Shown here: one piece after another, positions 1 through 64,000 of the stretch
Numbering within the stretch: position 1 is the stretch's first letter
How the letters are laid out: the number at the start of each line of letters is the position of its first letter
Origin: Fundidesulfovibrio putealis DSM 16056
GTDB taxonomy: Bacteria > Desulfobacterota > Desulfovibrionia > Desulfovibrionales > Desulfovibrionaceae
DNA: 64,000 nucleotides
Direction of reading: 5' to 3'
Assembly (NCBI RefSeq): GCF_000429325.1
Contig: NZ_AUBQ01000004.1
Coordinates: 186,001 to 250,000 of the forward strand
Notes under the pieces: generated by a model
Told to the model about the DNA's origin: nothing
Seen by the model: only the letters and a program-made list of their open reading frames with translations
The model's database searches: none
Made by a program: the position numbers and the translations under genes

Positions 1-2
1 TG

Positions 3-1205
3 CAGCGCGAACTCCTGAAGACCGCCGAATGGGACGACTACATCGGCGACTTCGCCTCCACCTCGCGCCAGGCCACCGCCCGCGAATACGAGGCCCCGGA
101 GGAGGGAATGTCTTTCGAGGCCCGTCTTGCCTCGAAAACCTCTCTGGACGGACACCTTTCCTGGCAGATCAACCTTTCCCCCTTCACTGCGGCCCAGCGC
201 GTCATCGCTGCCTCAATCGTTGGCAATCTGGACGGTATGGGGTACCTGCAATCCACGGTGGAGGAAATCGCCGAGGACGCCCAGGCAAGCGTGCCCGAAG
301 TGGAAGCGGTTCTTTACGCCCTGCAGCGCTTCGACCCTGTGGGCGTGGCGGCACGCACCCCGCAGGAGTGCCTGCTGGTGCAGCTGGAATTCTACGGCTA
401 CACCGATCCCGTGCTCATCGAGATCGTGCGTGAGCACCTGGAAGACCTGGAAAAGAAGCGCTACAAGCCTCTTGCCAAGAAGTTCAAGATCACCATGGAG
501 GAGATCAAGGAGTACCTGGACATCATCCAGACTCTCGATCCGCTTCCCGGATCGCATTTCAGCTCCTCCGACCCGGTGTACGTCAGCCCCGACGCCTACG
601 TGTACAAGTACGGCGACGACTTCGTCATCGTGCTGAACGAGGACGGCCTGCCCAAACTGCAACTATCGCCGTATTATTCAGGCGACATGTCCCGGGGCAG
701 CGGCGGCAAGGACAAGGACTACTTCCAGGACAAGATGCGCTCTGCGCAGTGGCTCATGAAGAGCCTGTACCAGCGCCAGCGCACCTTGTTCAAGGTCCTG
801 GAATCCATCGTGAAGTTCCAGCGGGATTTCTTCGAGGTGGGCGTTACCAAGCTAAAGCCCCTTATCCTCAAGGACGTTGCCGACGACATCGGCATGCACG
901 AATCCACGGTGAGCCGCATTACCACGAGCAAGTACGTGGCCACCCCCCACGGCATTTACGAGCTCAAATTTTTCTTCAACTCCTCTTTGGAGTTGGACGA
1001 CGGCACTTCCGTCGGTTCCGAATCGGTGAAGGCGCTCATCAAGCAGCTCATCTCCGGCGAGAACCACAAGAAGCCCGTCAGCGACGAGCAGATCGCGGAC
1101 ATCCTCAAGCAAAAATTGCAGGTCAACATTGCCCGCAGGACCGTGGCCAAGTATCGTATGGCCATGGGTATCGAGTCCTCGTCGAAGCGCAAGGCTGTAT
1201 TGTAA
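3..1205 (+). CDS. rpoN: RNA polymerase sigma-54 factor, 5' end missing
   Basis: Alternative sigma factor that directs RNA polymerase to -24/-12 promoters and needs AAA+ activators. The window opens inside the gene; the frame is open from base 3 and gives 400 residues, so roughly the first 80 residues (the activator-interacting region) lie outside. The core-binding domain is followed by the helix-turn-helix region (DIGMHESTVSRITTSKY) and, at the very C-terminus, the RpoN box, here read as ARRTVAKYR, which is diagnostic for recognition of the -24 element. It is followed by hpf, ptsN and rapZ, the classical rpoN neighbourhood. Identification is secure; only the start is unknown. Confidence 0.96.
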   Translation, partial: QRELLKTAEWDDYIGDFASTSRQATAREYEAPEEGMSFEARLASKTSLDGHLSWQINLSPFTAAQRVIAASIVGNLDGMGYLQSTVEEIAEDAQASVPEVEAVLYALQRFDPVGVAARTPQECLLVQLEFYGYTDPVLIEIVREHLEDLEKKRYKPLAKKFKITMEEIKEYLDIIQTLDPLPGSHFSSSDPVYVSPDAYVYKYGDDFVIVLNEDGLPKLQLSPYYSGDMSRGSGGKDKDYFQDKMRSAQWLMKSLYQRQRTLFKVLESIVKFQRDFFEVGVTKLKPLILKDVADDIGMHESTVSRITTSKYVATPHGIYELKFFFNSSLELDDGTSVGSESVKALIKQLISGENHKKPVSDEQIADILKQKLQVNIARRTVAKYRMAMGIESSSKRKAVL

Positions 1206-1245
1206 TCACACCGCATCCACCCGCGGACACACATCGGAGGAAGAT

Positions 1246-1788
1246 ATGAACATTGCTTTTCACTTCAAGAATTTTGAACCGTCCCCCGGCCTGCGCGAAT
1301 ACGCCAACAAGCGTTTCGACAAGCTGGCGAAATACATGCCTAATTCTGACAATGCCGAAGTGATCGTCACCCTGATGGTGGAGAAGACCCGCCAGATCGC
1401 CGACGTGATCATCGACGCCGACACGATCCACATCGCTGCCCACGAGCGCTCCGACGACATGTACTCCACGCTGGACCTGATCACCGACAAGCTCGAGTCC
1501 CAGATCCGCAAGATGCGCGAGAAGATGAAGGACCGCCGCAAGGTTGCCGGTTCCGCCGCCGTCACCATGGGCGTGGTCAGCCTCACGGACGAGGGCAAGG
1601 TCCACTCCATCGAGGAGTCCGACAAGTACAACCCGAAGCCCATGGGCGTCGAGGAAGCTGCCGAGCAGCTGGAAGCCATGAAGTACGAATTCCTGGTGTT
1701 CCTGAACTCCGAGACCGACAGCATCAACGTGATCTACAAGCGCAAGAACGGAGACTTCGGCCTGATCGATCCTGGAGTATCCCGCTGA
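1246..1788 (+). CDS. hpf: ribosome hibernation promoting factor, long form
   Basis: Binds the 30S subunit in stationary phase and dimerises ribosomes into inactive 100S particles. The 180-residue product has an N-terminal S30AE/RaiA domain (about 1-100) and a C-terminal dimerisation domain (about 120-180, with the run KPMGVEEAAEQLEAMKYEF), so it is the long form that acts without a separate RMF. The ATG at 1246 was chosen because it follows a good GGAGG and starts the conserved MNIAFHFKNFEPS segment; the frame is open further upstream but that part is not conserved in character. Its stop overlaps the start of ptsN (TGATG), suggesting translational coupling. Confidence 0.95.
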   Translation: MNIAFHFKNFEPSPGLREYANKRFDKLAKYMPNSDNAEVIVTLMVEKTRQIADVIIDADTIHIAAHERSDDMYSTLDLITDKLESQIRKMREKMKDRRKVAGSAAVTMGVVSLTDEGKVHSIEESDKYNPKPMGVEEAAEQLEAMKYEFLVFLNSETDSINVIYKRKNGDFGLIDPGVSR

Positions 1789-2240
1789 TGCGGCTTGGGG
1801 AGTTTCTGCGCAAGGACTTCGTGCTGGACGACCTGAAGTCCGGCGACAAGTCCGAGGTGCTGGCCGAACTGGTGGCCCCGGTTGCGGCGGCCTTCCCGGA
1901 AGTGAACGCCGAGAAGGCCCTGCGGGTGCTCATGGAGCGCGAAAACCTGGGCACCACCGGCATTGGCGACGGAGTGGCCATTCCACACGGCAAAATGGAC
2001 TCCCTCAAGGAGATCGTCATCGTGACCGGGCGCAGCACGTCAGGCGTCGATTTCGAGGCTCTGGACCACAAGCCGTGCCGCATCTTCTTCCTGGTGCTGG
2101 CCCCGGAGCATGTGGCCGGCATGCACCTGCGCATCCTTGCCCAGATATCCAGGCTTCTGTCCGACGAGAGCTTCCGGGGAGCATTCCTGGAAGCGCAAGA
2201 CCGCGAAAGCCTCTGGCGGGTTGTCACCAGCCACGCGTGA
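1788..2240 (+). CDS. ptsN: PTS IIA-like nitrogen regulatory protein PtsN
   Basis: EIIA-Ntr-type phosphocarrier, a cytoplasmic regulatory protein that receives phosphate on a histidine and controls other proteins instead of transporting sugar. The 150-residue product is a single EIIA domain of the fructose/mannitol type; the phosphorylatable histidine is His67 in the motif GVAIPHGK. It overlaps hpf by one base and is followed after 40 bases by a strong hairpin with a short T tract. The position next to rpoN and rapZ matches the conserved Ntr-PTS arrangement. No EI-Ntr or NPr gene is present in the window, so the phosphate donor must be encoded elsewhere. Confidence 0.95.
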   Translation: MRLGEFLRKDFVLDDLKSGDKSEVLAELVAPVAAAFPEVNAEKALRVLMERENLGTTGIGDGVAIPHGKMDSLKEIVIVTGRSTSGVDFEALDHKPCRIFFLVLAPEHVAGMHLRILAQISRLLSDESFRGAFLEAQDRESLWRVVTSHA

Positions 2241-2280
2241 TACGGTTCGTCATGACGTCGGCCTGATCATTTGTTAGTGA

Positions 2281-2318
2281 AGTCCCCGCACGCGCCAAAT
2301 GCGCGAGCGGGGACTTTT
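2281..2318 (+). terminator. intrinsic terminator after ptsN
   Basis: A 9-bp stem (2281-2289 with 2307-2315) continues through one mismatch into a 5-bp GC stem (2291-2295 with 2301-2305), loop CAAAT, followed by TTTT. It separates ptsN from rapZ, so rapZ expression depends on read-through or on a promoter between 2319 and 2360. Confidence 0.75.
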
Positions 2319-2374
2319 CGCTGCTGCCCCGCAGCGAGCGTCCTGCCCCCACACGAAACAAAGGAGCCTTCCCC

Positions 2375-3262
2375 ATGCCGCATCCGGGCGAAAAGCTGCC
2401 TGTGGTGGTCATTTCCGGACTATCAGGTTCAGGCAAGTCCACAGCGCTCAATGTCTTCGAGGATCTGGGCTACTTCTGCGTGGACGGTCTGCCCGCGAGC
2501 CTCATGGCCAAGCTGGTCAGCCTTTTCCAAGGCCAGGACGCGAACCGCTACCGTGGTCTGGCCTTGGGCATGGACATGCGCCAGGCGGATTTCGACTCCG
2601 ACTGGGAACCGGCCCTGCAGGAACTGAGGAAGGCGGAGAACCCGCCCCAGGTCGTATTTGTGGAAGCTGACACCAAGGAGATCATGCGCCGCTACGCCAC
2701 CACGCGCCGTCCCCACCCCTTCGAATCGGAAGGGTACGGGCTGGGCGAGGCCGTGGAGGAAGAGCGACGCCGCATGGCTCCCCTGCGCGAGACCGCCGAC
2801 ATGGTCATGGACACCACCGGCTTCTCCATCCATGACCTGCGCCGCCAGCTCCAGGACAAGTGGAAGTTCCTGGAGGGGAAGGGGCCGGCCATGAAGGTCC
2901 ACATCATGAGCTTTGGATTCAAGTACGGAATCCCCACCGAATCCGACCTGGTGTTCGACCTGCGCTTTCTGCCCAACCCCTATTTCGATGCTGCCCTGAA
3001 ACCATTGTCGGGACAGGATAAATCCATAGTTGAGTACGTGCTCGACTCGGAAGAGGGCAGATTCTTCCTCCCCAGGCTTGAAACTTTCCTCACGGAGCTT
3101 ATCCCTCTGTATACCCGGGAGGGCCGTTACCGCCTGACGATTTCCCTCGGCTGTACCGGCGGCAGGCACCGGTCCGTGGCCACGGCCGAAGCCATCTTTG
3201 ACACCTTGCGCAGGGCGGGTTACACGGTGTCCTTGGAACACCGTCACATAGAAAAAGGTTGA
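2375..3262 (+). CDS. rapZ: RNase adapter / P-loop nucleotide-binding protein RapZ
   Basis: P-loop ATPase/GTPase-like protein; in E. coli RapZ senses glucosamine-6-phosphate and guides RNase E to a small RNA, while in other bacteria the role of YvcJ/RapZ is less clear. The 295-residue product has a Walker A motif at residues 15-22 (GLSGSGKS) and the conserved C-terminal block GCTGGRHRSV near residue 270. The ATG at 2375 follows AGGAG by a normal distance. It begins a run with the mannose-type PTS genes (10 bases to EIIA). The name is by family; the E. coli RNA target is not expected here. Confidence 0.93.
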   Translation: MPHPGEKLPVVVISGLSGSGKSTALNVFEDLGYFCVDGLPASLMAKLVSLFQGQDANRYRGLALGMDMRQADFDSDWEPALQELRKAENPPQVVFVEADTKEIMRRYATTRRPHPFESEGYGLGEAVEEERRRMAPLRETADMVMDTTGFSIHDLRRQLQDKWKFLEGKGPAMKVHIMSFGFKYGIPTESDLVFDLRFLPNPYFDAALKPLSGQDKSIVEYVLDSEEGRFFLPRLETFLTELIPLYTREGRYRLTISLGCTGGRHRSVATAEAIFDTLRRAGYTVSLEHRHIEKG

Positions 3263-3272
3263 TATTTCAACG

Positions 3273-3710
3273 ATGAACGACAAGAAATCCAGCGCCGCGC
3301 CTGTGGGTGTGGTCATCGTGACCCACACCGACTACGCGGACAAGCTGCTCAAGGCCGCCGAGATGATCATCGGTCCGCAGGAGAACACCCGCACCGTCAG
3401 CGTGGATGTGGGGGTCGACACCGGCGAGACCGTCAAGGAACTCGGCGAGGCCATCAAGGCCGTGGAACAGGGGGCCGGAGTCATCATCCTCACGGACATG
3501 TTCGGCGGCACCCCCACCAACCTGTCATTGTCACTCATCGGTCAGCACCACATCGAGGTGGTCACCGGAGTGAACCTGCCCATGCTCATCAAGATCCTCT
3601 CCACGCGCACCAAGGCTCTGGAGCTTCTGGCGGCGGACGCCAAAACTGCGGGAGTGCAGGGCATCGTGGTGGCGGGGGAAGTCCTGCGGAAAAAGGTCGC
3701 CGGGGAATAA
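3273..3710 (+). CDS. PTS mannose-family EIIA component
   Basis: Cytoplasmic phosphocarrier of a mannose-type phosphotransferase system. The 145-residue product is a single EIIA-Man domain; the predicted phosphorylated histidine is His18 in the motif VIVTHTDYA, and the DMFGGTPTNLS segment typical of the family is present around residues 70-80. It sits between rapZ and the EIIB gene, 4 bases before the latter. The substrate cannot be told from the sequence. With no EI, HPr or EIID gene nearby, a regulatory role in step with PtsN and RapZ is as plausible as sugar transport. Confidence 0.92.
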   Translation: MNDKKSSAAPVGVVIVTHTDYADKLLKAAEMIIGPQENTRTVSVDVGVDTGETVKELGEAIKAVEQGAGVIILTDMFGGTPTNLSLSLIGQHHIEVVTGVNLPMLIKILSTRTKALELLAADAKTAGVQGIVVAGEVLRKKVAGE

Positions 3711-3714
3711 CGCC

Positions 3715-4170
3715 GTGTTCTGGGTGCGCATCGACAACCGGCTGGTGCACGGCCAGATCATCGAATCCTGGCTCCCTTTCACAGACGCGCGCAACATCGT
3801 GGTGGCCAACGACGAGTTGGCCGCAGACGAACTGCGACAGCAGATCATGTCCATCGCCATACCGCTGGGGGTGGACATCACCTTCGTGAAGGTCGCCCTG
3901 GTCCAGGAGCATCTTGCCGGGAAGAAACTCCTGGGCAAAGACGTGCTGGTTCTCTTCGCGTCCTGTCCGGATGCGCGTCGGGCTTTCGAATCCGGCCTTG
4001 GTTTCTCCCGCCTGAACCTGGGAAACCTGCATTACGGGCCGGGCAAGAAACAGCTCTGCCAGCACATCTCCTTGAGCAAGGAAGATGAATCCTGCCTTGA
4101 TTTCCTGCGCGGCATGGGAGTGGGCATGGATTACCGGTGCATACCGAGCGACCCGGTGGAACTGAATTAA
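3715..4170 (+). CDS. PTS mannose-family EIIB component
   Basis: Receives phosphate from EIIA and passes it to the sugar on the membrane partner EIIC/EIID. The 151-residue product starts with GTG and carries the EIIB-Man active-site motif RIDNRLVHGQ with His12 as predicted phosphorylation site. The start is fixed by the family N-terminus and by the 4-base spacing from the EIIA stop. A 163-base gap with a terminator-like hairpin separates it from EIIC. Confidence 0.92.
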   Translation: MFWVRIDNRLVHGQIIESWLPFTDARNIVVANDELAADELRQQIMSIAIPLGVDITFVKVALVQEHLAGKKLLGKDVLVLFASCPDARRAFESGLGFSRLNLGNLHYGPGKKQLCQHISLSKEDESCLDFLRGMGVGMDYRCIPSDPVELN

Positions 4171-4257
4171 CTGCACTGGCCGACTGCCTAGCCGTCAGGA
4201 GCATACGCCGTGCTGCGGATGCGCGGCTGGGATGAGTCGTCCGAAGCGCATTGCCGC

Positions 4258-4284
4258 AAGAGGAAAGAGAGGCTTTCCTTTTTT
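4258..4284 (+). terminator. terminator-like hairpin between EIIB and EIIC
   Basis: A 6-bp perfect stem GGAAAG/CTTTCC (4262-4267 with 4273-4278, loop AGAGG), extendable by A-T/G-T pairs, is followed by six T residues. The stem is short, so partial termination is more likely than complete. It lies before the proposed EIIC start and would lower EIIC expression relative to EIIA/EIIB. Confidence 0.5.
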
Positions 4285-4333
4285 CGGCTCCTGGTGCATT
4301 CTGCCCGCAAGACAACTTCTCTGGACGCCGCCA

Positions 4334-5028
4334 ATGCAGCTTCACGCAGATACCATCTCCTTCATCCTGGCCAGCAGTTTTTTTTTGCGCTCTTTTCCAG
4401 TTTCCGTTTCCTGATCAACCTGCCGCTGCTTGACCGTCCGCTGACCCTGGCCTTCTTCTGGGGGCTCATTACCGGGGACTGGACGCAGAGCCTTGGCGTC
4501 GGCATCTTTTTCGAGCTCCTCTGGCTGGACATCTTCCCCGCAGGCACCATCATCCCTCCGAACTCGCTGGCGCCGACGCTTGCAAGCCTGTGCGTCATGC
4601 ACCTTCTGGGAATATCCAGTCCGGCCATGGCCGTGGTCATCTTATTTGCCTCGCTGCCGTTCGGGCGGCTGTTCGCCCGGCTGGAGCGCTACCACCGGCA
4701 GTACGAGAACGATGCCTTCAACAAGCTCATGCTCTGGACCAAGCATCCAGAACGCCAGCGCGGTCCAGTGGCCCTGACACGGTCCTCGATGGCCGTGATG
4801 CTTCCCCTTTCCGGCGTGGCGTTCGCGCTGTCGGTCTCCGCGCTGCTGGCGCTCATGCATGTGCTCCTGCCGAGGGTGTCGCCGTTTCTTGGAGACCTGC
4901 CCCTGACCTGGACGCATCTGTGGGTGGTGGGCAGCATCGGGGCTCTGTTGTCCCTGCGGCACCGCCCGGCTTATGCCGTCCTGCTCGGGGGAGTGGCCCT
5001 GGCCATAGCCAGCCGCCTTATTTCCTGA
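4334..5028 (+). CDS. PTS mannose-family EIIC permease, frame broken at a T9 run
   Basis: Membrane channel subunit of the mannose-type PTS. The family signature, RPLTLAFFWGLITGDW followed by FFELLWLDIFPAGTIIPPN, is read in the frame ending at 5028, and several membrane segments follow. In that frame the region before base 4378 gives an unconvincing basic, polar sequence. A proper hydrophobic N-terminus (MQLHADTISFILASSFF) instead reads in the neighbouring frame from ATG 4334 and runs into nine T residues at 4378-4386, then hits TGA about 26 codons from the start. One extra T, or -1 slippage on the run, would join the two into one EIIC of about 230 residues. Either the gene is expressed by slippage, or it is broken, or the base count is wrong. 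No good ribosome binding site precedes 4334. Confidence 0.7.
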
Positions 5029-5129
5029 ATCCGCTTGAGCCTTGCAGTACGAACTCTCTTGGCAAACGCGGATACTTGTGATAAATCCCCCAAATTCAAT
5101 TTGCACTTCACCTCAGGAGGGATTCGAAC

Positions 5130-6053
5130 ATGGCAGCATACGTCGTTGGACACAAAAACCCGGACACCGACTCCATCGCCTCGGCCATTGCCGTGGCCGA
5201 CCTGATGACCAAGCGCGGCATTCCCGCCGTCGCCGCCGCTCAGGGCAAGACCACCCCTGAGACCGACTTCGTTCTCGCCAAGTTCGGCGTGAGCGCCCCC
5301 GAGATCGTCACCGACGCCGAAGGCAAGAAGATCTTCCTGGTGGATCACTCCGATCTGGCCCAGAGCCTTGAGAACCTCGGCAAGGCCGAGATCCTGGGCG
5401 TCGTCGACCACCACAAGCTGGGCGACGTGACCACCTCCAGCCCCCTGGAAATGTGGGTTTGGCCCGTGGGCTGCACCTGCACCGTGATCGCCAGCATGTA
5501 CGATTTCTACGGCGTGGAAATCTCCAAGCCCATGGCCGGCATCATGCTGTGCGCCATCCTGTCCGACACCGTCATGTACAAGTCCCCCACCTGCACCCCC
5601 GAAGACAAGAAGGCCTGTGAAAAGCTGGCCAAGATCGCGGGCGTGGCCGACATGATGGCTCTGGGCATGGAAATGTTCAAGGTGAAGTCCGCTGTTGACG
5701 GCACCCCCATCCGCGACCTGGTCTTCCGCGACTACAAGGACTTCAGCATGTCCGGCACCGGCGTTGGCATCGGCCAGCTGGAAGTCGTGGACCTGGCCAT
5801 CCTGGACAAGTACAAGGCCGACCTGCAGGCCGACATCGCCAAGGTGAAGTCCGAGAAGGGCCTGCACTCCGTGTTCCTGCTGCTCACCGACATCATGAAG
5901 GAAGGCACTGAGATGCTGATCGTCTCCGACGACGCTTCCGTTGTCGAGAAGGCCTTCGGCGTGAAGCCCACCGGCACCTCGGTCTGGCTGCCCGGTGTCA
6001 TGAGCCGCAAGAAGGACGTGGTTCCCAAGTTCGAGAAGGTCTTCGGCGCCTAG
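5130..6053 (+). CDS. ppaC: manganese-dependent inorganic pyrophosphatase
   Basis: Family II soluble pyrophosphatase that hydrolyses PPi to phosphate, pulling biosynthetic reactions and, in sulfate reducers, the ATP sulfurylase step of sulfate activation forward. The 307-residue product has the DHH-family metal ligands: His8, Asp12 and Asp14 (GHKNPDTDS), the DHH triad at 93-95 (VVDHHKLG), and the C-terminal SRKK motif near residue 295 that holds the substrate. AGGAGG lies at a normal distance before ATG 5130. Followed by a strong terminator; probably transcribed from its own promoter in the 100 bases after EIIC. Confidence 0.97.
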   Translation: MAAYVVGHKNPDTDSIASAIAVADLMTKRGIPAVAAAQGKTTPETDFVLAKFGVSAPEIVTDAEGKKIFLVDHSDLAQSLENLGKAEILGVVDHHKLGDVTTSSPLEMWVWPVGCTCTVIASMYDFYGVEISKPMAGIMLCAILSDTVMYKSPTCTPEDKKACEKLAKIAGVADMMALGMEMFKVKSAVDGTPIRDLVFRDYKDFSMSGTGVGIGQLEVVDLAILDKYKADLQADIAKVKSEKGLHSVFLLLTDIMKEGTEMLIVSDDASVVEKAFGVKPTGTSVWLPGVMSRKKDVVPKFEKVFGA

Positions 6054-6080
6054 TCGCGACACGACCCTCAAGATGATTCA

Positions 6081-6113
6081 AGCCCGGAGCGCGAAACCGC
6101 TCCGGGCTTTTTT
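6081..6113 (+). terminator. intrinsic terminator after ppaC
   Basis: An 11-bp perfect stem (6081-6091 with 6098-6108), loop CGAAAC, followed by a T6 tract. Confidence 0.92.
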
Positions 6114-6166
6114 GTATTGATGACTCTGGCTAGTTGTCTTGGGTCGAACGTAACCGCTTGATCAGC

Positions 6167-6676
6167 TCAAGCGCCTCGGGCTGTTGGCTGGCGTTCGATG
6201 CGCCGGTAGACCCGGCCGTCGGGCGTGCGCGAGACCATGCGCCGGTCGAACAGCTCCCTGCGCAACAGGGCGTGGTCTTCAAACAGATGTGCGCCGTTTA
6301 TATGCCCGTTGATTTCAGGCTCGGACATGTCCTGCCTGGGCGGCAATTTAGACCAGATGACCCAGAGGCACGGCCCCCGGTGGCTGAATTTCCCCGGCCA
6401 GCGGGTAAGGCTGCCGCTGGCGTCGAAGTAGCGTGCCGCCCGCAGCACCAGGCCGGTATCGACCATGGCGATTGGGGCAGGGGGCGTATCCAGCCGGGTC
6501 TGCGATTCGCATTGCGCCCGGAAGTGCTGGAAATTGCGATATCCGGCGCTGCGGGCCAGCATATTCAGCAGCTCGACATGGCCGGGGGTGTGGTCGCATG
6601 AACTGAGTTGCCCACGAAGGGAGCGGGCGAAATCGGAGACGTCCCCAGTGAACAGGGGCAAGGGAGTGCGGGACAT
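6167..6676 (-). CDS. DUF2087 domain-containing protein
   Basis: Function unknown. The C-terminal half of the 169-residue product (about 75-160) matches the DUF2087 pattern: a basic WPGKFSHRG stretch, then SEPEINGHINGAHLFEDHALLRRELFDRRM ending in a YRRIE-like motif, which resembles a small winged-helix fold seen in putative transcriptional regulators. The N-terminal 60 residues contain HVELLNMLARSAGYRNFQHF, similar to a short domain found before glyoxalase-type or DUF2087 domains. GAGG lies 7 bases before the ATG. It is monocistronic, with the dapA terminator upstream and the ppaC terminator convergent to it. Confidence 0.75.
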   Translation of the reverse strand: MSRTPLPLFTGDVSDFARSLRGQLSSCDHTPGHVELLNMLARSAGYRNFQHFRAQCESQTRLDTPPAPIAMVDTGLVLRAARYFDASGSLTRWPGKFSHRGPCLWVIWSKLPPRQDMSEPEINGHINGAHLFEDHALLRRELFDRRMVSRTPDGRVYRRIERQPTARGA

Positions 6677-6888
6677 GGCTTATCCTCGTACGCGCCAATC
6701 CTTGAGAGGATCGCCGGTGGTCGCCGTCTTCCGGCCCGGCACGGGATAAGGTGTCGGTGGAATGGGAATGCGGGCAGGTTTAGCTCCCCTTGCGGGGCGG
6801 CGACGCCTTGGTGAACTGCCGACCGGTTTCCTCCTTACGGCAACCCGAAATGAGCCGCAAGCTTAAAAACTGGGTGCGCTATCGCCAT

Positions 6889-6918
6889 AAAAAAGGCGGA
6901 GTGTCGCCACTCCGCCTT
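6889..6918 (-). terminator. intrinsic terminator after dapA
   Basis: Read on the minus strand: an inverted repeat of about 11 bp (6893-6903 with 6908-6918) with a 4-base loop, followed by T6 (complement of 6889-6894). It lies 22 bases beyond the dapA stop. Confidence 0.9.
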
Positions 6919-6939
6919 GTCTCGATCAAGTTCCCACTA

Positions 6940-7818
6940 TTACATGATGCCGGATTTCTTGAGCACCTCGGCGAGCCGGGCGTCGTTCTCTGGGCACATG
7001 TTCACCAGCGGCAGGCGCAGTTCAGGCTTCATGCGTCCCATCATCCCAAGGGCGGTCTTGGCCGGGATGGGGTTGGTCTCCATGAACATGGCCCGGCTGA
7101 TCGGAGCCAGCTTGTAATGAAGCCGCTGGGCCTTCTTGATGTCGCCCTTGCGCCAGGCCTTGCACAGCTTGCGCATCAAGGCCGGGGCAACGTTGGACAC
7201 CACGGAGATGACGCCGTGTCCGCCGATGGCCAGGGTGGGCAGCACAGTGAAGTCGTCTCCTGAAAGCACGGTGAAGTCCTTGCCGCAGAATTCGATCACC
7301 TCGGATATCTGGGTCAGGTTGCCGGTGGCTTCCTTGATGCCCACCACGTCGGCCACTTGCTTCTTCAGGGCGGCAACGGTCTGGGGGAGCAGGTTGACGG
7401 AGGTGCGCCCGGGCACGTTGTAGACGATGAAGGGCATGGACACACCGTCGGCGATGGCCTTGAAGTGCGCGATCAGGCCAGCCTGGGTGGGTTTGTTGTA
7501 GTAGGGCGTGATGAGCAGCGCGCCGTCGGCTTTGGCGTCCTTGGCGTGGCGGGCGAGTTCCACGGCTTCGGTGGTGTTGTTGGAACCTGCTCCGGCCAGG
7601 ACGGGAATGCGCCCTTTCACCTGGTCAACGCAGATTTTTATCACCTGGACATGTTCGGCGTGGGAAAGGGTGGCGGATTCTCCCGTGGTTCCACAGGGAA
7701 CAAGGCCGTCGATGCCTTGTTCGATCTGCCACTCGATGTGCGCGCGATATGCCTCCTCGTCAACCGCCCCGTTCTTGAACGGGGTGACGAGAGCCGTGAA
7801 CGCTCCAGTAAACTGCAT
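6940..7818 (-). CDS. dapA: 4-hydroxy-tetrahydrodipicolinate synthase
   Basis: Condenses pyruvate with aspartate semialdehyde, the first committed step of lysine and diaminopimelate synthesis. The 292-residue (beta/alpha)8 barrel protein carries the GTTGES motif (residues 43-48), the catalytic Tyr133 (IVYNVPGRTS) and the Schiff-base Lys162 (GIKEATGNL). GGAGG precedes the ATG. It follows the UshA-like gene by 50 bases and is closed by a terminator. The lysC gene for the preceding step lies 22 kb away. Confidence 0.97.
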   Translation of the reverse strand: MQFTGAFTALVTPFKNGAVDEEAYRAHIEWQIEQGIDGLVPCGTTGESATLSHAEHVQVIKICVDQVKGRIPVLAGAGSNNTTEAVELARHAKDAKADGALLITPYYNKPTQAGLIAHFKAIADGVSMPFIVYNVPGRTSVNLLPQTVAALKKQVADVVGIKEATGNLTQISEVIEFCGKDFTVLSGDDFTVLPTLAIGGHGVISVVSNVAPALMRKLCKAWRKGDIKKAQRLHYKLAPISRAMFMETNPIPAKTALGMMGRMKPELRLPLVNMCPENDARLAEVLKKSGIM

Positions 7819-7868
7819 GCTGCCCTCCAGTTAGTTCATTTCAGCGGAAAAGGCCAAGCCCCGAAGGC

Positions 7869-8774
7869 CTATTTCGCCTGCTTGTCGCCCGGATCGGGAA
7901 CGTTCTGGAGCATCTGCTCCAGAGCGGGTGTGGGGGTGAAGGTGTCGTCCAACACCACCGCCTGGGTGGTGAAGTTGACTTCCTTCTCCCACTTGAACGA
8001 TTTTTCGTTGGGCCAGGCGAGCAGGTCAATGGTGTAGATCGCCTTGCCCTTTGTGTACGTGTGCATCCACAGCACGCGTCCGTTGCCCTGGTCCGCCTTG
8101 GCCGAGAATCCGACGCCCGTACCCGAGCCGAGCAGCACATCGAGATCCGGCTTCTGCTTCTCGATGAAGTCGGATTCGGTCTGCACGCCCCAGGGGCTCA
8201 CGCCCACCAGGAGCTTCACCTGCGGGCGCAGCTCCTTGAGCTTGCGCGAGACGGCCTGAAGCTGTTCAGGTGTGGGGTCACCACCGGGCTTTTTGGTCTC
8301 CGGGAAGTATACCACGCCAACTTTGCCTTTGGCCGTATCCAGGATGACGCCTTTGGGCTCCTTGGGGTCCAGAACCTGCCACCCCGTCGGCGGCGCAATC
8401 CCCAGGGAGGAGAACTGGGCCGCCTCCGCCGGAGAGACTGCTCCGGTGCTGTAGTTCAATGCCTCGTATGCCTTGACCAGGGGCGCGTAGGCCTCCGGCA
8501 GGGCATGCTCGACTCCGTCGTCGGAGATGAACTCATAGGGACCGGCGATGAACGCGGTCAGTCCCTTGACGCTCTCCTGGGAGCGAATCTTCTCGAAAGC
8601 GCCGGCCCGCCGGGCCAGCCCGCCTATGGTGCGGTTTCCTCAGGTGGGGCAGGGTTTGAGGTAGCCCCAGGAGTTGCCGCTGAATACTATGGACAGAACC
8701 GGCTCCGCCTTGGCCTGTTCCGCCAGGAATACAACGGCGAAAACGGCCAGGAGAAGCTTGAAGACAAAGCGCAT
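7869..8774 (-). CDS. UshA-like selenoprotein candidate (TGA at codon 45)
   Basis: Exported protein related to the UshA/5'-nucleotidase metallophosphatases. The reading frame from ATG 8774 encodes a clear signal peptide (residues 1-23, cleavage after AKA), then SGNSWGYLKPCPT, then an in-frame TGA at 8640-8642, then GNRTIGGLARRAGAF and 250 more residues without interruption to 7869. Homologues as I know them carry CPxCG here, so the TGA stands where the second cysteine of a C-x-x-C motif would be, giving C42-P-T-U45. A stable hairpin begins 15 bases after the TGA, in the window expected for a bacterial SECIS. The full product would be 301 residues. The usual metallophosphatase motifs (D-x-H, GNHD) are not visible, so a redox or binding role is more likely than phosphatase activity. 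A conventional gene caller would report two fragments or only a 196-residue protein. HU lies 10 bases upstream, so the two are probably co-transcribed. A true nonsense mutation is the alternative. Confidence 0.85.
8609..8624 (-). promoter_or_regulatory. SECIS-like hairpin downstream of the TGA
   Basis: On the minus strand, 15 bases after TGA (8640-8642), the sequence GGCGGG-CUGG-CCCGCC forms a perfect 6-bp stem with a 4-base loop containing G residues. Bacterial SECIS elements are small stem-loops within the coding region whose apical loop lies roughly 16-37 bases after the UGA; here the loop begins about 21 bases after it. A competing GGCCC/GGGCC stem overlaps. The bulged U of the E. coli element is not obvious. 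Confidence 0.55.
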
Positions 8775-8784
8775 GTAACAAAAC

Positions 8785-9060
8785 CTACTTGTTAAGATAT
8801 TCCTTGAGTTCCTTGCCGGGCCTGAAGAAGGGCAGGCGCTTGGGTGCGACGTCGACCACATCCCCGGATTTGGGGTTGCGCCCGGTGTAGCCCTTGTAGC
8901 CTTTCACCTTGAAGCTGCCAAATCCCCGTATCTCGACGCGGTCGCCATCAACAAGTGCCTGCTTGATGGAGTCGATGAAGGAATTGACCACGGCAGAGGC
9001 TTCGTCCACATGGATTTCACGGCTTTCGGCCAGAGCGTTGATGAGTTCGCTTTTATTCAT
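8785..9060 (-). CDS. HU/IHF family DNA-binding protein
   Basis: Small basic histone-like protein that bends and compacts DNA as a dimer. The 91-residue product has the typical N-terminal helices, the family signature GFGSFKVKGYKGYTGRNPKSG and the DNA-intercalating arm with RNPKSG proline around residue 62. Whether it acts as HU or as an IHF-type subunit cannot be told from the sequence. GGAGG stands before the ATG, and a sigma-70-like promoter lies at 9137-9165. The UshA-like gene follows after 10 bases. Confidence 0.95.
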   Translation of the reverse strand: MNKSELINALAESREIHVDEASAVVNSFIDSIKQALVDGDRVEIRGFGSFKVKGYKGYTGRNPKSGDVVDVAPKRLPFFRPGKELKEYLNK

Positions 9061-9136
9061 GACAGCCTCCGTATTGAGGTTCCGGCGTCAAACCGGGTAT
9101 CCTTGGTTGTCGCAAAACGCACAGACCTTTTTCGCA

Positions 9137-9165
9137 TGTATTGCGGATACCTGGGAAGCCGTCAA
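9137..9165 (-). promoter_or_regulatory. possible sigma-70 promoter for HU
   Basis: Minus strand: -35 TTGACG (9165-9160), 17-base spacer, -10 AATACA (9142-9137). The -35 is good, the -10 moderate. It lies in the 106-base gap between the FlhG-like gene and HU. Confidence 0.4.
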
Positions 9166-9166
9166 G

Positions 9167-9994
9167 TTAAGCATTCGTTATTTTTTTCAAAATGGACTTT
9201 TGGGAGAGCAACGGCTTGGATTCGGCGCGGAATCTGCCGATCTTGATGGCCAGACTCAGGATATCCTGCGAGGCCCGGCACTTGGGGGCGTGCTTGATGA
9301 GCGGCACCTGCCTGCGTACGGCGTCAGGCACGTTGGAGTCGGTATGGACGACGCCCAGGTACCGGATATCCAGGTCGAGGAAGCGCTTGCAGGCCCCGTG
9401 CAGCCTGTCGAAGGTCAGCTGGCCTTCCTTGGCGTTGGTGGCCTGATTGACGACCACCAGGAAGTCCGTGATGTTGTGCTGGTTTTTCAGCACCTTGATC
9501 ACCGCGTAGCCGTCGGTGAGCGAAGTGGGTTCCGGAGTGACCACCAGGATGCGCATGCGCGTCATGGAGGCCAGCGACAGGACGGTCTTGCCGATACCCG
9601 CGCCCAGGTCGAAGAGAATGTAGTCGTATTCGCCAAGCACCGTGTTCAGCTTGGTGAAGACCGAATCACGCATGTCCTCGTCGAGTTCCAGAAGCTCGGG
9701 GACGCCGCTGGCGGCGGGCAGGAAGTCGAAGCCTCCCGGTTCAACCTGGGCGACCACGTCGGCCGGAGTCACGCCGGGTTTCAGCAGGTCCTGGAGGTTC
9801 TTCTCCGGCGACACGCCAAGCAGAACGTCCACGTTGGCCAGCCCGACGTCGAAGTCCATGACCAGCATCTTGTGGTTGGCCCGGTACAGGGCGTAGGCCA
9901 GGTTCAGGGCCAGGTTTGTCTTGCCGACGCCGCCCTTGCCCGACAGGATGGAGATGCTCAGCGTGGAGAGGGGATTGACGGGTTCGTGGCTCAT
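9167..9994 (-). CDS. FlhG-like MinD/ParA family ATPase
   Basis: Deviant Walker-type ATPase of the MinD/FlhG (FleN, YlxH) group; FlhG limits flagellar number and placement. The 275-residue product has the deviant Walker A motif SGKGGVGKT (residues 18-26), switch region DFDVGLANVDVLLG and Walker B-like DYILFDLGAG. The sequence LANVDVLLG favours FlhG over MinD or chromosomal ParA, but the N-terminal DQAxxLR activation helix of FlhG is not visible and no flhF gene adjoins it. It overlaps the diguanylate cyclase stop by 4 bases and so is translationally coupled to it. Confidence 0.85.
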   Translation of the reverse strand: MSHEPVNPLSTLSISILSGKGGVGKTNLALNLAYALYRANHKMLVMDFDVGLANVDVLLGVSPEKNLQDLLKPGVTPADVVAQVEPGGFDFLPAASGVPELLELDEDMRDSVFTKLNTVLGEYDYILFDLGAGIGKTVLSLASMTRMRILVVTPEPTSLTDGYAVIKVLKNQHNITDFLVVVNQATNAKEGQLTFDRLHGACKRFLDLDIRYLGVVHTDSNVPDAVRRQVPLIKHAPKCRASQDILSLAIKIGRFRAESKPLLSQKSILKKITNA

Positions 9995-10863
9995 ATATCC
10001 GGCCCTGTGAACAGGAATTGTTTTTCCTGGGCATGAACCAGGGTTGCCTGGGGCGTCTCCAGGAGGTCGGGGATCGGCGCCTTGACGATGCGGTCCTTGC
10101 CCTGGGCTTTGGCCTCATAGAGCGCCTTGTCGGCCATGTCCATGAAGCGGTCCACGCTCAGCACCACCTTGCCCTTGGTGCACACCAGCCCGACGGAGCA
10201 GGTTGCGCTGATCGGGGTTGAGACACCCTCGCACATCACCTTGCGCGTCTTGGCCTCAGCCAGCACCCGCGAAAGCGTGGTCTCGGCCTGCACGAGGCCC
10301 GAGCCGGGCAGGATGAGGGCGAACTCCTCGCCTCCGATGCGCGCGGCGAGGTCGTATCCGCGCTTGTGGCTGAGCAGGGTCCCGGCGGTGGCCGCCAGCA
10401 CCCGGTCGCCGCAGAGGTGGCCGTACGTGTCGTTGACGGCCTTGAAGTCGTCCAGGTCGATGATGGCCAGGGACAGGCTGGAGCCGCTGCGGTAGGCGCG
10501 TTCCAATTCCATCTTCAGGTTCTTTTCGAAGGCGCGTCGGTTGGCGAGTCCGGTCAGGGGGTCGTGGCGGGTCTGGTGGGCCAGTTCCTCCAGGGTGTGC
10601 TGGATGCGCGCCAGATGCGGCGTGGGGTCGCCTGTGGCAGGCAGCGCCAGCCAGTGCATGAACTGGCCGTCCTTGGTCATCTCGGCCCATTCGTCCAGGG
10701 TCAGCCCGGAACACAGGCGCATGAGGATCAGGCCGTCCCGGCACTCTGGGCCCATGGACGCGCGGTTCACCTTGGCCAAGGCTTCCCGCAGCCTGGAGAT
10801 CTCTTCCAGTATTACGAGCCGTTCCTCGGCGAGAGTGCTTGGGGAGTCGTTATTTTCCGGCAT
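9991..10863 (-). CDS. diguanylate cyclase (GGDEF domain)
   Basis: Makes cyclic di-GMP from two GTP. Residues 1-100 form a mainly helical N-terminal part of no family I recognise, without signal peptide or membrane segment; residues 100-265 are a GGDEF domain with the active-site motif GGEEF at 177-181. The inhibitory site RGYD lies at 168-171, exactly five residues before it, so product feedback inhibition is expected. It overlaps prfB by 14 bases and the FlhG-like gene by 4 bases, placing c-di-GMP synthesis directly beside a flagellar-placement ATPase. Confidence 0.94.
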   Translation of the reverse strand: MPENNDSPSTLAEERLVILEEISRLREALAKVNRASMGPECRDGLILMRLCSGLTLDEWAEMTKDGQFMHWLALPATGDPTPHLARIQHTLEELAHQTRHDPLTGLANRRAFEKNLKMELERAYRSGSSLSLAIIDLDDFKAVNDTYGHLCGDRVLAATAGTLLSHKRGYDLAARIGGEEFALILPGSGLVQAETTLSRVLAEAKTRKVMCEGVSTPISATCSVGLVCTKGKVVLSVDRFMDMADKALYEAKAQGKDRIVKAPIPDLLETPQATLVHAQEKQFLFTGPDI

Positions 10864-11969
10864 GGAAGTGCAGGAGGTAATCGCGGATGAAGGTGTCGAT
10901 GTCGCCGTCGAGGACGGCTTCCACGTTGCCCGCCTCGCTGCCGGTGCGGTGGTCCTTGACCAGACGGTAGGGCTGAAGCGTGTAGGTTCGAATCTGGCTG
11001 CCGAAGCCGATGGCGTCCTTGGATTCGTACTCGGCCTGGCGCACGGCCTGCTGCTTCTTGAGCTCCAGATCGTAGAGCCTGGCTTTCAGCACCTTCATGG
11101 CGGATTCGCGGTTTCGGTGCTGGCTCTTTTCGTTCTGGCACTGCACCACGATGCCAGAGGGCATGTGGGTGATGCGGATGGCGGAGCTGGTCTTGTTGAC
11201 GTGCTGTCCGCCTGGGCCGCTGGCCCGGAAGACGTCCACGCGGATGTCCTCCTCCTTCACGTCGATCTGGATGTCCGCCCCGGCGTCCGGGTAGACGTCC
11301 ACGGAGGCGAAGGAGGTGTGCCTGCGCCCGGAGGAGTCGAAAGGGGATATGCGGATCAGGCGGTGGATGCCTTTCTCGGCCTTGAGAAAGCCGTAGGCGT
11401 AAGGGCCGTTGATCTGGAGGGTCACGGACTTCACGCCCGCCTCGTCGCCGTCCAGGAAGTCCAGGATGTCCACGCCGAACTGATGGCGTTCGCACCAGCG
11501 GCGATAGAGCCGAAGCAGCATTTCGGCCCAGTCCTGGGCTTCGGTGCCGCCTGCTCCGGGGTGGATTTCCAGAATGGCTCCGGAAGCGTCTTCCGCACCG
11601 GAGAGCAGGGTGGCCAGTTCTGCGGCCTCGACCTGCTTGGAGAGCGAGTCGAGCTGGTCTGCCAGGGCCTGGAGCACTTCCTGGGAGGACGAATCCTCCT
11701 GGGCCATGACCAGCCACTCGTCCAGGTCCTCGCGGGATTTCTGCAGGGCTTCGTAGTTGGCGACCTTGCCGGAGAGGTCGGCCTTTTCGCGCAGAAAAGG
11801 CGTGAGCCGTTCCGGGTTCTGCCAGGAGTCGGGCTTGGAGAGTTCTGCCTCTATGGCTTCCAGGCGCGCGCGTTTGCCTTCCAGGTCAAAGTCGCCCCCA
11901 GAGGGAATCGAACTGGTCCTGGAGGTCTTTGGCCTGTGTTTTCAAGTCGGGATACTGCAAGAGTGCCAT
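10850..11969 (-). CDS. prfB: peptide chain release factor 2 with programmed +1 frameshift
   Basis: Recognises UAA and UGA and releases the finished peptide. The first 27 codons run from ATG 11969 to CTT at 11891-11889 and are followed by in-frame TGA (11888-11886). A +1 shift at CTTTGAC continues the protein for 345 more codons, giving 372 residues, the usual RF2 length. A G-rich Shine-Dalgarno-like GGGGG lies just before the shift site, as in the classic autoregulatory element. The peptide anticodon SPF is at about 208-210 and the catalytic GGQ at about 253-255. Only the 285-residue part from an internal ATG would be called without the frameshift. Confidence 0.97.
11886..11891 (-). promoter_or_regulatory. 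RF2 programmed frameshift site CTTTGA
   Basis: The minus strand reads CTCTGGGGGCGACTTTGAC. When RF2 is scarce the ribosome pauses at TGA and slips +1 from CTT to TTT, completing RF2; a GGGGG anti-Shine-Dalgarno contact upstream promotes this. This is a well known autoregulatory device. Confidence 0.95.
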
Positions 11970-11973
11970 GGTA

Positions 11974-13497
11974 TTATATGCCGTGCGTGCGTTTTGTTGT
12001 GAGCGCCGCCCACGAGAGCAACGCCAGGGCGGCCAGGGCAGCGCCTGCCTCGAGCCAGCCGTGGAGGTGATGGTAGGGGGACGTCCTGGTTATCAGTCCC
12101 ACTCCGGTGACGGCCACAGCGGCCTTCTGGAACAGCGCGGTTTCGCTGCTCACGCGGCCTTTGGGGTCGATGAGCGCGGTGATGCCGGTGTTGGTGGCGC
12201 GCAGCACGAAGCGGTTCTGTTCCACTGCGCGCAGCGTCGCCAGTTCCAGATGCTGCCTGGGGGCGGCGGAGTTGCCGAACCAGGCGTCGTTGGAGATGTT
12301 CACCAGCACGTTTGCCCCGGCCGAGACGCGCTCCTGGGCCAGTTCCGGAAAGATCGATTCATAGCAGATGAGCATACCCATGGCAAGGCGGCCAGCCAGC
12401 AGGGGGGCTATGTTGTGTCCGGGCGTGAAGGCCCCGACCCCCTGGAGCAGGTCGGAGAGCAGGGGGAAATCCTGACCGAAGGGGGCGTATTCCCCGAAGG
12501 GGACCAGATGCTGCTTGTCGTAGAAGCGGGGAGCCGCCTGCGGGCTGAAGAGGTACGCCCGGTTGAAGACCGGCGTCGCCCTGCCCACGCGCTCGAACCC
12601 CGGAGCGCCCGAGACCAGAGGCACGCCCGTCTTCTTGACGAAGGCGGTCACCAGCGAGGTTTCCGGGCCGGGTTCCTGCACGAAAAAGGTCAGGGCCGTT
12701 TCCGGCCAGAGGTAGACGTCCGGCCTGGAGGAGGCCACGGACAGGCTCAGGTCGACGTAGCTCTGCACCGCCGCCGCAAGGGTTTCGGGGTCCCACTTGA
12801 TGGCCTGTTCGATATTGCCCTGGATCATGGCCGCGTTGAAGCGACCGTCCTCGGCGATGGGGTTGTCCAGGGACCACAGCCCGTAGCCGCACAGGGCTGC
12901 GGCCAGCGCCGCCGCCGCCATGCGCGGGGGAAGCCCCGGACCGGCGAGCCATGCGCCGCACGCCGCCAGGAGGCCGGAAAGGCCGTATGCGCCCACCAGC
13001 GTCGCCGCCTGGATGGCCAGCGGCCAGGGAGCCAGCGCGGCGGCCAGGGGAAACCAGGGAAACCCCGTGAAGAGCCAGCCTCGCAACGCTTCCATGGCTG
13101 TCCAGGCCAGGCCCGCAAACAGCCCGAGGGCCAGCGGGCGCAGCCCGCGTCCGGCAACGTGGAGCCCCGCGCAGAATACGGCGGGATAAAGCCCCAGCAC
13201 CATGCCCATGAGGATGGGGCAGGGCACGGCCAGTATCCAGGGCAGAGAACCGTAGTCGTGGACGGGAATGGCTATCCAGTACAAGCTGGCCGACGCTCCC
13301 AGGGACCCCGCGAACCACCCGTGCCTGAACGCGCGCTTCGGGCCGGATGCCTGCCGGGCCAGGGCCGCCAGAGTCCACGGAACCACCAGCACCAAAAGCG
13401 GCAGTCGGGACACGGGGTTGGCGAAGGCCAGGAAGGACGCGGCTGCGCAGGCGAGGATGAGTCCCCAGGCCGAATCAGGCCGGGACTGACGAATCAT
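11974..13497 (-). CDS. lnt: apolipoprotein N-acyltransferase
   Basis: Inner-membrane enzyme that adds the third acyl chain to the N-terminal cysteine of lipoproteins. The 507-residue protein has about seven N-terminal membrane segments (1-210) and a periplasmic nitrilase-fold domain with the catalytic triad Glu266 (WPETA), Lys328 (YDKQHLVPFGEY) and Cys378 (ICYES), and a last membrane segment near the C-terminus. Its start overlaps the end of the CorC-type gene by 23 bases and it is 4 bases from prfB. Adjacent corC-lnt pairs are common in bacteria. Confidence 0.96.
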   Translation of the reverse strand: MIRQSRPDSAWGLILACAAASFLAFANPVSRLPLLVLVVPWTLAALARQASGPKRAFRHGWFAGSLGASASLYWIAIPVHDYGSLPWILAVPCPILMGMVLGLYPAVFCAGLHVAGRGLRPLALGLFAGLAWTAMEALRGWLFTGFPWFPLAAALAPWPLAIQAATLVGAYGLSGLLAACGAWLAGPGLPPRMAAAALAAALCGYGLWSLDNPIAEDGRFNAAMIQGNIEQAIKWDPETLAAAVQSYVDLSLSVASSRPDVYLWPETALTFFVQEPGPETSLVTAFVKKTGVPLVSGAPGFERVGRATPVFNRAYLFSPQAAPRFYDKQHLVPFGEYAPFGQDFPLLSDLLQGVGAFTPGHNIAPLLAGRLAMGMLICYESIFPELAQERVSAGANVLVNISNDAWFGNSAAPRQHLELATLRAVEQNRFVLRATNTGITALIDPKGRVSSETALFQKAAVAVTGVGLITRTSPYHHLHGWLEAGAALAALALLSWAALTTKRTHGI

Positions 13498-14329
13498 CGG
13501 GCGTGTCCGCGTCTTGGAGAGGCTCGATAAGCACCCAGCGCACCTGCCGCTTGTCCGCCTCGAGGACGGTGAAGCGGTGGTCGTCGATCTCGAAGAAGTC
13601 GCCCTGCCTGGGGACGCGACCGGCCTGTTCGCTCAGAAAGCCGCCCACGGTTTCCACCTGTTCGGACTCCAGGGCGATGGAGAAACGCTCGGCCAGCTCT
13701 TCCAGGGGGAAGCGTCCGTGCACCTTCAGTTTGCCGTCTTCCAGCTCCTGGAATTCCGCCGGGCGGGTGGGGTCGTGTTCGTCTTCGATCTCCCCGACGA
13801 TCTCCTCCAGAACGTCCTCGAAGGTTACCAGCCCCGAAGTGCCGCCGTATTCGTCCAGGGCCACGGCGATGTGAATGCGCCCCTTCTGGAATTCGGAGAG
13901 CATGTCCTTCAGGTTCTTGGTTTCGGGAATGTACAGGGGCTTTCGAATCACCTTTTCCAGCGGGGGGGCCTCGGTCTTGGGGTTGACCAGGTACGCGAGC
14001 AGATCCTTGGCGTGGACCACGCCGAGGATATGGTCGCGGTTTTCCCTGTAGATGGGGATACGCGAATGGCCGTGCTTGATGATGAGGCGGATGACCTCCT
14101 GGATGCCGTCATCTTCGTCGGAACAGATGATGTCCGTCCGGGGGATCATTATGTCCGCCACCTGTTTCTTGCCCAGGCGCAGCACCTTGAGCAGCACAGA
14201 AGCGTCTTCCGCGCCTACCTCTCCGTCTTCCTTGGCTGCCTGGATGAGTTCCTCCAGGGGCAGGTCGTTGCGCCCCCGGAAGAATTTGTTCACCAGTGTC
14301 CAGAATCGTCCTTCCGATCCGTCGTCCAA
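13475..14329 (-). CDS. CBS-domain hemolysin/CorC family protein
   Basis: Cytoplasmic HlyC/CorC-type protein, implicated in magnesium or divalent-ion transport and membrane stress, though the exact role is unsettled. The 284-residue product has a paired CBS module (about 65-190, starting with VADIMIPRTDI) and a C-terminal CorC_HlyC transporter-associated domain (about 200-275). There is no DUF21 membrane domain, so it is the short form. The gene overlaps lnt, suggesting they are made together. Confidence 0.9.
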   Translation of the reverse strand: MDDGSEGRFWTLVNKFFRGRNDLPLEELIQAAKEDGEVGAEDASVLLKVLRLGKKQVADIMIPRTDIICSDEDDGIQEVIRLIIKHGHSRIPIYRENRDHILGVVHAKDLLAYLVNPKTEAPPLEKVIRKPLYIPETKNLKDMLSEFQKGRIHIAVALDEYGGTSGLVTFEDVLEEIVGEIEDEHDPTRPAEFQELEDGKLKVHGRFPLEELAERFSIALESEQVETVGGFLSEQAGRVPRQGDFFEIDDHRFTVLEADKRQVRWVLIEPLQDADTPDDSSVPA

Positions 14330-14374
14330 CTTAAGTCCTCCGTGCGCGCGGCCAGCCGGGCCGTGCGGCTGGTA

Positions 14375-15445
14375 TTATGCGATGCCTTTGTTACGGTACA
14401 GTTCCAGGTGCAGCTCGTAGGCCCAGTCGTCCAGTTCCCGGATGCCGAAATCCCGGTCAACTGTGCGCCAGCGAAGCCCCGTCAGCGGCGGATCGTAGGG
14501 AACGCCCACCGACGTGAAGGTCATGCCCAGGGACAGTTCCGTTTTCGATTCGCAGTCGTCATAGCATTTGCCCACCCGCATGAGCACGTAGTGGGTCGCG
14601 TAGCCGTCCAGGTCGGGGTCGGCCAGGGTGAGCTGGCAATAGTATTGCTGGTTCACGGTGATTTTGTTCGTCTTGGCCCGCAACGCTCCGGGGGAGATCT
14701 TCACGCGCAGGCCGCCGCCGGACAGGTTCAGCAGTTCGATGTCATGTCCGCCGCCGCCTCCCTCGTAGAGGGGAGGGCCCCAGGTGTCCGGGCTCCTGGG
14801 ATCGCCGTCGTGGCGCACCTGATCGTCGGTCCACATGGTGAAGGTCTGCACGTACTTGTCCGGAGGCTCAACGCGCAGGTGCTGGCGGTTCTGGTTGAGT
14901 TCCAGGCGAAGGGGGCGAGAGATGCGCAGCTGGACGATGCCGGTTTCCAGCACCTCGTAGGAGTCAATCTCGGAGATGAAGGTGAACGTGGATTGCAGCT
15001 TGGGCTGCTCCGGCAGGCGCAGCCTGAAATTCAACTCGAGCGTCCGGCCCACCCATGAAGGGTTGATGGATTTCAGCGAGGACATTTCCAGCAGCAGCCC
15101 GTCCTTGCCGACCTCCAGAAGGACGCCGTCCGTTGAGCGCGCCGCGCCCAGGTCGCGGTGGAAGCTCACGCGGACCTTGCTGCGCTGCGTGACGGCTGAG
15201 TCCAGCAGCTCCATGATGCGACGGTAGTTGGTGACCCAGGTGATGGGCTGGTCCAGCATCCTCATGCGGGGCTTGCCTGCGAAGGTGTAGGCCAATGAGG
15301 TCAGCAGCACGAACGTTCCGAAAAACGCCACCACCACCAGCACGGATTCCAGGGTCACACGACCAGCCAGGATGTCCTCGAACACGCCCGTGAAGAACGA
15401 GTCGAGTGACGCCTGGAAGAGGATACTATGGGGGAGGTCGTCCAT
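14375..15445 (-). CDS. membrane-anchored PilZ-type c-di-GMP receptor candidate
   Basis: A membrane segment at about residues 33-55 anchors a cytoplasmic part of about 290 residues. Residues 85-180 resemble the YcgR-like N-terminal barrel; the PilZ motifs follow, with RQHLR at 187-191 (the RxxxR motif) and NLSGGG at 240-245 (the [D/N]xSxxG motif), so c-di-GMP binding is expected. The insertion between the two motifs is longer than usual. It lies in one operon with a diguanylate cyclase and an FlhG-like ATPase, which points to flagellar or surface behaviour control. The name is by motif, not by close homology. Confidence 0.8.
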   Translation of the reverse strand: MDDLPHSILFQASLDSFFTGVFEDILAGRVTLESVLVVVAFFGTFVLLTSLAYTFAGKPRMRMLDQPITWVTNYRRIMELLDSAVTQRSKVRVSFHRDLGAARSTDGVLLEVGKDGLLLEMSSLKSINPSWVGRTLELNFRLRLPEQPKLQSTFTFISEIDSYEVLETGIVQLRISRPLRLELNQNRQHLRVEPPDKYVQTFTMWTDDQVRHDGDPRSPDTWGPPLYEGGGGGHDIELLNLSGGGLRVKISPGALRAKTNKITVNQQYYCQLTLADPDLDGYATHYVLMRVGKCYDDCESKTELSLGMTFTSVGVPYDPPLTGLRWRTVDRDFGIRELDDWAYELHLELYRNKGIA

Positions 15446-15467
15446 TGTGCCGGGTCCGCTCGCTACG

Positions 15468-17384
15468 CTAAATGCGGCCTGTTTTCTTCAGGTGAATTTC
15501 CAGGCAGGCCAGGGATGCCGGGGTCACGCCGGAAATCCTGGAGGCCTGCCCCAGGGTCGCGGGTCGGGCTCCGCGCAGCTTCTCGACCACCTCGCGCGAG
15601 AGCCCGGCGACTTCCTGATACGCCATATCTGGAGGAAGTTCCAGGTATTCCAGCCGGGATAGCTTCTCGGCCAGTTCGGTCTGGCGTTTGAGGTAGCCGT
15701 CGTACTTGGCCAGCGATTCGGCCTCCTGAAGAACGTCATGCGGGAAGCGTTCCAGTTCGGGCCACAGGGGGACCAGATCCTGGATCGCCAGCTGGGGTTG
15801 ACGCAGCACATCCGCAAGGGACACCGCTTTGCCGGGGATGGCCGCACCCACCGAGGCCAGAAGGTCGCGCGTGGGCGCGTCCGGGCGGATGCGCACGGAC
15901 TCCAGGCCTTCCATGGCCGCAGCCAGGGCGCTCTCCTTGGCGCGGAACATCGCCCAGTGCGAGTCGTCCACCAGCCCCAGCTCGCGCCCGATGGCCGTCA
16001 GGCGCGCGTCGGCATTGCCTTCGCGCAGCAGCAGGCGGTGCTCGGCGCGCGATGTGAACATCCGGTAGGGTTCGCTTGTGCCCTTGGTGACCAGATCATC
16101 CACCAGCACGGCCATGTAGGCCTGATCGCGCCGCAAGAGAAACGGCGGACGCCCCGTGAGCGCGCAATACACGTTGAGCGCGGCCCAGAGCCCCTGGGCG
16201 GCGGCCTCTTCATAGCCGGAGGTGCCGTTCAGCTGGCCTGCCAGATAGAGTCCGGGCAGGGCCTTTGTCTCAAGTGTCGCTTGAAGTTGTCTAGGGTTGG
16301 CGTAGTCGTATTCGATGGCGTAGCCGGGCCGGACGATCTGGGCCTTTTCCAAGCCGGGAACCGTGGCCAGCATGGCCTTCTGGACGCAAAGCGGCAGGCT
16401 GGTGGGGATGCCGTTGGGGTAGACTTCCGGGCTGGTAAGACCCTCGGGCTCCACGAAAATCTGGTGGCGTTCCTTTTCGGGGAAACGGGCGACCTTGTCC
16501 TCAATGGAGGGGCAATAACGCGCTCCCGTGCCGGTTATGACGCCGGTGAACATGGGGGAGCGGTCGAAGCCGGAGCGGATGGCCTCGTGGGTGGCCGCGT
16601 TGGTGTATGTCAGCCAGCAGGGCAGCTGTTCCAGCGGCACGCCGGTGGAGCGGAAGCTGAAGGGCGTTGGCGGGTCGTCGCCGGGCTGGATGAGCATCTG
16701 GGAAAAATCGATGGAATCCTTCAGCAGGCGCGGCGTGGTGCCGGTCTTCAGACGGCCCAGTTCGATGCCGAAGGAACGCAGGCTGTCCGAAAGGCCCACT
16801 GCCGCCGGGTCGCCCAGGCGTCCGCCCGAAAAGCTGGACAGCCCGATGTGGATGAGTCCCTGCAGAAAGGTCCCCGTGGTCAGGAGCACCGCCTGTGACG
16901 GATGGACCTCGCCAAGGGCCGTGGCCACGCCGCAGGCCCGGCCGTTCTCGGCCAGCACGCGCACGGCGATGTCCTGTCGGACCCACAGATTCTTCTGGGC
17001 GAAAATGTCGCGCTTGACCACGGACAGGTACATGTCCCGGTCGATCTGGGCGCGGGTGGCCCGCACGGCAGGACCCTTGCGGGTGTTGAGCTGGCGGAAC
17101 TGGATGCCCGAGGCGTCCGCCCACAGGCCCATCATGCCGCCCAGGGCGTCGATCTCCCGGACCATGTGGCCCTTGGCCAGGCCGCCGATGGCCGGATTGC
17201 AGGAGAGGTGCCCGATGCGGTCGGCGTTTATGGTGAGGAGCAGGGTGGCAAGACCCAGCCTGGCCGAGGCCATGGCCGCTTCGCAGCCCGCATGCCCCGC
17301 GCCCACGACCACCAGGTCGAAGCGTTCGGGGAAGGGCTCCTTGGCCATACCGGGGCCGGGAAGGGGGGGAGGTTGATCGGACAT
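15468..17384 (-). CDS. mnmG: tRNA uridine-5-carboxymethylaminomethyl(34) synthesis enzyme MnmG
   Basis: FAD enzyme that, with MnmE, builds the cmnm5 modification at the wobble uridine of several tRNAs. The 638-residue product shows the FAD-binding motif [12 protein letters not shown], the conserved [21 protein letters not shown] block and the C-terminal helical MnmE-binding domain ending in a SRISGVTPA motif. The ATG at 17384 was preferred over a TTG at 17429; a third candidate, ATG 17348, would begin 12 residues later, and none has a convincing ribosome binding site. It is first in the long minus-strand operon. Confidence 0.95.
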
Positions 17385-17524
17385 ACGTGTGTTGGGTGAA
17401 ACGGGCTTCTGGAACGGCTTTCGGCACAAGGCCAGGCGGACGGGCTCCAGGTTGTTCGCGGACCTGTCAGCCCGTCGCCTGAAATAACGCCGGACGGACC
17501 GCCGGTGGCCTCGTTTTCCTGAAG

Positions 17525-18763
17525 CTAGGCTCCTTCCCCGACGCCGAAGAGGGCGGCAGCCACAACCTGGGCGTCACCGATGTTGTTCTTGATGAGGGAG
17601 CGCTCGTTGGGCTGGTGGGCGTTGGGAACCCAGGCGGCCCACACTGCGGCGTCCATGCCTGCGCGGCGCAGGTACGCGGCCACGGTGCCGCCGCCCACGC
17701 CCATGGGGCGCGGATCGCCGCCGTAGACCGAGCGGATGGCCCCGATCAGGCGGGTGACGATCTCGGCGTCCTTGGGCGTTGCCGGAGCGGCCTGCTCCTT
17801 CTGCACGATATGGTACTCGGCGGTCACGCCATAGGTGGCGCAGATATCGCGGCCCATCTCCTCGATGGCCTCGAGCACGTCGTCCAGATCGTACTGGGGC
17901 AGCACGCGGCAGTCCATATAGAATACGTCCCGGCCGGGGATAGTGTTCACGTTCTCCACGTTGGCCTCTTTCTTGGTGGGCTGGAACGTGGAGTTGGCGG
18001 GCTTGAAGAGCGGGTTGACCGCCGGAAAGCGGTCGTGCAGCTTGGTCAGGCGCAGGATGAAGGCCGCCGTGGCCACCAGGGTGTTCACGCCTTCCTCGGG
18101 GGAGGACGCGTGGCACTGCTTGCCTGACAGGGTGATGCGCAGCCAGAGCATGCTCTTTTCGGCCACCTCGACCATCTCGGCGGAGGGGATGCCGAAATCC
18201 GGGATGAGGTACAGGTCGTTCTTGCCGAAGATCTCGGGGTGGTTCTTCAGGAGCCAGTCCAGGCCGTACTTGGACCCGTTCTCCTCGTCGGCCACCAGCA
18301 GCATGCCGAAGTTCATGGGCGGCACGATGCCGCGCTCCTTGAGCGCCTTGCCCACCAGCAGCGCAGCCACTACGCCCTGGTGGTTGTCCTCTACGCCTCG
18401 CCCCACCAGAGCCTCGCCCTCGATGGACAGCTCGAACGGGTCGGTGGCCCACAGGGTCAGGTCGCCCACGGGCACCACGTCCAGATGCGCGATGACCCAG
18501 AAGGTGCGGGAGGTGTCCCGACCTGGAATGACGGCCTTGATGCTGGGGCGGTGACCGCAGGAAACGCGGGAGTCCGGCGCCTGGTATTCGGTCACGTCGG
18601 TGATTCCCTGGGCTTTCAGCCAAGCCAGCATGGCGTCGGCCTTGAGGCGTTCGCCCTGGCCGCCGTTGTCGGGGCCTATGGCAGGGATGGAGACCAGGGT
18701 GCGTTGCAGGTCGATGACCGTGTCCCGGTCAGCGGCGATGTGATCAAGTATGCCGGAAAGCAT
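17525..18763 (-). CDS. M20 family metallopeptidase
   Basis: Zinc-dependent hydrolase of the M20/ArgE/DapE/CPG2 group; substrate unknown, most likely an N-acyl amino acid or short peptide. The 412-residue product has the metal-binding H-x-D motif ([11 protein letters not shown]), the bridging region [10 protein letters not shown], the general-base DEENG and the dimerisation domain in the middle. The start at 18763 follows GGAG by a normal distance; an upstream in-frame ATG lacks one. It follows the PxxKW gene on the same strand but a strong terminator separates them, so it should have its own promoter in 18764-18939. Confidence 0.92.
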
Positions 18764-18939
18764 GGAATTCTCCGAGGGCTGTGTCTCACGGCGCGAAAGT
18801 CGCACCTATCGGGTGATCCGTAGCCTTTGGACGGGGAGATGGCAAGGACGTCGTAAACGATTGCATGGCGACATGCGGCGTGAACGACATACACCGCTCC
18901 GACCGCTCGGGCCGACTTTCGCCAGAAAGACTGCCCGGA

Positions 18940-18976
18940 CACAAAAAGAAAAGGGCGGGAGCGCAGGCTCCCGCCC
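18940..18976 (-). terminator. intrinsic terminator after the PxxKW gene
   Basis: Minus strand: a 10-bp perfect GC stem (18976-18967 with 18962-18953), 4-base loop, then a T-rich tail with two runs of T (complement of 18941-18952). Confidence 0.92.
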
Positions 18977-18996
18977 GGAGAAAGCAAGTAAGGCGC

Positions 18997-19233
18997 TTAA
19001 CGACCGCGAGCGGCGCGCTTGGAGGCCTTCAGCGGGTTGACCTTGACCTTGCCGCCGGTGTCCTTCTCAGCCTTGACGTGAGTGGCGAAGTTGCAGACGT
19101 TCTGGCCCCATTTGCGCTCGGGCAGGGGGTAGCTGCTGCAATACTTCACACCTTCAACTTCCTTGGTGCGGTCGCATCCTTCGCACTTTTCCACGATGGG
19201 ATGGCACTCGACGCCGTTTACCATATAGCTCAT
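18997..19233 (-). CDS. PxxKW family cysteine-rich protein
   Basis: Small 78-residue cytoplasmic protein with cysteines at C10, C17, C20, C32 and C47 spaced as in a metal-binding fold (CEGCDRTKEVEGVKYC) and the family motif PERKWGQNVC. The family is found mainly in Deltaproteobacteria and has no known function. The basic C-terminus (KASKRAARGR) could contact nucleic acid. A strong ribosome binding site and terminator suggest a highly expressed single gene. Confidence 0.88.
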   Translation of the reverse strand: MSYMVNGVECHPIVEKCEGCDRTKEVEGVKYCSSYPLPERKWGQNVCNFATHVKAEKDTGGKVKVNPLKASKRAARGR

Positions 19234-19319
19234 TGATCTATCCTCCGTTCACGCCCCTGTGGGCGATACGATTCTAGCCGTTTGGAACCGCGATCTCTTT
19301 CATCATTAAGCGGCTTCTG

Positions 19320-20654
19320 TCAAGCCCCGCGCGCCCATTTCCTGACGGAATCCATCTCTTTGACCAGTCCAGGCCAGTCGATGGTGGAAAACCGTCCGTC
19401 CCGGTACAGCACGCGCCCCCCGGCCATGGTCATGCGGACCTCACCGCCCGTGGCAGAATAGGCCAGATGCGACACGATGGAGTGGGGCGGTTGGAGGTTG
19501 GGGGCGTCCCCGCGCAGGGCGATCATGTCGGCCTTCATGCCGGGCGCGATGCTCCCCACCCCTTGGAGCCCAAGGGCCGCCGCCCCGTCGCGCGTGGCCA
19601 TGTCCAGCACGGCCTGTGCGGGCAGGGCGGTGGGGTCCAGCCCGCGCACCTTGGCCATGAGGGCAGCAGCGCCCATCTCCGCGAACATGTTCAGGCAGTT
19701 GTTGCTGGCCGCGCCATCCGTGCCCAGACCCACGGTGACTCCAGCCGCGCGCATGGCTGCCACGGGAGCCATGCCCGAAGCAAGCTTCATGTTGCTGCGC
19801 GGATTGTGGGACACCGCCGCACCGCGTTGGGCCAGAAGCGCGATCTCCGCCTCAGTGACGTCCACGCCGTGGGCGATGAGCAGGCCGGGGCGCAGGAGGT
19901 CGAGATCTTCGAGGATCTCCACGGGACGCCTGCCGAAGCGCTCCAGGCACATGGCCGTCTCGACGGCGCTCTCGGCGGCGTGCAGGGTGAGGGTCAGGCC
20001 GTTGTCGCACGCCAGCCCGTCCAGTCGCTTCAGCGTCTGTGCGCCCGTGGCATAGACCGAATGGGCCACCAGACATTGGCTCAGAAGCTCCCGCCCGGCG
20101 CAGAATTCCCCCAGCGCGGCGACCTTCCCGAAGGCCTGGTCGATGGTCTTGTAGGAGGCGTTGGGGGTGTCGAACACGCCCTCGCCAAGAACCGCCCGCA
20201 TGCCCACTGTGTCCACGGCGCGGGCCACGGCCTCCTCGAAAACGTAGAGGTCGCAGAAGGTGGTGGTTCCCCCGGCCAGCATCTCCGCGCAGGCCAGTTG
20301 CGTCCCCAGGGAAACTATCTCCGGGGTCAGCCGGGCTTCGGCGGGCCAGATGTGCCCGGTCAGCCATTCCATCAGGGGCAGGTCGTCCTCCAGGCCGCGA
20401 AACACTGTCATGGCGGCGTGGGTGTGGGTGTTGACCAGCCCGGGAAGCACGATGTCGCCGGAAAGATCGATGGTCTCGTCCGCCTGGATGCGCGGCGTTT
20501 CGCTCCAGGGGGCAACAGCGGTGATGACTCCGTCGTCGATGGCCACGGCGGTGTCGGACAGGACGCGCCGGTCGTCGTCCTGGGTGACCAGGGTGCCAGC
20601 GCGAAGGAGGGTGCCGCAACGGGCGGGAAAGTTGGTGGGCATGGGCGGGGTCAT
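19320..20654 (-). CDS. mtaD: 5-methylthioadenosine/S-adenosylhomocysteine deaminase
   Basis: Amidohydrolase that deaminates methylthioadenosine or S-adenosylhomocysteine to the inosine forms. The 444-residue protein has the metal-binding NTHTHAAMTVFRGLEDDLPLMEWL region typical of the group, HAAES and AHGVDVTEAE histidine motifs, and the GLGTDGAASNN aspartate. It is transcribed away from the membrane protein gene at 20723. Two purine-salvage genes, apt and mtnP, lie 3 kb away on the other strand, and adenine deaminase further on. No good ribosome binding site is seen before ATG 20654 or the next ATG at 20642. Confidence 0.9.
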   Translation of the reverse strand: MTPPMPTNFPARCGTLLRAGTLVTQDDDRRVLSDTAVAIDDGVITAVAPWSETPRIQADETIDLSGDIVLPGLVNTHTHAAMTVFRGLEDDLPLMEWLTGHIWPAEARLTPEIVSLGTQLACAEMLAGGTTTFCDLYVFEEAVARAVDTVGMRAVLGEGVFDTPNASYKTIDQAFGKVAALGEFCAGRELLSQCLVAHSVYATGAQTLKRLDGLACDNGLTLTLHAAESAVETAMCLERFGRRPVEILEDLDLLRPGLLIAHGVDVTEAEIALLAQRGAAVSHNPRSNMKLASGMAPVAAMRAAGVTVGLGTDGAASNNCLNMFAEMGAAALMAKVRGLDPTALPAQAVLDMATRDGAAALGLQGVGSIAPGMKADMIALRGDAPNLQPPHSIVSHLAYSATGGEVRMTMAGGRVLYRDGRFSTIDWPGLVKEMDSVRKWARGA

Positions 20655-20722
20655 GCCATGCGGGGCCGGGAAGTCAAGTTCCGACTTGCGGCGCGTCGCA
20701 AAAAAAGGAAAACTGATGACTT

Positions 20723-22771
20723 ATGCGTTCAAAATCTCTCGGTCCCTTTCAGTCTCTCGCGACACTGGCCTTGGGAATCGCCCTATTCGATCCGTACCGC
20801 TCCAGCCTGCCGGGGTTGAGCATGCCTTTGCTCGCCGTAGCGTTTCTCGCGAATCTGCAACTGGTCAAGATAGTATATTTCAAAGGCCAGCCCGGATCGC
20901 TGGCCAGAAAACGCGCTATGGGGCATTTCGACAAGCTTGCTCAAGTTGTGATCCTGATGTGCGTGGCCTTTCTTGTCAGGATGGGCGGAGAGCTCGGAGC
21001 GTCGTACTTTCAGCATGCCGCGCAGGCCCTGGCCGACCCGCTGCCCCTGAACGCCATGGAGGGGCGCGAGACGGTCAAAGCCTGGTTCCTGGCCCAGGGC
21101 CACAACATCTACCCCTCCATGCAGTCGCATCCGTTCCTGGTCACCATTTATCCTCCGGTGTACCACGCCGCCATCGCGACCATGTCCCTGCTGACAGGCT
21201 GGAGTATCGCTGCCGGGCGGCTGGTGAGCCTGGGCAGCTTCCTGGGGCTCTCCCTGCTGGTCGGCTGGTGGACCTATGCGGCCACGCGTTCGCGTCTGGC
21301 AGCTGCCGCAATTGTGCTGCTCACGCTGTTCGATCCCGTTCTGGCTGAATGGAGCCTGCACGCGCGGCCAGACATGCTGGCCTGGTTGCTGGCCCTGGCC
21401 GGAGCCTGGGCCTTCTGGTCCGCCTTCCGGTGCGAAGACCGCAGCGATCGGTTGGCTCTGGCAGCGGGCGTACTGCTCTGTCTGGCCTGCTTCACCAAGC
21501 AGCAGGCCCTTCCGTATCTGCTGGGATGCGCCGTGTGGGGCCTGGGAAAAGGCAGGGCAGGTCTGCGCCCGGTGCTGGCGATGGGCGTCTGCGCGGCAGC
21601 GCTCGGAGCCGCGCTGACAGGTCTGCTGGAGTTCTCCAGCGGCGGCCACTTCCTGCGCGACGTGGCCCTGTATCCCAAGCTGATGGGGGCGTTGCCGGGC
21701 GTTTCCACCATGGACAACCTGATCACCCGGCTCTTGCAGGTCTGGGACAGGTACGCCGTGCTCTGGACGCTCTTTGCGGCCTACCTGGGCTGGGCGGCCT
21801 GGAACCGCCGCTGGGACCTGCCCGCCGTGCTGACGGTGGTGAACGCGGCGTTCATGGTCAAACTGCTGGCCTCCTGGGGCGCGGACGTCAACTACGCCTT
21901 CGGGGCCGTCCTCGCGGCCCTGTTGGCCGTGGGGCTTCTGCTGGGGGCGGTCGCCAGATCACGCCCTTACGGAATGGCCGCTGTCTTCGCGCTCCTGTTC
22001 CTGTGGTTGCCTAGGCCCTCCGGGCATGCTGAACAGAAGGCGGCGGACCTGTCCGGCCTCATGGGGCTCTCCGGATCGATTCTGGTCAATACCGAGGGCG
22101 GGCATCTGTTCCTGAACGAGGCTCCCGGCAGGGACGTGACCTTCTTTGACGGCATCGAGACGCAGCTTTACGAGCAGGCCGGGCTCTGGCGCGCAGGCGA
22201 ATCCGCCCTGGTCCAGGACATTCGGGACCGCCGCTTCGACCGGCTGGTGTTCTACGGTGACTTCCTGCCGCCGGGAGTGGCCGACTCCGCAACGATTTTC
22301 TATGAGACGGTTGGACACCAGAACCACTATGCCGTGTTCAAACCCGCTTCAGCCGGGCTGATCGCCGCGCTCGCCCCTTCCGGCCACAGCCATGTGAGCG
22401 GGCAGGGCAGGGCGATGCAGAACGGCCTGTCCACCCTGAACGCCGAGACAGAAGGACTGGCCCCGCTTGACCGCAAGCATCCAGGCGTGCTGCGCTTCAG
22501 GCTGGAGGGAGACAGGCCGCTCAGTGCCGTGCAGGCAACGCTTTCGTTGCGTGTGGACCCCAAGGACCCTGCCAGTTCGGCGCGCTGTACGCTCGTGGAC
22601 GTGGACGGACGCACCCTGGCGGACTCGGTCGCGCCGCGCGAGGGGCGTTCAGAAGTGGAGTTGAAGGCCGACGTGCCCGGCAACGTGGTGGAGCTTCTGA
22701 TCGAACTCAGCGGCAACGCCTGGGTGGAAACCAAATACGGCATGCTGGCTGTTCTGCGCGCCTCCTACTGA
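20723..22771 (+). CDS. multipass membrane protein, GT-C glycosyltransferase-like
   Basis: The 682-residue protein has about eleven predicted membrane segments in the first 430 residues and a soluble C-terminal part of about 250 residues. The layout, with an acidic first loop after a membrane segment (GMEGRE-type) and HARPDML between segments, resembles ArnT/PMT-type lipid-linked sugar transferases, but no family motif is strong enough to name it. The last 130 residues look like a beta-rich domain ending in WVETKYGMLAVL. The next gene, on the other strand, carries a similar beta-rich domain. A role in cell-surface glycan assembly is an inference. Confidence 0.7.
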   Translation: MRSKSLGPFQSLATLALGIALFDPYRSSLPGLSMPLLAVAFLANLQLVKIVYFKGQPGSLARKRAMGHFDKLAQVVILMCVAFLVRMGGELGASYFQHAAQALADPLPLNAMEGRETVKAWFLAQGHNIYPSMQSHPFLVTIYPPVYHAAIATMSLLTGWSIAAGRLVSLGSFLGLSLLVGWWTYAATRSRLAAAAIVLLTLFDPVLAEWSLHARPDMLAWLLALAGAWAFWSAFRCEDRSDRLALAAGVLLCLACFTKQQALPYLLGCAVWGLGKGRAGLRPVLAMGVCAAALGAALTGLLEFSSGGHFLRDVALYPKLMGALPGVSTMDNLITRLLQVWDRYAVLWTLFAAYLGWAAWNRRWDLPAVLTVVNAAFMVKLLASWGADVNYAFGAVLAALLAVGLLLGAVARSRPYGMAAVFALLFLWLPRPSGHAEQKAADLSGLMGLSGSILVNTEGGHLFLNEAPGRDVTFFDGIETQLYEQAGLWRAGESALVQDIRDRRFDRLVFYGDFLPPGVADSATIFYETVGHQNHYAVFKPASAGLIAALAPSGHSHVSGQGRAMQNGLSTLNAETEGLAPLDRKHPGVLRFRLEGDRPLSAVQATLSLRVDPKDPASSARCTLVDVDGRTLADSVAPREGRSEVELKADVPGNVVELLIELSGNAWVETKYGMLAVLRASY

Positions 22772-22787
22772 GCCCCGGCCAGCGACC

Positions 22788-22815
22788 GAGTGCCCCCAGA
22801 GAACCATGGGGGCTC
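22788..22815. terminator. hairpin between convergent genes
   Basis: GCCCCCA (22792-22798) pairs with TGGGGGC (22807-22813); 8-base loop. There is no T run on either side, so intrinsic termination is uncertain. It lies between convergent genes ending at 22771 and 22850. Confidence 0.4.
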
Positions 22816-22849
22816 ATAAGCCTTATGAACGAATTCTGAAGTGGCAACG

Positions 22850-23443
22850 CTAGAAGAACGCCATTCCATCCCTGACCCAGAGCTGCGCCCACGGGCCTGT
22901 GAGCGTCACGCGCAGCATGATGGGCTTGTCGCGGTCCAGGCAGAGCAGCGGCACGGACCAGCGGGCGCTGATGGGAGACCACTCGCCCGCCTTCCCGGCA
23001 AGCCTGGCAAGCGGGACGGCCTTGCCCTTTTCGCCCCCCTTGAGCGCCGCAACCTCCACGGAACTGTCCGCCCCGCTGACCCTGGGGAAAAACGTCAGGG
23101 ACTCGCCGGAAGCCTGCACCTCGAAAATGAACGTCTGGGATGCCATCCCCTCGGCCACGGTGTACAGGCTCCAGCCGGGTGTGTCGGTAGATTCCAGGCG
23201 GGGGCCGCCGGGCGAGACGGACAGCAGGCGCTGGGGCGGCGCGCCCTGAAGGAATCCCTGGTCCAGGCCCTGCACCAGGGCGGACTGCCCCCCCACAGGC
23301 AGCCCGAGGCAACCCAGCCGCTGGTAGTGGCTGCGCAGCCCCCACCACGCGGGATCTCGCCCCATGAGGTGGATAAGCAGCGCGGCATTTATCAGCAGGG
23401 GAAATAAAGCGTATTTCCAAAAGGTTCGCATGCAAATGGACAA
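22850..23443 (-). CDS. hypothetical membrane-anchored protein
   Basis: 197 residues with one N-terminal membrane segment (about 9-28) and a mostly beta-rich outside domain; I do not recognise a family. A TTG start at 23443 is proposed because GGAG lies 8 bases before it; ATG 23431 is the alternative and changes four residues. The C-terminus (WAQLWVRDGMAFF) recalls the end of the membrane protein at 20723-22771 (AWVETKYGMLAVL), suggesting related carbohydrate-binding-like domains in two convergent neighbours. Confidence 0.6.
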   Translation of the reverse strand: MSICMRTFWKYALFPLLINAALLIHLMGRDPAWWGLRSHYQRLGCLGLPVGGQSALVQGLDQGFLQGAPPQRLLSVSPGGPRLESTDTPGWSLYTVAEGMASQTFIFEVQASGESLTFFPRVSGADSSVEVAALKGGEKGKAVPLARLAGKAGEWSPISARWSVPLLCLDRDKPIMLRVTLTGPWAQLWVRDGMAFF

Positions 23444-23552
23444 GTAAAAATCTCCAGATTTTTCGATATGATGGCTGCACTGCCGCTTGACTCGTGGACA
23501 AATATCGCGTAGCGCCGCGACGGTATCGATATCAAATCAGGAGAGAGCTGTC

Positions 23553-24068
23553 ATGGACCTGCGCGCCCTCATTCGCGATATCAAGGATTTCCCCAAGCCC
23601 GGCATCGTTTTTCTGGACATCACCCCGCTGCTCGGCGACGGCCCGGCATTCCGGCATGCCATCGACACCATGGCCGAACGCTACAAGGACTGCGGCGCTA
23701 CCAAGATCGTCTGCGCCGAAGCGCGGGGCTTCATTTTCGGAGCCGCCCTGGCCTACAAGATGGGCCTCGGTTTCGTGCCCGTGCGCAAGCCCGGCAAGCT
23801 GCCCTGGAAAACCACCTCCGTCACTTATGACCTGGAGTACGGCACGGACACCCTGTGCATGCACGAAGACGCCCTGCTGAAAGGCGAGAAGGTCCTGGTG
23901 ATCGATGACGTGCTGGCCACTGGCGGCACGTTGCAGGGGATGCTCAAGCTGATGGAGGTCTTCGGGGCGGAGATCGTGGCCATCGGCGTCCTGATCGAGC
24001 TTGGATTCCTCAACGGACGCGACAAGCTGGGCGAGCTGCCCTTCGACAGCATCATTCAGATCAGCTGA
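23553..24068 (+). CDS. apt: adenine phosphoribosyltransferase
   Basis: Converts adenine and PRPP to AMP. The 171-residue protein has the PRPP-binding motif VLVIDDVLATGGTL near residue 115 and the adenine-site segment EARGFIFGAALA. ATG 23553 follows AGGAG; the frame is open further upstream but lacks family similarity. It is followed by mtnP, whose product releases adenine from methylthioadenosine, so the two proteins are consecutive steps: adenine is freed by MtnP and recovered as AMP by Apt. Confidence 0.97.
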   Translation: MDLRALIRDIKDFPKPGIVFLDITPLLGDGPAFRHAIDTMAERYKDCGATKIVCAEARGFIFGAALAYKMGLGFVPVRKPGKLPWKTTSVTYDLEYGTDTLCMHEDALLKGEKVLVIDDVLATGGTLQGMLKLMEVFGAEIVAIGVLIELGFLNGRDKLGELPFDSIIQIS

Positions 24069-24091
24069 CGCTTGGGCAGATCAGCTGACGC
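24057..24091 (+). repeat. 15-base direct duplication across the apt stop
   Basis: CAGATCAGCTGACGC occurs at 24057-24071 and again at 24077-24091, five bases apart. The first copy contains the apt stop codon. It is a small local duplication; no function is apparent. Confidence 0.7.
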
Positions 24092-24131
24092 GTTCGATCC
24101 CGCAAGAAATCACCACGAATACGGAACAGAC

Positions 24132-24875
24132 ATGAAAATAGGCATCATCGGCGGCAGCGGACTGGATAATCCCGACATCCTGGAAAACCCGGTCGACGGC
24201 GAGGTGGATACCCCCTACGGCAAGCCCAACTCCACGCTGCGCCACGGCAAGATCAAGGGGCGCGATGTGGCGCTCCTGGCGCGCCATGGCCGCGCTCACA
24301 CCTGCCCGCCCACCTGGGTGAACTACCGCGCCAACATCTGGGCGCTCAAGAATGTGGGCTGCACGCACATCCTGGCCACCACTGCGGTCGGCTCCCTCAA
24401 GGCTGAGATCGGCAGGGGCGATCTTGTGGTGCTGGACCAGTTCATCGACTTCACGCGCCATCGCCCGGTCACTTTCCACGAGCAGTTCGAGCCCCATTGC
24501 CCCGTGCACACCCCCATGGCCGACCCCTTCGACGAAGATCTGCGCCAGCGCCTGATCCAGGCCTGCGCGAAGTTCGGCTATGCCCACCACCCCAAGGGGA
24601 CCGTCATCACCATCGAGGGGCCGCGCTTCTCCACCAGGGCAGAATCCAACATGTTCCGCATGTGGGGTGCGGATGTCATCAACATGAGTGTGGCCACCGA
24701 GGCCATCCTGGCCGCCGAGGCAGGAGTGCCCTACGCGGCCGTGGCCATGTCCACGGATTACGACTGCTGGAAGACCGACGAGCCTCCCGTCACCTGGGAG
24801 GACATCCTGCATATCTTCAAGCAGAACGCGGAAAAGGTGACGGACGTGCTCATCGAGGTTATATCCGTCCTGTAG
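24132..24875 (+). CDS. mtnP: S-methyl-5'-thioadenosine phosphorylase
   Basis: Phosphorolyses methylthioadenosine to adenine and methylthioribose-1-phosphate. The 247-residue protein has the PNP/MTAP family motifs: GIIGGSG at the start, LLARHGRAHTCPP, the THILATTAVGSL block and the base-binding STDYDCWK, which matches the adenine-preferring human MTAP pattern. Because mtaD, which makes methylthioinosine, is also near, an inosine-type preference cannot be excluded. The start at 24132 gives the family N-terminus; a terminator follows. Confidence 0.93.
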   Translation: MKIGIIGGSGLDNPDILENPVDGEVDTPYGKPNSTLRHGKIKGRDVALLARHGRAHTCPPTWVNYRANIWALKNVGCTHILATTAVGSLKAEIGRGDLVVLDQFIDFTRHRPVTFHEQFEPHCPVHTPMADPFDEDLRQRLIQACAKFGYAHHPKGTVITIEGPRFSTRAESNMFRMWGADVINMSVATEAILAAEAGVPYAAVAMSTDYDCWKTDEPPVTWEDILHIFKQNAEKVTDVLIEVISVL

Positions 24876-24914
24876 CCGCAAAATCGCGCCGTATCATCGC
24901 GCGCATCGATTCGG

Positions 24915-24952
24915 GACGCCATGCGGCACGGGCAGCATGGCGTCTTTTTTTT
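24915..24952 (+). terminator. intrinsic terminator after mtnP
   Basis: A 10-bp stem GACGCCATGC/GCATGGCGTC (24915-24924 with 24935-24944) followed by eight T residues. Confidence 0.92.
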
Positions 24953-24978
24953 CGGCACGCACTTACGGGAGCGTTCGC

Positions 24979-25737
24979 ATGAATACATTCACGAAGAAAC
25001 CCGCTTGCCTGGTTGTGCACGGTTTCGGGGGAACACCCTTCGAGGTGGCCCCCGTGGCCGAGGCGCTCACGGCGTCCGGCTATCCGGTCCTCATGCCGAC
25101 CCTGCCGGGCCACGGCACCACAGTGGAAGACTGGAGCCGCACCGGCTGGCAGGATTGGCTTGATTCTCTCAGCGCGGAGTACCGGCAGTTGGAAACGCAG
25201 CACGGCAAGGTGTTCGTGATGGGCCTGTCCATGGGGGGGAGCCTGTGCCTGGCACTGGCCCAACGCTTCAAGCCCGCCGGCGTGGTGACCATCGCCTCCC
25301 CGGTCTATCTGTATCGGTTCCTGCCGCCCGAAGCCACGGACTGGAGGCTGCCGCTGACCGGACTGCTCCACAAGTTCCGCCCCCTCTGGCCTTCCAAGCC
25401 GAAGACCGCAGAATCCAGGCGCATCGCTCCCTGGGAGGGCTATGAAGAGCATGTGGCCCTGGGGCCTTTGGGCAGTTTTCTGACCGGACTGAGGGAGGTG
25501 CGGCGCAATCTGGGGAAGATTACCGCGCCGCTTTTGGGGATTCATTCCCCGAAGGATCGGCACGTGCCGCTCGCCAACCTCTGGGAGATAACCGGGAAGG
25601 CCGGTTCCTCCGAGCGTCAGGCGGTGCTGCTGGCCATCCGGGAGAACGTCACCAAGCATCATCTGCTGACAACGCATGAGGAAACCCGCGACCGCGTGGC
25701 GCAACTGTGCGTGTCCTTCGCGGACAGGTGGGCTTAG
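24979..25737 (+). CDS. alpha/beta hydrolase, carboxylesterase-like
   Basis: Carboxylesterase of the Est30/monoacylglycerol-lipase type. The 252-residue protein has the oxyanion HGFGGTP motif near residue 16, the nucleophile elbow GLSMGG (about residues 80-85), an acid in HSPKDRHVP and a histidine in TKHHLLTTHEE near the end, so the catalytic triad is complete. ATG 24979 follows GGGAG; the upstream in-frame ATG lies within the mtnP terminator. The natural substrate is unknown. Confidence 0.85.
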   Translation: MNTFTKKPACLVVHGFGGTPFEVAPVAEALTASGYPVLMPTLPGHGTTVEDWSRTGWQDWLDSLSAEYRQLETQHGKVFVMGLSMGGSLCLALAQRFKPAGVVTIASPVYLYRFLPPEATDWRLPLTGLLHKFRPLWPSKPKTAESRRIAPWEGYEEHVALGPLGSFLTGLREVRRNLGKITAPLLGIHSPKDRHVPLANLWEITGKAGSSERQAVLLAIRENVTKHHLLTTHEETRDRVAQLCVSFADRWA

Positions 25738-25822
25738 CCGCCGGGGTCACTTCTCGTGTTGCGTCCTCAAAATTCGTCCATACGGATTTTCAAGACAAAC
25801 AGCAAAAACCATTTGTTTTAAT

Positions 25823-25848
25823 TTGAAAAACATATCCATGTTTTTCAA
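25823..25848. terminator. bidirectional A/T-rich hairpin between convergent genes
   Basis: TTGAAAAACAT (25823-25833) and ATGTTTTTCAA (25838-25848) form an 11-bp stem with a 4-base loop; T or A runs lie close by on both sides. It sits between the stop of the esterase (25737) and the stop of the sensor kinase (25859). Confidence 0.65.
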
Positions 25849-25858
25849 AATCGCGACA

Positions 25859-27910
25859 CTAGCCAAGCCCCAGGACGATCCGGGTCGCGTTGAGCAGGGC
25901 CTGTATGTCCAGCGGCTTGGTCACGTATTCGTCCATGCCAGCCTTCAGGCACATCTCCCGGTCGCCCTTCATGGCGTGCGCGGTCATGGCAATGATGATC
26001 TGGCGCGGCCTGCCGGGAGATTCCCGCTCCATTTCCCTGACGGCCCTGGTCGCTGAGAGGCCGTCCATCACCGGCATCTGGATGTCCATGAATACGACGT
26101 CGAAACCGCCGTTTTCCAGTGCTTCCAGCGCCTGTCGGCCATCAAGCGCGACGCTCACGCTCATGCCGAGCTTTTCCAGCATGAGCTTGGCCGTAAGCCG
26201 GTTGATGGAATCGTCCTCCACCAAGAGCGCGCGCAGCGGGGGCAGGGGAGGACCGTCGCATTTCGGCAAGCGCGGGTTGTCAGGCCTTACGATGGGACAG
26301 ATGTCAGAGACCGGGACGCTGATGGCGAACTGCGATCCTGCTCCCGGCTCGCTGCTGACGCAGATCGATCCGCGCATCATAAGGACCAGCTTCTTCACGA
26401 TGGAAAGCCCCAGCCCGACGCCTCCGAATTGGCGGGTAAGCGAACCCTCTGCCTGGACGAAAGGTTCGAAGATGCTGCCCTGTTTCTCTTCGGCGATGCC
26501 GATGCCCGTGTCCGAAACCATCATCACGAGTTTCTGCTTTCCGGCCGGTCCGCAGAGGAAAGCGCTCAGGCGCACTTCTCCACCGACATTGGTGAACTTG
26601 AAGGCATTGCCGATCAGGTTGAAGAGCATCTGGCGCACGCGCACTTCATCAAGCGATACTGCCGTCTGATCGAGCTCCGGGTCGATCTCGACGAGCAGGT
26701 GCAGGCCAAGCCCGTCGGCCTCCAGGGCGTAAACGTCCACAGCCTTTCGGAAAAGTTCCGCGACGTTGATATGGCTCGGCTGCACGCGGAGGTTGCCCGC
26801 CTCGATGCGGGCCAGGTCCAGAAGATCATTCAGCACGCCAAGGAGCTGTTTTGCCGAATACGCCGCCGTTTCGATGTACTCCGCCTGTTCCACGGAGGGA
26901 GCCGCGTGCATCAGCGCGTCGAGCATGCCCATGATGCCGTTCAGGGGGGTGCGAACTTCGTGACTGATGTTGGCCAGAAATTCGCTCTTGGCCATGTCGG
27001 CGGCTTCCGCCCTGGTCTTGGCCTCCTGCAGGGCCAGTTGCTGGTTGATGCGCACGGTGATGTCGATGCAGCAGCCGATGTACCCGGCGTATTCTCCCTG
27101 AGGACCGCGAAGCGGCCTTCCCAGGTCCGTGACCCAGCGCCACTCGCCGTCGGCGCGCAGCATCCGGTAGGAGATCTCGAAGGGCTGGCGCGCGGCCACT
27201 TTTTCGCGGATGCGATCCATGCTGGACGGGAGATCGTCGGGATGGACCCTGTCCATCCAGCCGTCCGAAAGTTCGTTGGCCAGGGATGATCCGGAGAATT
27301 CCAGCCAGGTGCGGTTGAAGTAGTCGCGCGTGCCGGTCGTGTCCGCCCGCCATGTCAGCGCGGGGAAATCTTCCAGGACGGCCAGGCGGAAGTCGAGCGG
27401 GTCGTGCGACTGTTTGCGGTATTTCCCCAGGTGCTTCTGGGTTTCGCGCCGCTGCGGCGCCTCACGTTCCAGCAATTGGCTGGCCTGGACAAGATCTTCC
27501 TCGCGCCGCATCTTCCCGCTGACCTCTTCAGCCATGACCAGATAGGTTTCCCCGCCGGGTGAGGCGTCGGGCAGCCTGGAGAGTGTGAGTTTCAGCCACG
27601 GGGGGCACTTGTCACGACCTGGAGCGCATTGCAGGACCACGCTGCGGGATGAGCCCTCCGGGGTGCTGTCCAGCAAGGCGGTTTCCATCGCGAAGAGGGG
27701 GATTTCGCTCGGAAGGAGGAGTTCGGTAATGGGAAAACCCTCGGGCAGCGCAATCGGTGAGACGAGTTCCCTGAATTGGCGGTTGACGTGGCGAATGACC
27801 CCGGACTTGTCGAGGACGGCGTAGCCCAGCGGGGCATTTTCGAACACGGCGGTGAAGAGCGAGAGGTCGCTTTGAAGTTCGCCGTTTTGTATCTCAAGTT
27901 CTTTCTTCAT
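25859..27910 (-). CDS. hybrid sensor histidine kinase (PAS-PAS-HisKA-HATPase-REC)
   Basis: Cytoplasmic sensor kinase without membrane segments. The 683 residues hold two PAS domains (about 20-130 and 175-290, the second with a PAC motif), a HisKA dimerisation domain with His317 (NISHEVRTPLNG), an HATPase domain with N and G boxes (NLIGNAFKFT, DTGIGI, GVGLGLSIVKKL) and a C-terminal receiver with the phospho-acceptor in VFMDIQMPVMDG. It must hand phosphate to a separate HPt protein; none is next to it. ATG 27910 was preferred over TTG 27961. It stands alone, so signal and target are unknown. Confidence 0.9.
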   Translation of the reverse strand: MKKELEIQNGELQSDLSLFTAVFENAPLGYAVLDKSGVIRHVNRQFRELVSPIALPEGFPITELLLPSEIPLFAMETALLDSTPEGSSRSVVLQCAPGRDKCPPWLKLTLSRLPDASPGGETYLVMAEEVSGKMRREEDLVQASQLLEREAPQRRETQKHLGKYRKQSHDPLDFRLAVLEDFPALTWRADTTGTRDYFNRTWLEFSGSSLANELSDGWMDRVHPDDLPSSMDRIREKVAARQPFEISYRMLRADGEWRWVTDLGRPLRGPQGEYAGYIGCCIDITVRINQQLALQEAKTRAEAADMAKSEFLANISHEVRTPLNGIMGMLDALMHAAPSVEQAEYIETAAYSAKQLLGVLNDLLDLARIEAGNLRVQPSHINVAELFRKAVDVYALEADGLGLHLLVEIDPELDQTAVSLDEVRVRQMLFNLIGNAFKFTNVGGEVRLSAFLCGPAGKQKLVMMVSDTGIGIAEEKQGSIFEPFVQAEGSLTRQFGGVGLGLSIVKKLVLMMRGSICVSSEPGAGSQFAISVPVSDICPIVRPDNPRLPKCDGPPLPPLRALLVEDDSINRLTAKLMLEKLGMSVSVALDGRQALEALENGGFDVVFMDIQMPVMDGLSATRAVREMERESPGRPRQIIIAMTAHAMKGDREMCLKAGMDEYVTKPLDIQALLNATRIVLGLG

Positions 27911-28040
27911 GCCCAATCCACGATTCCGGGTTCCAGTTGCGCCGTATTGATGCTCCGGCAAGGGGGGAGCGGATAAAGAGAGGACATGTAAATATCCCTT
28001 CCAGAGCTGAAACTGTCAAGAAACCTTTCCTACAAAACGC

Positions 28041-28066
28041 AAAGAACCGGCGAAAGCCGGTTCTTT
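28041..28066 (-). terminator. intrinsic terminator after cimA
   Basis: An 11-bp perfect stem (28041-28051 with 28056-28066) with a 4-base loop (GAAA read on the plus strand). On the minus strand a T-containing tail follows. It lies 88 bases beyond the cimA stop. Confidence 0.75.
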
Positions 28067-28153
28067 GGTGATCGTGTCACCAAGGAAAAAGAATGATGAC
28101 AGACAGTTTCAACTGCTTGGCGCATCGCCCGGAGAGCAGCTGCCCCACCCAGA

Positions 28154-29758
28154 TCAACAGGCGGTCTTCTGCTTCTTCTTGTCTTCCATCATGAGCTTGT
28201 AGTTCACGGAATCTTCCAGAGCCTGCCAGCTGGCCTGGATGATGTTGTGGGAAACGCCCACGGTGGTCCAGGTATTCAGCTGGTCGCCGGTGGTGAGCAG
28301 GACGCGCACGTGCGATGCCGTTCCGGTGTCGTGCTTGGTTTTCGCGTTAAGCACGCGGACCTTGAAGTCCAGCAGGCGCATCTCCGCGATTTTCGGGTAG
28401 AAGCGCGAGAGGGCCTTGCGCAAGGCGTTGTCCAGGGCGTTGACCGGGCCAAGTCCGACTGAGGCGGTATGCTCCACGTGTCCGCCTACTTGGACCATGA
28501 TGGTTGCCTCGGCCAGCGGCTCCTCGCAGTCAGCCTGCTTCCAGTCCAGCACGCGGTACTTCACCAGCGAAAAATAGCGGCGGGACAGGCCCAGCGCGCG
28601 GCGCATGAGCAGCTCGAAGGATGCTTCGGCGGCAGAGTACTCGAATCCCTGGGCTTCCTTCTCCTTCACCTCGCGCAGGATCTCCAGCACCTCGGGAGAG
28701 CCCTTCTCCATGGCGATGCCGTATTCCTTGGCCTTGAACAGGATGTTGGACTGTCCGGCCATGTCCGAGAGCACCACCTGGCGGACGTTGCCCACCTTCT
28801 CGGGCTGGGTGTGCTCGTAGAGCATGGAGTTCTTGGCCACGGCGGCCACGTGCACTCCTGCCTTGTGGGTGAAGGCGGACTCGCCCACATAGGGCTGGCG
28901 CGCGAAGGGGACCTTGTTGGCCACCTCGTCGATGAAACGGGAGGCTTCGGTCAGCAGGGCGAGGTTGCCGGGGGGCAGTGCGCGCTTCTTGAGCTTGAGC
29001 TCCAGCGTGGGGATGATGGAGCAGAGGTTGGCGTTGCCGCAGCGTTCGCCGAATCCGTTCATGGTGCCCTGAATCTGCACCGCGCCCGCCTGGATGGCCA
29101 TGAGGGAGTTGGCAACGGCCATGTCCGTGTCGTTGTGGGCGTGGATGCCGATCTTAGCCAGGGGGATGGCCTTCATCACGGCGTCGCAGATCCTGCGGAT
29201 GTCGCAGGGCAGGGTGCCGCCGTTGGTGTCGCACAGGACCAGGACGTCTGCGCCGCCATGATGGGCGCGCCTGAGCGCTTCCAGGGCGTATTCACGGTTG
29301 GCGCGGAAGCCGTCGAAGAAATGTTCCGCGTCGAAGAAGAGCTCCTGGCAGTTGGGCTTGAGAAAGGCCAGGGAGTTCTCGATCAGCTCCAGGTTGCGCG
29401 GCGGTTCGATGCGCAAAGCCTCGGTGACGTGGAGATCCCAGGCTTTGCCGAAGATGGTCAGCACCGGGCTGCGGCTGGCCACCAGCCCTTTCAGGTTGGG
29501 GTCGGTTTCCGGCGTGTTCTTGGCGTTGTGCGTGGAACCGAAGGCCGCGATGCGCGAGTGCTTGAGGGGGTGCCCCTGGATGTCCTCGAAAAAACGCTTG
29601 TCTGTGGGGTTGGAGCCGGGCCAGCCGCCCTCGATGTAGTCAACGCCCAGTTCGTCGAGCTTGAGCGCGATGCGCATCTTGTCCTCGGCCGTGAGGTTGA
29701 TGTCCACGGCCTGGGCCCCGTCGCGCAGAGTTGTGTCGTATATCTGTACCTTGTCCAT
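28154..29758 (-). CDS. cimA: (R)-citramalate synthase
   Basis: Condenses pyruvate and acetyl-CoA to citramalate, the first step of the threonine-independent route to isoleucine. The 534-residue protein belongs to the HMG-CoA lyase-like family: the catalytic-domain start YDTTLRDGAQ, metal ligands in HAHNDTDMAVAN, GTMNGFGERCGNAN, and a C-terminal LeuA-type regulatory domain (about 410-525). The run LYEHTQPEKVGN and the SAFTHKAGVH segment fit the CimA branch rather than LeuA. ATG 29758 is chosen after GGGAAG. It follows lysC after 129 bases that include a strong hairpin, so differential expression is possible. Confidence 0.93.
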   Translation of the reverse strand: MDKVQIYDTTLRDGAQAVDINLTAEDKMRIALKLDELGVDYIEGGWPGSNPTDKRFFEDIQGHPLKHSRIAAFGSTHNAKNTPETDPNLKGLVASRSPVLTIFGKAWDLHVTEALRIEPPRNLELIENSLAFLKPNCQELFFDAEHFFDGFRANREYALEALRRAHHGGADVLVLCDTNGGTLPCDIRRICDAVMKAIPLAKIGIHAHNDTDMAVANSLMAIQAGAVQIQGTMNGFGERCGNANLCSIIPTLELKLKKRALPPGNLALLTEASRFIDEVANKVPFARQPYVGESAFTHKAGVHVAAVAKNSMLYEHTQPEKVGNVRQVVLSDMAGQSNILFKAKEYGIAMEKGSPEVLEILREVKEKEAQGFEYSAAEASFELLMRRALGLSRRYFSLVKYRVLDWKQADCEEPLAEATIMVQVGGHVEHTASVGLGPVNALDNALRKALSRFYPKIAEMRLLDFKVRVLNAKTKHDTGTASHVRVLLTTGDQLNTWTTVGVSHNIIQASWQALEDSVNYKLMMEDKKKQKTAC

Positions 29759-29834
29759 ATTCTTCCCGGCGTCGCCATGGTGAGGACGGACCAGCGATCC
29801 GGCAGGGGCGACGGCTTGCAAGCGGCGGGTTGAC

Positions 29835-29860
29835 GGGGAGGATGCTCGGGCATCCTCCCC
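29835..29860 (-). other. strong hairpin in the lysC-cimA gap
   Basis: An 11-bp perfect GC-rich inverted repeat (29835-29845 with 29850-29860) with a 4-base loop and no T tail. It may act as an RNA stability or processing element that sets the ratio of LysC to CimA, or as a partial attenuator. Confidence 0.55.
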
Positions 29861-29887
29861 TGGCGTCGATTTTGACGGCGCGGCGCG

Positions 29888-31120
29888 CTAGCAGGCGGCC
29901 ACGGCCTGCTTGTCCAGGCCGAAGGCGGTGTGCAGGGCGCGCACGGCCAGCTCCACGTACTTCTCGTCGATCAGGCAGGTAATCTTGATCTCCGAGGTGG
30001 CGATGAGCTTGATGTTGATGTTTTCGTCGTGCAGGGCCTGGAACATGGTGGAGGCCACGCCCGAGTGGTTGCGCATGCCAACGCCCACCACGGACACCTT
30101 GGCAACGTTGGTGTCGTACTGCACGGACTCCGCCCCGATGTCTTCCTTCACCCCGTCCAGGATGGACATGGTCTGCTCCAGGTCGCCCTTGGAGACAGTG
30201 AAGGTCATGTCGGTGTAGCCGTCGTGGCTGGTGTTCTGGATGATCATGTCCACAAGGATGCGCTTGGCGGCGATGGAGCCGAAGATGGCTGCGGCAACGC
30301 CGGGCTTGTCCTTGACCTTGTACACGGTGACCCGGCACTGATCGCGGTCAAAGGCGATGCCGGAAATCACGAGATCTTCCATCATAGCGTCCTCCTGGGT
30401 GACCAGGGTACCCGGGTCGTCGGTAAAGGTGGAGCGCACCCGGACGGGCACGTTGAATTTCTTGGCGAATTCCACGCTCCTGATCTGGAGCACCTTGGAG
30501 CCCGAACTGGCAAGCTCCAGCATCTCGTCGTAGGAGATGTGGTCGAGCTTGCGCGCGGCGGAGCACACCCGGGGGTCGGTGGTGAACACGCCGTCCACGT
30601 CGGTGTAGATTTCGCAAACATCGGCCTTGATGGCCGCAGCCAGGGCCACGCCGGTGGTGTCGGAGCCGCCGCGCCCGAGGGTGGTGATGCGTCCCTTGCA
30701 GTCCACGCCCTGGAATCCGGCGACCACCAGGAGATCATTTTCTTCAAGCATCGCTTTAAGTCTTGCGTCGTCGATGCTGATGATCCGGGCCTTCATGTAG
30801 GCGTCTGTGGTGGAGATGGGAATCTGCCACCCTTGCAGGGACTTGGCGCGGATTCCCTCGGCCTTGGCCAGGATGGAGAAGAGCGCGATGGACACGTTCT
30901 CGCCGTTGGCCACCAGGGAGTCCATCTCCTCGGAATCGGGGCAGGCAGAGAACTCCTTGGCGAGCGCCAGGAGCTTGTTGGTCTCTCCGGACATTGCCGA
31001 GAGGACCACGATCATCTTGTAGCCCTCGCTTATGCCCTTTTTGACTCTCGACAGCACCTTCTGCATCCGTTCCAGTCCGGCAACGGAGGTGCCGCCGTAC
31101 TTCTGAACCATGATTTTCAT
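29888..31120 (-). CDS. lysC: aspartate kinase
   Basis: Phosphorylates aspartate, the first step to lysine, threonine and methionine. The 410-residue protein has the kinase start MVQKYGGTSV, the GRGGSDTTGVALAAA substrate loop, and two C-terminal ACT domains (about 265-335 and 345-405) that usually confer feedback inhibition by lysine and/or threonine. The start codon overlaps the tsaE stop by 4 bases. Co-transcription with cimA joins the aspartate pathway and the isoleucine branch in one operon. Confidence 0.96.
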   Translation of the reverse strand: MKIMVQKYGGTSVAGLERMQKVLSRVKKGISEGYKMIVVLSAMSGETNKLLALAKEFSACPDSEEMDSLVANGENVSIALFSILAKAEGIRAKSLQGWQIPISTTDAYMKARIISIDDARLKAMLEENDLLVVAGFQGVDCKGRITTLGRGGSDTTGVALAAAIKADVCEIYTDVDGVFTTDPRVCSAARKLDHISYDEMLELASSGSKVLQIRSVEFAKKFNVPVRVRSTFTDDPGTLVTQEDAMMEDLVISGIAFDRDQCRVTVYKVKDKPGVAAAIFGSIAAKRILVDMIIQNTSHDGYTDMTFTVSKGDLEQTMSILDGVKEDIGAESVQYDTNVAKVSVVGVGMRNHSGVASTMFQALHDENINIKLIATSEIKITCLIDEKYVELAVRALHTAFGLDKQAVAAC

Positions 31121-31620
31121 GACGTGTCGCTCTGTAAGTAGGTTGTAAGGATCCGTTCAAGCCACTGGGACGCCTGAGGCCCGTGCGGGGTCAGGGTCGC
31201 GTCGCGGCCCTCGCCGGATTCGGCCAGTTCCAGTTCCAGCCAGCTGGACGGGCGCAGCGCCTCGGGCAGATACTGCGCCCATTCAACAAGCATCACGCGT
31301 CGATCGGAAACGTTTCCGGCATCAAGAAGTTCATCCAGGTCGGCGTCCAGGAAACCCTCGCCCAGGCGGTACAGATCGACGTGCACCACGGGGGGGCTGG
31401 TGGGGTAGACGTTGGCCAGATTGAAACTCGGGCTCGCCACCTCGGCGTTCTGCGCCCCGGGGAGCGCGGACACGAACCCTCGCGCCAGCGTGGTTTTGCC
31501 TGATCCCAGCGTCGCCCGCAAGAGCGCCACGGGCGCGTCCCAATCCTGCGGCAAGGCCGTTGCCATGGCCCTTCCCAGGGCCAGGGTTGCTGCCTCGTCT
31601 GGCAGGAATATCCTCTCCAC
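31117..31620 (-). CDS. tsaE: tRNA threonylcarbamoyladenosine biosynthesis ATPase TsaE
   Basis: ATPase that resets the TsaB-TsaD complex during formation of t6A37 in tRNA. The 167-residue protein has the P-loop region LRATLGSGKTTLARGF, the SPSFNLANVY switch and HVDLYRLGEGF, WAQYLPE segments of the family. The first glycine of the Walker A motif is Ala here (ATLGSGKT instead of GDLGAGKT). It overlaps lysC by 4 bases and lies 14 bases after the CBS gene. Confidence 0.93.
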   Translation of the reverse strand: MERIFLPDEAATLALGRAMATALPQDWDAPVALLRATLGSGKTTLARGFVSALPGAQNAEVASPSFNLANVYPTSPPVVHVDLYRLGEGFLDADLDELLDAGNVSDRRVMLVEWAQYLPEALRPSSWLELELAESGEGRDATLTPHGPQASQWLERILTTYLQSDTS

Positions 31621-31634
31621 CGCCTCTTTCTGGC

Positions 31635-32090
31635 CTATTTCTGGCTTGTGAGAGTGCGCAGCACGTCTTCCATGCCGATCACGCCCGTCACCTTGCCGCC
31701 GTCCACCACGGGCAGGGTGTGGAAGCCGCGCTCCACCATCAGGGTCGCGATGTCCTCGATGGGGGTCTCAGAGTCCACGTACTCGGGGTCCTGGCTCATG
31801 GCCTGGGACACGGTGATGGCCGCGATCTTTTGCATCTCGCGGTCCAGGTCGGTCATGGAGGTCATGGGCACCAGGCCGTCCAGCAGGGTGAACACCGTGG
31901 GCAGCGAGAGCTTCTTCTGCTGGGCCACCAGGTCGGACTGACACAGGATGCCCACCAACGCGCCGCTTGCGTCTACCACGGGGCAGCCGTTGATGTGCTT
32001 CTCCAGGAGCGTCTTGGCGGCCTGGGAGATGGGCGTTTCCGGGGTGAACGTGATGACCGAGGGGGTCATGATGTCTTTAGCTTTCAGCAT
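31635..32090 (-). CDS. CBS-domain pair protein
   Basis: A stand-alone pair of CBS domains (151 residues; about 1-60 and 85-145), beginning [15 protein letters not shown] and with the second motif VSQAMSQDPEYVDSETPI. Such proteins bind adenine nucleotides and often regulate a partner, but the partner is unknown. ATG 32090 overlaps the nnr stop by 14 bases. Upstream in-frame extension overlaps nnr further and is not family-like. Confidence 0.85.
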   Translation of the reverse strand: MLKAKDIMTPSVITFTPETPISQAAKTLLEKHINGCPVVDASGALVGILCQSDLVAQQKKLSLPTVFTLLDGLVPMTSMTDLDREMQKIAAITVSQAMSQDPEYVDSETPIEDIATLMVERGFHTLPVVDGGKVTGVIGMEDVLRTLTSQK

Positions 32091-33642
32091 CGAGCCACTC
32101 CGTGAGGGCGCGGGGCAGGGCCTGGACGATCTCGGACGCCAGGTTGCCCCGGTAGGGGAATTCACCGGACACGAGACGTCCGGCGAGTCCGTGCCAATAC
32201 ACTCCCAGGCATGCCGCTAGCAAGGGGGAAAGCGCGCGTGCCATCAGGCTGCCGATAACGCCGGAAAGAACGTCTCCGGAACCGCCCACGGCCAGATTGG
32301 GTTCCGCGAACGGGGAAACCATGACCGGGGCAGTGTCTCCCTCGGCGTGACAGATGAGGGAGCCCGGCCCTTTCAGGACCGCCGTGGCTCCCGTGCGCCG
32401 GGCAAGTTCACGCACCACGCCCAGCCGGTCCGCGCCGATCTCCTGGATGGACAGGCCCATGAGGCGGGCCGCCTCGCCCGGATGCGGCGTTATGACCGCG
32501 TTTTTCAGCTTTTGCGGAGCGTCCGCCAGCCAAAAGAGGGCGTCCGCGTCCCAGACGCAGGGCGGAAGGTCCGTGCCCAGTTTCGAGAGGAATATTCCTG
32601 CGCCGGGGTCGCGCCCAAGGCCCGGCCCCAGCACCAGCGCGTCGAACTGTGGCAGGCGATCGCGCAGTGACGCAGCCATCTCGGCTGTCCAGGCTTCGCC
32701 CTCGCCCAACGGCATGGTCATCACATCTGGATTGCCTGCCTTGATGGTGGGCTCCAGCCCGCGCGGGCAGGCCACGGTCACGAGCCCGGCCCCGGCCCGC
32801 AACGCGCCCATGGCGGCCAGAATCGGCGCTCCGGTGAGCCCCGGTGACCCGCCTACGATGAGAAGCTTCCCGGCGGAGCCCTTGTGCATGGACGGGTCCA
32901 GCATGGGCAGCAGGAGAGCCAATTCCGGGGTGAGCAGCCCGTGGGACGGGGGGAGCTGCTCGCGCACCGCCCTGGGGATGCCGATCTCGCGCACCACCAG
33001 CTCCCCCACGTAGGGCGAGGCTTTGGGCATGGCCAGCCCCAGCTTGGCAGCTTCGAAGGTGATCGTCATGTCCGCCACCACGGTGGAATCGGCAGGCTCG
33101 CCGGTAAGACCAGACAGGCCGGAGGGAATGTCCAGCGAGAGCACGAAGGCCCGTTCGCCCAGGCGGTTGACGGTCTCGATGAACCCCACGAAATCCGGGC
33201 GCGGCTCTCCGGCCAAGCCGGTGCCCAGGAGTCCGTCCACCACGATGTCGGGCGCGGACTCCCACAGCGGCTGACGTTCGATGTCCGCCTTGGTCAGCTG
33301 GCGGATGGCCACTCCGGCGCGTTTGGCCAGGCGCAGATGAAAGCCCGGCGCCCCGGTGTGGGCCGAAGCGGGGCGGGTGAGCAGGATGGTTGTCTCGGCC
33401 CCTGCGTCGTGCAGGTGGCGGGCCAGTGCGATGGCGTCGCCGCCGTTGTTGCCGGGACCGGCAAAGCACAATGCGGTCTTGCCGCGCAGTTCAGGCTGGC
33501 GCGCGCGCAGGGCGTGCAGGGCCTCTCGGCTGGCGTTCTCCATGAGCATGACAGTGGTCAGGCCCATGTGGGCGGCGGCCTTGTCCCAGGCGTTCATTTC
33601 AGCCGGGGTCAGAAGCGGCGAGAAGAAGAGAGAATCGATCAT
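32077..33642 (-). CDS. nnr: bifunctional NAD(P)H-hydrate epimerase / ADP-dependent NAD(P)HX dehydratase
   Basis: Repairs damaged NAD(P)H hydrates. The 521-residue fusion has an N-terminal epimerase (YjeF_N, about 1-215: [23 protein letters not shown]) and a C-terminal dehydratase of ribokinase type (about 225-515: [40 protein letters not shown]). The same genomic order with tsaE is frequent in bacteria. It overlaps acpS by 4 bases and the CBS gene by 14. Confidence 0.95.
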
Positions 33643-34013
33643 GGCGCCTCCAGCACCACCACGGCAGCGGCCACGTCGCGTCCGTGGGTGAGGCTTATGT
33701 GGGCGTGGGTGACGCCGAGCGCTTTCGCCCGTTCGTCGGCCTTGCCCGTGAAGCGGACCAGGGGCTTTCCCAGCTTGTCCGAAAACACTTCTATATCCTT
33801 ATATGATATGCCGTCGCGAAATCCGGTGCCCAAGGCTTTTACGGAGGCCTCCTTGGCCGCGAATCGGGCCGCCAGGAAGGGCAGGGGGAGCTTGGGCAGC
33901 TCTGCGCGCTCCGACGGAGTGAGCAGCTTGTCCAAAAAACGCTCCCCGTGGTTGGCGTACACCTTGCCGATGCGGTCCAGTTCCGCCACGTCCATCCCAA
34001 GGCCCACGATCAT
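33639..34013 (-). CDS. acpS: holo-[acyl-carrier-protein] synthase
   Basis: Transfers phosphopantetheine from CoA to the acyl carrier protein. The 124-residue protein shows the AcpS motifs [12 protein letters not shown] at the start (metal Asp8) and [13 protein letters not shown] in the middle, close to the family length. It lies 12 bases after pdxJ and overlaps nnr by 4 bases; pdxJ-acpS is a common pair. Confidence 0.95.
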
Positions 34014-34025
34014 GAGGACACCGCC

Positions 34026-34751
34026 CTAATCCGGGAAGGTGCGGACGATGTCCGCCATGCGAGACACCGCCTCGGTCATGCCCGTGAGCACGGCGCGCGA
34101 CACGATGCTGTGTCCGATGGAGAACTCGCTGACTCCGGACACTTTGGAGAAGGCCCACACGTTCTCGTAGTTGAGCCCGTGTCCCAGGTTGACCTTGAGC
34201 CCCAGCTCGCGGCCGATCCGGATGCCCTCCAGCACCTTGTCCAGCTCGCGCTGGCGGTCGGCGGGAGTGGGGGCGTCGGCGTATGCTCCGGTGTGGATCT
34301 CGATGTAGTGCGCTCCCGCGTCGCTGGCGGCCTTGATCTGGGCCGCGTCCGGGTCGATGAAGAGGCTTGAGCCTATACCCTCCTCGTGCAAGGGGGCCAG
34401 ATAATCAGCCAGCTCTTTTTCGCGCCCGATGCAGTTGAGGCCGCCTTCGGTGGTCAGCTCCTGGCGCTTTTCGGGCACCAGGCAGACCATGTCCGGCTTT
34501 ATGCCCAGAGCCAGGCGGTGCATCTCCTTGGTGGCGGCCATTTCCAGGTGCAGGCGGGTCTTTATCAGTTGGCGCAGAAGGGCCACGTCGCGGTCCTGGA
34601 TGTGGCGGCGGTCTTCGCGCAGGTGCACGATTATGGCGCTGGCTCCGGCCAGTTCGGCCATGTGGGCGGCGGTGACGGGCTCCGGCTCCTGGCCCAGGCG
34701 GGCCTGGCGCAGCGTGGCGATATGGTCGACGTTGACTGCCAGAATGGGCAT
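34026..34751 (-). CDS. pdxJ: pyridoxine 5'-phosphate synthase
   Basis: Closes the pyridine ring of vitamin B6 from deoxyxylulose-5-phosphate and aminoacetone phosphate. The 241-residue TIM-barrel protein has [12 protein letters not shown] at the start, the HLREDRRHI block and the C-terminal [16 protein letters not shown] 34751 was chosen because GGAG lies 7 bases before it; a TTG two codons upstream overlaps that site. It is the first gene of the operon that runs to cimA, with a sigma-70-like promoter at 34785-34813. Confidence 0.95.
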
Positions 34752-34784
34752 GGGCAATCTCCTTTTTCTCTGTCGGAAACGTAG

Positions 34785-34813
34785 CGTATATAGTTTGCGC
34801 TTGCCAGCTTCAA
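34785..34813 (-). promoter_or_regulatory. sigma-70-like promoter for the pdxJ operon
   Basis: Minus strand: -35 TTGAAG (34813-34808), 17-base spacer, -10 TATACG (34790-34785), about 34 bases before the pdxJ start. It faces a divergent candidate for ugd. Confidence 0.5.
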
Positions 34814-34821
34814 GAACTCTG

Positions 34822-34850
34822 TTGACAAACCCTGGCGTCCCTCGTATCGG
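34822..34850 (+). promoter_or_regulatory. sigma-70-like promoter for ugd
   Basis: -35 TTGACA (34822-34827) matches consensus, 17-base spacer, -10 TATCGG (34845-34850), which is weak. It lies 56 bases before the ugd start. Confidence 0.45.
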
Positions 34851-34905
34851 GTGCTGCCTCTTGCGTGAGGCCTTAACCTCTACAGAAAATCATGGAGATG
34901 CGCGG

Positions 34906-36243
34906 ATGAACCTGTGCATTGTTGGAACTGGCTATGTCGGTCTGGTGAGCGCCGCCTGTTTTGCGGAAATGGGCAACGATGTCTGCTGCGTGGACATCAA
35001 CCCCAAGGTTGTCGAAAACCTGCGCAACGGAAAAGTTCACATCTACGAGCCCGGCCTTGACGAGATCGTCAAGCGCAACACCGAACAGGGCCGCCTGAAG
35101 TTCACCACTTCCATCAAGGAAGGCATGGAAGGCGCGCTGTTCGTGTTCGTGTGCGTGGGCACCCCCTCCAAGGCTGACGGCTCCTGCGACCTGAGCTTCG
35201 TGTATCAGGTCGGCAAGGAAATCGGCCAGAACATGACCGATTACAAGATCGTGGTCGACAAATCCACCGTGCCCGTCGGCACCGCCGACAAGATGCGCGC
35301 CATCATCGGCGAAGAGCTGAAGGCCCGTGGCCTCGCCATTGAATATGACGTTGTCTCCAACCCCGAGTTCCTGAAGGAAGGCGACGCGGTCAGCGACTTC
35401 CTCAAGCCCGACCGCGTGGTCGTGGGCACCGAGAACGTCCGCACCGCAGAACTGCTGAAGGCCCTGTACGGACCCTTCGCCCGCAGCCGCGACAAGGTCA
35501 TCGTCATGGGCGTGCGTTCCGCCGAGATGACCAAGTATGCCGCCAACTGCATGCTGGCCACCAAGATCTCCTTCATCAACGAGATCTCCAACATCTGCGA
35601 GCGCGTGGGCGCCGACGTGCGTGACGTGCGCATGGGCATCGGCTCCGACAGCCGCATCGGCTATCAGTTCATCTACCCCGGCATGGGCTACGGCGGCTCC
35701 TGCTTCCCCAAGGACGTGAAGGCGCTGATCGACACGTCGCGTCAGTACGAGTTCGAGCCGCAGCTCTTGGCCTCAGTCGACGAGGTCAACAATCGCCAGA
35801 AGCACGTGCTGTCGCGCAAGGTGCTGAACTACTTCGAACCCCAGGGCGGCGTGAAGGGCAAGACCCTGGCCATCTGGGGCCTGGCGTTCAAGGCCAACAC
35901 CGACGACGTGCGCGAGGCCGCCGCGTTCGAACTGATTCGCGACCTCACCGCCCAGGGCATGAAGATCCGCTGCTTCGACCCCGTTGCCGGACCCAACACC
36001 CGTAAGGAGTTTGAGGGCAACGAACTGGTCGAGGTGGTCGACGAGCAGTACGCCGCGCTGGAAGGCGCGAGCGCCCTGGCTCTGGTCACCGAGTGGAACC
36101 AGTTCCGCAACCCGGACTTCGACCGCATCAAGAAGTCCCTGACCGCGCCCCTGATCTTCGACGGCCGCAACCTGTACTCGCCCTCCTTCATGGGCGAGAT
36201 GGGCTTTGCCTACTTCTGCATCGGCCGCAAGGATCCCAAATAA
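34906..36243 (+). CDS. ugd: UDP-glucose 6-dehydrogenase
   Basis: Oxidises UDP-glucose to UDP-glucuronate with NAD, supplying uronic acid for surface polysaccharide. The 445-residue protein has the Rossmann start VGTGYVGLVSAACFAEMG, the conserved substrate motif with catalytic cysteine GYGGSCFPKD, and the central and C-terminal UDP-binding domains. The ATG at 34906 was chosen over a long upstream extension that overlaps pdxJ. Codon use is markedly C-ending, as in a highly expressed gene. A strong terminator follows. Confidence 0.97.
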   Translation: MNLCIVGTGYVGLVSAACFAEMGNDVCCVDINPKVVENLRNGKVHIYEPGLDEIVKRNTEQGRLKFTTSIKEGMEGALFVFVCVGTPSKADGSCDLSFVYQVGKEIGQNMTDYKIVVDKSTVPVGTADKMRAIIGEELKARGLAIEYDVVSNPEFLKEGDAVSDFLKPDRVVVGTENVRTAELLKALYGPFARSRDKVIVMGVRSAEMTKYAANCMLATKISFINEISNICERVGADVRDVRMGIGSDSRIGYQFIYPGMGYGGSCFPKDVKALIDTSRQYEFEPQLLASVDEVNNRQKHVLSRKVLNYFEPQGGVKGKTLAIWGLAFKANTDDVREAAAFELIRDLTAQGMKIRCFDPVAGPNTRKEFEGNELVEVVDEQYAALEGASALALVTEWNQFRNPDFDRIKKSLTAPLIFDGRNLYSPSFMGEMGFAYFCIGRKDPK

Positions 36244-36292
36244 CGCCTGAGCGCCGGAACTGCACTCCGGCCTGAGCATCGGTTCGCAATGA

Positions 36293-36327
36293 GCGGCCCG
36301 CCGGATATCCGGCGGGCCGCATTTTTT
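36293..36327 (+). terminator. intrinsic terminator after ugd
   Basis: A 12-bp perfect stem (36293-36304 with 36309-36320), loop ATAT, followed by A then T6. Confidence 0.94.
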
Positions 36328-36467
36328 GTTGCGCGCCGCATCACGATTTGCGAAACGCAGTGGAGGGAAACCCCCCTTTTTTTCAAAACCGGTCGTGTTG
36401 ATAGCTTTTGGATCAGACCTGTGCCAAGAATGGCCTCTTCGTAAGAAAGGAACTCTGGAGGATGAGC

Positions 36468-36833
36468 ATGGCGCCCAACAAACGCAAACGCAGTCGTGTC
36501 AATACTGAAATCGACGCCATGTTGTCCTGCGGGGGGATCACCAAGTACGCAGTCAAGGTGAAGAACTTGAGCCTTAAAGGCATGCTCTGCGAATACGAAC
36601 CCCAGATTTGCTGCCTGAAGGAATGCTCAGTCACCATAGCGCTCAGCCCCGCTGTGAGTTTCCGCATCGAAGCCCGCATGGTCCGCAATGACGAGCGCGG
36701 TCTTGCCCTGGATTTCGAGGGCATGGACGAGAACGCCTTCTTCCATCTGCGAAATCTCGTACGGTTTCACTCCATGGACCCCGACGCCATCGACAAGGAA
36801 CTCTCCATTCCCGCCTTCAATGCCAAGACGTGA
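36468..36833 (+). CDS. single-domain PilZ protein
   Basis: Small cytoplasmic c-di-GMP receptor of 121 residues, a PilZ domain alone. It has the RxxxR motif (RKRSR, about residues 5-9) and the NLSLKG motif at about 38-43, both needed for c-di-GMP binding. The start at 36468 follows GGAGG by 6 bases; the ATG at 36462 would sit directly on that site. It stands alone between ugd and a membrane protein on the opposite strand. The target process is unknown; proximity to ugd allows a link to exopolysaccharide. Confidence 0.82.
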   Translation: MAPNKRKRSRVNTEIDAMLSCGGITKYAVKVKNLSLKGMLCEYEPQICCLKECSVTIALSPAVSFRIEARMVRNDERGLALDFEGMDENAFFHLRNLVRFHSMDPDAIDKELSIPAFNAKT

Positions 36834-36885
36834 TGCTGGCGAGGCCAAGCGCTATCTGCTCGCTGAGCATCTTTGATCGGAGTCA

Positions 36886-36924
36886 GCCTCCGGCGGCCAA
36901 AGGGGTGAGCCCCTTTGGAATCCC
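36886..36924. repeat. 39-base hairpin repeat, copy 1
   Basis: GCCTCCGGCGGCCAAAGGGG, then TGAG, then CCCCTTTGGAATCCC: the central CCAAAGGGG/CCCCTTTGG forms a 9-bp stem with loop TGAG. A second copy is at 57448-57486. It lies in an intergenic gap between two convergent genes (36833 and 36993). Confidence 0.85.
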
Positions 36925-36992
36925 TTACCGCTTCGCGCCATTTCCCGGATAGCCCGGTGGAGGGAGTGGATGTCTTGGCGGGGGACGCCCCA

Positions 36993-39083
36993 CTAGTCGC
37001 TTTTAGGTGGCTGGGTCTGCTGAAATCGCACTGAAGTGAAAATGACGCTCACTTCGGGGAAAGCCGGAGAGAAAGCGCCCCCGTAGCTGGTGAAGGACTT
37101 GTCCGCCACGAACTCGTAGCGCGTGTTTTTTGACGGGGCCAGGGTCATCCTGGTGGGCGTTCCCGAAAAAGACATCTTGCCGGAACTCTTTCCATCCACT
37201 GAAATTCGGACATCCAGCGGCACGAAGCTGACCCCTTCCAGGGTCAGGCTCTCGCCCGCGCGCAGGGTCAATGCTCCCGTGCGTCCCATCCAGAGTTCGT
37301 TGTTGCCCTGCTGCGTAAAACCCGTCGCGCCAACTGCCCAGGCCAGGGCTTCCTTCTCGCCCGATCTCGCGAACTGCGCCAGGAGTTCGGAGCGGGCCGT
37401 CTCCCGGTTTTCAGGAACGGGGAGACAGACGCTGCCGGGCAGGGACGCATCCGCTGAACCCGGCCCGGCCAGCACCAGCCCCGAGAAGAGCGAAACGTCC
37501 GAGGCGGTATGGTTGTACAGCATCCAGCGGCGAAGCTCGGTGCAGCCGGAGTCCCAGTAAAAGCCGTAGCCGCGTGGAAACCAGCTGGAATAGGCGTTCA
37601 CCACAGGGCGCTCCAGGTCCTGCGCCGCCAGCATCGCCGCCACGGTAATGCGGCAGTTGGCTTGCGCGTCCTGCGCAGAGGGAAGATAAGCCAACGCGCC
37701 CCCCTGACCCGTGCGGGCAATGGCGGCCTGCATCTCGCCGCGCACCAGCGCCACCTCGCGTTGGCGCTCGGCCTTGTCGTAGCCGTAATGGGCCAGCAGG
37801 GTGTTGTGCTGGTCCAGGACAGCCAGCAGACAGAGGCACCCGAAAGCCGCGTTGCGGAGCAGGTCGGTGCGAACCCTGTCCAGTATGTACGTCGCCGCCC
37901 AGAGCAGCGCCAGAATCACCAGGAAGGATTCGATGAGCACCACTCGGGTCAGCGCGCGCATGGATTGGAAGGCCGGGAGCAGCTGAATGTACTTGAACAG
38001 GCTGAAATCGTCCACGCGAAGGGTCAACGCCGCCAGCAGCAATGCAGTCAGCAGGACGGCGGCAACGCGCTTGTCCAGGCGCTTGCGGATCAAGGCCGCG
38101 CAGCAGACCGCCATGCCCAGCCAGGGCAGAAGCCCCAGGTGCATGACGTTGTTGAAGGAACGCACCTGTGACGGGTCGCTGGTCCAGCCCCAGAGGAAAT
38201 TTCCGGGGCTCGCCCGGAACAGGTCGGCCAGGGTGGGCAGTTGCGGGGCCACGTCCGTCCAGAACCGCTTCAGGCCGTTGGCCTGCGATGTTTCCAGATA
38301 GGGGAGCACCAGCGGCAGGAGCGCCAGGGTCGATCCCCCCAGCCAAAAGCCCATTGCCAGCAGATTTGAGCCCTTGCAGCAGCTGTCGGCGCGTCCGAAC
38401 CCGGCGATGCCCCGGTGCGTGGCCAGCCAGGACACGCCGAGCAGAAACAGTGCGAGCACCAGAAACGAGCCCAGGTAGAACGCGCCGTAAAATTGCAGGA
38501 CCACGGCGGCGCACATGCCCGCAAAGGCCTTCGTCGAGCCCGTTTCTGCCCAGAGGATGAAGCCGCATACCGCCAGGGGGATGGGGAACAGGTGGAGCAG
38601 GGCGGGATGCGTCACCTCTTCCAGCACGGGCGACAGGAACGCGAAGAGGTACGCCCCCAGCGCCGCCAGTCCGGGGGGTTGCTTCAGGCGGGCCAAGGCC
38701 CATCTGGCGCACATGAAATTCAATACGAACAGCGACAGGAACCAGAGCTGGTATGCGGTTTCCCGGTCGGCCCCGGCCAGCCGGAAGAACGAGTAGACCG
38801 GCAGCGTGGACAGGAAATTGTCCGAGAGGGTGATGGACCCCTTGAAAGGATAGAGAAACGGCGCGTCCAGGTAGGATGCTTCATGGCCGCTGAGCCAACG
38901 GAATCCGTGTTCGAGGACAACGCTGGAAAAGCCGGAATCGCAGGCCTCGCCGGGCATGCGCTCGAAGGCGGGGCCGAGTATCGTCAGCGGCGCAAGCCAC
39001 AGCCCGAGCGCCAGAAAACACGCCGGGACGAGCACTCGCCAGACTGGATGGAAACGGTCGCAAAGGGGAGGGGAGAAGGACAT
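36993..39083 (-). CDS. large multipass membrane protein, GT-C-like
   Basis: 696 residues with about a dozen predicted membrane segments in the first 400 residues and a soluble C-terminal region of about 250 residues that ends in beta-rich sequence. The layout resembles GT-C glycosyltransferases (YfhO/ArnT-type), but no catalytic motif is clear enough to name one. It is encoded next to a hybrid kinase and 2.7 kb from ugd. I suggest a cell-surface glycan role with low confidence. Confidence 0.65.
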   Translation of the reverse strand: MSFSPPLCDRFHPVWRVLVPACFLALGLWLAPLTILGPAFERMPGEACDSGFSSVVLEHGFRWLSGHEASYLDAPFLYPFKGSITLSDNFLSTLPVYSFFRLAGADRETAYQLWFLSLFVLNFMCARWALARLKQPPGLAALGAYLFAFLSPVLEEVTHPALLHLFPIPLAVCGFILWAETGSTKAFAGMCAAVVLQFYGAFYLGSFLVLALFLLGVSWLATHRGIAGFGRADSCCKGSNLLAMGFWLGGSTLALLPLVLPYLETSQANGLKRFWTDVAPQLPTLADLFRASPGNFLWGWTSDPSQVRSFNNVMHLGLLPWLGMAVCCAALIRKRLDKRVAAVLLTALLLAALTLRVDDFSLFKYIQLLPAFQSMRALTRVVLIESFLVILALLWAATYILDRVRTDLLRNAAFGCLCLLAVLDQHNTLLAHYGYDKAERQREVALVRGEMQAAIARTGQGGALAYLPSAQDAQANCRITVAAMLAAQDLERPVVNAYSSWFPRGYGFYWDSGCTELRRWMLYNHTASDVSLFSGLVLAGPGSADASLPGSVCLPVPENRETARSELLAQFARSGEKEALAWAVGATGFTQQGNNELWMGRTGALTLRAGESLTLEGVSFVPLDVRISVDGKSSGKMSFSGTPTRMTLAPSKNTRYEFVADKSFTSYGGAFSPAFPEVSVIFTSVRFQQTQPPKSD

Positions 39084-39099
39084 CGGGTACGGGCGCGGT

Positions 39100-41397
<2,298 letters not shown>

Positions 41398-41440
41398 CAC
41401 TGGCTGGGTCAGTATCAGCTTTGGGCGCTCTTGCAAACTT

Positions 41441-42871
41441 TTAACCTTTGACGCAGGCCAGGGGCTTTAATCTGGCAACCCTGGAAGCGAGCCCGGCTCC
41501 CACTGCGGAGTCCACCACGGAGTCGATGTCCTTGTATGCGCCGGGGGCTTCCTCGCCCACGCCCTTCAGCCCGTGCGCGCGAACAAGCACGCCCTGGGCG
41601 GCCAGGGATTCCAGCACGTCACGCCCTTTGAAGCGCTTCAGGGCCTGGGAGCGCGAGAGGCTCCGGCCCGCCCCGTGGCAGGCAGACCCGAAAGACCGCT
41701 CCAGCGAGGCGTCCGCCCCTGCGAGCACATAGGACGCCGTGCCCATGCTGCCGCCCACCAGCATGGGCTGGCCGGTTCCCGTGAGCCAGCCCGGAAGCTC
41801 CGGGTGGTTCGGCCCCCAGGCGCGCGTGGCGCCCTTGCGGTGGACAAAGAGCGTGCGTGGTTTGCCGTCCACCAGATGCCTCTCCTGCTTGCAGGTGTTG
41901 TGGGAGACGTCGAACAGCAGGCGCGCCCAGGTTCCGGGGAAAAAATCAGACAACACCTCCCGCACCAGATGCGTCAGCACCTGCCGGTTGGCCAGGGCGC
42001 AGTTCATTCCCGCTCGCATGGCCGCCAGGTATTCCCGGCCAAGGGGCGAATCGATGGGCGCGCAGGCCAGTTCGGGGTCTGGAAGGTTGAGTCCGTGCCT
42101 GGGGGCCTCGCGCAGCATCCGTTCCAGGTAGTCCGTGGCGATCTGGTGGCCGAGCCCGCGCGAGCCGCAATGGATGCTCACCACCACCTCGTCCACTGCC
42201 AGTCCGTAGACCCGGGCTGCGGCCTGGTCGTAGATTTTTTCGACCCGCTGCACTTCCAGATAGTGGTTGCCGGACCCTAACGTGCCGGTCTGGTCCTTCT
42301 GGCGGGCCTTTGCCTTTTCCGACACAAGTTCCGGGTCTGCCCCGGCGATACGCCCATGGTCCTCGATGCGCTCAAGGTCGGCAGTTTCCCCGTATCCCTG
42401 CTTCACGGCCCAGGCCGCGCCGCCCGTGAGCATGGCGTCCATGGATTTTCCCGTGAGCCGAAGCGCACCGGTTTCGCCCACCCCGGCGGGGATGGCCGAG
42501 AACAGCCTGTCCGCCAGCTGATCGAGAACAGGGCGGACCTCGTCGACATGCAGGCGCGTGGTCAGACTGCGCACCCCGCAGGAGATGTCGTACCCAACGC
42601 CTCCGGCGGAGACGACCCCGCCCAGCGACGAATCGAACGCGGCCACTCCGCCTATGGGGAAGCCGTACCCGTGGTGCGCGTCCGGCATGACGCAGGCCGC
42701 GCGGACGATCCCCGGCAGGCAGGCCACGTTGGCGATCTGGCGCAGAACGGCGGCGTCCATGGCGCGAATTAGTTCCCTGGAGCCTGTCAGCTCCGCCGGA
42801 ACCCGCATGCTCCCGTGTGCGGGCAGTCGCCACTGCCAAGGGCCGAGCGGTTCGAGCTGGTCGATTTCCAT
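41441..42871 (-). CDS. rtcB: RNA-splicing ligase RtcB
   Basis: GTP- and Mn-dependent ligase that joins RNA 2',3'-cyclic-phosphate or 3'-phosphate ends to 5'-OH ends. The 476-residue protein has the metal ligand Cys98 in GGVGYDISCGVRS, the PDAHHGYGFPIGG motif, GSGNHYLEVQ and the guanylylated histidine in GSACHGAGRSLSR (near residue 390). A short form of the family is fitted by ATG 42871; GTG 42886 is an alternative. No archease gene adjoins it. The nearby lipoprotein is divergent. Confidence 0.95.
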   Translation of the reverse strand: MEIDQLEPLGPWQWRLPAHGSMRVPAELTGSRELIRAMDAAVLRQIANVACLPGIVRAACVMPDAHHGYGFPIGGVAAFDSSLGGVVSAGGVGYDISCGVRSLTTRLHVDEVRPVLDQLADRLFSAIPAGVGETGALRLTGKSMDAMLTGGAAWAVKQGYGETADLERIEDHGRIAGADPELVSEKAKARQKDQTGTLGSGNHYLEVQRVEKIYDQAAARVYGLAVDEVVVSIHCGSRGLGHQIATDYLERMLREAPRHGLNLPDPELACAPIDSPLGREYLAAMRAGMNCALANRQVLTHLVREVLSDFFPGTWARLLFDVSHNTCKQERHLVDGKPRTLFVHRKGATRAWGPNHPELPGWLTGTGQPMLVGGSMGTASYVLAGADASLERSFGSACHGAGRSLSRSQALKRFKGRDVLESLAAQGVLVRAHGLKGVGEEAPGAYKDIDSVVDSAVGAGLASRVARLKPLACVKG

Positions 42872-42950
42872 GCCCGCAGCATACACGTTCCCGCGCCTCT
42901 TGACAAAAGGAGGCGGGCGGGCGCATTGGCCCTATCCCGAGGAGATCATC

Positions 42951-43934
42951 ATGATGCGCACTCTCATAGCCGTTCTCACGTGTCTGTTTCTCAGCGCCTG
43001 CGCAGGTTCCATGCCCCTGGTGGGCGATGGCGACGATACGCTTTCCGCCCCTGACGAGTCCTTCAGCCTGAAGCTGCCAGCTGGGTGGACCATCAAACAG
43101 AGGGGTGCGGGAACGGCGGGCGAGGGGGGACGGGTGTCCGTGCTGGCCCACAAGGACGCCGCCGCCACCGGCAAGGGGTATCCCACCGTGATGGTGCGCG
43201 AGATAACCGAACCGACCCCGCAGGGCGTCTTGGACCTCATGGCCAAAGACAAGGGGCTGGAATACTCCGAACTGTGGAACGTGAGTCCGGAGAAGTATCA
43301 GTTGAAGCAGGCGCTGCTGGACAAGTCATCCCAGGTGCTTTCCTACTGGCTGGTGCCGCGCGACGGTCAGGGCCTGGAATACTACGCGGCGGTGGTGCTC
43401 ACGCATGCAGGCAGGATGGAGATCATCGGAGTGGCCCAGGCCGGGACTGTCCCGACCTATATGAAGGATTTCAACGCCATGTTCACCTCGTTGAACATCG
43501 GCGAGAAGGCTCGTTTCAAGCAGGGAGCAGCCGGGGACGCCACGGCGTACCTGAAGCGGACCTATGCCCGCGCCCTGACGCGCGAACGCGACGCCCTGGC
43601 CCGGCAGGCTGCGGAGACGGCGGCCTGGGCCAAGGCCGGGACCGGGCTTTCCGCCCAGGAGCAGGGATTTCTGGCCAACGCCTATGTGCGGGCCGTCAGT
43701 TCCGCGCAGCAGTACTGCGCGGAGCTCATTAAAACCGTGGAAGCGCATCGGGGCAACGAAACCGTGGCGACCATGCAGCGCCTGACCGAGCGCCTGGACG
43801 AGGCGGCCAACGCGCTGGACACCATCCAGCTGAACATCCGCGAGGTTCAGGCCAGAAGCTCAGTGGAAAAGAGCGCGGTGAGGGCGCACCGCATGGCCAC
43901 GCTCGGGCGAGAGGCGCTGAAGCTGTCGCTTTAG
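42951..43934 (+). CDS. lipoprotein of unknown function
   Basis: 327-residue secreted lipoprotein with a signal peptide and lipobox LSAC (cysteine about residue 17). The N-terminal half holds a segment DESFSLKLPAGWTIKQ of the PsbP/DcrB-like type, found in proteins with a single beta-sandwich domain; the C-terminal 150 residues are long helices likely to coil. The start follows GGAG by 6 bases. Divergent from rtcB. Confidence 0.7.
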   Translation: MMRTLIAVLTCLFLSACAGSMPLVGDGDDTLSAPDESFSLKLPAGWTIKQRGAGTAGEGGRVSVLAHKDAAATGKGYPTVMVREITEPTPQGVLDLMAKDKGLEYSELWNVSPEKYQLKQALLDKSSQVLSYWLVPRDGQGLEYYAAVVLTHAGRMEIIGVAQAGTVPTYMKDFNAMFTSLNIGEKARFKQGAAGDATAYLKRTYARALTRERDALARQAAETAAWAKAGTGLSAQEQGFLANAYVRAVSSAQQYCAELIKTVEAHRGNETVATMQRLTERLDEAANALDTIQLNIREVQARSSVEKSAVRAHRMATLGREALKLSL

Positions 43935-43959
43935 CCGCAGCGCTGCAAAAAAAAAAATC

Positions 43960-43994
43960 AGGCCCCGGAATGCTGTCGCATCCGGGGCCTTTTG
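43960..43994 (+). terminator. intrinsic terminator after the lipoprotein gene
   Basis: A 10-bp stem (43960-43969 with 43981-43990), 11-base loop, then TTTGTTGTT; a run of 11 A residues lies just before the stem. Confidence 0.85.
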
Positions 43995-44153
43995 TTGTTC
44001 GTCGGATAATCCCTGGAGCCACGGGCTGGCTTTCACGTTTGGGATCGTAGAAAATCACTTCACATGCTGAATGGGCGTTTTGTCCGTCTCAGTCATAGCG
44101 ACGGCAGCCGCCTCCCAGTGTCTGACGGGGAAGCGGCAGGAGGCCAACCCGCT

Positions 44154-44471
44154 CTAAGCTTCCTGGCGGTTCCTCCGGGCTCTGCGGCCCATGTAGGCCA
44201 GTCCGGCTGCGCCCAATCCCACAAGGAGGATGGTCCCCGGTTCGGGGGTGGCCGCGCGGGGGATATTACCCTCAAAAGGTTTGTCGTTCACCTGTACCGA
44301 GCTGTACCAGTTGCCCACCACGACCTGTCCGTTGATGACTCCCCACTGGTGCTGGACCGATGCCAGCGGAGCCAGGAGCGAGCCGTATATTCCGGAACTC
44401 AGGGTTATGCTGGTCGCATCCGGGAGGTTGAACAGGATGCGGTCCGCTGCGGCGCTGAAGTTGGCGTAGTG
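44154..44471 (-). pseudogene. remnant of a choice-of-anchor A / PEP-CTERM surface protein
   Basis: Minus strand, frame from 44471 to the stop at 44156-44154 (105 residues). It reads ILFNLPDATSITLSSGIYGSLLAP then NDKPFEGNIPRAATPEPGT and ends in a hydrophobic stretch plus RRARRNRQEA: the first part resembles the choice-of-anchor A domain and the end is a textbook PEP-CTERM sorting signal (PEP motif, hydrophobic segment, basic tail). A TAA (44474-44472) precedes it in frame, and no start codon or N-terminal part exists upstream, where an adenine deaminase relic begins. So it is the 3' end of a lost gene. No exosortase gene is in the window. Confidence 0.75.
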
Positions 44472-44542
44472 TTAAGGCGTGGGGTTGCAAGTGAGCCAAG
44501 GCATTGACGGAGGATCACGAATGAGCAAGCCGCAGATGTCTA

Positions 44543-44633
44543 GGCGATGAAGTAGGCGTTCAGCTCCTTGCCGTGAACCAGGCCGGGACATGGCTGTCGA
44601 TCTCGGCGCTGCCGCAGGCCGCGATTTTACCCA
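44543..44633 (-). pseudogene. adenine deaminase gene fragment
   Basis: About 91 bases match 46226-46314 inside the intact ade gene, roughly 85-90 % identical by eye with a 2-base indel. On the minus strand it reads KIAACGSAEIDSHVP then, after a frameshift, LVHGKELNAYFIA and a stop, against KIAACGCAVIDGHAPLVHGKELNAYIIAG in ade. The flanks do not match ade. It is a decayed duplicate or a recombination scar, 0.5 kb beyond the stop of the intact gene. Confidence 0.8.
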
Positions 44634-44636
44634 TAT

Positions 44637-44895
44637 GAAAGGTGTCCTTGGGGAACGCGTCACTCTGGCCATGATGAAAATATGCGTGAACGGGTTGATG
44701 ATTTGCCATCCATGAGGACAAGAGTTCCAGCTTGAATTCAGTGGATGCCAGCATGCTGGCCAGGCCGCCTGTCGAGGCGCGAGTTTCTGCGTGGTCGTCA
44801 GAATATGAAACGCTCAGGGAGACTTCGTCTCGCAGTGGAAGGGGATTGAGAGACGGCAACGTCCGGAGTCGGGCTTCGTAGCCGGTTTTTATCAA
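44637..44895 (-). other. doubtful open frame, 44-45 kb graveyard
   Basis: A frame from TTG 44895 runs through the ade fragment to 44560. The first 85 residues (MIKTGYEARLRTLPSLNPLP... ) match no family I know, have no good ribosome binding site and adjoin two relics, so it is likely debris rather than a gene. The rest of 43995-45010 holds no convincing gene; 44900-44980 is A/T-rich. Confidence 0.35.
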
Positions 44896-45010
44896 CCATC
44901 TGGAATCATGAACAAACGCCCTCTCCGGGTGTCTTTATCATTGTCTCATAATGTAAATTATGTAAACTTTAAGAACGGGCGAAGGGTACCGGCGGGGCGG
45001 CCCGGGGCAG

Positions 45011-45057
45011 ATAAAAAAGACGCTGCCAGACGCGTTCTGTTCGCGTCTGGCAGCGTC
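45011..45057 (-). terminator. intrinsic terminator after adenine deaminase
   Basis: A 16-bp perfect stem (45019-45034 with 45042-45057), 7-base loop, then a T6 run on the minus strand (complement of 45013-45018). It lies 86 bases beyond the ade stop and is the strongest hairpin in the window. Confidence 0.94.
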
Positions 45058-45142
45058 CCGGTTCATTTTCGGGGTCGAAAGCCTTGTGGCTTGTCTGGAA
45101 TCAAAACTCCCGGCAAAGGCCTTCAGCAGGCTTCGAAAACAC

Positions 45143-46882
45143 TCACACCCAGAGGCTGACCAATTCGAACCTGCCGACGTCGATCAACCCCTTGTCCGTC
45201 AACTTAAGTTCGGGAATCACCGCCAGCGAGGAAAACGACATGGCCATGAACGGGTGCGTGTATTCGTCGGGATTGATGGCCACGGCCCGGAAGGCCTTGC
45301 GCAATGCGGCGTACTCCGATGCCACGGTCTCTGCGGGCTTCAGGCTCATGAGTCCGGCCAGGGGCAACTCCAGGAGCGCGAGCACCTCGCCGTCTGCCAC
45401 CACGCAGTATCCGCCGCCTGTCCCGGCCAGGATGTTGCCTGCCAGGGCCATGTCGGAGTCGGACACGCCAGCAATGATCAGGTTGTGCGAATCGTGCGCC
45501 ACGGTCCCGGCCAAAGCGCCGCGCCTGAGTCCCAGGCCGTGCGCGAAGCCCAGTCCGACGTTGCCGTTTTTGCCGTGGCGTTCGATCACGGCCAGCTTGG
45601 ACAGGTTCCGGGCAGGGTCTCCCTGGGCGTATCCGTCCACAATGGCAGGGCGCACGACCATGGCCTTGGTGATGATCTGGCCGGTCACCACGCCGATGCA
45701 GCGAACCTCATCCGTAACTTGAGGTATTGCAAAGATATCCGAGGCTAATTTTCCAGCTGAACAGCTTAATTTAACTGTGTTTTCTGCGCGAACATCGCCT
45801 GACGGCGTGAAGGAGGTTTCCGCCACGTCCCGACCGTTGAGCAGGACGGAATGCACGGCGAAGGTCTCCAGATCATCGAGAATGACGATGTCTGCCCGGT
45901 AGCCGGGGGCCACCGCCCCCCTGCCCCGCATTCCGAAGTGGCGGGCGGTGTTGATGCTGGCCATCTGGATGGCCCGGATGGGGTCCATGCCCAGGCTCAC
46001 CGCCATGCGCACGTTGTGGTCCATGTGGCCGTGAGTGGTCAGGTCCAGGGGGTCGCGGTCGTCGCAGACCAGGGATATATTCTGGGCGTTGAACCCGTTG
46101 GCTGCCGCGATCAGGTCCTTGAGGTTCTTCTCGTCGCTGCCTTCGCGCATGAAGAGGTGCATGCCCTTGCGCAGCTTTTCCAGGGCCTCGTCCAGGTCGG
46201 TGCATTCGTGGTCGGAACTTGGCCCGGCGATGATGTAGGCGTTCAGTTCCTTGCCGTGGACCAGCGGAGCGTGGCCGTCGATCACGGCGCAGCCGCAGGC
46301 CGCGATCTTGCCCAGAACGTCCGGGTCCCTGGCCAGCACGCCCGGATAGTTCATGAGCTCGGCCAAACCGAGCACCCGGCCCGCATGCTCGCGGACCAGC
46401 TTGGCCACGTCGTCTGGCGTCACGCGCGCCCCGGAAGTCTCCATGTCGGTGGCCGGAACGCAACTGGACGCCATGAAGTAGAAGGTCAGCGGACAGCCGT
46501 CCGTCAGCTCCAGCATGGATTCGACGCCTTCGCGCCCAAGGACGTTGGCGATCTCGTGGGGGTCCCAGACCACGGCGCAGGTGCCGCGCGGAGCGGCTGC
46601 ACGGGCGAATTCCCAGGGGGTGAGCAGCGTTGACTCGATGTGGATATGCCCGTCGATGAGCCCGGGGCAGACAAAACGGCCTTCGCAGTCGATGACTTTC
46701 CGGGCTTCATAGTCGCCAAAGCCGATGACAATGCCTTCGGCAACGGCTATGTCCGCATCGTGGATGTCGCCAGAGAGCACGTTGACCAAACGGGCGTTTT
46801 TCAGCAAGACATCTGCCGGGGCGTCGCCCAAGGCCAGGGATATCTTTCTGGCGATGCCCGCGACTGGAGAGTTCAGGTCCAT
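45143..46882 (-). CDS. ade: adenine deaminase
   Basis: Converts adenine to hypoxanthine and ammonia with two metals. The 579-residue amidohydrolase has GLIDGHIHIESTLL, the WDPHEIANVLG block, GHAPLVHGKELNAY, the histidines in TTHGHMDHNVRMAV and the C-terminal AHDSHNLIIAGVSD of the Ade branch. ATG 46882 follows CGGAG by 6 bases; the frame is open upstream across yedF on the other strand, but only by chance. Divergent from yedF. With apt, mtnP and mtaD it gives several fates for adenine in this region. Confidence 0.96.
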   Translation of the reverse strand: MDLNSPVAGIARKISLALGDAPADVLLKNARLVNVLSGDIHDADIAVAEGIVIGFGDYEARKVIDCEGRFVCPGLIDGHIHIESTLLTPWEFARAAAPRGTCAVVWDPHEIANVLGREGVESMLELTDGCPLTFYFMASSCVPATDMETSGARVTPDDVAKLVREHAGRVLGLAELMNYPGVLARDPDVLGKIAACGCAVIDGHAPLVHGKELNAYIIAGPSSDHECTDLDEALEKLRKGMHLFMREGSDEKNLKDLIAAANGFNAQNISLVCDDRDPLDLTTHGHMDHNVRMAVSLGMDPIRAIQMASINTARHFGMRGRGAVAPGYRADIVILDDLETFAVHSVLLNGRDVAETSFTPSGDVRAENTVKLSCSAGKLASDIFAIPQVTDEVRCIGVVTGQIITKAMVVRPAIVDGYAQGDPARNLSKLAVIERHGKNGNVGLGFAHGLGLRRGALAGTVAHDSHNLIIAGVSDSDMALAGNILAGTGGGYCVVADGEVLALLELPLAGLMSLKPAETVASEYAALRKAFRAVAINPDEYTHPFMAMSFSSLAVIPELKLTDKGLIDVGRFELVSLWV

Positions 46883-46993
46883 TCGATACTCCGGTATTTG
46901 CCGCCTCTCTGAGGGCAGGCGGCTGGTATCCGCATATACTATTTGACCCTCGCAGCCATGTCCATGGTAAGCCGACGTAAAAAGGACGGATTC

Positions 46994-47617
46994 ATGAACG
47001 AGAAGATCATCGATTGCCATGGCATGACCTGCCCCCAGCCCTTGATGGCCTGCCGCAAGTGCATCGAGGCGGAAGCACCGGACAACCTGAAGGTCCTGGT
47101 GGATGACGCTGCGGCCCTGGAGAACGTCACCCGCTACCTCACGGCCTGCGGTTATACGGCCTCCCAGGTCCAGGACGGACGCACCTGGATCATCACCGCC
47201 CAGCGCGGCACAGATGCGGCCAAGACGCCTGCTCCGGCAGTTGAGGACTACCCCTGCCCCGTTCCGGACAAGGGCCAGCCCCGGCGCATTGCGGTATTCC
47301 TGAGCGCTGACGTCATCGGTCGCGGCGACGACGTCCTGGGCGGCAAGCTCATGCTCAACTTCCTGAAAACCCTGCCTGAGCTTGGCCCGGAGCTGTGGCG
47401 CATCGTCATGGTCAACGGCGCGGTGAAGATGAGCGCCCAGGACAATCCCTGCCTGGAGCCCCTGCTCGCCCTGGAAGCCCAGGGAGTGTCCATCCTGGTG
47501 TGCGGCACCTGCCTGGAGTTCTTTGGCCTCCTGGACAAGCGCGCCGTGGGGCAGACCACCAACATGCTGGACGTGGTCACCAGCCTGCAAATTGCCGACA
47601 AGGTGATCGACCTCTAG
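46994..47617 (+). CDS. yedF: selenium metabolism protein YedF
   Basis: 207-residue fusion of an N-terminal TusA-like sulfurtransferase fold (Cys13 in CHGMTCPQPL) and a C-terminal DsrE-like domain (about 95-200). Genes of this type occur in organisms that use selenium, and are often next to or co-distributed with selD. No selA, selB, selC or selD is in the window, but the presence of yedF supports the selenocysteine reading proposed for the UshA-like gene. The start at 46994 gives the family N-terminus; the frame upstream is not conserved. Confidence 0.85.
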   Translation: MNEKIIDCHGMTCPQPLMACRKCIEAEAPDNLKVLVDDAAALENVTRYLTACGYTASQVQDGRTWIITAQRGTDAAKTPAPAVEDYPCPVPDKGQPRRIAVFLSADVIGRGDDVLGGKLMLNFLKTLPELGPELWRIVMVNGAVKMSAQDNPCLEPLLALEAQGVSILVCGTCLEFFGLLDKRAVGQTTNMLDVVTSLQIADKVIDL

Positions 47618-47699
47618 AGTCGCGTTTTGAAATTAATGAACAGTTTTTTCAAAAAATTTAAATAACTTGCATGAACGCATTTTGAGAACGCCCCACGAG

Positions 47700-48479
47700 A
47701 TGACACAGAAAACGCCCTCCTCCGTTTCCGGCGACACCGGCGACGCCATGCGCCTGAACAAGGCCCTGGCCCAGGCCGGAGTCTGCTCCCGCCGCGCCGC
47801 CGACGATCTCATACGTTCCGGACGCGTGTTCGTGAACGGCAACCCCGCCGACCTGGGGACGCCGGTGCGCCTCGGCGTGGACGACATCAGGGTGGACGGC
47901 AAGCCTCTGGGCGGCCCGGCAGCGGGAAGCCCCCAGCTGTATTACATCCTCAACAAGCCCATCGAGGTGGTGACCACGGTCAAGGACCCTGAGGGCAGGC
48001 GCACCGTTCTGGACCTCATGGGCGAGGTGGGCCGCAGGCGCAGGCTGTTCCCCGTGGGCAGGCTGGACTACTTCTCCGAGGGGCTTCTCATCCTGACCAC
48101 GGACGGCGAGCTGGCCAACAGGCTCATGCACCCGCGCTGGCACATGCCCAAGCTCTATCGCGTGGCCGTTCGCGGCGACGTGTCCGAACGGGCCTTGGGG
48201 ACCATGCGCTCCGGCATGACCCTGGCCGAGGGCGAGAGGCTGGCTCCGGTGAAGGTCCAGGTGGTCCAGAAGGACGAGCGGGCCACCGTGCTGGAGATGG
48301 AACTGGTGCAGGGCGTGAACCGCCAGATCAGGCGCATGTGCCGCGACCTTGGCCTGATCATCCTGCAGCTTGTCCGGGTGAGCCAGGGGCCGCTGGCCCT
48401 GGCCGATCTGCCGACGGGCCGCTCCAGGCCCCTTACCCCCGATGAGGTCGCAGCGCTCAAGAAAGCCGTCGGACTGTAG
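47700..48479 (+). CDS. RsuA/RluB-type pseudouridine synthase
   Basis: Isomerises a uridine in ribosomal RNA. The 259-residue protein has an S4 RNA-binding domain (about 17-65, MRLNKALAQAGVCSRRAADDLI) and the catalytic domain with Asp in GRLDYFSEGLLILTTDG and the RQIRRMCRDLGL motif. It resembles RluB more than RsuA or RluE, but the target site cannot be fixed. Start codon is uncertain (47700, or 47748 for MRLNKA); both have weak ribosome binding sites. Terminator at 48499-48533. Confidence 0.88.
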   Translation: MTQKTPSSVSGDTGDAMRLNKALAQAGVCSRRAADDLIRSGRVFVNGNPADLGTPVRLGVDDIRVDGKPLGGPAAGSPQLYYILNKPIEVVTTVKDPEGRRTVLDLMGEVGRRRRLFPVGRLDYFSEGLLILTTDGELANRLMHPRWHMPKLYRVAVRGDVSERALGTMRSGMTLAEGERLAPVKVQVVQKDERATVLEMELVQGVNRQIRRMCRDLGLIILQLVRVSQGPLALADLPTGRSRPLTPDEVAALKKAVGL

Positions 48480-48498
48480 ACTTCAAAGTCTCAACGCA

Positions 48499-48533
48499 AA
48501 AGGGCAGTTCCGGAATCCGGAGCTGCCCTTTTT
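48499..48533. terminator. intrinsic terminator after the pseudouridine synthase
   Basis: Stem of about 14 bp with one G-T pair (48500-48513 with 48517-48530), loop AAT, followed by T run (48529-48533). The mirrored A run on the left makes it usable for the convergent hydrolase gene too. Confidence 0.88.
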
Positions 48534-48556
48534 GCATCGCATGAAGCCAATAAGGC

Positions 48557-49360
48557 TCACAAACCGTATGAAGGGACCTTCAGGACGCTGCACGGGGCCG
48601 CGTCCAGGAAGTTCACAACTCGCTGCCGGAACAGGTCCGGAGCTTCCAGATAAGACATGTGCCCGCAGTCGGGCAGGTCGTCGAAGCGGGCGTCCGGCAG
48701 GCTTTTGGCCATGGCGCGGGTTCTGACGGGAGGTATCAGCACGTCCTGGTCGCCCGAGATGCACAGCGTGGGCGCGGTGATGCTTGAGAGCAGGTCCTGG
48801 CCGTCGTGAGCGCCCAACGCGTCGCACTGGGCGGAAAAACCAGCCAAAGTGGGCACGTACTTGCGCCTAGACAGGCTGTCCACGACGCCCTCCTGCTTCA
48901 GACCCCGTTCACCAAGCAGCCAGGGCAGCATGGCCGCGCCAGAGTGGGCCATGCAGTGGCGGGAGGCGAAGAGCTTCACCACCATGCGCATGGCCAGCAT
49001 GCCCGCCGTGCCCATGGAGGCCGCCGAGGAGGCCAGCACGAGCCGGTCGATACGGTCGGGGTGTCTTGCGGCGAGCACCTGGGCCGTCATGCCGCCCAGG
49101 GAGAAGCCCAGCACGTGCGCGCGTTCGATGCCGAGACGGTCCATGACCGCCAGGGCGTCGTCTGCCATGACGCCGGTGCTCAGGTTTTCGAAGTCGGCCT
49201 TGGTGCGGCCCGAACCTCTGGGGTCGTGGATGATCACCTGAAAGTGCCGGGCGAGGCCGGGAACGAGATCGTACCAGAGGGTCACGTCCATGGCCAAGCC
49301 TGCAAGCAGCAGGAGCGGACGCCCGGTTCCATGCACTTCGATGTGCAAATCGTCTGACAT
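48557..49360 (-). CDS. alpha/beta hydrolase
   Basis: 267-residue alpha/beta hydrolase with the nucleophile elbow GFSLGG (about residues 94-99), the acid in SGDQDVLIP and the histidine in DCGHMSYLE, so the triad is complete. HDPRGSGRT is the oxyanion/cap-entry motif seen in 3-oxoadipate enol-lactonase-like and haloalkane-type hydrolases. Substrate unknown. GAGG stands before the ATG. Convergent with the pseudouridine synthase gene. Confidence 0.85.
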   Translation of the reverse strand: MSDDLHIEVHGTGRPLLLLAGLAMDVTLWYDLVPGLARHFQVIIHDPRGSGRTKADFENLSTGVMADDALAVMDRLGIERAHVLGFSLGGMTAQVLAARHPDRIDRLVLASSAASMGTAGMLAMRMVVKLFASRHCMAHSGAAMLPWLLGERGLKQEGVVDSLSRRKYVPTLAGFSAQCDALGAHDGQDLLSSITAPTLCISGDQDVLIPPVRTRAMAKSLPDARFDDLPDCGHMSYLEAPDLFRQRVVNFLDAAPCSVLKVPSYGL

Positions 49361-49463
49361 GCTGAAATGACCTCATTTCCTTGAAAGCTGATGTGTGTGG
49401 CCGGAGCATGCTCCAACGACATTACGCCTCAGGAAAAGGTCCACACCGCCCTGTCGTGATGCA

Positions 49464-49811
49464 CTAGAATGTTATGACTTGAAAGCCTTTTTGCAGGTAT
49501 GGGGCCATCCCGGCGTGGCCGTGCATGTCTTCCAGCAGGGGCAACCCCTCGTTGGCCACGGAGTCCAGGGTGCCCATGGCGTGCGCGCAGGCCTTGCACA
49601 CTCCGGCGATCAGCCCAAGCGACTTGGTCTTCTCGAACAGGGCGTGCATGGGATGTGACCCTCGAGAAAGTTCGGCCAGCACCTTGCTGGACTCTCCTTC
49701 AAGTATGACTTTAACTTCCATCCCCTTTTCACGCATGTCGATGGCGTTCAGCATCACGTGAATGAAGCAGGGGATCTCGCCTTTGAACACAAAAAGAGCT
49801 ATTTTTCCCAT
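49464..49811 (-). CDS. DsrE family protein
   Basis: 115-residue DsrE/DsrF-like protein, related to small sulfur-relay subunits. The domain carries a CKAC motif (about residues 72-75), which may bind sulfur or act as a redox pair. A good ribosome binding site precedes the ATG. It follows the 2-oxoacid oxidoreductase genes by 37 bases on the same strand, so it may belong to that operon; no partner genes of a full Tus relay are present. Confidence 0.8.
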   Translation of the reverse strand: MGKIALFVFKGEIPCFIHVMLNAIDMREKGMEVKVILEGESSKVLAELSRGSHPMHALFEKTKSLGLIAGVCKACAHAMGTLDSVANEGLPLLEDMHGHAGMAPYLQKGFQVITF

Positions 49812-49848
49812 ATGTTACCTCTTTCCCACAACACAAGCACAGCGATCC

Positions 49849-50700
49849 CTAGGTGTAGCCTTCCAGAATGTCGTCCAGCGCTGTCATGTCGGGCTTCGAG
49901 GTGGCCAGCGGCCGACGCACAGAGGAAACCATGCGCTGCTCGTATGGCTGGCGCGAGCCCTTGTAGATGACCCCTATGGGAACGCGGTCTCCGAACTCCT
50001 GGGCCTTTATCATGGCCTGCCGCCAGTCCGTGGGGTCGTGGTCCTGCCCCAGCTTGTAGCAGCGCTCCTTGTACCACGCATACGTGTTCACCTTGTTGAA
50101 GGACACGCACGGCTGAAAGATGTCCACCAGGGCGAATCCCGGATGCCGGGCGGCCTGGACGATGATGTCCGCCAGATGATCGACCTCTGCGGCGTACGCC
50201 CGCGCCACGAAGGGCACATCCATGGTGACGGCCACGGATATGGGATTGAAAGGCATGGAGGGCGTCCCCCAGGGCTGGAACTTGGTGGCCTGCCCCTGCG
50301 CGGTGGTGGGGCTGGCCTGGCCTTTGGTCAGGCCGTAAACTTGGTTGTCGTGCACCAGGTAGGTCATGGTCACGTTGCGGCGCATGGCGGCCAGGAAGTG
50401 GTTTCCGCCCTCGCCGTAGCTGCACCCGTCGCCGCTTTCGGCGAACACCGTCACCTCGGTGTTCGCCAGGGCCGCGCCCTGGGCCGGAGGGAGGCTTCGA
50501 CCGTGCAGGCCGTTGAAGCAGTTGCAGCGCAGATAGTGCGGTGATTTGGCGGCCTGGCCTATGCCCGAGCAGATCAGCACCTTGTGGGGGGGGAGATCCA
50601 GAGTGGACAGTGCCTTCTTGAGGGCCTTGTTGATGAAAAAGTTGCCGCAGCCGGGGCACCAGGCAGTCTCGAAAGTCCCGTATTGCTCGATGGGAATCAT
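49849..50700 (-). CDS. 2-oxoacid:ferredoxin oxidoreductase, beta subunit
   Basis: TPP-binding subunit that oxidises a 2-oxoacid (2-oxoglutarate or pyruvate type) and reduces ferredoxin. The 283-residue protein shows WCPGCGN (C15, C18) for the iron-sulfur centre, the TPP-magnesium motif GDGCSYGEGGNH and the NQVYGLTKGQASPTT segment typical of KorB/OorB-like subunits. It is 40 bases after the fused gamma-alpha subunit. Substrate specificity is not fixed by sequence; 2-oxoglutarate is the best guess. Confidence 0.88.
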   Translation of the reverse strand: MIPIEQYGTFETAWCPGCGNFFINKALKKALSTLDLPPHKVLICSGIGQAAKSPHYLRCNCFNGLHGRSLPPAQGAALANTEVTVFAESGDGCSYGEGGNHFLAAMRRNVTMTYLVHDNQVYGLTKGQASPTTAQGQATKFQPWGTPSMPFNPISVAVTMDVPFVARAYAAEVDHLADIIVQAARHPGFALVDIFQPCVSFNKVNTYAWYKERCYKLGQDHDPTDWRQAMIKAQEFGDRVPIGVIYKGSRQPYEQRMVSSVRRPLATSKPDMTALDDILEGYT

Positions 50701-50740
50701 GAAAGCTCCTTGACCGGAAATCCCGTAAGTCGTCCGCGTC

Positions 50741-52432
50741 TCAATTCGCCTCTTCCAGCCGCTTCAGGATGTAGCCAGCCGTGACGGGCAGGCCGTCGTA
50801 GCGCGTTACCGTCGCGCCGAAGACGTAGCCTGTCTCCTGGCGGATGAGCGCGGCCAGCTGGCAGGAATAGTTCCCTTCCACCATCACCGTGCGCCCGGCG
50901 GATGCCAAAAGCGGCAGGAACTGGTCCGGATTCAGTGGGTACACCTGCCCGAAGTGTAGGACGGCGGTTTTCTTCCCCTGTGTGCGCATGATTTGCGCGG
51001 CCTCCACTGCGGGTCCGTACGTGGATCCCCAGCAGGCCAGCAGCATCTCCGGAGCGTCGTCTCCCGTGAAAGTCGGAGGCAGGACGTCTTCTTTCAACCC
51101 CAGCCCCTTGCGCATGCGCTTGTCCACCATGCGCACGCGCACGCCGAGATCTTCGGTAATGTGCCCGTCCGGGGTGTGCTCGTCGCTGTCGAGCACCACC
51201 AGATGTTCCCCGAAGCCGGGCACCAGCCTGGGCGATACACCGTTTTCGGTTACGGCGTAGCGTTCGTACCCGGCGGGGTCGTCCGTGGCCAGGGCCGGAG
51301 CGGATACCGGAGGCAGGGCGGAAAGATCGAAAGGAGTCACCGCCCGGTAGGAATCTGCCAGATACTGGTCCGTGAGCACGAACACCGGGCTCTGCCACTT
51401 CTCGGACTGATCCATGGCCCGGTAGGTCATCTCGAAGCACTGTTCCGGCGTGCCGGGAGCGAAGATTGCCCTGGGGAAGTCTCCATGTCCGGCGTAGAGC
51501 ACCAGGTTCAGGTCGCCCTGCTCCGTGCGCGTGGGCAGCCCAGTGGCCGGGCCGGGCCGTTGGGCCAGGACCACCACCACCGGGGTCTCCGTCATTCCGG
51601 CGAGGCTTATGCCTTCCACCATCAGGGCGAACCCGCCGCCCGAGGTGGGCACCACCACCCTCGCCCCGGCGTAGGACGCGCCAAGGGCCATGTTGATGGC
51701 CGCTATCTCGTCTTCGGCCTGCTCCACCAGCATGCCCATGCGTTGGGCGTGCTCGATGAGTGTCGATGCCACGGAACTGGACGGGGTCATGGGGTAATAG
51801 GAACAGAAATTCGCACCGGCGGCCAAGGCTCCCAATGCGATGGCGTCGTTGCCGTGCATGAACAGGCGTTTTTCCGTGCGCCCTGGGGCGGGCATGCAGG
51901 AAAATCCAGCCTGCTGCGAACCGGCCCAGGTCAAGGCGTCCGAGAAGACCTTCAGGTTCGCGGAGACGATCTCGTCGCCCTTCTTGTGGAACGTTTCAGC
52001 GATCAGATCCTCGAACCACTTGCGATCCAGGCACAGAACCTGGGCCAGGACGCCCAGCGCGGCGATGTTTTCGAACATCGGCTTGGGGCACAGGGTTTTG
52101 AAGGGTATCGAAAGGCCGGTGTGCCCCATGCGGTCTATGGCTTCGTCCGCCAGCACCATGGCCCGCCCGGACAGGTCCCCCGTGTGCATGGGCACGGTCT
52201 GCGCGTCCAGGGCCACAAGCAGGTCGATGGATTCGCGAGGGCCATGCACCGCCTCGTGGCTGACCCGGATGGCGTAGGTGTTGTGCCCGCCCCGGATGCG
52301 CGAGAGATAATCCTGGGTGACGACGATTTCGTAGCCCGCCCGGACCAGGGCCTTGGCCAGGAAATCTCCCACGGTAACCAGGCCCTGTCCGGCTTCTCCG
52401 CCGACGACGATGTTCACGCAAGTGTCCGGCAT
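50741..52432 (-). CDS. 2-oxoacid:ferredoxin oxidoreductase, fused gamma-alpha subunit
   Basis: 563-residue fusion: a gamma domain (about 1-190, starting with VVGGEAGQGLVTVGDFLAKAL) and an alpha domain (about 200-560, with SYYPMTPSSS and the TPP-contact segment). This gamma-alpha fusion is the common arrangement in the OorA/KorA-type enzymes. ATG 52432 follows GGAG and fits the family. With the beta subunit it forms the complete enzyme; no ferredoxin-type delta subunit is encoded next to it, as is usual for this type. Confidence 0.88.
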   Translation of the reverse strand: MPDTCVNIVVGGEAGQGLVTVGDFLAKALVRAGYEIVVTQDYLSRIRGGHNTYAIRVSHEAVHGPRESIDLLVALDAQTVPMHTGDLSGRAMVLADEAIDRMGHTGLSIPFKTLCPKPMFENIAALGVLAQVLCLDRKWFEDLIAETFHKKGDEIVSANLKVFSDALTWAGSQQAGFSCMPAPGRTEKRLFMHGNDAIALGALAAGANFCSYYPMTPSSSVASTLIEHAQRMGMLVEQAEDEIAAINMALGASYAGARVVVPTSGGGFALMVEGISLAGMTETPVVVVLAQRPGPATGLPTRTEQGDLNLVLYAGHGDFPRAIFAPGTPEQCFEMTYRAMDQSEKWQSPVFVLTDQYLADSYRAVTPFDLSALPPVSAPALATDDPAGYERYAVTENGVSPRLVPGFGEHLVVLDSDEHTPDGHITEDLGVRVRMVDKRMRKGLGLKEDVLPPTFTGDDAPEMLLACWGSTYGPAVEAAQIMRTQGKKTAVLHFGQVYPLNPDQFLPLLASAGRTVMVEGNYSCQLAALIRQETGYVFGATVTRYDGLPVTAGYILKRLEEAN

Positions 52433-52464
52433 GTCCGACTCCAGGCCCTGGGGCCTTAATGAAA

Positions 52465-52496
52465 AGGCGGCCGCCGGAATGCTCCGGCGGCCGCCT
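52465..52496 (-). terminator. intrinsic terminator after the oxidative-stress operon
   Basis: A 14-bp perfect GC stem (52465-52478 with 52483-52496), 4-base loop; on the minus strand it is followed by TTTTC (complement of 52461-52465). It lies 6 bases beyond the ferritin-like gene stop. Confidence 0.9.
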
Positions 52497-52502
52497 GGTG
52501 AA

Positions 52503-52997
52503 CTACTTTTCAGCAGCGGATTCCGCGAAACGTTCGAAGTAATAGCGCATGTCTGAGAGCAGGACAAAATGTCCGCGCTCCTCCTCCATGGCCCGTTCCA
52601 GGAAGAAGCGGACGTCTTTGTCCTTGGCTTCGCGCAGTTGGTCTTCCAGATGCTTGAGGCAGGCGTGCTCCACCTCCATGGCCAGCATGAGCACGTCCAG
52701 CTCGGCCCGGCATTCGCCGGGAACGCCTGTATAACCGGCTTTGAGTTCGGCGAAAACACCGGGGATCGACGTCTCTTCCTCGGTCAGCTTGCACGCGCCG
52801 ACCAGTGAGAGTCCCTGGTTCAGGGCCGCATGGATCTCCGCCAGGCGTCTGGCAACGCGCAGCTTGTCCTCGGCCAGAACACCGAACACTTTCCTGGCCA
52901 GCTCACTCGGGCAGCGCGCCTGGGCGTCGGTGTAGAAGTCCAGGGCTTTGCGCTCCAGGTCCAGAGCCTTGCAGAGCATGTCCCCGGCGTCGGTCAT
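52503..52997 (-). CDS. ferritin-like / rubrerythrin-family protein
   Basis: 164-residue four-helix ferritin-like protein without the rubredoxin domain of rubrerythrin. Carboxylate and histidine pairs consistent with a di-iron site are visible as LERKAL, LAEDKLRVAR, EVEHACLKH and EEERGH. The start is 2 bases after the ferritin stop (TGATCATG), so it is translated in step with it. Likely role: iron handling or peroxide reduction. Confidence 0.82.
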   Translation of the reverse strand: MTDAGDMLCKALDLERKALDFYTDAQARCPSELARKVFGVLAEDKLRVARRLAEIHAALNQGLSLVGACKLTEEETSIPGVFAELKAGYTGVPGECRAELDVLMLAMEVEHACLKHLEDQLREAKDKDVRFFLERAMEEERGHFVLLSDMRYYFERFAESAAEK

Positions 52998-52999
52998 GA

Positions 53000-53512
53000 T
53001 CAGGCCGTGGCCGCCGGCGGCGTGAAGACCCGAGTCGCCAGTTCCTTGTCCAGCATGTACAGGGCGGACGGGTTGCCTTCCACCAGCTTGAGCTTGTTGA
53101 TCACGTCCTGCACGCTGGCCTCTTCCTCGACCTGCTCGTCGATGAACCACTTCAGGTAGGACGCCGTGGCGTGGTCCTTCTCGGAAATGGCCAGGTCCAT
53201 CAGGGCATTGATGCGGGCGGTGACGCCCTGCTCATGCTTGAGGGTGTCCTGGAAAGCGGCCATGGGGCTCTTCCAGCTGTTCTCGGGGGCTTCGAGGGTT
53301 TGGAGCTTGATGCGTCCACCGCGCTCGAAGGTGTAGCCGTAGAACTTGGTGGCGTGGAACTTCTCTTCCTGCTCCTGGACCTTCATCCAGCTGGCGAAGC
53401 CCATCAGGCCCATGTCCTCGAAATAGGTAGCCATGGACAGATACAGATAGGAAGACCACAGCTCCCATTTCACCTGGTCGTTCAAGGCCTGCTCCATCTT
53501 CTCGCTGAGCAT
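53000..53512 (-). CDS. ftn: ferritin
   Basis: Stores iron as ferric oxide in a 24-mer shell. The 170-residue protein shows the ferroxidase ligands E17, Y24-type and the EQEEKFHATKFYGY segment (E50, H53 region), and EVEE/EQVEEEASVQ helices of bacterial FtnA. It lies 3 bases after dfx and before the ferritin-like gene, so superoxide reduction and iron storage are made together. Confidence 0.94.
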   Translation of the reverse strand: MLSEKMEQALNDQVKWELWSSYLYLSMATYFEDMGLMGFASWMKVQEQEEKFHATKFYGYTFERGGRIKLQTLEAPENSWKSPMAAFQDTLKHEQGVTARINALMDLAISEKDHATASYLKWFIDEQVEEEASVQDVINKLKLVEGNPSALYMLDKELATRVFTPPAATA

Positions 53513-53515
53513 CGG

Positions 53516-53893
53516 TTACTCCGCCTTCCAGAGGCCGTGGATGTTGCAGTACTCGCGGGCCACGATCTTCTCTGCGGCAATGCAGAATTCAGCCTCGGGC
53601 TTCTGGCCGGGCAGCAGGTCCTGGCGGTAGACCTTGCCGTCCGCGATCACCTCGATGAACTCGATGAAGTGTTTCTCTTCCATGGGATGGGCGACGCTGC
53701 CCACCATGACCTTGAAGCCGTTGGCGGTCTTCTCGATCACGGGGACGTGCTTCTCTTTGGCCGCGTCCACGGTGTTTTCCTGGAAGTACTTCATGGGCTG
53801 GCCGCAGCACACCAGATCGCCGCCGCCGGTGTGCAGGACTTCAACGATATTGCCGCAGATATCGCATTTGTAGATGCCATTTTTTTCGGTCAT
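53516..53893 (-). CDS. dfx: desulfoferrodoxin (superoxide reductase)
   Basis: Reduces superoxide to hydrogen peroxide without making oxygen. The 125-residue protein has both iron centres: the desulforedoxin-type site with Cys10, Cys13, Cys29 and Cys30, and the catalytic centre with His49, His69, His75, Cys116 and His119, with Glu47 and Lys48 alongside. Class I (2Fe) type, typical of sulfate-reducing bacteria. AAGGAG stands before the ATG. First gene of the dfx-ftn-ferritin-like operon. Confidence 0.98.
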
Positions 53894-54006
53894 GTCAGCT
53901 CCTTTGTGGTTTCATGGAAGTACGGGCCGCGCATTCGAGGAACAGCCCGACATTCTGATGAGATAAACCACTTTTGATGCGTTTGCGCAAGAGCTTTCAA
54001 GCCGGA

Positions 54007-55074
54007 TCAGGAGAAGGCCTCCAGAATGTATTTCACGGCCAAAAACAGGATGCAGGCCGCCAGGAAGGTTTTGATGTACTTGGCCGGAACGTATTTCTGG
54101 CAGCGCGCCCCCGCGTACATCCCCGCGAAGCCGCCCAGGCCGAAGAGCGCGCCAAGGGTCCAGTCCGGGGCCACGGCCATCTGGGGGTAGTACGGGGCGA
54201 TGGCCTGATAGAACAGGACGCCGCATACGGACGTCAGGAACGTCCCCATCAGCGCCGCGCCAGCCACGGTGTAGACGGGCAGTCCGAAGAAGGCCACGAA
54301 GAACGGGGCGATGATGGCTCCGCCGCCGATGCCGTACACGCCGCCCACGATGCCCACCACGAAGCTCATGAGCAGCACGCCGCCCGTGGAGAACCCGTAG
54401 GTTTCGCCCTGGAAGGTGAACTCCACCCGCTTGAAGCTGTAGCTGGCCTTGGACACGGCCAGATTGTCCACCAGCGAGCCTTGCGGGCCGCAACGCGGGC
54501 CTGTTGTCCCGGCCTGAGCCTCCAGCGGCTTGCCGGAACATCCCAGCTGTCCCGCCTGCCCTGCGCTTGCGGCGTTAAGGCCCCCCAGGGATTTTCCGGC
54601 GCAACTGGCCTGTTTCGGCGCGTCGCGCATGGCGCAGCCCGGACCCGCACCCGGCGCTGCCTTGGCCGGGGCAGCTTTCTTGAAGAAGGTGTCCCGTGCC
54701 AGACGCAGGCCGATGTAGCCGAGCACGCAGGCGGCGAACAATTTGAAACTTGAGGGGTTTGGCAGATACTTCACCCGGATGATGGCCCCCAGGAAAACGC
54801 CCGGCAGCGTGCCGATGGCCGTGGCATAGGTCAGCGGCCAGACCATGCGCCGTTCCTTGATGTAGCGGTACACGCCGCTTGGGATGGCAACGATGTTGTA
54901 GACTTGGTTGGTGGCGCTCACCGACGGGGAGGTGTACCCAAGTACGGAAAGCTGGAAAGGCAGCAGCAGAAAGGCCCCGGATACGCCGCCCATGGACGTG
55001 CAGAAGGACACGCAAAAGGCGACCACCGGAGGAATCCACGGTGAAACCTCTATCCCTGCGACTGGAAAATACAT
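54007..55074 (-). CDS. TauE/SafE family permease with cysteine-rich loop
   Basis: 355-residue membrane protein of the sulfite exporter TauE/SafE (TSUP) family. Two halves of four or so segments each are connected by an unusually long cytosolic-type loop (about residues 131-205) rich in Ala, Gly and Pro with cysteines 147, 158, 179 and 195. The N-terminal motif GGVSGAFLLLPF and the second-half GGVYGIGGGAIIAPF are family hallmarks. The transported anion is unknown; sulfite or an organosulfonate are reasonable in a sulfate reducer. Its start follows AGGAGG. Confidence 0.85.
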   Translation of the reverse strand: MYFPVAGIEVSPWIPPVVAFCVSFCTSMGGVSGAFLLLPFQLSVLGYTSPSVSATNQVYNIVAIPSGVYRYIKERRMVWPLTYATAIGTLPGVFLGAIIRVKYLPNPSSFKLFAACVLGYIGLRLARDTFFKKAAPAKAAPGAGPGCAMRDAPKQASCAGKSLGGLNAASAGQAGQLGCSGKPLEAQAGTTGPRCGPQGSLVDNLAVSKASYSFKRVEFTFQGETYGFSTGGVLLMSFVVGIVGGVYGIGGGAIIAPFFVAFFGLPVYTVAGAALMGTFLTSVCGVLFYQAIAPYYPQMAVAPDWTLGALFGLGGFAGMYAGARCQKYVPAKYIKTFLAACILFLAVKYILEAFS

Positions 55075-55308
55075 GGCTCCATGCCTCCTGGTTGCGGCCC
55101 CCCCGCATTGTCGGCATCCAAGCCGGGATCTCCTGGGCGCGGCTGGGCGTCCACGAGAGCCTCAACTCCATCGATAGTCACGAATTTCACAAAACCCGTG
55201 ACCATTCAATAACCAGAACACATCCGGTTGTCCACAATCACGGCATGGACTTTGCCTAAATGCGGCAGAGGCGGTATACATAGGAAAATTCGTCCGCCCT
55301 GGCGAGTC

Positions 55309-55336
55309 TAAAGGGTTTTCGTCCTGCCGCCGATAA
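55309..55336 (+). promoter_or_regulatory. sigma-28 (FliA)-like promoter
   Basis: TAAA (55309-55312), 16-base spacer, GCCGATAA (55329-55336). The -10 matches the flagellar sigma-28 consensus exactly; the spacer is one base longer than the usual 15. It lies 27 bases before the FlgO-family start, so transcription would begin just before the ribosome binding site. Confidence 0.6.
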
Positions 55337-55363
55337 AGGGATAAACCCTTGGAGGATACAATC

Positions 55364-56266
55364 ATGCGCGCGTTTGCCCTCACCGCCGCGCTGCTGTGCG
55401 CCCTGGCGTTGCCCGCCGTGGCCTCGGCGCAGACCATCGGTCCGGTGGACCCCGGCGCGCAGGTGGACGTCTCCGCCTCGAAAAGCACCACAATAAATGG
55501 TGTTTCGGGAGTGCGCGTGCGCTCCACCCCTGGCGCTTCCCAAGGGTACATGGTGCCGGACGCCTCGGGTGGCTACGTCTATTACGCCCCGGGCAGCCCT
55601 CCCGCGCCCCAGGCCCCTTCGCGCGCTGACGCCGAGGAGATCCGCCTCTACGTGCGCGAGCTCGCCTCGCAGATCACCCGAGGGCTTGACGGAGACACTC
55701 CTCTGACGGGCGTCGTCAGCATGCCGTCGGCCTTCGTGGATCAGGACAACAGGTCCTCGTCCTCTTTCGGGCGCCTGGTGGGTGAGCAGATGATTTACGA
55801 ATTGAACAGCCGTGGGTTCCCTGTGCGCGAGGCACGCGGAGCCGCACCGGTTCGCGCCAAGGGCAGGAAGGCCCCTGCCGATCCCCTGGCCGTGCTGGCC
55901 GGGTCGTACTATGTGGACCGCGAGAACCTGTTCGTCAACGCGCGGCTGGTGGAAGCATCCGGGCGGGTGCTGCGCACCGGATCGGTGCTCATCCCCATGA
56001 CCCCGACCCTGCGGCGCATGCTGGGCATGCCGGACTACAACGGCCTGCGCCCCACTCCGCCCACCATGATCGGCGCGCGCGACGTGAATGATCCTCCCGG
56101 CTCCGGAGCCAGGACGCCAACGCCCTATACGCCGTCCGTAAAGAAGAAATACACGGCCAAGCCGAGCGCAAAACCCAAGGCCAAGGCGCCCTGCCCGCCC
56201 GGGTGCGAGCCGGTGGACACCGCCGCCAAAACACCCGCCAAACCGGCAGCCCCGCCGCAGCAATAG
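55364..56266 (+). CDS. FlgO family outer membrane-associated protein
   Basis: Secreted protein, 300 residues, signal peptide about 1-22 (ASA then QT). The FlgO domain runs at about 85-215, with the conserved FGRLVGEQMIYELNSRGF. In Vibrio, FlgO sits at the outer-membrane end of the flagellar basal body. The C-terminus is Pro/Lys-rich with a CPPGC motif (about 278-282). It starts after GGAGG and is headed by a sigma-28-like promoter, which supports a flagellar link. The next genes, a small lipoprotein and a second FlgO-family lipoprotein, follow at once. Confidence 0.82.
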   Translation: MRAFALTAALLCALALPAVASAQTIGPVDPGAQVDVSASKSTTINGVSGVRVRSTPGASQGYMVPDASGGYVYYAPGSPPAPQAPSRADAEEIRLYVRELASQITRGLDGDTPLTGVVSMPSAFVDQDNRSSSSFGRLVGEQMIYELNSRGFPVREARGAAPVRAKGRKAPADPLAVLAGSYYVDRENLFVNARLVEASGRVLRTGSVLIPMTPTLRRMLGMPDYNGLRPTPPTMIGARDVNDPPGSGARTPTPYTPSVKKKYTAKPSAKPKAKAPCPPGCEPVDTAAKTPAKPAAPPQQ

Positions 56267-56275
56267 GAAACGGAC

Positions 56276-56533
56276 ATGTTTCGATCCATCGCCGTAATCC
56301 TGACGCTCCTGCTGGCCGGATGCTCGCAGGGCAAGGGACTCACCGTCATTCCGCAGGACGCGCACAGCCTGGATCATTACGCCTTGGGCCTTCGCGACAT
56401 GCGCGCAGGGCGCTACCTGCTGGCCAGGGAACACTTTGTGCTTGCCAGGGCCACAGCGCGCGACATGGACATGACCCGGCGCTGCGACGCGGAAATCGCC
56501 GCCGCCGACAGGGCTATTCATGGCCTGCGCTAA
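56276..56533 (+). CDS. small lipoprotein, TPR-like
   Basis: 85-residue lipoprotein with lipobox LAGC (Cys16). The rest (LDHYALGLRDMRAGRYLLAREHFVLA) forms two helices like one tetratricopeptide repeat. It begins 9 bases after the first FlgO-family gene and 42 before the second, so all three are probably one transcript. Function unknown, perhaps an assembly partner. Confidence 0.7.
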   Translation: MFRSIAVILTLLLAGCSQGKGLTVIPQDAHSLDHYALGLRDMRAGRYLLAREHFVLARATARDMDMTRRCDAEIAAADRAIHGLR

Positions 56534-56575
56534 CGGTCTGTTGCAGGCGGCCCATGCCGCCCGAGGAGTACGCTC

Positions 56576-57304
56576 ATGAAACGATTCGCATGGCTGCTGC
56601 TTTTTGTCGCCACGGCCTGCGCCCCTTATGCCAACGGCGAGATGGCCTCGCTTTTCCACGAGGTGGGGGGGGCCATGCCCTGGGGCGGCAACAAGCCAGA
56701 CACCAATGAATATTACCCCCAGTACGCGCGCATCATGGCCGACGAACTGGACACGCAGCTGGCCGGACGCCTGGGGTTCGACCACACCACCACGCGCGGC
56801 CTGCAATGGTTGGTAGTCACCACGCCGACCGACCTCAACAACATGGGGCAGGCCGCCCCCCTGGCCAGGGCCATGGCCGAGCAACTCGGTTCGGCCATGA
56901 CGGGCAAAGGATACTACGTCCAGGAGATCAGGAAGACCTCCGAGGTGATATTCGACAAGTCCCAGGGGGAATTCATGCTGAGCCGCGACGTGCGCGCGCT
57001 GGCCACGAAACGCTTCCAGGGGACCCTGATCATGGCCGGGACCTACGTGGCCACGCCCCAGGGAGTTCGTTTCAACGTGGAGGTCATGGACGCCCGCAAC
57101 AACGACGTGCTGGCCAAGACCAGCAGCGTGATGCCCATGAGCCTGCCCGTGGCCTATCTAATGGAATCGTCCTCGGGCGGCAGGGGAACCATCCGCCCCA
57201 CCGTGGCCACCGTCCCAGGCGTCCCCGATCCTGGGCCGACATATCTTCCCGCTGGAGACTGGCGAACCAGCAGGCAGAAAATTCCCAACTTTCTGCTGCC
57301 GTAG
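56576..57304 (+). CDS. FlgO family lipoprotein
   Basis: 242 residues; signal peptide with a lipobox-like TAC (Cys15). The FlgO domain spans about 40-200 with ARIMADELDTQLAGRLG and MAEQLGSAMTGKGYYVQEIRK. Together with the gene at 55364 it makes two FlgO-family proteins in a row, perhaps outer-membrane and inner-face partners. It ends the operon; the downstream 427 bases hold repeats and terminators. Confidence 0.8.
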   Translation: MKRFAWLLLFVATACAPYANGEMASLFHEVGGAMPWGGNKPDTNEYYPQYARIMADELDTQLAGRLGFDHTTTRGLQWLVVTTPTDLNNMGQAAPLARAMAEQLGSAMTGKGYYVQEIRKTSEVIFDKSQGEFMLSRDVRALATKRFQGTLIMAGTYVATPQGVRFNVEVMDARNNDVLAKTSSVMPMSLPVAYLMESSSGGRGTIRPTVATVPGVPDPGPTYLPAGDWRTSRQKIPNFLLP

Positions 57305-57343
57305 AGAGTGAGTTTATTTGGGAGTGGTGAGTCGATGGGCTGA

Positions 57344-57444
57344 CGAAAGCGCGTGTAGGAAGGGTGGTATTGTCGAAAGAGTTGGAACGGCGAAAGCAGG
57401 TCCAAGAACGGGTGACGTTGGCGAAAGGGATGGACAGGCGAAAG
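57344..57444. repeat. imperfect tandem repeats with CGAAAG motif
   Basis: CGAAAG occurs at 57344, 57374, 57391, 57422 and 57439, spaced 30, 17, 31 and 17 bases, i.e. a unit of 47-48 bases repeated about twice. The 17-base parts (starting 57374 and 57422) and 30-31-base parts (starting 57344 and 57391) resemble each other with substitutions. It leads directly into the 39-base hairpin repeat. There is no open reading frame of note in 57305-57731. Confidence 0.6.
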
Positions 57445-57447
57445 AAA

Positions 57448-57486
57448 GCCTCCGGCGGCCAAAGGGACAAGTCCCTTTGGAATCCC
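57448..57486. repeat. 39-base hairpin repeat, copy 2
   Basis: Same 39-base unit as 36886-36924 with four changes. The stem reads CCAAAGGGA/TCCCTTTGG around the loop CAAG; the G to A and C to T changes at the loop end are compensatory and the other two changes are in the loop. Confidence 0.85.
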
Positions 57487-57678
57487 CTCCAGGGAAGATT
57501 GTTCTTTTCGGCCTGACGGAGTGAAGCTGGATTGTCCAGGAATCATGCAGTCGGTACTAGGTCTGATAGTTCTCTTGTCGCTTTGATTCGCATGGAACGT
57601 TGTCGGCGTTCAAAGCGTCGGGCACGTGAAGAGGCATAACCCCAGCCGCTCCCCTTCAGCTGTACAGATAAACGCGAA

Positions 57679-57711
57679 CAGGCGGACCATTTGGTCCGCC
57701 TGTATTTTTAT
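57679..57711. terminator. hairpin between the FlgO operon and cheA
   Basis: An 11-bp perfect inverted repeat (57679-57689 with 57692-57702) followed on the plus strand by TATTTTTATA. It can end plus-strand transcription from the FlgO operon and possibly minus-strand transcription from cheA. Confidence 0.7.
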
Positions 57712-57731
57712 ACGTGTACGAGAGATTCCCG

Positions 57732-60700
57732 TTACATGCTGGACGAGCCGCGCTGCGACGTGGACATCAGGTAGATTTCGTGAGGATCGAGGATCAGCAC
57801 CACGGAGCCGTCGCCCATGATGGTCGCGCCGGACAGGCCACGCATGTCGAAGTCCGAAAGGTAACTGCCCAAAGGCTTGATGACCACCTCCTGGCGCTCC
57901 AGCAGCTTGTCCACGATCACGCCCAGGCGCCGGTCGTTGTCCTGGAGGATGACCATGGACACGATTTCCTTCTGTTCCTCGTCAGGTTCGGCGGGAATCT
58001 CCAGGATCTCGCGCAGCTCGATTATGCCCAGCACCTCGCCGCGAAGCGTCACGGCCTTGCGCTTGTTGACCTCGGTCATGCGCTTGACCTCGATCTTGGT
58101 GGTCTCGGACACTGCATCCAGGGGGATGGCATAGGTCTGGTTGCCCACCATGACCATCAGGGCGTCGATGATGGCCAGGGTCAGCGGCAGGGCCATGGTG
58201 AACTTGGTCCCCTTGCCCACTTCGCTGGTGACGCTCACCGTACCCTTGAGGTTCTTGATGTTGGTGCGCACCACGTCCATGCCCACGCCTCGCCCGGAGA
58301 TGTCGGTGATGGTCTCCGCCGAGGAGAATCCCGGCATGAAGATCAATTCCAGGGCGTCGCGGTCGTCCATGGCCTTGGCCTCTTCCGGCGTGACCAGCCC
58401 CTTGCGGATGCCCACCTCGCGCATCTTGGCCGGATCGATGCCCTTGCCCTCGTCCTCTACCTCGATGGCCACGGAGTTTCCCCTGTGGTAGGCGCGCAGG
58501 TACACCTTGCCGATGGGGCTCTTGCCCGCCGCCACGCGCGCTTCCTCTGTCTCGAGGCCGTGGTCCACGCTGTTTCGGATCAGGTGCACCAGCGGGTCGC
58601 CGATGACCTCCACCACGGATTTGTCCAGCTCGGTCTCCTCACCTTCCATCACCAGCTCGACTTCCTTGCCCGACTTGCGCGACAGGTCGCGCACCAGGCG
58701 CGGGAAGCGCGAGAACACCGAGGACACCGGCACCATGCGTACCTTCATGATGGTGTCCTGAAGGTCGTCTGACAACCGGGCCATTGCGTAGGTGGTCTCG
58801 GTGAGCTGCTGGGCGATTTCCTGGACCTCGAGCTTGCCCTCCTCCAGGGATCTGGCCAGCAGGGCATACCGATTTCGGTTGATGATGAGCTCGCCGATGA
58901 GGTTCATCAGGTGGTCCAGCTTCTCATGATCCACGCGGATGGTGGAGGAGACTTTCGGTCCGCCCGCAGGCTGTCCCTGCCCTGCCGGGGCTGCCGGTGC
59001 GGGGGCGGGTTTGGCTTCGGGCTTGGGAGCAGGCTTGGTTTCCGGTTTGGGGGCGACCGGAGCGGGCACCGGCTTCGGCTCAGCCGGGGGCGTGGGCTTG
59101 GCTTCCGGTTTGGGAGCAGCTTTCGGCTCCGTCTTGGCGGGAGCAGGCTCGGGGGCCTTTTCCGGCTTGGCGGGTTTGGCTTTGGGCGCTGGCGCAGCTT
59201 CAGGCTTGGGTTCCTCCACGGCAACTTCGGCCTTGGGCTGCGGGGCAGCGGCAGGTTGCGCGGGGGCGGGCTTGGCATCGCCGCCCTTGAGGCTCGCCAG
59301 GGCCTTCTTCAGCATGTCTGAGATGATGCCGCATTCCTGGCCCAGGATGTCCAGCATCAGCTCGAAGTCCAGGCCGGACTTGCGGGCCTGGTCCACCATG
59401 CCCGCAGTGCGTTCCGCGTAGACCTTCAGGTCGGCAAAGCCCATGTAGCCGGTGGAATTTCTCAGGGTGTCCAGCGAACGGTACAGGCCGTCGATGTATT
59501 CCTTGTTGGTTCCGTCCTTGGCGAGTTCCTTCAGGGCCAGATGGATGTTGTCCATCTGCTGGGCAGTGGTCTGCTCGAAAATCTCGATATCTTCGGCGTC
59601 CAGGCCGGAGTCGCCGACTGGGGGTGCGGTCTCCTGGGGAGTCTCTTTCGGCTTGGGCGGCGTGGGCGGTGTTTCGACCGCAGGTTCCGCAGGAGCCTCG
59701 GCTTGCGGCTCGGCGGATACAGGCTCGGGCTCGGCAGACGCAGGAGCCTCTTCCGTCACGGGCGCGACCATATCGCTGAAATCCACGTCGCCGGTGGCTA
59801 CGGCCTGCTGCAGCTTTTCCACCAGGAAGGAGATGTCCACGGGGATGGCGTTGTTCTGCTTGGCGTCGATCTTGCCGACCAGGGTTTCCATCATGTCCAC
59901 CGTGCCAAGCAGCAGGTCGATCATGCGGGGGGTGGACGCCATCTCCCCTTTGCGCACCTTGTTGAGGAGGGTTTCCGCCTCGTGCGTCAGGGCGTTCAGT
60001 TCCTTGTGGCCGATGATGCCGGAGTTGCCCTTGAGGTTGTGGAAGTAACGGAAAATGTCGTTGACCAGATCGCCGCCGGTTTCCGGATCTTTCTCGAGTT
60101 CAAGGAGTCCGGCGTTCAGGCTTTCGATAAGCTCCTGCGCTTCCTCCAGGAAATCGGTCAGGTGCCCTTCTCCGATGGCCTGCAAGCCGTAGGCGGCCCC
60201 AGTTTCGACCACAGGAGGCATGATGAACGCGCGATTTTCACCCGTTGGGGTCGTCTTCTTCGCGGTCACGGAGTCCTCCTGGGCAGTGGTGGCGACAGGT
60301 GCGGAGGCTTCGTGATCGGGCTGTCCGAAGGTTTCGATCTGCTCCACGTCGAGAATCGCATCTTCCAGGGGTGGAGTCTCGACAGCGGGAACCGATTCCA
60401 CGGCGGAGGCAGAGGCGACAACCGGTTCGGACATGTCCTCGCCGGCCAGGATGGCTTCGATTCGGTGGATGATGGAGGCGGTTTCGACTTCGCCCTCGTA
60501 TCCCTGGGTTTCCAGGTTGTCGATCATTGTGCGCAAGGCGTCGGTAGCCGAGAGGATGACGTCCATGATGGCCGCCGTGACCGCGATCTTGCCCTTGCGC
60601 AACTCGTCCAAGATGTTTTCGGCTCTGTGAGCCAGGCCATTGATGTGATTCAGGCCGAGAAATCCCGATGCCCCCTTAAGCGAGTGCATGGGGCGGAAAA

Positions 60701-60833
60701 TCTCGTTCAACAAGCCGAGATTGTCCGGGTTTTTTTCGAGCTCCAACAGGTTGGGCTCGATGGTTTCCAGATGTTCCTTCGCTTCGACGATAAAATCGGC
60801 GAAGAGTTCGGGATCCATGAAATCCTGACTCAT
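57732..60833 (-). CDS. cheA: chemotaxis histidine kinase CheA with three HPt-like modules
   Basis: 1033-residue CheA. Residues 1-130 form a HPt domain with His50 (MHSLKGASG); 223-345 a second with His265 (FHNLKGNSGIIG); about 410-510 a third whose histidine is replaced by Asp455 (YRSLDTLRNSTGYMG). A long Pro/Ala/Lys/Glu-rich linker (about 515-640) leads to the P3 dimer domain, the P4 kinase (LIRNSVDHGLE, DEGKGIDP, ISGRGVGMDVV) and the CheW-like P5 domain at the C-terminus. No P2 CheY-binding domain is apparent. ATG 60833 follows AGAGG; GTG 60839 is an alternative. It signals to the CheY-like gene upstream. Confidence 0.94.
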   Translation of the reverse strand: MSQDFMDPELFADFIVEAKEHLETIEPNLLELEKNPDNLGLLNEIFRPMHSLKGASGFLGLNHINGLAHRAENILDELRKGKIAVTAAIMDVILSATDALRTMIDNLETQGYEGEVETASIIHRIEAILAGEDMSEPVVASASAVESVPAVETPPLEDAILDVEQIETFGQPDHEASAPVATTAQEDSVTAKKTTPTGENRAFIMPPVVETGAAYGLQAIGEGHLTDFLEEAQELIESLNAGLLELEKDPETGGDLVNDIFRYFHNLKGNSGIIGHKELNALTHEAETLLNKVRKGEMASTPRMIDLLLGTVDMMETLVGKIDAKQNNAIPVDISFLVEKLQQAVATGDVDFSDMVAPVTEEAPASAEPEPVSAEPQAEAPAEPAVETPPTPPKPKETPQETAPPVGDSGLDAEDIEIFEQTTAQQMDNIHLALKELAKDGTNKEYIDGLYRSLDTLRNSTGYMGFADLKVYAERTAGMVDQARKSGLDFELMLDILGQECGIISDMLKKALASLKGGDAKPAPAQPAAAPQPKAEVAVEEPKPEAAPAPKAKPAKPEKAPEPAPAKTEPKAAPKPEAKPTPPAEPKPVPAPVAPKPETKPAPKPEAKPAPAPAAPAGQGQPAGGPKVSSTIRVDHEKLDHLMNLIGELIINRNRYALLARSLEEGKLEVQEIAQQLTETTYAMARLSDDLQDTIMKVRMVPVSSVFSRFPRLVRDLSRKSGKEVELVMEGEETELDKSVVEVIGDPLVHLIRNSVDHGLETEEARVAAGKSPIGKVYLRAYHRGNSVAIEVEDEGKGIDPAKMREVGIRKGLVTPEEAKAMDDRDALELIFMPGFSSAETITDISGRGVGMDVVRTNIKNLKGTVSVTSEVGKGTKFTMALPLTLAIIDALMVMVGNQTYAIPLDAVSETTKIEVKRMTEVNKRKAVTLRGEVLGIIELREILEIPAEPDEEQKEIVSMVILQDNDRRLGVIVDKLLERQEVVIKPLGSYLSDFDMRGLSGATIMGDGSVVLILDPHEIYLMSTSQRGSSSM

Positions 60834-60863
60834 GCGCACCTCTGCAAGGCGTGTCGTTTGCGA

Positions 60864-61232
60864 CTAGCCAAGGAGCATCTTGATGTTCTTGACCATCTTG
60901 TCCGGCTGCGCCGGTTTGACCATGTACAAATTGGCGCCGATGGACATGCCGGCCTGGATATCCTTCTCCTGGCCCTCAGTGGAGAGGACCACGATGGGGA
61001 TGTCCCTGTAGGCTTCCTGTTCGCGCACGCTCTTGATGAACGTGAACCCGTCCATCCGGGGCATGTTTATGTCGGAGACGATCAGGTCGATCTTCTCGGC
61101 GGAATACAGTTTCTCCAGGCCGTCCAGGCCGTCTTCAGCCGTGACAACCTTGAAGCCTTCCTTTTTCATGATGAAGGCCACGAGGTTGCGGACCGTTTTG
61201 GAATCGTCAACGATCAGAATCGTCTTGGACAT
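60864..61232 (-). CDS. cheY: CheY-like response regulator
   Basis: 122-residue stand-alone receiver, phosphorylated by CheA. It has the acidic pocket ILIVDDSKTVR, the phospho-acceptor in VSDINMPRMDG and the signalling Thr/Lys in LSTEGQ and KPAQP. It is 8 bases after cheW and 30 before cheA. The start is fixed at 61232 by family length. As the only CheY in the cluster it is the likely output, to the flagellar motor or another target. Confidence 0.94.
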   Translation of the reverse strand: MSKTILIVDDSKTVRNLVAFIMKKEGFKVVTAEDGLDGLEKLYSAEKIDLIVSDINMPRMDGFTFIKSVREQEAYRDIPIVVLSTEGQEKDIQAGMSIGANLYMVKPAQPDKMVKNIKMLLG

Positions 61233-61240
61233 GGCGGCTC

Positions 61241-61963
61241 CTAGCTCTTGAGCACTTTCTGGAACAGACGGTTGACTGAGAGTATCTTTATCAACCTGTC
61301 GTCGGCCTTCAAAAGACCTGCCATAAGGTCGGCGCTCACTCCGACCTGGGCTTCGATGTTCCACTCGATGTCCCCTCGCGGGGCTTTGTACATTGTGTCG
61401 ATGGCCCGCACCAGCAGGCCTATCTGCATATCGTGAACCCGGCAGACTATGAGGAACTTGTCCTCGTGGTCCTGGCCGACGGGAATGCCAAGCAAGCGCG
61501 CCAGATCAACCAGGGGCGTCACCCTGCCCCGTAGGTTGGTCACTCCGGCAAGAAACGGCGGCGCGGCAGGCAGTTTGGTGGCGGGAACAGCCCGCAGCAC
61601 CTCCTGAACCAGCATTATGGGCACCGCAAACACCTGGTCGGAAACATGGAAGCTGACCAGGCGCAATTCTTCCTCGGCCATGAGCGAGGCTTCCAACGCG
61701 TCTCCGGACAACACGGCGGGAGCGGCGTTGTCCTGGGGCTGCCCGGTCGGGGCCGCGTCCGGCGTCACGGCGTCGAGGCCTCCTCCGATCACCTGCTCAA
61801 CGCGCACGGGGCGTTCCAGCGCCTTGCCCGCCGGGGTGTTCTCCCAGCCCGCACCCACGTATTTTTCCAGGAAAGCCCGCTCGGAGCCGGTAAGGTCCTT
61901 GGCGGAAGCTCCCGTTTCCGGCAGAGCCACGTCCTGCTCGAAATAATTTTCAAGATTCTTCAT
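61241..61963 (-). CDS. cheW: CheW-like coupling protein with N-terminal extension
   Basis: Coupling protein linking receptors to CheA. The 240-residue protein has a CheW domain in the last 145 residues (LRLVSFHVSDQVFAVPI, FLAGVTNLRGRVTPLVDL) and an unusual N-terminal extension of about 95 residues, low in order. The start codon overlaps the ParA stop by 4 bases, so it is translated together with it. Confidence 0.92.
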   Translation of the reverse strand: MKNLENYFEQDVALPETGASAKDLTGSERAFLEKYVGAGWENTPAGKALERPVRVEQVIGGGLDAVTPDAAPTGQPQDNAAPAVLSGDALEASLMAEEELRLVSFHVSDQVFAVPIMLVQEVLRAVPATKLPAAPPFLAGVTNLRGRVTPLVDLARLLGIPVGQDHEDKFLIVCRVHDMQIGLLVRAIDTMYKAPRGDIEWNIEAQVGVSADLMAGLLKADDRLIKILSVNRLFQKVLKS

Positions 61964-62730
61964 GCAGCCAGTATTTCCTTTGCGAGAGCCATATACTCCC
62001 TGGCCCCGCGCGAGTCGGGAGCGACATCGTAAATCACCAGCCCTCGAGCGCTGGCCTCGCGAAACTGGGTGTCCATGCCGACCACGGTGTCGAACATCTT
62101 GCCCCCCAGCTTGTTCCTGAGCAGTTCCAGCACCCGGCGGCAGGCTCCTGCCCTGCGGTCGAACATGGTGGCCAGCGCCTTCCAGGCCACGGGCTTCGCG
62201 AGCACCTTGTTCAAGAGCCGGATGGAGTCAAAGATCAGCCGCAGGCCGTGCAGCGCCAGAAAGTCCGTCTGGATGGGGATGATGAGCATGTCCGAGGCCA
62301 CCATCGCGTTCACCAGCAGCACTCCCATGTTGGGCGGACAGTCCAGGATGACGTAGTCGTAGTCACCCGCCGCCTGCTCCAGAAGCTCCTTCAACAGCAC
62401 GCCTTTGTTCTCGCGCGCCTTCAGGTCTATATCCAGCTCCGTCAGCCTGACGTTGCTGGCCACTACATCCATTTTGCCTTCAAGGGCCGGAAAGACGGCC
62501 TGCTTCCAAAGCGACGCATCGTACGTGCCTTTCAGAAGCAGATCGTACGCGGAGACAGTCACATTCTCCGGAAAATATCCCAGATGCACCGAGGCGCATC
62601 CATGGGGGTCCAGATCCATCAGCAACACGCGCTTGCCAAGTCTGGCCAGGGCCGCACCAAGCGAAAGCGCAGTGGTCGTCTTGCCCACGCCGCCCTTCTG
62701 GTTGGCGATGGCCACAACTCTTACAGACAC
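61960..62730 (-). CDS. ParA family ATPase in chemosensory operon
   Basis: 256-residue ParA/Soj-type ATPase with the deviant Walker A motif NQKGGVGKTTTA (residues 10-21), DLDPHGCASVHLG and VILDCPPNMGVL. No ParB partner is adjacent. A ParA-like protein (ParC) positions the chemosensory array in Vibrio, and similar genes sit in many che clusters, so array placement at the pole or mid-cell is inferred. It overlaps cheW by 4 bases. Confidence 0.9.
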   Translation of the reverse strand: MSVRVVAIANQKGGVGKTTTALSLGAALARLGKRVLLMDLDPHGCASVHLGYFPENVTVSAYDLLLKGTYDASLWKQAVFPALEGKMDVVASNVRLTELDIDLKARENKGVLLKELLEQAAGDYDYVILDCPPNMGVLLVNAMVASDMLIIPIQTDFLALHGLRLIFDSIRLLNKVLAKPVAWKALATMFDRRAGACRRVLELLRNKLGGKMFDTVVGMDTQFREASARGLVIYDVAPDSRGAREYMALAKEILAA

Positions 62731-62802
62731 GTCCTCTCCCGTCTTTTAAGGCAACACGCAAGGAATCGCCAGTCGTCATATTCGGACAAAAAGGTGATTT
62801 CT

Positions 62803-63681
62803 TTAACCTTCCTTGAGGTAGACGATGGCTCCCGGGTAGTGCTTGGGCTTGAACGCTCGGGAAATGTTGTGCAACGACTCGGAATGGCCGATCAGCATGA
62901 ATCCGCCGGGCATAAGATTGTCGTAGAAGGAACCGATGACGTTCTTCTTCATCTCATCATCGAAGTAGATGATGACGTTGCGGCAGAAAACTATCTGTGA
63001 ACGGTCGACGCGTTTGAGCATCGCCTTGTCGCTCAAGTTTATCTGGCCGAAATTCACCAGACGTTTGACTTCCGGCTTCACCTTGAACTTGTCTTCCTCT
63101 TGAGTGAAGTACTTGGCGACGATTTCCTTGGGGGTGGTCCGCAGGGTGTAGTCGTTGTAGACGCCGCGCCGTGCCGAGGTCAGCACCGCTTCGGACAGGT
63201 CGTTGGCAGTGATCTTTATGTCCCAGGAGGCGATCTCGGATTTGAGAACCTCATGCAGGATGATGGCGATGGTGTAGGGTTCCTCGCCAGTGGAGCACCC
63301 GGCCGACCAGATGCGCAGTTTCCTGGCGCCCAGCTTGCGCTGCTTTTCTATCACCTCGCTCACCACGTTGTTCTGAAATACAGCCAGCTGAGGCGGGTTG
63401 CGATAGAAGCTGGTCTCGTTGGTGGTGACCACTTCGAAAAGGCGGTTCAACTCCAGGCGTTTGCTCGGGTCGTACTGAAGAAAGTGGTAGTACTCGGCAA
63501 AGCTCTTGAGGTTCAGCTCCTTGAGCCTGTTGGCCAGCCTGTTCTCCAGCAGGTACTTGCGGTTGTCCGCGATGTAAATGCCGGACTGCTGGTAGATGTA
63601 GTCCCGCAGTTGCACGAACTCGGAATCCGCGATTTTGAGTTCTTTGCGCAGGGATATGGTCTTTGAAAAAAGCGAGGACAT
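62803..63681 (-). CDS. cheR: CheR-type protein-glutamate O-methyltransferase
   Basis: Methylates glutamates of chemoreceptors with S-adenosylmethionine. The 292-residue protein has an N-terminal helical domain (about 20-75) and the catalytic domain with the SAM motif WSAGCSTGEEPYTIA and the QIVFCRNVIIYFD block. The C-terminal beta-subdomain is complete. No cheB is nearby. The start directly follows the HEAT gene stop (TAA, ATG). Confidence 0.95.
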   Translation of the reverse strand: MSSLFSKTISLRKELKIADSEFVQLRDYIYQQSGIYIADNRKYLLENRLANRLKELNLKSFAEYYHFLQYDPSKRLELNRLFEVVTTNETSFYRNPPQLAVFQNNVVSEVIEKQRKLGARKLRIWSAGCSTGEEPYTIAIILHEVLKSEIASWDIKITANDLSEAVLTSARRGVYNDYTLRTTPKEIVAKYFTQEEDKFKVKPEVKRLVNFGQINLSDKAMLKRVDRSQIVFCRNVIIYFDDEMKKNVIGSFYDNLMPGGFMLIGHSESLHNISRAFKPKHYPGAIVYLKEG

Positions 63682-64000
63682 TTAGTTATCCTCTCCGTGC
63701 TCTTCTTGAATTTTGGAAATGGCTGCTTCAGCCGCTTCCGCAAGCTCCTGATCCTCGGCATTGAGGATTTCCAGGAGCGCCCGGAAGGAGACTTTGCCGC
63801 CGATGTCGCCCATGGTCTCGATGACCTTCAAGGCGACGAGCTTGTTGGGGCTGTCCAATAGGCCCACCAGATCCGGGATGGCCTCTTTCGCGCTGCGCAT
63901 GGCCAAAGCTTCCATGGCGCGGATTTTGACCCAGTCGTCGGAATCGTTCAAAGCCTGGATGAGGTATTTCGTGCCTCCTCCGAGGGAGCAGTGCTGCCCG
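63682..64000 (-). CDS. HEAT-repeat protein, 5' end missing
   Basis: Only the C-terminal about 105 residues are in the window; the frame is open to the window edge. Repeats of about 31 residues are visible (WVKIRAMEALAMRSAKEAIPDLVGLL; NKLVALKVIETMGDIGG), typical of HEAT/PBS-lyase-type scaffold proteins. It is the first gene seen of the chemosensory operon and may act as a scaffold or regulator there. A start codon TTG 63951 in the frame is only internal. Confidence 0.8.
   Translation of the reverse strand, partial: GQHCSLGGGTKYLIQALNDSDDWVKIRAMEALAMRSAKEAIPDLVGLLDSPNKLVALKVIETMGDIGGKVSFRALLEILNAEDQELAEAAEAAISKIQEEHGEDN

What the first reader, a model, noticed from the sequence alone, without database searches (positions are those of the whole stretch)
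8640..8642. In-frame TGA in a UshA-like gene is probably selenocysteine
The protein reads signal peptide, GYLKPCPT, TGA, GNRTIGGLARR and 250 further residues in the same frame. The TGA stands exactly where homologues as I know them have the second Cys of CPxCG. Coding character and family similarity continue on both sides, so the gene is not decayed. Sulfate reducers use selenoproteins elsewhere, and a yedF gene lies in the same window. An automatic caller would give a short false start at 8459. No function is established for this UshA-like group, so the reactive residue is a clue to chemistry: a C-x-x-U redox site on an exported protein.
Basis: partly seen in the sequence, partly recalled or inferred. 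Interest (0 to 1): 0.85.

Follow-up and report, generated by a model that had tools for sequence, protein, structure and literature searches.

The report
Selenocysteine in a UshA-like exported protein
A stop codon inside this gene of a bacterium from a family of sulfate reducers is very probably read as the rare amino acid selenocysteine; the protein belongs to an already named selenoprotein family whose job is unknown, and its relatives suggest a phosphatase-shaped protein that lost its metals and became a redox protein.

Summary
Window 7869-8774 (-) reads through one TGA (8640-8642) as a 301-residue, apparently exported protein with C42-P-T-U45. It scores 289.6 bits (cut-off 140) against NCBIfam NF049981, "UshA-like (seleno)protein family 2", listed as CxxU in a 2026 review: a known family. 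Evidence for selenocysteine: 67 distinct proteins read have TGA (48) or Cys (19) at this column, nothing else; the genome has selA, selB, selC and selD; a co-varying SECIS-type hairpin follows the TGA (28-nt spacing, GGC loop) and is broken in 17 of 19 Cys relatives; SelB is over cut-off in 23 of 23 Sec genomes tested and 4 of 12 TGA-free ones. New here is a lead on function. The model has the 5'-nucleotidase fold, yet all eight metal-ligand positions are changed in this protein. Other UshA-like selenoproteins keep 0-4 ligands, and 14 of 25 read carry four haem motifs. A second Sec copy in this genome sits beside ccmF. I infer a metal-free exported selenothiol oxidoreductase tied to cytochrome c; substrate unknown.

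The parts
7869..8774 (-). Gene of UshA-like selenoprotein family 2: ATG at 8774, Sec codon TGA 8640-8642, stop TAG 7869-7871; 301 residues
   Evidence: translation; NF049981 289.6 bits vs cut-off 140
8640..8642 (-). In-frame TGA, selenocysteine 45 of the CPTU (CxxU) motif
   Evidence: 48 TGA and 19 Cys codons at this column in 67 distinct proteins
8601..8619 (-). Putative bacterial SECIS hairpin in the coding region: 8-bp stem, GGC apical loop (8609-8611), 28 nt after the TGA
   Evidence: -14.8 kcal/mol hairpin within published bSECIS limits; covariation; 17 of 19 Cys relatives keep only 3-5 of the 8 pairs
8706..8774 (-). Likely N-terminal signal peptide (about residues 1-23)
   Evidence: hydrophobic N-terminus by eye; predicted helix 2-18; no signal-peptide program was run and the boundary is my reading
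8785..9060 (-). HU-family DNA-binding protein gene, 10 nt upstream, same strand; conserved neighbour
   Evidence: PF00216; found in 58 of 64 loci
6940..7818 (-). dapA-like gene, 50 nt downstream, same strand; conserved neighbour
   Evidence: found in 44 of 64 loci, many with short flanks; the name is my reading of the sequence, no family scan was run on it

Best explanation
Well supported by comparison, not by experiment: the gene is an intact member of NCBIfam NF049981, and UGA 8640-8642 is decoded as selenocysteine with the help of a SECIS hairpin 28 nt downstream. Inferred: the exported protein keeps the UshA/5'-nucleotidase metallophosphatase fold but has lost the two-metal site. The loop after the first strand, which in true 5'-nucleotidases follows the first Asp/His metal ligands, carries Cys42-Pro-Thr-Sec45 instead. 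It most likely cycles between selenol/thiol and selenenylsulfide as a periplasmic oxidoreductase that exchanges electrons with thiols or c-type cytochromes; a role in cytochrome c or thiol handling is my first guess. My odds: about 0.97 that Sec is inserted, about 0.7 that it is a metal-free redox protein, below 0.3 for any one substrate. The confidence given here is for the Sec-protein statement with a redox role left open.
For: Sec: 48 TGA, 19 Cys, 0 other at the column in 67 proteins; selC at C2:394252 (83.9 bits; ARAGORN tRNA-SeC, anticodon tca), a SelB C-terminal domain (72.7 bits), selA (588.3), selD (335.1, itself with an in-frame TGA); hairpin covariation score 0.274 against a shuffled mean of 0.170 (0 of 500 as high) and at most 0.081 when slid; strict hairpin rule met in 43 of 48 TGA genes, 42 of them with the loop at 28 nt; SelB over cut-off in 23 of 23 TGA genomes and 4 of 12 TGA-free genomes tested. 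Function: model pLDDT 92.2, pTM 0.90; best PDB matches are 5'-nucleotidases (E 1.3e-13, TM 0.61 by query length, 0.39 by target length); all eight metal-ligand positions changed in this protein, and none of eight kept in 58 of 67 family-2 proteins; 14 of 25 distinct other relatives read have four CXXCH motifs, with PF13435 Cytochrome_C554 in the one that was scanned; a Sec paralog lies next to CcmF, a TPR gene and a P-type ATPase in 3 of 3 genomes read for it.
Against: No experiment. Five of 48 TGA genes miss the strict contiguous-stem rule, and 9 of 19 Cys genes have some hairpin that passes the generic rule, so that rule alone is weak in this GC-rich DNA. Two Cys genes keep 7 of 8 pairs of the hairpin (L061 at 28 nt, L057 at 25 nt). 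Plain folding of 48 nt separates the two sets only weakly, and the mean energy is lower in the Cys set. The window gene sits beside hup and dapA, not beside cytochrome genes, so the redox link rests on relatives. The TPR gene by the paralog matches CcmH only under its cut-off (21.9 vs 42 bits). The metal-ligand comparison is by sequence alignment, and the GNHE region is uncertain. L062 has Glu for the first Cys, so the CxxU pair is not kept everywhere.
Confidence: 0.9

Rival explanations
1. The TGA is an ordinary nonsense mutation and the gene is a pseudogene, or the real product is the 44-residue peptide or the 196-residue ORF from 8459.
For: A mechanical reading gives the ORF 7869-8459 with a TTG start.
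Against: The same codon is TGA in 48 of 67 distinct proteins; between the window and its close relative L043 third positions differ far more than first and second ones after the TGA (0.207 vs 0.043 and 0.020); a co-varying hairpin and the Sec machinery are present.
Confidence: 0.02
2. The UGA is read as another residue (Cys or Trp) by a suppressor or near-cognate tRNA rather than as Sec.
For: Cys is the alternative residue at the column.
Against: A tRNA-Sec with anticodon tca is present; the hairpin goes with the UGA form; the 23 TGA genomes tested all have SelB over cut-off, against 4 of 12 TGA-free ones.
Confidence: 0.02
3. The protein is a soft-metal- or selenium-binding periplasmic protein (CxxU as a ligand pair), not a redox enzyme.
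For: The Sec paralog lies by a P-type ATPase, and in this genome also by a MerR regulator and a Metal_resist gene.
Against: Relatives are fused to tetrahaem cytochromes; many CxxU/UxxC families in the review's list are named as redox proteins (passages); the conserved neighbours of the window gene are hup, a ParA-like ATPase and dapA, not metal genes.
Confidence: 0.2
4. It is still a metallophosphoesterase (nucleotidase), with Sec having a side role.
For: Fold match to 5'-nucleotidases; other UshA-like selenoproteins keep up to 4 of 8 ligands.
Against: All eight ligand positions are changed in the window protein. In family 2 the GD aspartate is kept in 2 of 67 and the two GGHxH histidines in 0 of 67; the N and H of GNHE are kept in 0 of 92 selenoprotein-family rows compared.
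Confidence: 0.05

Closest known systems
NCBIfam NF049981 UshA-like (seleno)protein family 2
   Same: Full-length match, 289.6 bits, profile positions 1-262 of 262; CxxU motif
   Different: No difference found; this is a member
NCBIfam NF041198 UshA-like (seleno)protein (PCGU)
   Same: Related N-terminal UshA-like domain with Sec in the same loop
   Different: PCGU (CxU) instead of CPxU; the best-scoring members read mostly carry a C-terminal tetrahaem domain; the window protein scores 39 bits against a cut-off of 275
UshA / CD73 5'-nucleotidases (PDB 3ivd, 2ush, 4h1s) and SoxB (2wdc)
   Same: Fold of the catalytic domain for the 5'-nucleotidases; weak profile matches to venom and Thermus 5'-nucleotidases and to SoxB
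   Different: Metal ligands changed and a Cys/Sec loop added; at 301 residues the protein is much shorter than these roughly 500-residue structures
Bacterial SECIS element model (PMC13188914, Fig. 2 legend, passage read)
   Same: Loop of 3 nt, G in the first two loop positions, 8-bp stem, 28 nt from UGA, -14.8 kcal/mol
   Different: Nothing outside the model in the window gene

Membership tests
NF049981 UshA-like (seleno)protein family 2 | Whole-protein score over the curated cut-off of 140 bits | tested here: met
   289.6 bits, E 2.2e-86
NF049981 UshA-like (seleno)protein family 2 | CxxU (or CxxC) motif | tested here: met
   C42-P-T-U45; the motif is listed in PMC13188914 (passage)
Selenoprotein (bacterial, SelB/SECIS dependent) | selA, selB, selC, selD in the genome | tested here: met
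   selB by its C-terminal domain model (PF09107)
Selenoprotein (bacterial, SelB/SECIS dependent) | SECIS hairpin within published limits downstream of UGA | tested here: met
   the generic limits alone are also met somewhere in 9 of 19 Cys genes
Selenoprotein (bacterial, SelB/SECIS dependent) | Homologues with Cys at the UGA column | tested here: met
   19 of 67 distinct proteins
Selenoprotein (bacterial, SelB/SECIS dependent) | Selenium in the protein | not testable with these tools
   needs 75Se labelling or mass spectrometry
NF041198 UshA-like (seleno)protein (PCGU) | Score over the curated cut-off of 275 bits | tested here: not met
   39 bits
UshA-type 5'-nucleotidase / metallophosphatase | Metallophosphatase fold | tested here: met
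   Foldseek E 1.3e-13, TM about 0.6 by query length, on a predicted model
UshA-type 5'-nucleotidase / metallophosphatase | Dinuclear metal ligands (D, H, D, N, H, H, H, H; recalled and located on the L091 sequence) | tested here: not met
   N, W, Y, P, A, P, G, G in the window protein (sequence alignment, GNHE region uncertain)

The most novel reading that the evidence does not exclude
UshA-like selenoproteins of this phylum are a line of metallophosphatase-fold proteins that swapped a two-metal phosphoesterase site for a selenocysteine redox loop. Partly degenerate intermediates still exist, cytochrome c is the electron partner, and the stand-alone family-2 protein is a metal-free periplasmic selenothiol oxidoreductase acting in cytochrome c or thiol handling.
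Probability: 0.4. Interest if true: 0.65.

Novelty: new member of a known kind. Interest (0 to 1): 0.4.

Why it matters
The Sec call itself adds one more member to a named family and corrects a gene that a mechanical reading would truncate. The wider value is a testable route to function: the 2008 GOS paper set UshA-like apart from families with conserved Cys-based redox motifs (passage), and the passages I read in the two reviews give it no function. Haem fusions, a ccmF neighbour and the changed metal site point to redox chemistry on a phosphatase scaffold.

Tried and rejected
Pfam gave no family over its cut-off for the protein, and at E 0.01 none for 62 of the 63 aligned members; the one Glyco_trans_4_4 match looks like chance. 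Rfam at gathering thresholds found no SECIS family in the window, so the hairpin was tested directly. Plain folding of 48 nt against mononucleotide shuffles separated TGA and Cys genes only weakly (mean z -0.96 vs -0.39, p 0.011; mean energy -18.5 vs -19.7, lower in the Cys genes); the position-fixed tests carry the argument. A first protein set (68 proteins, 49 U and 19 C) had wrong C-termini on the - strand from an off-by-one error of mine; it was redone (67 proteins), and only that is used. In one search L063 (a partial match) was dropped, L014 and L027 kept a stop in a wrong tail, and L039 had a wrong tail; these three and L030 were left out of alignment A1 (63 of 67 sent), and tails were cut at 330-340 residues. 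My script merged neighbouring hits, so the TGA copy of the G121 tandem pair was not read. In one search my motif search found nothing in 11 of the 40 loci L100-L139 (L100, L101, L105, L107, L115, L121, L132, L134, L135, L138, L139), one spurious hit (L136) was dropped, and three loci repeated others, so counts on non-family-2 relatives cover 25 distinct proteins, taken from the best-scoring matches; this favours full-length, haem-bearing forms. The idea that the nearby prfB-like gene (which serves UGA termination; name and role recalled) takes part in decoding was dropped: it is part of a conserved gene order.

Full report
Observation. On the - strand, from 8774 to 7869, an ATG-initiated frame is interrupted once, by TGA at 8640-8642, and ends at TAG. 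Read through, it gives 301 residues with a hydrophobic N-terminus and C42-P-T-U45. A mechanical reading gives a 196-residue ORF from a TTG at 8459.

Family. NCBIfam gives NF049981 "UshA-like (seleno)protein family 2", 289.6 bits against a cut-off of 140, over all 262 profile positions; NF041198 "UshA-like (seleno)protein" gives 39 bits against 275. A 2026 review (PMC13188914, passages read) lists family 2 as a CxxU selenoprotein known from GenBank annotation. Its older relative is listed as CxU there, in PMC9312934 (passages) and in PMC2398784 (passages). The kind is therefore known. Searches of the paper library for UshA-like with selenoprotein, UshA with selenoprotein and cytochrome, and UshA-like with selenocysteine (listings only, apart from those three papers) showed no title about the function of these proteins.

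Organism. The nearest named loci are a Desulfovibrionaceae MAG (94% identical) and Fundidesulfovibrio agrisoli (61%), so the genome is very probably of Desulfovibrionaceae (for the lineage).

Facing residue. Among 149 genomes of the family, 101 have a match. By my hand count of that listing, 91 of 116 single rows over the cut-off contain exactly one TGA and 25 contain no stop (one of these is a fragment that lacks the N-terminus). I read 67 distinct proteins: from the 30 loci returned, from 40 stretches that I chose, and from a few others; together they hold 19 of the 24 full-length TGA-free rows. The facing codon is TGA in 48 and Cys in 19, nothing else. Because I chose TGA-free rows on purpose, 48:19 is not a population ratio.

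Machinery. The genome has tRNA-Sec (83.9 bits; ARAGORN tRNA-SeC, anticodon tca), a SelB C-terminal domain over cut-off, selA, and selD with its own in-frame TGA. In 35 genomes that I picked from the family and tested with the selB model, a hit over cut-off is present in 23 of 23 with a TGA copy and in 4 of 12 with only TGA-free copies. Of the 8 TGA-free genomes without it, six are listed as 92-97% complete and two as 86 and 74%. One of the 12 (G060) was not read by me and is called TGA-free from the listing.

SECIS. In the 48 TGA genes a stem at columns 24-31 with 35-42 (counted from the T of TGA) forms in 89.9% of cells. The covariation score is 0.274 against 0.170 in shuffles (0 of 500 as high) and at most 0.081 when the partner is slid; the count of pairs with a change on both sides is less telling (4, reached by 26 of 500 shuffles). 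The loop is GGC or GGA in the 42 of 48 that pass the strict rule at this position. The window hairpin (8601-8619) has 28 nt spacing, a 3-nt loop, 8 pairs and -14.8 kcal/mol, inside the published limits. A strict contiguous-stem version of those limits is met by 43 of 48 TGA genes, 42 of them at this position. Of 19 Cys genes, anchored on the GGxxRR motif, 17 keep 3 to 5 of 8 pairs and two keep 7: L061 at 28 nt and L057 at 25 nt from the Cys codon. Nine of 19 Cys genes pass the generic limits somewhere, so the generic rule has a high background in GC-rich DNA. In a tree of the 67 proteins plus six Sec relatives that I chose as outgroup, the Sec/Cys label changes at least 6 times (at least 3 forced by strong branches), so the Cys genes are fewer than 19 independent cases. 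With that rooting the simplest reading is a Sec ancestor with repeated replacement by Cys.

Gene neighbourhood. In the 64 loci compared, hup was found in 58, a ParA/MinD-like ATPase in 57 and dapA in 44; many loci are too short to show all of them. HU and ParA are by Pfam; the names prfB, GGDEF and dapA are my reading. The order prfB, GGDEF, ParA, hup, this gene, dapA is shared by Sec and Cys forms in part or whole; it says the gene is a fixed resident, not what it does. Paralogs are more telling. The second Sec copy of this genome lies 3' of ccmF and a TPR gene (CcmH-like only under cut-off) and 5' of a P-type ATPase, with a MerR gene between on the other strand; relatives of ccmF, the TPR gene and the P-type ATPase lie in the same order around the copy in the two other genomes read. 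Four Cys paralogs (L045-L048) sit among pilin-like genes, by eye; Pfam N_methyl was over cut-off in one of the two such L045 genes scanned and just under it in the other.

Fold and changed metal site. AlphaFold2 on 63 aligned members gives pLDDT 92.2 and pTM 0.90. Foldseek finds 5'-nucleotidases first (E 1.3e-13, TM about 0.6 by query length); sequence profiles see the same weakly. Aligned to a 5'-nucleotidase of the same genome (L091, so named by its motifs), the eight metal-ligand positions read N, W, Y, P, A, P, G, G in the window protein. Of 67 family-2 proteins 58 keep none of the eight, 6 keep one and 3 keep two; of 14 haem-bearing relatives 1 keeps none, 5 one, 2 two, 2 three and 4 four; of 11 without haem 2 keep none, 3 one, 5 two and 1 three. 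No row of these 92 keeps the N or H of GNHE. So even the less changed relatives lack a full site. The Cys/Sec loop directly follows the first strand, where true 5'-nucleotidases have their first ligands. I could not measure distances in the model.

Link to haem. Across the phylum 122 of 297 genomes match NF049981; the four over cut-off are of the window's own family, its own genome included, and most rows in the (cut) listing carry one TGA. Of 25 distinct relatives with a readable motif, drawn from the best matches, all 25 have TGA at it, 14 have four CXXCH motifs behind the UshA-like domain, and 11 have none. The one scanned carries PF13435 Cytochrome_C554. A fused tetrahaem domain is good evidence for electron transfer to or from the Sec domain in those relatives; carrying this over to the stand-alone protein is inference.

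Conclusion. Sec at residue 45 is about as certain as sequence can make it. The protein is a new member of a known family. The best reading of its chemistry is a metal-free, phosphatase-fold, exported selenothiol oxidoreductase with a link to c-type cytochromes; its substrate is open.

Noticed in passing
L044 (G000:C8:92000-101500), 4127-4921 -: A second TGA-containing family-2 paralog in the same genome, beside ccmF, a TPR gene, a MerR regulator, a P-type ATPase and a Metal_resist gene.
   Followed up: partly
L109-L111, L116-L120, L122-L125, L130, L131: 14 distinct relatives are a TGA-containing UshA-like domain followed by four CXXCH motifs; PF13435 found in L116.
   Followed up: partly
L102, L103, L104, L106, L108, L112, L113, L114, L137: TGA-bearing CPxU UshA-like proteins of other families of the phylum score under the NF049981 cut-off or were found with NF041198 under its cut-off; several keep part of the metal ligands and look like intermediates. 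Possibly an unnamed third group.
   Followed up: partly
L045, L046, L047, L048: Cys paralogs of the family lie among pilin-like genes, with an AAA_22/PG_binding protein in L045.
   Followed up: partly
L062 4370-5356 +: A family-2 member whose first Cys of CxxU is Glu while the TGA is kept.
   Followed up: no
L042, L041, L061: One genus (g25) carries a tandem pair, a TGA-free copy followed by a TGA copy; the Cys copy in L061 still has the hairpin in place, as if newly changed from Sec.
   Followed up: partly
window 6772-6825 -: Match to Rfam RF02940 (COG3860 RNA), 74.5 bits against a gathering score of 42.5.
   Followed up: no
window 10850-11707 -: prfB-like gene (named by eye) 2 kb upstream in the same gene run, seen in 26 of 64 loci, many too short to show it.
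   Followed up: no
L084 (G000:C4:15480-16400): selD of this genome has an in-frame TGA, so it is probably a selenoprotein itself.
   Followed up: no
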